Shown here one piece after another: positions 1 to 21,386 of a stretch of DNA of 21,386 nucleotides. The notes beneath the pieces are model-generated. The model did not search any database, had not been told where the DNA came from, and worked only from the letters and a program-made list of their open reading frames with translations. Source of the stretch: a virus; IMG/VR virus record IMGVR_UViG_3300031977_000216, positions 1 through 21,386 of that record; one strand, 5' to 3'. Within the stretch, counting starts at the first letter, position 1. Every line of letters starts with the position of its first letter. The position numbers and the translations under genes were made by a program.

Positions 1-86
1 CAACAGAGGATTTCACATACTCTGGTTCGACCATCACACTAGACGCGGCACCTGCTTCTGGCGATAGGGTAGTAGTTAGATATTAA
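1..86 (+). CDS. 3' end of an upstream protein, probably virion structural (partial)
   Basis: One frame stays open from the window edge (first full codon at position 3) to a TAA at 84-86. It gives 27 residues ending GDRVVVRY. The segment is rich in Thr, Ser and Val, with alternating hydrophobic residues and a Pro-Ala-Ser-Gly-Asp turn, as in the C-terminal beta modules of phage fibre or other virion proteins. Marine T4-like phages often carry a large structural gene just before gene 13, which fits. With so few residues the family cannot be named; only the open frame, its strand and its stop are firm. Confidence 0.55.
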   Translation, partial: TEDFTYSGSTITLDAAPASGDRVVVRY

Positions 87-92
87 AACCAT

Positions 93-100
93 TATAAATA
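93..100 (+). promoter_or_regulatory. T4-type late promoter TATAAATA upstream of gp13
   Basis: A perfect TATAAATA, the -10-like element read by the gp55 late sigma factor of T4-like phages (NATAAATA in cyanophages). If it is centred near -10, transcription starts around 106. That leaves a leader of about 14 nt carrying AAGGA at 108-112 before the ATG at 120. No -35 element is needed for this promoter class. Confidence 0.75.
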
Positions 101-119
101 GTCTCATAAGGACTATAAC

Positions 120-947
120 ATGGCACAGAATAACCCGATTACTACAAGAGAGACCCTTAAACAATATTGCCTCAGAGCATTAGGCAAACCAGTCATTGAG
201 ATTAACGTTGAAGATGACCAGGTAGAGGACCGTATTGACGAGGCGTTACAATATTTCGCACAGTATCACTATGATGGTACAGAGAGAATGTACCTCAAGT
301 ATCAAGTCTCAGCGGACGATAAGACTAGAGCGAGGACGAACGAGACCCTCTCAACTGTAACAGACACAGCAGACAGCACGGTTACGGCTTCATTTAAAGA
401 AGGTAAGAATTATATTCCTATGCCCTCAAACGTAATGTCCGTTATCCAAGTATACCCATTCTCAGACAGAGCCGCATTGAATTTATTTGATGTGAGATAT
501 CAACTGAGATTGAATGACCTATACGACTTCTCATCTACATCTATAATACACTACGATATGACGTTGAGACATTTAGATATGTTAGACCACATATTGGTTG
601 GTGAGAAACCTGTCAGATACAACATGCACAAGAACAGATTATACATCGACATGGATTGGGATAATGATGTTGACGCAGGTGATTTCTTAATCATAGAGTG
701 TTATAGAAAACTAGATGGTTCAACTTTCACGGACGTATTTGACGATATCTTTTTAAAGAAATACCTCATACAATTAATTAAGAGACAATGGGGTGCTAAC
801 TTAATCAAGTTTCAAGGTGTTGCGATGTTGGGTGGTGTTCAACTTAATGGCGAACAACTATACACACAGGCACAGGAAGAAATAACGAAGTTAGAAGAAC
901 AGATACAATTATCTTACGAGTTACCACCGCAATACATGATAGGTTAA
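120..947 (+). CDS. 13: Neck protein gp13 (head completion)
   Basis: Structural neck protein that closes the filled head and makes the platform for tail joining. The 275-aa product starts MAQNNPITTRETLKQYCLRA and continues with an acidic helical stretch (VEDDQVEDRIDEALQYF, about residues 30-46). This opening is typical of marine T4-like gp13; T4's own gp13 is somewhat longer, about 309 aa. It has no signal peptide or membrane segment. The start is supported by AAGGA eight bases upstream and by the late promoter at 93-100. It is first in the run 13-14-15-16-17, and gp14 begins two bases after its stop. The call rests on both sequence character and synteny. Confidence 0.9.
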   Translation: MAQNNPITTRETLKQYCLRALGKPVIEINVEDDQVEDRIDEALQYFAQYHYDGTERMYLKYQVSADDKTRARTNETLSTVTDTADSTVTASFKEGKNYIPMPSNVMSVIQVYPFSDRAALNLFDVRYQLRLNDLYDFSSTSIIHYDMTLRHLDMLDHILVGEKPVRYNMHKNRLYIDMDWDNDVDAGDFLIIECYRKLDGSTFTDVFDDIFLKKYLIQLIKRQWGANLIKFQGVAMLGGVQLNGEQLYTQAQEEITKLEEQIQLSYELPPQYMIG

Positions 948-948
948 T

Positions 949-1818
949 ATGAGAAGTACATACTTCGCACATGGGACCAGGGCAGAGAAAAATCTTTACG
1001 AAGATTTAATTATAGAACAACTCAAAATATATGGACATGATGTTCATTATATGCCTAGAGAAAATCTATATACTGACGGTGTCCTAGGTAATACAACTGA
1101 TAAGTTTACTGACGAGTACATGATTGAGATGTACGTTGAAGAGGTAAATGGTTTTGCTGGTCAGGGAGACCTGATTGGTAAGTTTGGTTTAGATATGCGA
1201 GACGAACTAACCTTCGTTGTTGCGAGACGTACTTTTGAATTACTGGTTGACCAACCATCAAACACACTTACATTTAATAGACCAAAAGAGGGTGATGTTA
1301 TATACATGCCTCTTTTCAAAAAGTTTTGGCAAGTTGACTTCGTTGAAGACGAGGATCCAATGTATCAGATTTCTGACTTGCCTATCTTCAAACTAAAATG
1401 TTCAACATGGGATTACAGTTCAGAGAGTGTTGAGACTGGATTAACAGAGATAGATGAGAAACTTGATAACGTCACATTAGACTTATTAGAAAATCAAATC
1501 ACTCTGGAATCTGGCACGACAAGTTCTGGTTCCCTATTATCAGAGAATATCGCTGGCGATGTATCTGCTCTCCTATCAGAGGCAGGTGATACAATCGTTG
1601 ATGAGACGGACGCTGATAATATCATCTTGGAAGATGACCCTAACTTCGTTGAATATATAATACTTGAGGATAATCTAACAAGTAACTTGGCTTCAGATAG
1701 TGTCGATAGTGATAACTTGGCATTTGACACGGCGGCAGGGTTAGATGACTTTGATACTGAGAACGATATATTTGATTTCACAGAAAACAACCCATTTGGA
1801 GACCCAAGGAGTAAATAA
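949..1818 (+). CDS. 14: Neck protein gp14
   Basis: Partner of gp13 in the head-tail connector. The 289-aa product has a conserved N-terminal part, about residues 1-160: MRSTYFAHGTRAEKNLYEDL, then a Tyr-Met-Pro-Arg-Glu motif, and FWQVDFVEDEDPMYQ near 126-140. It resembles gp14 of marine T4-like phages. From about residue 180 to the end the protein is a very acidic, Ser/Thr/Asp/Glu-rich tail with recurring Ile-Leu-Glu-Asp type units, which makes it longer than T4 gp14 (about 256 aa). The ATG follows the gp13 stop after one base, and its own TAA overlaps the gp15 ATG (TAATG), so translation is probably coupled. Confidence 0.88.
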   Translation: MRSTYFAHGTRAEKNLYEDLIIEQLKIYGHDVHYMPRENLYTDGVLGNTTDKFTDEYMIEMYVEEVNGFAGQGDLIGKFGLDMRDELTFVVARRTFELLVDQPSNTLTFNRPKEGDVIYMPLFKKFWQVDFVEDEDPMYQISDLPIFKLKCSTWDYSSESVETGLTEIDEKLDNVTLDLLENQITLESGTTSSGSLLSENIAGDVSALLSEAGDTIVDETDADNIILEDDPNFVEYIILEDNLTSNLASDSVDSDNLAFDTAAGLDDFDTENDIFDFTENNPFGDPRSK

Positions 1819-2636
1819 TGTTTAAAGATGCACAATACCATGAGTTGATAAGAAAGACGGTCGTTGCCTTTGGCACACTATTTAACGATATGTACGTCTA
1901 TCGTAAGAACTCAACTGGTAAGACGATACAAAAGATGAAAGTACCACTAGCGTACGGACCAAAACAAAAATTTTTAGTTAGACTAGACCAAGATAGTACG
2001 AGGGGTGCGGATAACGTAAAGACGACCGCATTGACTTTACCACGTGTTGGTTTTGAGATGACCACACTCACATATGACGCACCAAGAAAGTTAAACAGGA
2101 TACAAAAGTTTAAGAAGGTGAAAGGGGCAGACGCTAAGTCACTACAACATAGTTACATGCCTGTACCATACAATGTAGGTTTCAGTCTATTCGCTATGGC
2201 GAAGAATAGTGAGGATGCCTTACAGATTGTCGAACAGATACTACCAATGTTTCAACCAGACTATACGATTAGTCTAAACGTACTACCAACAATGGAGATT
2301 GTGAGAGATGTACCAATCGTATTGAATGATGTATCATATGAAGATACCTATGATGGTAACTTCACAGAGAGACGAGTTATCATGTACACGATGAATTTCA
2401 CAGCGAAGATGTATCTATATGGACCTGTGACTTCTCAGAAAATCATTAAGAGAGTTCAAGTGGATCAATACACAGATACACCTGTTAACTCACCTAAGAG
2501 AGAACAGAGACTTGTGGTTACACCAAATCCTACGACGGCAGACGCTGACGATAACTTTGGTTTCAATGAAGAACACTCTTTCTTCCAGGACGCTGACGAA
2601 TACGATCCAGTTTCTGGCACAGATAAAGATTCCTAA
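1818..2636 (+). CDS. 15: Tail completion / sheath stabiliser gp15
   Basis: Caps the finished tail, stabilises the sheath and forms the joint to the neck. The 272-aa length equals the usual T4 gp15 length. It opens MFKDAQYHELIRKTVVAFGTLFNDM and has the conserved middle QHSYMPVPYNVGFSLFAMAK, about residues 110-130. After that comes a beta-rich half with YEDTYDGNFTERRVIMYTMNFTAKMYLYGP. The C-terminal 50 residues are acidic and probably flexible. It overlaps gp14 by one base, and its TAA shares a base with the ATG of gp16 (TAATGA). There is no promoter or SD of its own beyond this coupling. Confidence 0.92.
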   Translation: MFKDAQYHELIRKTVVAFGTLFNDMYVYRKNSTGKTIQKMKVPLAYGPKQKFLVRLDQDSTRGADNVKTTALTLPRVGFEMTTLTYDAPRKLNRIQKFKKVKGADAKSLQHSYMPVPYNVGFSLFAMAKNSEDALQIVEQILPMFQPDYTISLNVLPTMEIVRDVPIVLNDVSYEDTYDGNFTERRVIMYTMNFTAKMYLYGPVTSQKIIKRVQVDQYTDTPVNSPKREQRLVVTPNPTTADADDNFGFNEEHSFFQDADEYDPVSGTDKDS

Positions 2637-3037
2637 TGAAAAAAGTTGAGGATAAACTCAACGAGATTTTAGACATAACACCTAAAGTTGAAGTTGAGGA
2701 GAAAACACCAGCGATACCTCGCCCTAAAGAACAAGAGGATATAATGAACGACTACAAGTATAGTCGGGAGAATTTATATAATCTGGTAGAGCGAGGGCAG
2801 GATGCCCTAGATGGTATCTTACAACTTGCGAAAGAGACTGAACACCCACGAACATACGAGGTCGCAGGACAACTCATCAAAACAGTAAGTGAGGTATCAG
2901 AAAAATTATTACAACAACAAGAGAAGATGAAGAAGTTGGGTGAGGAGACACAGAAAGGGCCCAGTAAAGTAGAGAACAACCTATTCGTTGGTTCTACCGC
3001 TGAATTACAAAAACTGATAAAGAAAAATGGAAAATAA
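2636..3037 (+). CDS. 16: Terminase small subunit gp16
   Basis: Small terminase subunit: recognises phage DNA and regulates the gp17 packaging motor. The 133-aa product is shorter than T4 gp16 (about 164 aa) and highly charged. The N-terminal 40 residues are acidic and low in complexity. The central part, about 45-105, is a predicted coiled coil (YSRENLYNLVERGQDALDG then a heptad-like VSEVSEKLLQQQEKMKKL), as in the ring-forming core of this family. The C-terminal NNLFVGSTAELQKLIKK matches the conserved end of T4-like gp16. It lies between gp15 and gp17 and overlaps gp17 by 11 bases in another frame. Confidence 0.88.
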   Translation: MKKVEDKLNEILDITPKVEVEEKTPAIPRPKEQEDIMNDYKYSRENLYNLVERGQDALDGILQLAKETEHPRTYEVAGQLIKTVSEVSEKLLQQQEKMKKLGEETQKGPSKVENNLFVGSTAELQKLIKKNGK

Positions 3038-4664
3038 AACATATCTTGGTAACCCCAATCTCAAAGCGGCAAACCAAAAAGTTAAGTTCACAAAGAAACA
3101 GGTAGAAGAATTTATAAAGTGCCAAGAAAATCCTGTTTACTTCATCTCTAACTATATTCAGATAGTCACGCTAGACCACGGTCTACAAAAATTTAAGATG
3201 TACAACTTTCAGAAAGAGATGGTTGATACATTCCACAATAATCGTTTTAGTATATGTAAGTTACCTAGACAGACTGGTAAATCTACCACGATAATATCTT
3301 ATCTATTACACTACGCTATATTCAATGCGAATGTGAATATCGCCATACTTGCGAACAAGGCTGCTATCGCTAGAGATTTATTAGGTCGTTTACAACTTGC
3401 CTATGAGAATTTACCAAAGTGGTTACAACAAGGTGTCATCAACTGGAATAAAGGTAGTTTAGAGTTAGAGAATGGTAGTAGAATACTTGCCGCGGCAACA
3501 TCATCAAGTGCTGTACGTGGTGGTTCCTACAACGTCATATTCTTGGACGAGTTCGCATACGTGCCAAACAACATCGCTGAACAATTTTTCAGTTCAGTTT
3601 ATCCTACGATATCTTCTGGTAAATCATCAAAGGTTATGATTGTGTCCACACCACATGGTATGAACATGTTTTACAAGTTATGGAATGACGCACAGAATAA
3701 GAGAAACAGTTATGTGCCAATCGAGGTTCACTGGTCAGAGGTACCAGGTAGAGATGAGAAGTGGAAAGCAGAGACGATAAGGAATACGAGTGAACAACAG
3801 TTTCGAACGGAGTTTGATTGTGAGTTCCTAGGTAGTGTAGATACCCTCATAAATTCATCGAAATTAAGAGTATTAACGCACAACCAGACGATACAAAGTA
3901 ATGCTGGGCTAGATATATACGAAATGCCCATAAAAGGTCACAGGTACGTGATTACCGTCGATGTGGCACGTGGTACGGTCAATGATTATAGTGCCTTCGT
4001 CATCACAGACGCAACACAGATACCATACAAGGTGATAGGCAAGTTCAGAGATAATGAGATACGACCAATGTTATTCCCACAGATTATACACAAAGTGGCG
4101 ATGAGTTACAACACGGCAGAGATATTGGTCGAGGTCAACGATATTGGTGGTCAGGTGGCAGATACGTTACAGTTCGATTTAGAATATGATAACCTCATCA
4201 TGGTCAATCAACGAGGTCGTAGTGGTCAGATTGCGGGAACAGGTTTCAGTGGCAAACAATCTCAACTAGGGCTGAGAACCACGAAGGCGACAAAGAAGAT
4301 AGGGTGTTCTAACCTAAAGACGATGATAGAGACAGACAAATATATCATACATGATTTCGATATCATCGCTGAGTTATCGACATATGTGGCGAAAGGTAAA
4401 GAGAAGTTCGAGGCTGAGGAAGGTTCTACTGACGATTTAGTCACCTGTCTGGTCATGTTCGCATGGTTATCTAACCAGACATACTTCAAAGAATTAACTG
4501 ACCAAGATATACGGGCACGATTGGTAGATGAACAATCACACCTCATGGAACAGGACATGGCACCATTTGGATTCGTGGATAATGGTATAGATGGCCCAGA
4601 GACAGAGAGTTATACAGATCCATACGGTCAAGTGTGGAACCCTGTGGTAAGAGACGGTAAATAA
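3027..4664 (+). CDS. 17: Terminase large subunit gp17 (packaging ATPase and nuclease)
   Basis: Motor that drives DNA into the prohead and cuts the concatemer. The 545-aa product has an N-terminal ATPase domain with Walker A LPRQTGKST (79-87, Lys85) and Walker B VIFLDEF (170-176, Asp174, catalytic Glu175). A coupling-like STPHGMNMFYKLW motif follows at about 207-219. The C-terminal RNase H-like nuclease shows three acidic residues in the expected places: Asp312 in ITVDVARG, Glu369 in ILVEVND and Asp469/470 in STDDLV. It is shorter than T4 gp17 (about 610 aa), as in other marine relatives, and every key residue is present. The ATG lies inside the gp16 end. A late promoter for the tail genes begins eight bases after its stop. 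Confidence 0.97.
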   Translation: MENKTYLGNPNLKAANQKVKFTKKQVEEFIKCQENPVYFISNYIQIVTLDHGLQKFKMYNFQKEMVDTFHNNRFSICKLPRQTGKSTTIISYLLHYAIFNANVNIAILANKAAIARDLLGRLQLAYENLPKWLQQGVINWNKGSLELENGSRILAAATSSSAVRGGSYNVIFLDEFAYVPNNIAEQFFSSVYPTISSGKSSKVMIVSTPHGMNMFYKLWNDAQNKRNSYVPIEVHWSEVPGRDEKWKAETIRNTSEQQFRTEFDCEFLGSVDTLINSSKLRVLTHNQTIQSNAGLDIYEMPIKGHRYVITVDVARGTVNDYSAFVITDATQIPYKVIGKFRDNEIRPMLFPQIIHKVAMSYNTAEILVEVNDIGGQVADTLQFDLEYDNLIMVNQRGRSGQIAGTGFSGKQSQLGLRTTKATKKIGCSNLKTMIETDKYIIHDFDIIAELSTYVAKGKEKFEAEEGSTDDLVTCLVMFAWLSNQTYFKELTDQDIRARLVDEQSHLMEQDMAPFGFVDNGIDGPETESYTDPYGQVWNPVVRDGK

Positions 4665-4671
4665 CGTATTT

Positions 4672-4679
4672 TATAAATA
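4672..4679 (+). promoter_or_regulatory. T4-type late promoter TATAAATA upstream of gp18
   Basis: A perfect TATAAATA in the 55-base gap between gp17 and gp18. The predicted start near 4685 gives a leader of about 35 nt that contains a 10-bp palindrome (TAAACGTTTA, 4692-4701) and the SD AAGGAG (4707-4712), seven bases before the gp18 ATG. This is the best-formed late promoter plus RBS in the window, as expected for an abundant tail sheath. Confidence 0.8.
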
Positions 4680-4719
4680 GAAGTAAGAAACTAAACGTTT
4701 AATTTTAAGGAGAAACAAG

Positions 4720-6717
4720 ATGGCTTTTTTAGTATCACCAGGTGTGAACGTAACTGAAAAGGATCTCACAAATGTAATCCCGGCAGTATCAACTTCGATT
4801 GGTGCTATTGGTGTTATTGCTGAGAAAGGGCCAATGGATGAGGTAGTTCTTATCTCTAGTGAAGACGAATATGTGGAAATATTTGGGAAACCAACTGCTT
4901 CCAACTTCGAATATTTTTTTAGTGCAACCAACTTTTTACAATACGGAAATGCCTTAAAGGTAGTGAGAGCAACAACTGGCAACCTAAATGCGACTTCAAG
5001 TGGCAACGGGTTACAGATTAAGAATACAACTCATTACTTAAATAACTATGCCGGCGGTGCGGCTTCTAACGGCTCTTGGGGAGCAAGGGAAGCAGGGACT
5101 CTAGGCAACAATCTAAAAGTATCTATGTGTACAAACTCTACGGCATTTGGCCCGGACTTAGGTGGCGGTATACTCGTCAATGGCGCGAAAGCAATAGGGG
5201 CAACAACTGTTACAGTTGATGACGGTACACAGTTCCAAGTAGGAGATATAATTGAATTTGGAGACACAAGTGCTATACCTGCTACAGCGGGCGCACCTTC
5301 TGGATTCTATTACAAGATAACTGGAATATCAACACATGTTTTAACAATCAAAAGATTTGATTCCTCAACGGGTGTCACATCTGATGGTGGTCTGAGACAT
5401 GCGGTAGTAGATGACGCAAAAGTGAGAAGATATTGGGAATATTATTTCAACTTCTCTCAAGCGCCTTCAACTACTGATGACGTTTCAAACGCAGGTGGTT
5501 CATTAGATGAATTACACATCGCGGTTGTTGACGAAGATGGTGGTATCACAGGTACTGCTGGTACAATATTAGAAACACATGAAGGACTATCTCAGGCTTC
5601 TGACGCTAAGTCAGCGCAGGGTGGATCAATATACTATGTTGATTACCTATATGAGAATAGTAAATACATCTATTGGTTAGACCATGAGAGTACACTGGCA
5701 AATGCGGGTTCAGCAAAACTTGGACAAACTTTTGACCAACAGGGTGCGGCAGACCAGACTATCTTTAGTTCTAGTCTATCTGGTGGAACAACTGATAACG
5801 AACCAACTCTTGGCGAGATGGCATTGGCATATGATAAATTTGGCGATGCTGAAACGGAAGAGGTAAACTTACTTATAGGCGGACCATCTCAAGGTGGTGG
5901 TGCTACTGCGGCTGATGCTACAGGAGACACACACGCAACAAAGGTAATTGATATCGCTGAAGGACGTAAAGATTGTGTGGCATTTATTTCACCTGCGAGA
6001 GCAGATGTTGTAAACGTTGACAACGCAATCGTTGCTACTTCCAATGTCAAGGCTTTTGCTGATGGTCTATCAAGTTCATCATACGCTGTCATCGACAGTG
6101 GTTATAAGTACATGTACGACAAATACAATGACGTATATAGATTTGTGCCACTATGTGGTGATATCGCTGGATTATGTGCGAGAACAGACAACGTAGCGGA
6201 CCCATTCTTCTCACCTGCTGGTTTCAGTAGAGGGCAGATTAGAGGTGCGGTTAAGTTGGCATTCGACCCTAACCAGACTCAGCGTGACGAACTATATAAA
6301 GCAAGAGTAAACCCAGTAGTTACATTCCCTGGACAAGGCACCGTCTTGTTTGGTGATAAGACTGCTCAATCAAAACCTAGTGCTTTCGATAGAATAAACG
6401 TAAGACGATTATTCTTAGTCCTTGAAAAGGCAATCTCAACGGCTGCTAAATTCCAACTCTTTGAGTTCAATGATGAGTTCACAAGAGCACAATTTAGAAA
6501 CCTAACAGAACCTTTCCTAAGGGACATCCAAGGTAGAAGAGGTATCACAGACTTTTCAGTAGTGTGTGATGAAACAAACAACACGGGTGAAATCATTGAT
6601 AGAAACGAATTTGTGGCTGACATTTTTGTTAAACCAAATCGTTCAATCAACTTCATCAAACTAAACTTTGTAGCGACCAGAACGGGCGTTGCGTTTAGTG
6701 AAGTGGCAGGGGCATAG
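4720..6717 (+). CDS. 18: Tail sheath protein gp18
   Basis: Contractile sheath subunit. The 665-aa length is close to T4 gp18 (about 659). It opens MAFLVSPGVNVTEKDLTNVI, the usual gp18 entry strand, and ends with the conserved C-terminal sheath domain (AFDRINVRRLFLVLEKAI; then EFTRAQFRNLTEPFLRDI and a final FVADIFVKPNRSINFIKLNF). Residues about 150-226 look like an inserted small beta domain (ILVNGAKAIGATTVTVDDG then QVGDIIEFGDTS). Such surface insertions vary among T4-like sheaths. The start is set by AAGGAG at 4707-4712 and by the late promoter. gp19 follows nine bases after the stop. Confidence 0.95.
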   Translation: MAFLVSPGVNVTEKDLTNVIPAVSTSIGAIGVIAEKGPMDEVVLISSEDEYVEIFGKPTASNFEYFFSATNFLQYGNALKVVRATTGNLNATSSGNGLQIKNTTHYLNNYAGGAASNGSWGAREAGTLGNNLKVSMCTNSTAFGPDLGGGILVNGAKAIGATTVTVDDGTQFQVGDIIEFGDTSAIPATAGAPSGFYYKITGISTHVLTIKRFDSSTGVTSDGGLRHAVVDDAKVRRYWEYYFNFSQAPSTTDDVSNAGGSLDELHIAVVDEDGGITGTAGTILETHEGLSQASDAKSAQGGSIYYVDYLYENSKYIYWLDHESTLANAGSAKLGQTFDQQGAADQTIFSSSLSGGTTDNEPTLGEMALAYDKFGDAETEEVNLLIGGPSQGGGATAADATGDTHATKVIDIAEGRKDCVAFISPARADVVNVDNAIVATSNVKAFADGLSSSSYAVIDSGYKYMYDKYNDVYRFVPLCGDIAGLCARTDNVADPFFSPAGFSRGQIRGAVKLAFDPNQTQRDELYKARVNPVVTFPGQGTVLFGDKTAQSKPSAFDRINVRRLFLVLEKAISTAAKFQLFEFNDEFTRAQFRNLTEPFLRDIQGRRGITDFSVVCDETNNTGEIIDRNEFVADIFVKPNRSINFIKLNFVATRTGVAFSEVAGA

Positions 6718-6726
6718 GAGTAAAAC

Positions 6727-7254
6727 ATGGCAAACGTATCAGACTTTATTTCTAAACTTAAAGGTGGTGGAGCAAGACAAAACCAGTTTAAAGTAACAAT
6801 GCCTTTCCCAGGCTTCGCGGCAGTAGGTGGCGAGACAGAGAGCATGGCTTTCTTATGTACGGCAACAAACTTACCGTCAAGTGAGATTGGGGAATTAACT
6901 GTAAACTTCCGTGGTAGACCAATTTATATGGCAGGTGATAGAACGTTCCAAACTTGGACAACTACTATCATCAACGATACTGATTTCGCAATCAAAAATG
7001 CTATAGAGAGATGGTCAAATGGTATTAACAACCATTCAGATAACGAAGGACTTGCGAATCCAGTCGACTATCAAGTTGACGCTTTCGTTGACCACCTAGA
7101 TAGAAACGGTAACACTATTAAGAGTTATACTTTTAGAGGGTTATTCCCAACTATCATAGGTCAGGTTGACTTAAACATGGATCAAGTAACGACTTTAGAA
7201 ACTTTTGAATGTACTTGGAGATACCAATACTGGGAATCTAATACTACAACATAA
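6727..7254 (+). CDS. 19: Tail tube protein gp19
   Basis: Subunit of the inner tail tube, on which the sheath assembles and through which DNA passes. The 175-aa product (T4 about 163) opens MANVSDFISKLKGGGARQNQFKV, the classic gp19 start. It continues with the tube fold: a strand pair around residues 55-80 (FRGRPIYMAGDRTFQTWTTT), the helix AIKNAIERWSNGIN, and the closing strands FPTIIGQVDLNMDQ and ETFECTWRYQYWE. The RBS GGAG lies at 6717-6720. It is co-transcribed with gp18. A strong hairpin follows the stop, marking the end of the tail pair. Confidence 0.95.
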   Translation: MANVSDFISKLKGGGARQNQFKVTMPFPGFAAVGGETESMAFLCTATNLPSSEIGELTVNFRGRPIYMAGDRTFQTWTTTIINDTDFAIKNAIERWSNGINNHSDNEGLANPVDYQVDAFVDHLDRNGNTIKSYTFRGLFPTIIGQVDLNMDQVTTLETFECTWRYQYWESNTTT

Positions 7255-7268
7255 GTTGTAATGATAAA

Positions 7269-7290
7269 AGTGGGGCCTTAGTGCCCCACT
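7269..7290. terminator. GC-rich hairpin between gp19 and gp20
   Basis: A perfect 8-bp inverted repeat, AGTGGGGC (7269-7276) and GCCCCACT (7283-7290), with the six-base loop CTTAGT. On the + strand it is followed by AAATATTG, not a T run. On the - strand the same hairpin is followed by TTTTATC. It could be a weak or processing hairpin at the 3' end of the gp18-gp19 mRNA, or an intrinsic terminator for antisense transcription. Confidence 0.6.
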
Positions 7291-7313
7291 AAATATTGAA
7301 AAGGAGAAATGTA

Positions 7314-8852
7314 GTGGCAGAGATATTTGGATTTAGCATTAAACGAGCGGACAGGAAGGCGACTTCACAATCGTTCACGGCACCAACGGCAGACGATGGC
7401 GTCCAGACGATTATGGGTGGTGGCCACTTTGGCACGTACCTCGACCAAGAAGGAAAAGTAAATAACGAAGCAGATTTAATAAGAAGATATAGAGAAGTTT
7501 CCATACACCCAGAGTGTGATATGGCTATTGAGGATATCATCAACGAGGCAGTTGTTGTCGATGATAAACAAGAGGTGGTGAGATTAAATCTAAACAACAT
7601 ACCATTCTCATCTCAGGTAAAGAAAAGAATTGACGAAGAATTTAAGAACGTCATTAGATTATTGGAATTTGAAAACAAGGGACATGACATATTCAGACGA
7701 TGGTATGTCGATGGTCGTATCGTATATCATAAGATAATAGATCCAAAGAACACGAAAGCGGGTCTCACAGAGTTACGATATATCGACCCAAGAAAGATTA
7801 AGAAAGTAAGGGCACCAAAACAGAAACCAGGTGGCGAGAGTTTCGCACCAAAAGATCCAAACAAACCTGGCACAGTAGAGTTCGAAGAATTTTTCATCTA
7901 CAACGAGAAGGGTGTTCAACCAGGTGCGGCAGCGACAACTGGATTAAAGATTTCTAAAGACGCAATCGCCCATTGTGTGAGTGGATTAGTAGACCAACAG
8001 AGAAATATGGTTCTATCATATCTACATAAGGCAATCAAACCAGTCAATCAATTAAGAATGATTGAGGATTCTGTTGTCATATACAGAATATCAAGGGCAC
8101 CAGAAAGAAGAATTTTTTACATCGATGTAGGGAATCTACCAAAAGTGAAGGCAGAACAATACCTCAAAGATGTGATGAACAGATATAGAAACAAACTGGT
8201 ATATGACGCCTCTACAGGAGAGATTAGAGACGATAGACAGTATATGAGTATGTTGGAAGACTTCTGGTTACCAAGACGAGAAGGTGGTAGAGGGACAGAG
8301 ATTACGACCCTACCAGGTGGATCAAACCTTGGTGAGATAGATGATATCAAATACTTCCAGAAGAAACTATATCAATCTCTAAACGTACCATACAGCAGAC
8401 TAGATAGTGAGGCTGCGGGTGGTTTACAACTTGGTAAATCAACTGAGGTAAATAGAGACGAGATTAAATTTACGAAGTTTATCAGTAGATTAAGAAATAG
8501 ATTTAACGGTCTGTTCCACGACCTACTGAAAACTCAACTGATCCTCAAAGGTGTTGTTACTATCGAAGATTGGGAAAACTCTCTATCACAGACCATCAAA
8601 TACGATTATGTTCAGGATGGATATTTCGCTGAGATTAAAGAAAGTGAGATGTTCAAAGATAGGATGGAAATATTCCGTACTATGAAGGACGCAGGTATGA
8701 TAGGCACAGTATATTCTATGGACTATGTTAACAAACATATATTAAAGATGAATGACGCTGATATTGAGAAAGAGAGAGAAAACATAGCGACTGAAATTAA
8801 ACAGGGCGTATTGGCAGATCCAAACGCACAGCAACAAGATGGAGACTTTTAA
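7314..8852 (+). CDS. 20: Portal vertex protein gp20 (GTG start)
   Basis: Dodecameric portal: initiates prohead assembly and is the DNA gate. I place the start at GTG 7314 (MAEIFGFSIKRADRK), because AAGGAG at 7301-7306 lies seven bases before it; the in-frame TTG at 7296 lies upstream of that SD. This gives 512 aa, against about 524 in T4. Conserved stretches are IRRYREVSIHPECDMAIEDI (early), DGRIVYHKIIDP (about 130), ISRAPERRIFYIDVGNLPK (about 260), and the region around residues 335-385 with LPGGSNLGEIDDIKYFQKKL and NVPYSRLDSEAAG, the signature of T4-type portals. It is first in the head operon and is followed directly by a small acidic protein. Confidence 0.95.
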   Translation: MAEIFGFSIKRADRKATSQSFTAPTADDGVQTIMGGGHFGTYLDQEGKVNNEADLIRRYREVSIHPECDMAIEDIINEAVVVDDKQEVVRLNLNNIPFSSQVKKRIDEEFKNVIRLLEFENKGHDIFRRWYVDGRIVYHKIIDPKNTKAGLTELRYIDPRKIKKVRAPKQKPGGESFAPKDPNKPGTVEFEEFFIYNEKGVQPGAAATTGLKISKDAIAHCVSGLVDQQRNMVLSYLHKAIKPVNQLRMIEDSVVIYRISRAPERRIFYIDVGNLPKVKAEQYLKDVMNRYRNKLVYDASTGEIRDDRQYMSMLEDFWLPRREGGRGTEITTLPGGSNLGEIDDIKYFQKKLYQSLNVPYSRLDSEAAGGLQLGKSTEVNRDEIKFTKFISRLRNRFNGLFHDLLKTQLILKGVVTIEDWENSLSQTIKYDYVQDGYFAEIKESEMFKDRMEIFRTMKDAGMIGTVYSMDYVNKHILKMNDADIEKERENIATEIKQGVLADPNAQQQDGDF

Positions 8853-9065
8853 ATGAGTATTGAAGATACAAAGAACATGATTAACGCTTTAGATACAGGT
8901 GACAACGTTGAGGCAGAGAAGGCTTTCAAGGCGTCACTATCAGATAAAGTTGGTGTCGAGTTAGACACAAAGAGAAAAGACCTCGCAGGTACTTTACTCA
9001 ATAAAGAAATAGAAGCGGATAAGGAAAGTAATGTTGACGTTGAGCCAACTGAAATTGACGATTAA
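8853..9065 (+). CDS. Small acidic prohead-core candidate (gp67 position)
   Basis: A 70-aa acidic, helix-forming protein that begins on the base after the gp20 stop. It has a pattern seen in short proteins beside portal genes of many T4-like phages: MSIEDTKNMINALDTGDNVE, then AEKAFKASLSDKVGVELDTK and LAGTLLNKEI. In T4 the genes between 20 and 21 are 67 and 68, both prohead core components. Position, acidity and size all suggest a scaffold or core peptide, possibly processed by gp21. I cannot show sequence homology to T4 gp67 by eye, so the symbol is left empty. Confidence 0.6.
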   Translation: MSIEDTKNMINALDTGDNVEAEKAFKASLSDKVGVELDTKRKDLAGTLLNKEIEADKESNVDVEPTEIDD

Positions 9066-9279
9066 GGAGAAGGACGAACATAAACGTTCACCTGCCTATC
9101 GTAAGTTATCGCCTAAAGTAAAGAAGGCGGTCGATGACTTATTTGGCATGATGGCGAAGACACCGCAAAAAGTTTTGACTACGTTTCCAAGGGTTGTACG
9201 AGACGTGGCAAAGAAATACAGGGTACAACAAAAAGACATAGAAACCTATTTCGAAAAGGAAACAGGTCTAACCATATAA
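9031..9279 (+). CDS. Small basic protein of unknown function (gp68 position)
   Basis: Up to 82 aa if it starts at ATG 9031, which has AAGGA at 9021-9025. That start lies 35 bases inside the preceding gene, in another frame. The residues after about 14 look like a folded domain: basic, helical, with SPAYRKLSPKVKKAVDDLFG and VVRDVAKKYRVQQKDIETYF. No ATG, GTG or TTG follows the AAGGAG at 9064-9069 at normal spacing, so the upstream start is the best available. A fully separate family cannot be named. Its place in the gp20-gp21 interval suggests a head-assembly role by analogy with T4 gp68 (inference only). Confidence 0.55.
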   Translation: MLTLSQLKLTIKEKDEHKRSPAYRKLSPKVKKAVDDLFGMMAKTPQKVLTTFPRVVRDVAKKYRVQQKDIETYFEKETGLTI

Positions 9280-9291
9280 AGGAGAGTAAAA

Positions 9292-9696
9292 ATGGCAGTT
9301 GTCAATAAAAGAACATTAGTGGATAGTGAAACTAGACACGTGGTAATGTTCGAAATCAATAACGATACGAATAGTGCTGTATCAGTTGTGGACGCATCCG
9401 CATTAAGAGGACACTCATCTAACCCAACGTTAGATATTAAGAGTATCAAGTGGAACACAACGGCAGCGACAAGTGATTTAGCATTCTTGTTTGACGCAAC
9501 ATCAGATGACCACGCAATATCAGTACACGGTAGTGGCGAGTATGGGTATCATGGTAAACAACCAATGATAACTAACCCAGAGAGTTCAGGCGTGACTGGT
9601 GATATAAAGGTTACCAACGCAAGTGCGGTGACTGGTACGTTCATCTTAGAGGTTAAGAAGACTAAAGGTTATGACGCTTCAGGACAGACAAGATAA
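9292..9696 (+). CDS. Beta-rich protein of unknown function, first of a tandem paralogous pair
   Basis: 134 aa, rich in Thr, Ser, Asp and Val, with no charged helices, so probably all-beta. It opens MAVVNKRTLVDSETRHVVMF and ends TGDIKVTNASAVTGTFILEV before a short tail. It aligns along its whole length with the next gene: the N-terminal strand with VVMF/TVMKF, the central FLFDA/ILFEG followed by GSG, and the C-terminal TGDI...LEV. The RBS GGAG (9281-9284) sits before ATG 9292, and its TAA overlaps the ATG of the second copy (TAATG). Lying among capsid genes, it may be a virion surface or decoration protein, but no known fold is proven. Confidence 0.7.
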   Translation: MAVVNKRTLVDSETRHVVMFEINNDTNSAVSVVDASALRGHSSNPTLDIKSIKWNTTAATSDLAFLFDATSDDHAISVHGSGEYGYHGKQPMITNPESSGVTGDIKVTNASAVTGTFILEVKKTKGYDASGQTR

Positions 9697-10082
9697 TGGC
9701 TGACACAGTAACATCACAGACTATAGCAGACGTTGCTGGTAGTAAGACGGTGATGAAGTTCACCAATAAGTCAGATGGTACTGGTGAGAGTTTAGTAGAG
9801 AAAATGACAAGTGCGTCTTTGAACCACTTGTCAACCTCTACCAAGATTGCGAGGGTGATATATTCAATCAACACTACTGACCCCAAAGGGGCGGTGGAGA
9901 TACTGTTTGAAGGTGATACCAACGCAACGGCACTCTTCCTAGGTGGTTCTGGCACGATAGACTTACAAACACCAGCGATACAGATAGCCAATAATGCGAC
10001 AACACCAACAGGAGATATTTTGTTCTCCACTCACAATTTTGTGAACGGTGATAGTTATTCCGTCGTTTTAGAGGTCAGATAA
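9696..10082 (+). CDS. Beta-rich protein of unknown function, second of the tandem pair
   Basis: 128 aa, start ATG 9696 overlapping the stop of its paralogue. It opens MADTVTSQTIADVAGSKTVM and ends NFVNGDSYSVVLEVR. The matching landmarks with the first copy are in the same order and at similar spacing (Val-Met-Lys-Phe near residue 20, Leu-Phe-Glu-Gly near 71, Gly-Gly-Ser-Gly near 82, Thr-Gly-Asp-Ile near 107, Leu-Glu-Val near the end). The two are therefore a diverged duplication or a heteromeric pair. It shows no signal peptide or transmembrane segment. A late promoter starts at the base after its stop. Confidence 0.7.
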   Translation: MADTVTSQTIADVAGSKTVMKFTNKSDGTGESLVEKMTSASLNHLSTSTKIARVIYSINTTDPKGAVEILFEGDTNATALFLGGSGTIDLQTPAIQIANNATTPTGDILFSTHNFVNGDSYSVVLEVR

Positions 10083-10090
10083 TATAAATA
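10083..10090 (+). promoter_or_regulatory. T4-type late promoter TATAAATA upstream of gp21
   Basis: A perfect TATAAATA directly after the stop of the preceding beta protein. The predicted start near 10096 gives a leader of about 19 nt. The purine-rich AAAAGGGGAAAA (10095-10106) is the only SD candidate and sits 12 bases from the gp21 ATG, longer than usual. Confidence 0.72.
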
Positions 10091-10114
10091 GAACAAAAGG
10101 GGAAAATACGCACC

Positions 10115-10771
10115 ATGAAACTAATTAGAGAAGAAATCAACGAGGCAGAATACATTGTCGAAGAAGATAATGGTAAGAAGTCTCATAAGATAAAGGGTAT
10201 CTTCATGCAAGCCAACATTAAGAATAGAAATGGCCGTGTATACCCACAAGAAGTATTAGAGAAGGAAGTAGGCAGATATAATAAAGAATTTGTCCAGAGA
10301 AAGAGAGCATTTGGAGAACTAGGGCATCCTGACGGTCCAACTGTAAACCTGGAGAGAGTATCACACTTAATAACTAAGTTAGAGGGTGATAACAAGGGTA
10401 ATTATATAGGCGAAGCGAAGATTACAGACACACCATATGGTAAGATTGTGAAGTCCTTGATAGACGAAGGCGCACAATTAGGAGTTTCTTCCAGAGGCAT
10501 GGGCTCTTTGGAGAATAAGGGTGGCACGAACTATGTAAAAAGTGATTTTTACCTGGCAACTGCCGCAGATATCGTAGCGGATCCATCCGCACCACAAGCA
10601 TTCGTCAATGGCGTAATGGAAGGTAAAGAATGGATCTGGGACAACGGAATCATCAAAGAGCGAGATGTTTCTGAAATACAAGAACAAATTGAGCGTGAGA
10701 CTAGACAACGTAAGGCTAGGGCAGAGGCGAATGCCTTTGAGAGTTTTATGAACAAATTAACAAAAAGATAA
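10115..10771 (+). CDS. 21: Prohead core protease gp21
   Basis: Serine protease of the prohead core; it removes the scaffold and trims head proteins before packaging. The 218-aa product (T4 about 212) has the family's histidine motif ELGHPDGPTVNLERVSH (His71) and the serine motif GVSSRGMGS (Ser125/Ser126). A third conserved stretch, ADIVADPSAPQAFV, follows at about 150-163. The N-terminal residues 26-45 (IKGIFMQANIKNRNGRVYPQ) form the first strands. The C-terminal 40 residues are a charged helix, which in T4 gp21 is removed on activation (established for T4, inferred here). It has its own late promoter and precedes the gp22/gp23 genes it acts on. Confidence 0.95.
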   Translation: MKLIREEINEAEYIVEEDNGKKSHKIKGIFMQANIKNRNGRVYPQEVLEKEVGRYNKEFVQRKRAFGELGHPDGPTVNLERVSHLITKLEGDNKGNYIGEAKITDTPYGKIVKSLIDEGAQLGVSSRGMGSLENKGGTNYVKSDFYLATAADIVADPSAPQAFVNGVMEGKEWIWDNGIIKERDVSEIQEQIERETRQRKARAEANAFESFMNKLTKR

Positions 10772-10774
10772 ATA
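10767..10774 (+). promoter_or_regulatory. Late promoter variant GATAAATA upstream of gp22
   Basis: GATAAATA fits the NATAAATA late consensus described for T4-like cyanophages and overlaps the gp21 stop codon. The predicted start near 10780 leaves a leader of about 40 nt that carries a perfect palindrome (10791-10804) and the SD AAGGAG (10803-10808). It would feed gp22 and gp23, since gp23 has no such motif directly upstream. Confidence 0.62.
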
Positions 10775-10790
10775 GTTATACGCAAAATTT

Positions 10791-10804
10791 TTATTTCGAA
10801 ATAA
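10791..10804. repeat. 14-bp perfect palindrome in the gp22 leader
   Basis: TTATTTCGAAATAA is a perfect palindrome. In RNA it can form a five-pair stem closed by UCGA. Its last two bases are the first two of the AAGGAG Shine-Dalgarno of gp22, so the hairpin could touch ribosome access. It could also be a DNA-level binding site. No function is shown. Confidence 0.5.
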
Positions 10805-10820
10805 GGAGAGAATATACAAA

Positions 10821-12086
10821 ATGGCTGAAGAATACAAAAACGAACAAGAAATCGTTTCTGAGGCTCCTAAGGGCGCAGACGCTCCAAAAGCATCCGCTGG
10901 TAAAGCGGACCCAATGCAGAAGGGCGGCGACTATGAGGATCTTGGTCCAGCATTAGTAAAACCAGACGATAAACCTGGTCAGACTAAAGCAGACGACAAA
11001 GTGAAAAAAGACTCTGGTGCTCCTACTAAAGGTGCGGCTCCGGCAGAAAAACCTCAAAAAGTAAAAGAGGAAGCTGACGAAGACGAGAAAGAAAACGACA
11101 AGGAAGACGATAAAGAAAAAGAAGATGAAGATGAAATCATGGAAATGCCTAAGACTAAATCAGGTATGATCCAGGCTATGTATGATAACATGTCTAAAAT
11201 GAAGAAATCTGACATCGCTGCTTCTTATCACAAAGTCATGGCTGCTATGCACGGCGATGAAAAAGAAGACGAAGAAGAAAAAGAAGAAAGTAAAACTGTA
11301 AACAAAGAAGCAGTGGATCAAAGAGTAAAATCTATTGACGTTTCTGCTGATGTTGCGGCACTTACTTCTGGAGATGATTCTTTATCAGAGGAGTTTAAAA
11401 CTAAAGCGGCAACAATCTTTGAAGCGGCTGTTAAATCAAAAGTAAAATCTGAAATCGAAAGATTAGAGGGTGAATATGCTAACGAACTAACAGAAGCGAA
11501 AGAGACAGTTAAGGAAGAGTTAACTACTAAGGTTGACAACTACTTAAACTATGTTGTTGAACAATGGATGGCAGATAATGAATTAGCAATCGAAAAAGGA
11601 ATCAAGGGAGAAATCGCTGAGGACTTTATTGGTGGTCTAAAACAATTATTCGAGGATCATTACATTGATGTCCCAGATGAAAAATACGACATCTTAGAAG
11701 CGAAAGAGAAAGAGTTGGAAGACTTGAAATCTAAAGTTAATGAGTTGGTAGAAAAATCTGTGGAAGATAAAACAGTTATCGATAGTTTCACTAAAGACGA
11801 AATCTTTGAGAGCACAGTTGACGGAATGGCTGATACTGAGAAAGAAAAGATGAAATCATTAGTTGAAGATATTAGTTTTGAAGGCGCTGACGCTTACAAG
11901 AAGAAACTTGATACTATTAAAGAGAGTTACTTTGGCGTGAAGAAAGAAGCACCGGCAACTAATGTTGACGCTATCAACGAAGATTCTAATGACGGTAACA
12001 CAGTAGTGGACTTGAGCGATTCAATGTCACGCTATACGGCTGCTATCAGTAGGGGACAAAGTAGAGATATCTACAATAAACAATAA
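10821..12086 (+). CDS. 22: Prohead core scaffold gp22
   Basis: Major internal scaffold around which gp23 assembles; it is degraded by gp21 during maturation. The 421-aa product is extremely charged. Residues 1-80 are Ala/Pro/Lys/Asp-rich. Residues about 80-105 and 145-160 are almost pure Glu, Asp and Lys (DEDEKENDKEDDKEKEDEDE). From about 170 to 390 it is predicted to be largely coiled coil (ATIFEAAVKSKVKSEIERLE; EAKEKELEDLKSKVNELVEK). It is longer than T4 gp22 (about 269 aa), as in cyanophage relatives. The C-terminal SMSRYTAAISRGQ is the conserved end of marine gp22, which likely contacts the shell. It ends with tandem stops TAATAA, 21 bases before gp23. Confidence 0.9.
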   Translation: MAEEYKNEQEIVSEAPKGADAPKASAGKADPMQKGGDYEDLGPALVKPDDKPGQTKADDKVKKDSGAPTKGAAPAEKPQKVKEEADEDEKENDKEDDKEKEDEDEIMEMPKTKSGMIQAMYDNMSKMKKSDIAASYHKVMAAMHGDEKEDEEEKEESKTVNKEAVDQRVKSIDVSADVAALTSGDDSLSEEFKTKAATIFEAAVKSKVKSEIERLEGEYANELTEAKETVKEELTTKVDNYLNYVVEQWMADNELAIEKGIKGEIAEDFIGGLKQLFEDHYIDVPDEKYDILEAKEKELEDLKSKVNELVEKSVEDKTVIDSFTKDEIFESTVDGMADTEKEKMKSLVEDISFEGADAYKKKLDTIKESYFGVKKEAPATNVDAINEDSNDGNTVVDLSDSMSRYTAAISRGQSRDIYNKQ

Positions 12087-12107
12087 TAAAACGGAGAGAT
12101 AAACAAA

Positions 12108-13373
12108 ATGTTTAATTCACAAAACTTACAAGAAAAGTGGGCTCCAGTCTTAGAACATGCGGATTTAGCAAAAATTGATAATCCCTACAAAAAGGCTGTA
12201 ACTGCTGTTATCTTGGAAAACCAAGAAAAAGCGGCTAAAGAAGACAAAGCGTTTCTAGGTGAGATTGCGAACGTAACTGGTGACAGTGCTGTAGCAAACT
12301 GGGATCCAATCCTAATCTCATTAGTTAGAAGAGCAATGCCTAACTTAATCGCATACGACATCTGTGGTGTACAACCAATGACTGGTCCAACTGGTCTAAT
12401 CTTCGCTATGAAGAGCAGATTTACAAGTAACTCTGGCACAGAAGCGCTATTCAATGAAGCAGATTCAGACTTTTCTGGAACTGGTACTCATAGTTCTTCC
12501 CTAAATCCAGGATTGATGAACGACACTACTACCTCAGTTACTGCTGGTACTGGTATCGCAACAGCAACTGCTGAAGCAAGTTCATCTTTTGCTGAGATGG
12601 CTTTCAGTATTGAGAAGTCTACTGTTACTGCTAAAACTAGACAGTTAAAAGCAGAATACACAATGGAACTTGCTCAAGACCTTAAAGCGATCCACGGTTT
12701 AGACGCTGAAACTGAATTGGCTAACATCCTATCTGCTGAGATCCTTGCGGAAATCAACAGAGAAGTTGTAAGAACAATTTACGAAAAGGCTAAAAAAGGT
12801 GCTAACACAAATACAACTACATCAGGTACTTTTGACTTAGATACTGATTCCAACGGAAGATGGTCAGTAGAGAAGTTCAAAGGCTTAATGTTCCAAGTTG
12901 AGAGAGACGCTAACGTAATTGCACAAGAAACAAGACGTGGAAAAGGTAATATCATTATCTGTTCTTCTGACGTTGCTTCTGCTTTACAGATGGCTGGTGT
13001 ATTAGATTACGCTCCTGCTCTTAACAACTCACTTAACGTTGATGATACTGGTAATACTTTTGCTGGTACTCTAAACGGTAGATACAAAGTATACATTGAT
13101 CCATATGCGTCTAACAACACAGCGGCTCAATACTTTGTAGTAGGTTACAAAGGAACTTCACCTTACGATGCTGGTATGTTCTACTGCCCATACGTTCCAC
13201 TACAAATGGTACGTGCGGTTGGTGAATCTACTTTCCAACCAAAAATTGGTTTCAAAACTAGATATGGTCTAATTAGAAACCCATTTGCGGAAAGTTCTGC
13301 TCAGGCAACTGACGTAGGAACAGACCAAGCAAACATCTATTACAGAATGGTAAAAGTATCGAACCTTATGTAG
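12108..13373 (+). CDS. 23: Major capsid protein gp23
   Basis: HK97-fold shell subunit. The 421-aa product is shorter than T4 gp23 (about 521), as is common in marine T4-like phages. Recognisable blocks are WDPILISLVRRAMPNLIAYD and CGVQPMTGPTGLIFAMKSRF near residues 65-105; FSIEKSTVTAKTRQLKAEYT and MELAQDLKAIHGLDAETELA near 165-205; and the C-terminal YFVVGYKGTSPYDAGMFYCP with VGESTFQPKIGFKTRYGL. The propeptide is basic and helical. FLGE|I at residue 52 fits the gp21 (Leu/Ile)-x-Glu cleavage rule, but this site is inferred. The RBS GGAGAG (12093-12098) lies nine bases upstream. Codon use is strikingly uniform, as in a highly expressed gene. A terminator follows. Confidence 0.97.
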   Translation: MFNSQNLQEKWAPVLEHADLAKIDNPYKKAVTAVILENQEKAAKEDKAFLGEIANVTGDSAVANWDPILISLVRRAMPNLIAYDICGVQPMTGPTGLIFAMKSRFTSNSGTEALFNEADSDFSGTGTHSSSLNPGLMNDTTTSVTAGTGIATATAEASSSFAEMAFSIEKSTVTAKTRQLKAEYTMELAQDLKAIHGLDAETELANILSAEILAEINREVVRTIYEKAKKGANTNTTTSGTFDLDTDSNGRWSVEKFKGLMFQVERDANVIAQETRRGKGNIIICSSDVASALQMAGVLDYAPALNNSLNVDDTGNTFAGTLNGRYKVYIDPYASNNTAAQYFVVGYKGTSPYDAGMFYCPYVPLQMVRAVGESTFQPKIGFKTRYGLIRNPFAESSAQATDVGTDQANIYYRMVKVSNLM

Positions 13374-13396
13374 GTTTCACTTTCCATTACTGGATT

Positions 13397-13423
13397 AAGA
13401 GGGGGCGTAATGCCCCCTTTTTT
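13397..13423 (+). terminator. Rho-independent terminator after gp23
   Basis: GGGGGC (13401-13406) and GCCCCC (13412-13417) pair around the five-base loop GTAAT. The stem extends by A-T and one G-T pair to 13397/13421 and runs into a six-T tract (13418-13423). It starts 24 bases after the gp23 stop and ends the highly expressed head operon. Confidence 0.9.
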
Positions 13424-13457
13424 ATTTGACTATATACTAATTGATAGGAGAACCTTT

Positions 13458-14033
13458 ATGTTTTCAATACCTTTATTTCATTACACAATCGACAACTGGC
13501 CAGAGGCCAGAAAAAAACTCATCAACGTAATGGACACCCAGAAGTTTGAGAATGCCTACGATGTGAGTAACGTCTCTACATCATATGGTGTACAGTTCAA
13601 GGACGCTGACCTAGAGTTAAAACAAATATTACAACCCACAGTAGACGAGTTTATCAAGGAATCTGAGATACAGAATCCTATGATTGCTGACATGTGGTTT
13701 CAAAAGTACAAAGAACAACAATTTCACGCACCACATAACCATGGCCCCTATGGGTGGTCTAGTGTGTTGTATATTAAATATGACCCTGCGGTACATAAAG
13801 CGACAAGATTTATCGCACCATTCCCTGACGTCCAAGGTAGGACGATAAACTACTCACCACAAGATGTGGTAAAAGAAGGGTCTTGGATATGGTTCCCTGC
13901 TTTCATCAATCACTATACGACACCAAATAAGACAGACGAGGAACGTATCATAATGTCCTGTAACATGGTGGATGTGGTATCTTATTTGACATGGGAAGAT
14001 GAAGAGGCGAAAGATAAGAGACCGCAAGCATAA
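13458..14033 (+). CDS. Putative 2-oxoglutarate/Fe(II)-dependent oxygenase
   Basis: 191 aa from ATG 13458, chosen because TAGGAG (13445-13450) lies seven bases upstream; the open frame continues 16 codons further up, into the gp23 terminator. It has the double-stranded beta-helix signature of a viral 2OG-Fe(II) oxygenase family. Metal ligands are His93 and His95 in HAPHNHG and a distal His152 in GSWIWFPAFINHYT. Arg163 and Asn169 in ERIIMSCNM are the usual co-substrate binding end. Such proteins are frequent in marine T4-like phages; substrates are mostly unknown (protein, nucleic acid or small molecule). No promoter of its own is clear between it and the terminator, so it may depend on readthrough. 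Confidence 0.75.
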   Translation: MFSIPLFHYTIDNWPEARKKLINVMDTQKFENAYDVSNVSTSYGVQFKDADLELKQILQPTVDEFIKESEIQNPMIADMWFQKYKEQQFHAPHNHGPYGWSSVLYIKYDPAVHKATRFIAPFPDVQGRTINYSPQDVVKEGSWIWFPAFINHYTTPNKTDEERIIMSCNMVDVVSYLTWEDEEAKDKRPQA

Positions 14034-14036
14034 ATA
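14029..14036 (+). promoter_or_regulatory. Late promoter variant CATAAATA abutting the next start codon
   Basis: CATAAATA fits NATAAATA and overlaps the stop codon of the oxygenase gene. With the motif at -13 to -6, position +1 falls on the A of the ATG at 14042, so a transcript from it would have no leader. No SD is present between motif and ATG. Confidence 0.5.
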
Positions 14037-14041
14037 GTAGT

Positions 14042-14632
14042 ATGACAGAAGCAAGTTTAGCCTCAAAACAACCCAATAATCTGGACTATGCGGATCCTAC
14101 CAAGTTTAGGTTCCAATGTGTTAAGATTCCTAAGGTGGAGTATAATACTATACAGGCCAACATACCGGGTGTATCTCTAACAGAGTTGACACAACCAACG
14201 AGATTACAACAATTGAAGATACCTGGTAATGATTTGACCTTCGAAGATTTGACGATAACGTTTATCGTTGATGAAAATTTAGAGACATATCAACAGATAC
14301 ACGATTGGATGGCAGGGTTGGCACAGGTGGATAGTGACGAGAAGTATAGAGCATTAGTTACTGATGGTGGTGATAGAATGCCATTATCAACTCAAACATC
14401 TTCCACAGATGCGGGCAGACCAACTAAGATGACACCAGACGGTGCGATATTCTCAGATGGTAAGTTGATTGTCCTGTCGAGTAGGAATATCCCTGTAATG
14501 GAGATAAACTACCAAGATATATATCCTAAAGCATTGAGTGCCTTAGATTATAACCAAAACCTAACTGACGTTGAATACCTAACCGCGAGTGTAACTTTTG
14601 GATATAAAATCCATACTTACACCACATTATAA
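14042..14632 (+). CDS. Tail-tube-fold protein (gp19/gp54-like)
   Basis: 196 aa. Residues about 20-95 read as the T4 tube fold (DPTKFRFQCVKIPKVEYNTI; IPGNDLTFEDLTITFIVDEN; TYQQIHDWMAGLA). The C-terminus closes with IYPKALSALDYNQNLTDVEY and TASVTFGYKIHTY, the paired strands typical of gp19 and of the baseplate tube initiator gp54. The same pattern is visible in gp19 of this window (MAGDRTFQTWTTTIINDTDF; FPTIIGQVDLNMDQ). It is therefore a diverged tube homologue. It could form the tube's first ring or its end; in marine T4-like phages the gene after gp23 is often labelled gp3. Fold assignment is fairly secure; the exact role is not. Confidence 0.7.
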   Translation: MTEASLASKQPNNLDYADPTKFRFQCVKIPKVEYNTIQANIPGVSLTELTQPTRLQQLKIPGNDLTFEDLTITFIVDENLETYQQIHDWMAGLAQVDSDEKYRALVTDGGDRMPLSTQTSSTDAGRPTKMTPDGAIFSDGKLIVLSSRNIPVMEINYQDIYPKALSALDYNQNLTDVEYLTASVTFGYKIHTYTTL

Positions 14633-14644
14633 TTATGAGATACT

Positions 14645-15073
14645 ATGACCCTAGAAGAATTACAAGACCAGGCGTCTAAAGACCTGGCGATAGATGAAAC
14701 CCAACTAGACATTGAGTCCTTATCTACACCAACACTACACAGTAAATACCTAAAGATATATTCGACATATGCCCTTATGTTGAAGAAGGAAGAAGGTGAC
14801 TACTCTAAACTACATGTTAAGAAGTGGTTATTCTTCACTGGTAAGGCAGACCCAGAAGAATACAAAGACCAAGACTTTCAACTGAAAGTGTTACGACAAG
14901 ATGTGGATAAGTTTATTGACGCTGACGACCTCATCATCAAACAGAGACAAAAGATAGAGTATCTAAAACAGATATGTAAATTCTGTGAGGACACACTCAA
15001 ACAGATTAACAATCGCACATTCCAGATTAAGAACGCCATAGAGTGGAAGAAATTTACAGGTGGTGATTTCTAG
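14645..15073 (+). CDS. uvsY: UvsY recombination mediator
   Basis: Loads the UvsX recombinase onto gp32-coated single-stranded DNA in recombination-dependent replication. The 142-aa product is close to T4 UvsY (about 137) and follows its layout. The N-terminal helix is MTLEELQDQASKDLAIDETQ, then the conserved Thr-Leu-His-Ser-Lys-Tyr-Leu and a Lys-rich stretch with WLFFTGKADPEEY (about 60-75). The C-terminal helical part, ICKFCEDTLKQINNRTFQIK with the final Ile-Glu-Trp-Lys, corresponds to the heptamer-forming end. There is no strong SD. Its TAG overlaps the GTG of the next gene. UvsX itself is not in this window. Confidence 0.88.
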   Translation: MTLEELQDQASKDLAIDETQLDIESLSTPTLHSKYLKIYSTYALMLKKEEGDYSKLHVKKWLFFTGKADPEEYKDQDFQLKVLRQDVDKFIDADDLIIKQRQKIEYLKQICKFCEDTLKQINNRTFQIKNAIEWKKFTGGDF

Positions 15074-15636
15074 TGTTGATACATTGGGTCATTGGTAATG
15101 GTGTTAGTAGGAAAGATGTTGATATAGATAAACTAAAAGGTGTCAGGTATGGTTGTAATGCGATATACAGAGATTACTGGACAGACTACCTGTTCTCAAA
15201 AGATAAACCAATAACCTTTGAGATTTATCGAAGTGGTGCGTGGAAAGACAGACGGGTAAGTGTTCAGACGTATTGGAGAAACGATAGTGAGTTCAGACCA
15301 ATACAGAACCACATCTCTCTATGGTCACATCAGAGATGGTTTAAGAATGAGGATTTCACAGACACGGGTACGATGGCACTACGACAGGCAAGTCACAACG
15401 CTATGAAATACCTGGGTGATAAGAAACATGGTGGTGTTGAGATACACATGGTTGGATTCGACTTTGACAAGACGAATATATACTCTAATACATCATGTTA
15501 CCACGAAGGTGGTCGTTTTGGTATGACACATAGTTTTGTGGATACTTTTGAATTGTTTCCACAACTGACATATGTCCAACATGGATCTATGCCAGACGTA
15601 TTGAAGGAGAAAGATAATGTTATTTTGTATAGGTAA
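15073..15636 (+). CDS. GT42/sialyltransferase-like protein, short copy
   Basis: 187 aa from GTG 15073, which overlaps the uvsY stop (TAGTG). It starts with a Rossmann-type motif WVIGNGVSRKDVDIDKL (IGNG 7-10), then YGCNAIYRD (Cys28, Asn29). Farther on are a helix (MALRQASHNAMKYL), IHMVGFDFDKT (GFDF 128-131) and MTHSFVDTFELFPQLTYVQH (His153). This order matches the bacterial GT42 sialyltransferase CstII (GNGPS...RCNQF...GIDFY...GHS...), whose His is the catalytic base. The resemblance is from memory, at motif level. It is paralogous to the next gene but about 85 residues shorter in the middle. The substrate is unknown; a surface glycan or nucleotide-sugar role is inference. Confidence 0.65.
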   Translation: MLIHWVIGNGVSRKDVDIDKLKGVRYGCNAIYRDYWTDYLFSKDKPITFEIYRSGAWKDRRVSVQTYWRNDSEFRPIQNHISLWSHQRWFKNEDFTDTGTMALRQASHNAMKYLGDKKHGGVEIHMVGFDFDKTNIYSNTSCYHEGGRFGMTHSFVDTFELFPQLTYVQHGSMPDVLKEKDNVILYR

Positions 15637-16438
15637 TGGTGAGAGCAGAAAAGACTTAGACCTACATAGGTTGAAAGACTTTGGTAAGATATATGGTTGT
15701 AATGGTCTATACAGAGATTTTACACCTGATGTATTGTTGGCGATGGATTACAACATATGCCACGAGATTTATAGGAGTGGATATGCCTTTGAGAATCCAG
15801 TATATCTGAAATCATGGGAGAAGAACCCACACACCCTACACCCCAAACTATTCGAACCAGAGACGATAGCCAAGTTCATAGGACAAGATATAGAAGATGT
15901 ATCTGATTATGTTGATGAGTGGGCATGGAAGGGTGAGAAGAAAAAATATTTTGTTTGTTGGGCGAACAATAAAGACCTAATGAAGAAGATGAGGGAAGAG
16001 AGAAAAGATTGGAAGGAAGATGACTTCAAGTTATATCTGAGTGAAGACCAAGAGGGATATCTCATAACATGGTTGAAGAAGAAAGACAAGGTGATGGGTC
16101 TTGGTAAGTATGCCAATGAGAAGACGAACGCAGGCATATTGATTGCCATGATGGCCGCAGATGTGGATAAGAAGATATACCTCATAGGTTATGATTACTA
16201 TTCAAAGTTATCAACTGTGAATAATGTGTATAAAGGCACCAAGGGTTATGTTGGGGAGAAGGCAGCCGCAATTGATCCTCAGAACTGGATATATCATACT
16301 AAGAGATTATTGAACAGATATGAGAACCACGAGTTCATACACGTTGGGCAACCAATAGATGATTTAGAGGAAAGAGACAACTGGACGAATATTAGTTATG
16401 AAGAACTAGATGAGCGAATTACAAATAGAAATCTTTAA
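15617..16438 (+). CDS. GT42/sialyltransferase-like protein, long copy
   Basis: 273 aa, start ATG 15617 with AAGGAG (15604-15609) seven bases upstream and a 20-base overlap with its paralogue. Shared landmarks are FCIGNGESRKDLDLHRLK (IGNG 5-8), IYGCNGLYRDF (Cys28, Asn29), HEIYRSG (50-55), NAGILIAMMAADVDKKIYLI followed by GYDYY (171-195), and IYHTKRLLNRY (His227). NAGILIAM...IYLIGYDYY lines up well with CstII's nucleotide-sugar-binding helix and Ser-Gly-Ile-Asp-Phe-Tyr. Residues about 75-160 form a lysine/glutamate-rich insert that the short copy lacks. There are no membrane segments. DUF115-type or other nucleotide-binding relatives are alternatives. Its 3' end overlaps uvsW by 29 bases. Confidence 0.68.
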   Translation: MLFCIGNGESRKDLDLHRLKDFGKIYGCNGLYRDFTPDVLLAMDYNICHEIYRSGYAFENPVYLKSWEKNPHTLHPKLFEPETIAKFIGQDIEDVSDYVDEWAWKGEKKKYFVCWANNKDLMKKMREERKDWKEDDFKLYLSEDQEGYLITWLKKKDKVMGLGKYANEKTNAGILIAMMAADVDKKIYLIGYDYYSKLSTVNNVYKGTKGYVGEKAAAIDPQNWIYHTKRLLNRYENHEFIHVGQPIDDLEERDNWTNISYEELDERITNRNL

Positions 16439-17867
16439 TCAGGCATACGTCAAGTGTAAGTCAGAGGATCTTGGGTTACTCCAAGACCTATCAGATTTCT
16501 TTACGTTTCAGGTACCAGGAGCCAGTTTCATGCCATCAGTTAGGGCAAAGAGATGGGATGGTAAGATACGATTATACAGTAAGGCGACTGGCAAGTTATA
16601 TAGAGGGCTAGTGCCGTATGTACAGCATTTTTGCGAAAAAAACAGCCATACAATCATACTACCGGAAGGCTTAAACAGCGGTGGTAGCGTTCCTAGAGAC
16701 GATTTTTCCAAGTTTGTTGACACGATTTTGACGAAAACCCTCAAAATTAGAGATTATCAACTGGACGCATTTAGTCACGCTATCAACCATAGAAGATGTA
16801 TTCTACTATCACCTACCGCTTCTGGTAAGTCATTAATCATCTATTGCATAATAAGAATGATGACAACACTTGGCAAGAAAAGTCTATTGGTGGTTCCAAC
16901 AACATCTCTGGTAGAACAAATGTATAAAGACTTCATCGATTACAGTTGGGACGCTGAGGCACATGTACAGAGGAAGTATTATGGTTATGATATTGATGAG
17001 GCTAAACCTGTCGTTGTATCCACGTGGCAATCACTATCAACATTCGACAAGAAATGGTTTGAGAAATTTGATTGTGTGATAGGAGATGAGGCCCATCTCT
17101 ACAAATCAAAAGAGTTACAAAAGATTATGGGTAACCTAGTCAATGCTAACTTTAGGATTGGTACGACTGGTACACTAGATGATAGTAAGGTTCATAAGTT
17201 GGTGTTAGAGGGTCTATTTGGACCTGTGACCAATGTAACATCGACAAGAGAACTCATCGACAAGGGACAACTGGCAGACCTAAAGATACAATGTGTCGTA
17301 TTGAAGTACCCCAAAGAAGATTGTCAACAAGTCAAGGGTCTAACCTATCAGGAGGAGATGGACTATATAGTATCACATCAAAAGAGAAACAAGTTTATCT
17401 ACAACCTTGCCAAGGATCAGAAAGGGAATACTCTAGTTTTATTTCAATATGTTGACAAACATGGCAGAATGTTGTATGATAGTATAAAAGAATTAAATAG
17501 AAAAGTTTTTTTTGTTTATGGTGGTACAGACACCACAGATAGAGAAGACATAAGAAAGATTACAGAAAGTGAGAACAATGCGATTATTGTGGCGAGTTAT
17601 GGAACTTTTTCTACTGGTATCAATATTAGGAATCTTCACAATGTTATATTCGCAAGCCCTACCAAATCTAAGATACGAGTTTTACAGTCTCTTGGTCGTG
17701 GGTTGCGTCTTGGTGATAATAAAGTTAAGGCAACTCTCTACGATATCGCGGATAACCTAAGTTGGAATGATAAGAAAAACTTCACACTCAATCACTTCAT
17801 GGAACGTGTTGGATTCTATACTGAACAGGAGTTCGACTATGAGATCCACAACGTAGATATAATATAG
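16410..17867 (+). CDS. uvsW: UvsW helicase/annealing protein
   Basis: SF2 helicase that unwinds branched DNA and R-loops and so switches T4 from origin- to recombination-dependent replication. The 485-aa product (T4 about 503) has a small N-terminal domain with FMPSVRAKRWDGKIRLYS (about 40-57). Then come Walker A SPTASGKS (134-141), motif Ia VVPTTSLVEQM, the DEAH box (Asp226-His229), motif III IGTTGTLDDS and the C-terminal RecA domain. That domain has IIVASYGTFSTGINIRNLH (motif V) and QSLGRGLRLGD (motif VI). All helicase motifs are intact. Its start lies inside the preceding GT42-like gene, so it is probably translated by coupling. Confidence 0.95.
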   Translation: MSELQIEIFNQAYVKCKSEDLGLLQDLSDFFTFQVPGASFMPSVRAKRWDGKIRLYSKATGKLYRGLVPYVQHFCEKNSHTIILPEGLNSGGSVPRDDFSKFVDTILTKTLKIRDYQLDAFSHAINHRRCILLSPTASGKSLIIYCIIRMMTTLGKKSLLVVPTTSLVEQMYKDFIDYSWDAEAHVQRKYYGYDIDEAKPVVVSTWQSLSTFDKKWFEKFDCVIGDEAHLYKSKELQKIMGNLVNANFRIGTTGTLDDSKVHKLVLEGLFGPVTNVTSTRELIDKGQLADLKIQCVVLKYPKEDCQQVKGLTYQEEMDYIVSHQKRNKFIYNLAKDQKGNTLVLFQYVDKHGRMLYDSIKELNRKVFFVYGGTDTTDREDIRKITESENNAIIVASYGTFSTGINIRNLHNVIFASPTKSKIRVLQSLGRGLRLGDNKVKATLYDIADNLSWNDKKNFTLNHFMERVGFYTEQEFDYEIHNVDII

Positions 17868-17868
17868 A

Positions 17869-17876
17869 GATAAATA
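17869..17876 (+). promoter_or_regulatory. Late promoter variant GATAAATA just before an ATG
   Basis: GATAAATA fits NATAAATA and lies four bases before the ATG at 17881. The expected start is 17882, give or take one base, which would give a leaderless or nearly leaderless message. A TATAAT also occurs at 17858-17863 inside the uvsW end, but without a fitting -35. No SD is visible. Confidence 0.45.
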
Positions 17877-17880
17877 GAAC

Positions 17881-18327
17881 ATGGATAAAAAAGAAACAAC
17901 AGTTAGAGTACCAGTCCCTAGACTTCTAAAACTTACATCTGGAGAACAGATTATCGCTGGCATGTATGTTACAGAGGGTAGTGACTTCATCAGATTATCA
18001 GAACCCTACAAGATAGACCTATATAATTCTGAGATAGAAGAAGAGGCTTACTATGTTGAGGAACGTATGGCACTCAGACCCTGGGTGTTCCAATCTACAG
18101 ACAAAATCTTTAGTGTCCATAAGAACCACATAATGACGTTAGCCGTGCCTAATGATAACCTAAAAGATTACTATAATAACGTGAGGATAAACTATAAGAA
18201 AAACTTGGAACCTATACTCGAAAAGAGAAAGAGAGAAGATTCCATGAATAAGATGTTAGACAGAATGAATGATGATGACTACTTTGAGACTTTAGAGTAT
18301 CTCAAAGGTAATCGAAAGAAGCACTAA
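17881..18327 (+). CDS. Sm-like (LSm/Hfq-type) small phage protein
   Basis: 148 aa. Residues about 12-92 have the shape of an Sm fold: RLLKLTSGEQIIAGMYVTEG with the strand-turn-strand and Gly of Sm1, then FIRLSEPYKIDLYN. There is a variable acidic loop (EIEEEAYYVEE), then ALRPWVFQSTDKIFSVHKNH and IMTLAVP, resembling Sm2. After it comes a conserved-looking NDNLKDYYNNV and a basic, Arg/Lys-rich C-terminal helix. Similar proteins are common in marine T4-like phages and are usually left hypothetical. RNA binding is a reasonable inference, not shown. It lies between uvsW and the gp55 promoter; its stop begins the longest gap in the window. Confidence 0.6.
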   Translation: MDKKETTVRVPVPRLLKLTSGEQIIAGMYVTEGSDFIRLSEPYKIDLYNSEIEEEAYYVEERMALRPWVFQSTDKIFSVHKNHIMTLAVPNDNLKDYYNNVRINYKKNLEPILEKRKREDSMNKMLDRMNDDDYFETLEYLKGNRKKH

Positions 18328-18390
18328 AGCAATATACTCTGAAGGACCTAACATGGCCTATTATACACCAAGTTAGGGTAAATGTCAAGC

Positions 18391-18407
18391 ATTATTTTCA
18401 AAATAAT
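18391..18407. repeat. 17-bp AT-rich palindrome upstream of the gp55 promoter
   Basis: ATTATTTT, a single C, then AAAATAAT: a perfect 8-bp inverted repeat about one base. It is followed at once by TTAATTAA (18408-18415), itself palindromic. The centre lies about 36 bp upstream of the -35 box of the gp55 promoter, where an activator site or UP element would be placed. The rest of the 136-base gap (18328-18463) also has CCTAAC (18347-18352) pairing with GTTAGG (18372-18377), but no T run, so no convincing terminator. Confidence 0.45.
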
Positions 18408-18434
18408 TTAATTAACTAAACCTAGTATGAGAGG

Positions 18435-18463
18435 TTGACTTTCGTACTAAAGTATGATATAAT
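18435..18463 (+). promoter_or_regulatory. Sigma70-type promoter with extended -10, for gp55
   Basis: TTGACT (18435-18440), a 17-base spacer and a perfect TATAAT (18458-18463), with TG one base before the -10 (18455-18456). This is a near-ideal host housekeeping promoter and the only one seen in the window. The expected start is 18470 or 18471, exactly at the second ATG of gp55. The spacer holds a short inverted repeat, ACTTT (18438-18442) and AAAGT (18449-18453), which could be an operator. Confidence 0.85.
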
Positions 18464-18469
18464 ATGCCT

Positions 18470-19027
18470 ATGAATGTAAAATTAAAAAAGAAGAAGACGG
18501 AACATTACGTTGACAATAAGAAGTTCCTAGAAGAGATGAAGAAGTACCATAAGAAGGTTGTATCCGCAAGAAAACGAAACCACAGAGATCCAAAGATATC
18601 TGATTACATTGGTGAGTGTTTCCTGAAGATTGCCAACCACTTATCGTATAGACCAAACTTCATCAACTACACATACAAAGAGGATATGATTAGTGATGGT
18701 ATAGAGAACTGCCTACAGTACGTGGCTAACTTCGACCCAGAGAAATCAAACAATCCTTTTGCCTACTTCACCCAGATAATCTATTACGCTTTTATTCGTA
18801 GAATACAGAAAGAGAAGAAACAGACAACGATAAAACAAAAGTTAATAATGAAGGGTGGACTAGATGAGATAGTCAGACAGGAAGGTGACAACACGGAATA
18901 CCAGAATGCCTACGCTGACTTTCTAAAGAAGAACATGATATACGAGGAAGATAAACCAAAAGAAGAAACCAAGGCGGTTAAACGTAAGAAGAAAGAACCT
19001 CGTAAGTTAGAATACTTTATGGCATGA
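18470..19027 (+). CDS. 55: Late-transcription sigma factor gp55
   Basis: Phage sigma subunit that lets host RNA polymerase read late NATAAATA promoters. I prefer ATG 18470, giving 185 aa (T4 gp55 about 185). The in-frame ATG 18464 lies between the -10 box and the expected transcription start and adds only two residues. The N-terminus is very basic (MNVKLKKKKTEHYVDNKKFL). Residues about 43-115 correspond to sigma region 2 (ISDYIGECFLKIANHLSYRP; EDMISDGIENCLQYVANFDP; FAYFTQIIYYAFIRRIQKEK). The C-terminal end is Lys-rich and closes LEYFMA, a hydrophobic tip that in T4 gp55 contacts the sliding clamp (known there, inferred here). It overlaps gp47 by four bases (ATGA). Confidence 0.9.
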   Translation: MNVKLKKKKTEHYVDNKKFLEEMKKYHKKVVSARKRNHRDPKISDYIGECFLKIANHLSYRPNFINYTYKEDMISDGIENCLQYVANFDPEKSNNPFAYFTQIIYYAFIRRIQKEKKQTTIKQKLIMKGGLDEIVRQEGDNTEYQNAYADFLKKNMIYEEDKPKEETKAVKRKKKEPRKLEYFMA

Positions 19028-20070
19028 AAATAGCAATTATAGCAGATACACACCTAGGTGCGAGGAACGATAACCCACATTACAGTAAATACTTCTATAA
19101 GTTTTACGATGAGTTATTCTTCCCATACTTAGAACAGAATGATATCAAAGATGTCATACACCTTGGTGATGTATTAGATAGACGTAAGTTTGTTAATTTT
19201 AAGACATTATCAGACTTTAACAATAAGATTGTGAGACGTTTAGAGGATTACAACGTGGACATCATCGTGGGTAACCATGACACATACTATAAGAACACGA
19301 ACGATATCAACGCACCAGACGAACTACTGAGTGAATACTTTAACGTCTATAGAGAACCAACTGTCGTGGAACGTGGTGGTATGAAGATGTTATTCTTACC
19401 ATGGGTCAACTCACAGAATACTGAACGAACAACGATGATGTTAGAACAGGAGACCGCAGATATAGTCATGGGTCACCTAGAGATAAAAGGCTTTGAGATG
19501 CATAATGGCCACATATCTGACATTGGACTGGATAAGAGATTATTCAGACGATTTGAGACGGTATTCTCTGGACACTTTCATAAGAAATCTGATGATGGTC
19601 AGATATTCTATCTTGGTGCGCCATACGAGTTCAACTGGGCAGACCATAATTGCCCTAAGGGTTTTCACATATACGATACAGAGACGAGAGAATTAAAACA
19701 GATACGAAATCATACAACGATACATGAGAAGATATATTACAATGACGAGGAGAACGATTACAAAGATTTTGACTTCGACAAATACAAAGACAAATATATA
19801 AAACTGATAGTGGAGAAGAAGAAAGATTACTTTCTATTCGACAAATTTTTAGATAGTTTCTATAAGGTAGATATCAACGATATAAAAGTTATAGAAGACT
19901 ATTCTGACCTAGACGCTTCGACAGTGGCAGACGATATCGCTGAGAGGAGTGAAGACACACCAACGTTGTTAGATAACTATATCGAACAACTAGAGACAGA
20001 CCTCGATAAGGACAAACTCAAAACATTGATGAAGTCCTTATACACAGAGGCAGGAGACATAGAAGTATGA
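19024..20070 (+). CDS. 47: Recombination nuclease subunit gp47 (Mre11/SbcD-like)
   Basis: Nuclease subunit of the gp46/gp47 complex that resects DNA ends for recombination and degrades host DNA. The 348-aa product (T4 about 339) has the calcineurin-like metallophosphoesterase motifs in order: DTH (Asp8, His10), HLGDVLDRR (Asp49), VGNHDTYY (Asn84, His85, Asp86), VMGHLEIKGFEMH (about 150-162) and SGHFHKK (about 184-190). The C-terminal third is charged and acidic and probably binds gp46. All metal ligands are present. The start overlaps gp55 by ATGA, and its own stop overlaps the next ATG the same way, so the cluster 55-47-oxygenase is one coupled unit. Confidence 0.95.
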   Translation: MKIAIIADTHLGARNDNPHYSKYFYKFYDELFFPYLEQNDIKDVIHLGDVLDRRKFVNFKTLSDFNNKIVRRLEDYNVDIIVGNHDTYYKNTNDINAPDELLSEYFNVYREPTVVERGGMKMLFLPWVNSQNTERTTMMLEQETADIVMGHLEIKGFEMHNGHISDIGLDKRLFRRFETVFSGHFHKKSDDGQIFYLGAPYEFNWADHNCPKGFHIYDTETRELKQIRNHTTIHEKIYYNDEENDYKDFDFDKYKDKYIKLIVEKKKDYFLFDKFLDSFYKVDINDIKVIEDYSDLDASTVADDIAERSEDTPTLLDNYIEQLETDLDKDKLKTLMKSLYTEAGDIEV

Positions 20071-20720
20071 ACTTAGACGAAGTACAATTTGAACAGAAAG
20101 ATATTAATTGGGGTCCCTACATAATGCACTGCCGTCTACCTCAGTATATGATAGATAATCTTATCGCTGGTGGTGATGTGTTAGATACAGATTTTAGGGA
20201 TCAACTTGCTGGGCACCTAAAGGTTGAGAGGGCATATAACGAGGCACAATGCGAATGGTTCTACAATGAGATGTTACCAATATGGAATGAGTACCGTCTG
20301 AGGCATTACAACTACCATGGATTTGGTAAATATGATGTGCCAGAATCCCCTGTGGCTATAAAAGGTACACAGTTATGGATCAACTATATGACCAAGGGTG
20401 AGGCGAACCCACCACACACCCACTCTGGTGATTTGTCATTCGTAATCTATTGCCAGATACCAGAAGGTATGACAGACCTACATGGCATCAAACCAAACTC
20501 AGCACCCCCAGGTTCAATTATATTCCAACACGGTGTCGTAAACAGGCCACAGTGGTCTATGACAGAGAGGTATTTTACACCAGAAGTTGGAGATATGTTC
20601 ATCTTTCCCGCACTACAATCACACATGGTGTTGCCATTTCGATGTGATGGTGTGAGAATATCTGTATCAGGTAATCTGATATATACTAACAGAGACGAAT
20701 GGCCTAGTTACTTTTTTTAA
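20067..20720 (+). CDS. Second putative 2-oxoglutarate/Fe(II) oxygenase
   Basis: 217 aa. It shows the double-stranded beta-helix signature: PPHTHSGDLSFVIYCQIPEG (His117, His119), EVGDMFIFPALQSHMVLPF (His186) and GVRISVSGN (Arg197, Asn203). These correspond to HxH, the distal His and the 2OG-binding Arg. The N-terminal half (about 1-90) is a helical extension with a conserved-looking Glu-Trp-Phe-Tyr. It is not a close copy of the oxygenase after gp23; only the core motifs agree. It overlaps gp47 by ATGA, and gp46 starts two bases after its stop, so it is embedded between the two nuclease subunits. The substrate is unknown. Confidence 0.75.
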   Translation: MNLDEVQFEQKDINWGPYIMHCRLPQYMIDNLIAGGDVLDTDFRDQLAGHLKVERAYNEAQCEWFYNEMLPIWNEYRLRHYNYHGFGKYDVPESPVAIKGTQLWINYMTKGEANPPHTHSGDLSFVIYCQIPEGMTDLHGIKPNSAPPGSIIFQHGVVNRPQWSMTERYFTPEVGDMFIFPALQSHMVLPFRCDGVRISVSGNLIYTNRDEWPSYFF

Positions 20721-20721
20721 T

Positions 20722-21386
20722 ATGATAACATTTGAAACAATAAGATGGAAGAACTTCCTTTCTTCCGGTAATACATTTATAGAGATACCACTCAACCAGA
20801 ACTCAACCACGTTGATGGTTGGTCACAATGGTGCTGGTAAATCCACGATACTAGACGCATTATGCTTCGCTCTGTTTAATAAACCATTCAGAGAGATAAA
20901 GAAAGAACAGTTAATCAATAGTGTCAACCTAGGTGGCACAGAGATAGAACTAGAGTTCAGTATCGCCAATAACAAGTATAAGATAAGACGAGGCATCAAA
21001 CCAGGTATATTTGAGATATATCTGAATGGTGAGATGATTGACCAGGACGCAACGATAGCAGACCACCAGAAGATGTTAGAACAACAGATACTAAAGTTTA
21101 ACTTCAGGTCATTCACACAGGTTGTCATACTTGGTTCTACGACCTTCGTACCATTCATGGAATTAAAGACAGCACATAGACGAGAGGTGGTAGAAGATAT
21201 ATTGGATATCAAGGTATTCTCCGTGATGCAAATGTTGGCGAAGATACGGATAAAAGAACAGGAAGAACAGACGAAAGATATACTGAGAGAACTAGATATC
21301 GTAACCTCGAAGATAGAGACACAGAAAGAAATGATAGAGAGGCTACAGGTCCGTAGTGATATAGAGATTGAGAGTGAGATAAAGAA
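20722..21386 (+). CDS. 46: Recombination ATPase subunit gp46 (Rad50/SbcC-like), 5' part
   Basis: ABC-type ATPase that works with gp47. Only the first 221 residues are inside the window; the frame runs open off the end. It begins MITFETIRWKNFLSSGNTFI, the standard SMC/Rad50 N-terminal strand, then Walker A VGHNGAGKST (Lys40, Ser41) and LDALCFALFNKPFREI. The Q-loop region FRSFTQVVILGSTTFVPFM lies at about 129-147. After about residue 170 the charged heptad pattern of the coiled-coil arm starts (IKEQEEQTKDILRELDIVTS). There is no SD before the ATG, only a run of T, so translation probably depends on the upstream oxygenase gene. Confidence 0.93.
   Translation, partial: MITFETIRWKNFLSSGNTFIEIPLNQNSTTLMVGHNGAGKSTILDALCFALFNKPFREIKKEQLINSVNLGGTEIELEFSIANNKYKIRRGIKPGIFEIYLNGEMIDQDATIADHQKMLEQQILKFNFRSFTQVVILGSTTFVPFMELKTAHRREVVEDILDIKVFSVMQMLAKIRIKEQEEQTKDILRELDIVTSKIETQKEMIERLQVRSDIEIESEIK

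Follow-up and report, generated by a model that had tools for sequence, protein, structure and literature searches.

The two adjacent genes between uvsY and uvsW in this stretch of DNA (the window, a 21 kb virus record of 21,386 nucleotides, which comes from a close T4-like relative of Pelagibacter phage HTVC008M) encode proteins which almost certainly have the fold of the GT42/GT29/Maf superfamily and are distant relatives of the bacterial sialyltransferases. Judged from the profile comparisons described below, GT42 is the nearest characterised part of this superfamily. We propose that the two proteins, termed A and B here, would be phage-encoded single-domain enzymes which take a CMP-activated sugar made by the host, either a nonulosonic acid (such as pseudaminic or legionaminic acid) or Kdo, and add it in the cytoplasm to proteins of the phage virion, much as Maf does on flagellin. 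Taken as a whole this reading is tentative and falls a little short of an even call. As regards its parts, we infer that glycosyl transfer by the family is probable, that a CMP-sugar donor is evenly balanced, and that a virion-protein acceptor is possible but doubtful.

From 12.1 kb the gene order in the window is major capsid protein, 2OG-Fe(II) oxygenase, tail tube, uvsY, A, B, uvsW, a small conserved gene and the late sigma factor. A (15073-15636, + strand, GTG start; identified from the ORF list, the AlphaFold model and the tree) is a short GT42-superfamily protein of 187 residues which consists of the core domain only. B (15617-16438, + strand, ATG start; identified from the ORF list, the AlphaFold model and PHROG 30607) is a long form of 273 residues, in which an A-like core carries an insert of about 85 residues. 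The original prediction had described adjacent overlapping reading frames between uvsY and uvsW which differ in length by such an insert. This description is confirmed by the comparison of the two proteins, by the ORF coordinates and by Pfam matches to the neighbours, which are the uvsY recombination mediator upstream (14645-15073, + strand; PF11056, E = 8e-35) and the uvsW helicase downstream (16410-17867, + strand; PF21241 and helicase domains). The uvsY gene ends at 15073, the reading frames of A and B share 20 nt and those of B and uvsW share 29 nt, and because of these overlaps the set uvsY-A-B-uvsW looks like a translationally coupled operon. Two 2OG-Fe(II) oxygenase genes (phrog_81) are found in the window at 13410-14033 and 20067-20720, and in other pelagimyophages relatives of the former are repeatedly found next to the family gene at the gp59-gp32 site.

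The homology of A and B is beyond chance (phmmer E = 1.5e-14 among the ORFs of the fetched loci), and jackhmmer searches seeded with either protein recover an identical set of 303 ORFs, 203 of them distinct. The motifs common to both are IGNG[V/E]SRKD[V/L]D, YGCN..YRD, EIYRSG and VGFDF/IGYDY; all were listed in the original prediction and all are present in both copies, although EIYRSG is not conserved among A's own relatives. Purifying selection acts on both genes: against relatives whose silent sites are unsaturated, NG86 dN/dS is 0.07-0.15 in A and 0.05-0.10 in B. In the tree, the genes group by genomic site far beyond chance. A clusters with genes from the gp59 site and B with genes from the uvsY/uvsW site, in separate and well-supported clades, the A-type clade taking in genes that other pelagimyophages carry between gp59 and gp32. 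Their placement in different site-linked clades indicates that the pair in the window was assembled from two old paralogues; a recent tandem duplication is contradicted by the tree.

Comparison of a 40-member family profile (A4) with all PDB sequences reached significance for GT42 sialyltransferases only, namely CstII (PDB entry 1ro8, E = 1.3e-7), CstI (2p2v, 2.3e-6) and the Pasteurella multocida enzyme (9c08, 7.2e-6), with the next match at 0.81. A profile containing more of the long forms gave the same GT42 enzymes at 1e-4 to 2e-3. Alignment of A4 with CstII using hhalign gave a probability of 97% (E = 2e-10), compared with 88% for a rough DUF115 set. The Pfam family PF06002 is matched by seven of the 40 members (best E = 8.7e-6), and A and B themselves fall short of it in the Pfam scan. 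PF01973 is matched weakly by two of the 40 (best E = 0.03), and no DUF115 proteins were found using hmmsearch with the family profile. The pyrophosphokinase HPPK and the thiamin pyrophosphokinases, which share the fold, gave no significant profile match among PDB sequences.

The AlphaFold models of both proteins are confident (pLDDT of 90 for A and 94 for B), and both show the Rossmann-like fold of GT42 (GT-A class). Fold comparison using VIA-align indicates that A is most similar to Maf (PDB entry 5mu5, Z = 10.9), CstII (Z = 10.6, r.m.s.d. of 4.0 for 166 aligned positions) and CstI (Z = 10.2), followed by HPPK (Z = 9.9) and the thiamin pyrophosphokinases (Z of about 7-9). For B, the top eight rows are all CstI or CstII (Z = 7.8-8.7; for CstII, Z = 8.7 and r.m.s.d. 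of 4.1 for 174 aligned positions), after which come the GT29 sialyltransferases and HPPK. Foldseek alone gave no significant match for B in the PDB, but the VIA re-examination did give CstI and CstII. The highest-ranking BFVD matches of A are unnamed proteins from phages; a DUF115 protein and an MptE-like protein, the latter from a phage, come lower in the ranking.

The loops IGNGVSR in A (residues 7-13; 15091-15111, + strand) and IGNGESR in B (residues 5-11; 15629-15649, + strand) are of the nucleotide-binding type. In A, Asn9, Ser12 and Arg13 are near-invariant and align with Asn9, Ser12 and Leu13 of CstII. The YGCN motif at residues 26-29 of A (15148-15159, + strand), which ends in Asn29, aligns with RCN31 of CstII, and the alignment places the same motif at residues 26-29 of B (15692-15703, + strand), again with Asn29. 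In the family alignment (about 200 distinct sequences, each of at least 150 residues), the positions aligned with CstII Asn9, Ser12, Asn31, Gly133, Gly152 and Asp154 are 99 to 100% conserved, and the conserved motifs of the family are GNGxSR, CN, Asp44, Gly99, GxD and NxY. The motifs of the nucleotide pocket, whose loss from both copies would have spoken against the original prediction, are kept in each. The residue which follows GNGxS is an almost invariant arginine in the family, whereas it is a leucine in CstII.

The general base of the GT42 enzymes is a histidine (His188 in CstII and His202 in CstI; PMC4202792), but no column of the approximately 200 aligned distinct sequences contains a conserved histidine. 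In most members the stretch corresponding to CstII His188 reads Asn-Trp, and in the A-type proteins it reads Val/Met-Thr or something similar. The histidine of Thr-His-Ser in A, which had been put forward as catalytic, occurs only in the copies nearest to the window, and the other A-type proteins have Lys, Arg, Ser or Met there, so that even within this group it is not conserved. CstII-style catalysis by histidine is therefore rejected for the family. The acceptor-site residues Arg129, Asn51 and Tyr81 of CstII also have no conserved equivalents in the sequence alignment. From the order of the strands, the invariant Asp44, which sits in a PDxLxxxD strand similar by eye to the DUF115 pattern, is probably the counterpart of Asn51. 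Since the GT42 histidine is missing, catalysis would need another residue, for which Asp44 may be considered the first candidate. In view of the missing counterpart to this histidine we do not file the family as a strict member of GT42, although it probably works like a GT42/Maf enzyme. The GT42 likeness originally proposed therefore stands at the level of the superfamily, where profiles and predicted folds agree, but not as strict membership.

The family is widespread in T4-like phages and is not unique to the uvsY-uvsW spot. Profile scans of viral contigs gave at least 596 and at least 524 stretches encoding relatives among the 600 matches listed for each of the two profiles. The minimal form is A-like, with about 190 residues, and the B-like form adds the insert; some genomes carry two or three paralogues. 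Of the cultured phages in the collection searched, only two were found to have the family, HTVC008M with three copies and Mosig EXVC030M with one that is clear. It is abundant in environmental phages yet annotated only as hypothetical: NCBIfam holds no meaningful match, and the literature searched for phage genes of the GT42, DUF115 or sialyltransferase kind contains nothing on it. A recent host origin is rejected in view of its absence from 116 of 118 Pelagibacteraceae genomes; of the two matches, one is weak and the other lies on a contig which is phage-like and also carries uvsW. A search for PF06002 in 385 genomes of the same class gave no match, but its control gave none either.

Members of the family occupy several fixed junctions of the T4 core, and five settings recur. 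The uvsY-[A]-B-uvsW arrangement is one of these, and another is the gp59-gp32 junction, in which the family gene is accompanied in some cases by a 2OG oxygenase gene. In the third setting, the portal gene and a small ORF are followed by the family gene and then by an acidic ORF and the prohead protease, scaffold and capsid genes. The fourth, at the capsid/tail site, runs from the capsid gene to a TPR/GT9 gene on the opposite strand, cluster 30, the family gene and cluster 17. The fifth is a cassette seen on three contigs that were binned into MAGs of bacteria; on two of the three it lies upstream of uvsW. At the capsid/tail site, 23 of the 25 distinct family genes lie no more than three genes from the one encoding TPR and a GT9-type glycosyltransferase (PF01075, 2.3e-6, with TPR profiles), and the proteins of clusters 30 and 17 average 22 and 24% Ser plus Thr, compared with 13% overall. 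The layout of the TPR/GT9 gene is reminiscent of FlmG, which glycosylates proteins and has a GT domain alongside its TPR domain (PMC7591256). In loci L245 and L246 a GT61 gene (5e-20) is found in the neighbourhood of the family member, L246 also having a 2OG oxygenase gene, and the A-type gene of HTVC008M, gp002, is directly followed by a Nol-like carbamoyltransferase gene and two 2OG oxygenase genes.

Several further genes were noted in these regions. Cluster 55 (L184:2710-3837 and relatives) lies between the capsid and TPR/GT9 genes in some phages; its likeness by eye to a glycosyltransferase is unsupported by Pfam and PDB profile searches. Cluster 77, in the capsid/tail-tube interval of L018 and L021, encodes a protein of 354 residues with a signal-peptide-like start which by eye resembles a BMP-type solute-binding protein, and in some pelagimyophages it is inserted into the head operon. 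The extra gene at the junctions of the family is frequently one with the annotation DNA endonuclease V (phrog_274), as at the uvsY-B junction of L053, at the same site in L039 and L045, and before the A-type gene in L102. The hypothetical protein gp106 of HTVC008M (L250:2117-3256) matches the Druantia DruA domain (PF14236, E = 5.5e-18), and an asparagine-synthase-type protein (L243:1170-2945; PF00733, 5e-50) stands at the head of a family-bearing cassette on a contig in a Pelagibacter MAG.

Neither a CMP-sugar synthetase (CTP_transf_3) nor NeuB was found in 19 phage records (two complete genomes, the rest mostly fragments), and on this basis a phage-encoded CMP-sugar pathway is not supported. 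The HTVC008M gp130 protein, labelled 'cytidyltransferase', was rejected as a CMP-sugar enzyme, as its CTP_transf_like match is only weak and is accompanied by a DUF5824 domain. NeuB is present in 39 of 60 Pelagibacteraceae genomes and CTP_transf_3 genes are present in the Pelagibacter MAG tested, so that host-made CMP-nonulosonic acid or CMP-Kdo is available in principle; the Maf enzyme of C. botulinum accepts both Neu5Ac and Kdo (PMC11339370). The nonulosonic-acid system that had been envisaged thus finds a plausible donor in the host, but no synthesis genes in these phage records.

The evidence which points to virion proteins as acceptors comprises the TPR/GT9 gene with its Ser/Thr-rich neighbours, the GT61 cassette, the carbamoyltransferase and 2OG oxygenase genes, and the copies between portal and protease. 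Against this, Ser/Thr-rich fibre-like proteins are common without glycosylation. The immediate neighbours in the window are recombination genes, and for A and B themselves the argument would therefore rest on analogy with the other lineages. A and B might instead remodel a surface glycan of the infected host (LPS or capsule), for instance as a means of excluding other phages, with the host supplying the CMP-nonulosonic acid or CMP-Kdo. We consider this unlikely, though worth keeping in mind: the closest relatives of solved structure are sialyltransferases, of which CstI and CstII build lipooligosaccharide structures (PMC4202792), pelagimyophages have many LPS-type glycosyltransferase genes which have been read as serving host O-chain modification (PMC7029224), and the GT61 cassette adjoins the family gene in two loci. 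However, the genes examined lie in core junctions beside head, tail and replication genes, outside the host-recognition island in which PMC7029224 places many LPS genes, and one lineage is flanked by the TPR-GT9 gene and fibre-like genes. The original prediction had allowed for either phage or host surface modification, and the context in related phages favours virion proteins.

A role other than glycosyl transfer is raised by the fold itself, which on the predicted models also includes pyrophosphokinases (Z = 9.9 for HPPK and about 9 for thiamin pyrophosphokinase). That A and B are nucleotide-dependent enzymes of this kind, related to MptE/HPPK or thiamin pyrophosphokinase, would fit the missing GT42 histidine and the DUF115-like strand bearing Asp44, but we regard it as distinctly unlikely given the profile match to GT42 at 1e-7 with none to the pyrophosphokinases, and the near-absence of PF01973 matches. 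Glycosylation of modified bases in the phage DNA, as by the T4 alpha- and beta-glucosyltransferases, is very improbable. The family genes do lie beside uvsY, uvsW, gp59 and gp32, all of DNA metabolism, and some beside 2OG oxygenase and carbamoyltransferase genes; however, a thymidylate-synthase-type base hydroxymethylase (PF00303) was found in none of the 19 phage records (two complete, most fragments) with a positive control, which argues against T4-style DNA glycosylation, and those neighbouring 2OG oxygenases that were tested belong to the phrog_81 or 2OG-FeII_Oxy_5 type. We give equally little credence to the idea that A, B or both lack activity and serve for binding or regulation, with the fold as a scaffold. 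It could account for the lack of a conserved histidine and for the paralogues in some genomes, but both copies retain invariant pocket motifs and evolve under purifying selection.

Returning to the transfer of a host CMP-sugar to virion proteins, it is rather unlikely that its most specific form holds in every particular, that is, a new glycosyltransferase family with a host CMP-nonulosonic acid or Kdo donor and a non-histidine base, by which virion proteins are coated with sugar. If it does, sialic-acid-type glycosylation of the virion would be common in phages that infect SAR11 and other bacteria of aquatic habitats. Mycobacteriophages are a documented case of glycosylated virions (PMC12363180), and for SAR11 phages the literature searched mentions no route by way of a CMP-sugar. 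Placement in the GT42/Maf superfamily makes a specific question testable, namely whether HTVC008M and Mosig virions carry sialic-acid-like sugars.

PHROG 30607, which B matches with E = 1e-112 and A with E = 1e-13, is catalogued just as a family of unknown function, to which the present analysis adds a superfamily and more distant members. With GT42 (CstI, CstII and 9c08; PF06002) the family shares profile homology, predicted fold and the GNGxS, CN, (S/T/A)G and GxD motifs. It differs from GT42 in having no equivalent of His188, an arginine after GNGxS, conserved NNxY..T..Y and (in most members) NW motifs, a core of down to about 187 residues, and a phage core-gene context. The archaeal HPPK (MptE-like) and thiamin pyrophosphokinases have the same fold core (Z = 7-10) but transfer pyrophosphate and not sugars. 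Profile similarity to Maf (DUF115, PF01973) is weaker than to GT42, and Maf is a protein of three domains arranged around a central one (PMC11339370), whereas A (187 residues) and B (273 residues) each have one domain. Maf is nevertheless the top fold match for A, tied with CstII, has a similar PDxLxxxD-like strand, and acts on a protein acceptor, as is proposed here for A and B.

Follow-up and report, generated by a model that had tools for sequence, protein, structure and literature searches.

Introduction

Translation of leaderless mRNAs can be initiated by 70S ribosomes, and the AUG at the 5' end of the message matters (PMC8138138, PMC3616915, PMC12340547). Such messages have been analyzed with reporters (PMC8138138) and as a genome-wide set in S. 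meliloti (PMC3616915). In Deinococcus-Thermus, genes with a −10 element ~6–7 bp ahead of the start codon give rise to leaderless mRNAs (PMC12340547). Leaderless phage messages are mostly cited as single cases, such as λ cI.

We analyzed a 21,386-nucleotide stretch of viral DNA (the window; IMG/VR record IMGVR_UViG_3300031977_000216). It comes from a T4-like, Kyanoviridae-type phage and has a GC content of 39.5%; ORFs were called mechanically. The window encodes the late transcription sigma factor gp55, with uvsW upstream and gp47/gp46 downstream, an order that matches HTVC008M and P-SSM2. Like λ cI, this gp55 is a phage regulatory gene with a predicted transcript start at the A of the AUG and no Shine-Dalgarno sequence (SD), but its promoter-ATG layout is conserved in a T4-like branch, at several genes, and with two promoter classes. 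It also resembles the leaderless genes of Deinococcus-Thermus in that the −10 motif precedes the start codon by ~6–7 bp (6 nt in the window). However, those genes belong to a cellular phylum and have a TACACT-type −10 element, whereas the phage uses a full TTGAC(T/A)-17-TG-TATAAT promoter, and also the late promoter TATAAATA. The orthologous late sigma factor of the T4-type phage RB32 is preceded by a MotA-box-like TGCTTTA, a TATAAT, a 29-nt gap, and a GAGGTG SD; in place of this T4-type unit of MotA-type promoter and SD leader, the window gp55 has a consensus −35 hexamer and no SD. The closest isolate, Pelagibacter phage HTVC008M, has the same type of promoter at gp55 (TTGACT-17-TATAAT with TG), but the gap is 28 nt and contains an AAGGA SD.

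Our searches for literature on leaderless messages in cyanophages, at gp55, in Pelagibacter, and among phage early genes, and on pelagimyophage transcriptomes, found no prior report and no mapped 5' ends (most subscription papers were outside their scope). Promoters predicted with BPROM have been listed for Melnitz (PMC9004378) and for cyanophages (PMC3037559), with no mention of leaderless starts in the portions covered. The principle is known from λ cI, and conserved, clade-wide leaderless use that includes a late sigma factor appears to be unreported in the literature searched.

The gp55 Promoter and Start Codon

The initial annotation placed the transcription start of gp55 on an in-frame ATG, downstream of a host-type promoter with an extended −10 element, and this geometry proved exact on re-examination (Table 1). 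The A of the ATG is the seventh base past the −10 hexamer, which is the canonical +1, and the codon at the predicted 5' end is AUG rather than GUG or UUG. A further ATG, at 18464, directly follows the −10 hexamer and would fall outside the predicted RNA, as had been proposed. Counted from 18470, the protein has the same length as RB32 gp55 (also 185 aa), in keeping with the T4-like length first noted.

Table 1. Features of the Window That Relate to the Predicted Leaderless Starts
Feature	Position	Strand	Remarks
Variant late promoter CATAAATA and ATG of the gp3-like gene (14042-14632)	14029..14042	+	ATG 5 nt downstream of the promoter
−35 hexamer TTGACT of the gp55 promoter	18435..18440	+	TTGACT/TTGACA with 17-nt spacing in most relatives
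Extended −10 (TGA)	18455..18457	+	TG (18455-18456) retained by nearest relatives, missing from Mosig-like group
−10 hexamer TATAAT	18458..18463	+	17-nt spacer from −35
Six-base spacer ATGCCT, −10 to start codon	18464..18469	+	Contains upstream ATG predicted to lie outside the transcript
Predicted +1 and start codon ATG (putative leaderless mRNA)	18470..18472	+	Position 7 after −10; geometry conserved
gp55, late transcription sigma factor, 185 aa	18470..19027	+	PHROG 234, E 7.9e-64; HTVC008M gp55 79% identical

The gp55 start also lacks an SD. The duplex with CACCUCCU at 18470 has a predicted energy of +0.6 kcal/mol, whereas most other genes of the window show some SD pairing, many of them at −6 to −9 kcal/mol, and we found no SD at any other distance from 18470. 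The first 29 nt of the gp55 mRNA are predicted to be unpaired. We found no plus-strand terminator between 18327 and 18435, in the 137-nt gap upstream of gp55, and the gene may therefore be present on longer messages as well, ones that start further upstream and read through.

Gap Lengths at gp55 across Relatives

We surveyed 399 gp55 loci, collected in five scans and from named phages, which reduced to 301 non-redundant arrangements. Nearly every usable relative has a σ70-like promoter upstream of gp55, and among 80 close relatives, nearly all have one with 17-nt spacing. The distance from the −10 hexamer to the ATG is bimodal: it is 5–10 nt in 81 arrangements (exactly 6 nt in 51 of them) and 20 nt or more in 218, and the two arrangements at 11–19 nt are doubtful cases. 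The automatic promoter picker was judged wrong or doubtful at L037-L039, L453, L469, L462, and L511, which does not affect the overall picture. The near absence of gaps of 11–19 nt suggests selection against leaders of intermediate length, which would leave no room for an SD and yet exceed what a leaderless start allows. We left the frequency of SDs at short-gap loci out of the evidence, as the scan window excludes an SD there by construction.

In most close relatives, the ATG either coincides with +1 or follows it by 3 nt, with different intervening bases, and the leaderless reading thus survives comparison across related marine phages, as the initial annotation had proposed. Spacers of 6 nt comprise 36 distinct hexamers of constant length when gp55, gp43, and DUF3310 are pooled. 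At position 7, all eight 9-nt spacers have A and all eight 7-nt spacers have a pyrimidine, as expected if +1 is either the A of the ATG or the A of one extra triplet.

According to the initial annotation, a conserved SD before gp55 in related phages would count against a leaderless message. SDs are indeed present in some of the nearest sister lineages (AGGAG in L012-L025; AAGGA in HTVC008M and L026-L034), but only with a longer leader (gaps of 23–37 nt), which we interpret as switching from one mode to the other. At cyanophage-like loci the gap is 20–42 nt, often without an SD, and at Melnitz-like loci it is mostly ~43–49 nt, with GGAG. In a quick tree of 93 gp55 proteins, a sample picked by similarity to chosen queries, the short-gap rows are confined to one well-supported clade of 31 rows and never occur inside the 62-row cyanophage clade; four changes are needed to account for their distribution.

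Two features of long-gap loci were observed separately. Melnitz-like leaders (L514-L558; e.g., L539, L541, L522, and L536) have a small hairpin directly before the SD, the arms of which appear to vary together between sequences (GTTGGA/TCCAAC, GTTGC/GCAAC, GTCGTAA/TTACGAC, TCGC/GCGA), making it a candidate translational operator. Many cyanophage-like gp55 genes (L114-L193; e.g., L114, L122, and L131) have overlapping start ATGs, ATGNTATG, the first of which is out of frame.

Host-Type Promoters at Other Genes

Eight contigs of relatives contain 25 promoter-like sites with an ORF ATG 5–10 nt downstream, compared with a mean of 0.67 and a maximum of 4 when 60 pairs of permuted hexamers were used instead. 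Nine of the sites have a gap of exactly 6 nt, against a permuted mean of 0.1 and maximum of 1. The counts for G001, G002, and G003 are not independent, because the three contigs have orthologues in common. G001 is an 88-kb contig whose gp55 is 99% identical to that of the window. In all three, strong promoters lie 6–8 nt before gp43 (DNA polymerase), a glycosyltransferase-like gene, and the DUF3310 gene that heads the gp45-44-62-regA cluster (the clamp operon). The 6-nt gap at gp43 is kept in some 30 loci and is 10–13 nt in the HTVC008M group; at DUF3310, the gap is 6–8 nt in some 60 loci, with many different hexamers. Mosig has a gap of 6 nt at gp33 and 9 nt at gp55.

Short-gap sites were absent from RB32 (0 early and 0 late in 150 kb), and cyanophage S-ShM2 has one early and no late site in 150 kb. 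We found no enrichment that would indicate a host-wide habit in two Pelagibacter genomes (400 kb each; 2 of 245 sites with a short gap). This result is weak, as these genomes have few strong consensus promoters and Pelagibacter may not be the host of the window.

At gp43 of HTVC008M (97048-97061) and of its relatives L307-L321, the 12-nt gap ATATTATTGTTT places an in-frame TTG exactly at +1, before the ATG. Both pelagimyophages encode ribosomal protein S21 (HTVC008M 91228-91431; Mosig 9932-10141, minus strand). S21 is located near the anti-SD region, and a link between the phage protein and SD-independent initiation is possible.

Late Promoters

By T4 numbering, the position 5 nt past a gp55-type late promoter motif is +1. 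An ATG lies exactly there at 13 of 88 TATAAATA sites (about one in seven), whereas permuted late-motif decoys gave a mean of 0.18 and a maximum of 1. The zone 9–14 nt after late promoters is empty or almost so. Genes preceded by TATAAATA with the ATG at +1 (L085-L087, L674-L676, and L094-L110, from HTVC008M, Mosig, G001, G002, G003, and G008) include gp2, gp3, gp25, and those for a tail fibre, CsgF, and an Sm-like protein. We considered a switch between leaderless early and SD-led late messages and rejected it, because late sites place the ATG at +1 as well.

The gp3-like gene at 14042 is likely the second leaderless start of the window, judged by its promoter geometry; its homologues in G003 and G008 have a perfect TATAAATA at the identical 5-nt distance. 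Separately, the window ORF that precedes gp55 (17881-18327) matches an Sm-like domain, though weakly and below the cutoff, and is annotated as methylamine utilization in relatives; in G002 and G003, the orthologous ATG lies at the +1 of a late promoter.

Discussion

We propose, with a probability of roughly 0.8, that the host σ70 holoenzyme transcribes gp55 from the extended −10 promoter at 18435-18463, that the RNA starts on the A of its AUG, give or take one or two bases, and that ribosomes would bind the 5'-terminal AUG and translate without SD pairing. Selection would maintain this layout, one of two stable states, in a branch of marine T4-like phages. In one state, the ATG falls at +1 (or follows one extra AUU/AUA triplet); in the other, the leader measures at least ~15 nt and often includes an SD. 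The branch would apply the same layout to other operon heads at both host-type early and gp55-type late promoters, and so it appears to use leaderless mRNAs at several of them. Its occurrence at gp43, DUF3310, gp33, and several late genes marks the layout as a habit of the clade rather than a speciality of gp55. HTVC008M and close sister lineages use SD leaders at gp55, and leaderless expression is therefore not indispensable.

The best-surviving alternative, which we consider unlikely, is that the RNA starts 1–4 nt ahead of the ATG, so that the message would carry a very short leader and not be strictly leaderless, while translation would still be SD independent. The start site chosen by σ70 varies by a few bases, and several relatives have gaps of 8–10 nt; the transcripts of the latter probably begin with AUU or AUA followed by AUG. 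In the window, however, position 7 is A and the base before it is T, and the nearest upstream purine, the G of ATGCCT, is only 3 nt past the −10 hexamer, which is too close. More improbable still is that compaction of the genome produced the short gap incidentally, with gp55 translated mainly from mRNA that reads through from the uvsW region and no translational role for the promoter-ATG distance. The genome is compact, and the missing terminator would allow read-through, but compaction predicts short gaps of all lengths, which is not what we see at 11–19 nt or at 9–14 nt after late promoters. Furthermore, RB32 and S-ShM2 are also compact T4-like phages and lack the layout, and read-through mRNA would still carry no SD at gp55. 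Translation from the ATG at 18464, on a transcript that starts further upstream, is very improbable and was rejected: it opens a 187-aa ORF but occurs in only some loci and has no SD, the shared N-terminus MNV starts at 18470, and in L005-L011 an in-frame stop 6–9 nt upstream of the ATG excludes any earlier start.

The leaderless reading of gp55 can be extended, more tentatively and with the odds somewhat against it, to a general strategy. Start codons at the +1 of host σ70 and gp55-dependent promoters might allow key takeover proteins (the late sigma factor, DNA polymerase, and the head of the clamp operon) to bypass SD-dependent initiation and control at the ribosome binding site, such as RegA-type repression, with lineages switching between this layout and SD leaders gene by gene. 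Any gain for the phage might lie in early translation, in avoiding repression of the RegA kind, or in compactness alone. The geometry suggests selection on the layout in T4-like phages of the ocean, in genes that time the infection, and close relatives have ordinary leaders at the same gene. Cultured Mosig and HTVC008M, both of which grow on Pelagibacter HTCC1062, differ in this way at gp55, so that the question is open to a direct test. Methods that call start codons from SD motifs may misplace genes in these phages.

A Minus-Strand Promoter Upstream of gp55

The window also contains a perfect consensus promoter (TTGACA-17-TATAAT) on the minus strand at 18388-18360, which faces away from gp55 and is directed, antisense, into the upstream Sm-like ORF and uvsW, with a short hairpin beside its −10 element. 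Of the close relatives, 66% have a minus-strand promoter scoring at least 10.5 at this position, as do 62% of the Mosig-like loci, compared with 3–7% for plus-strand promoters of that score in the same stretch.
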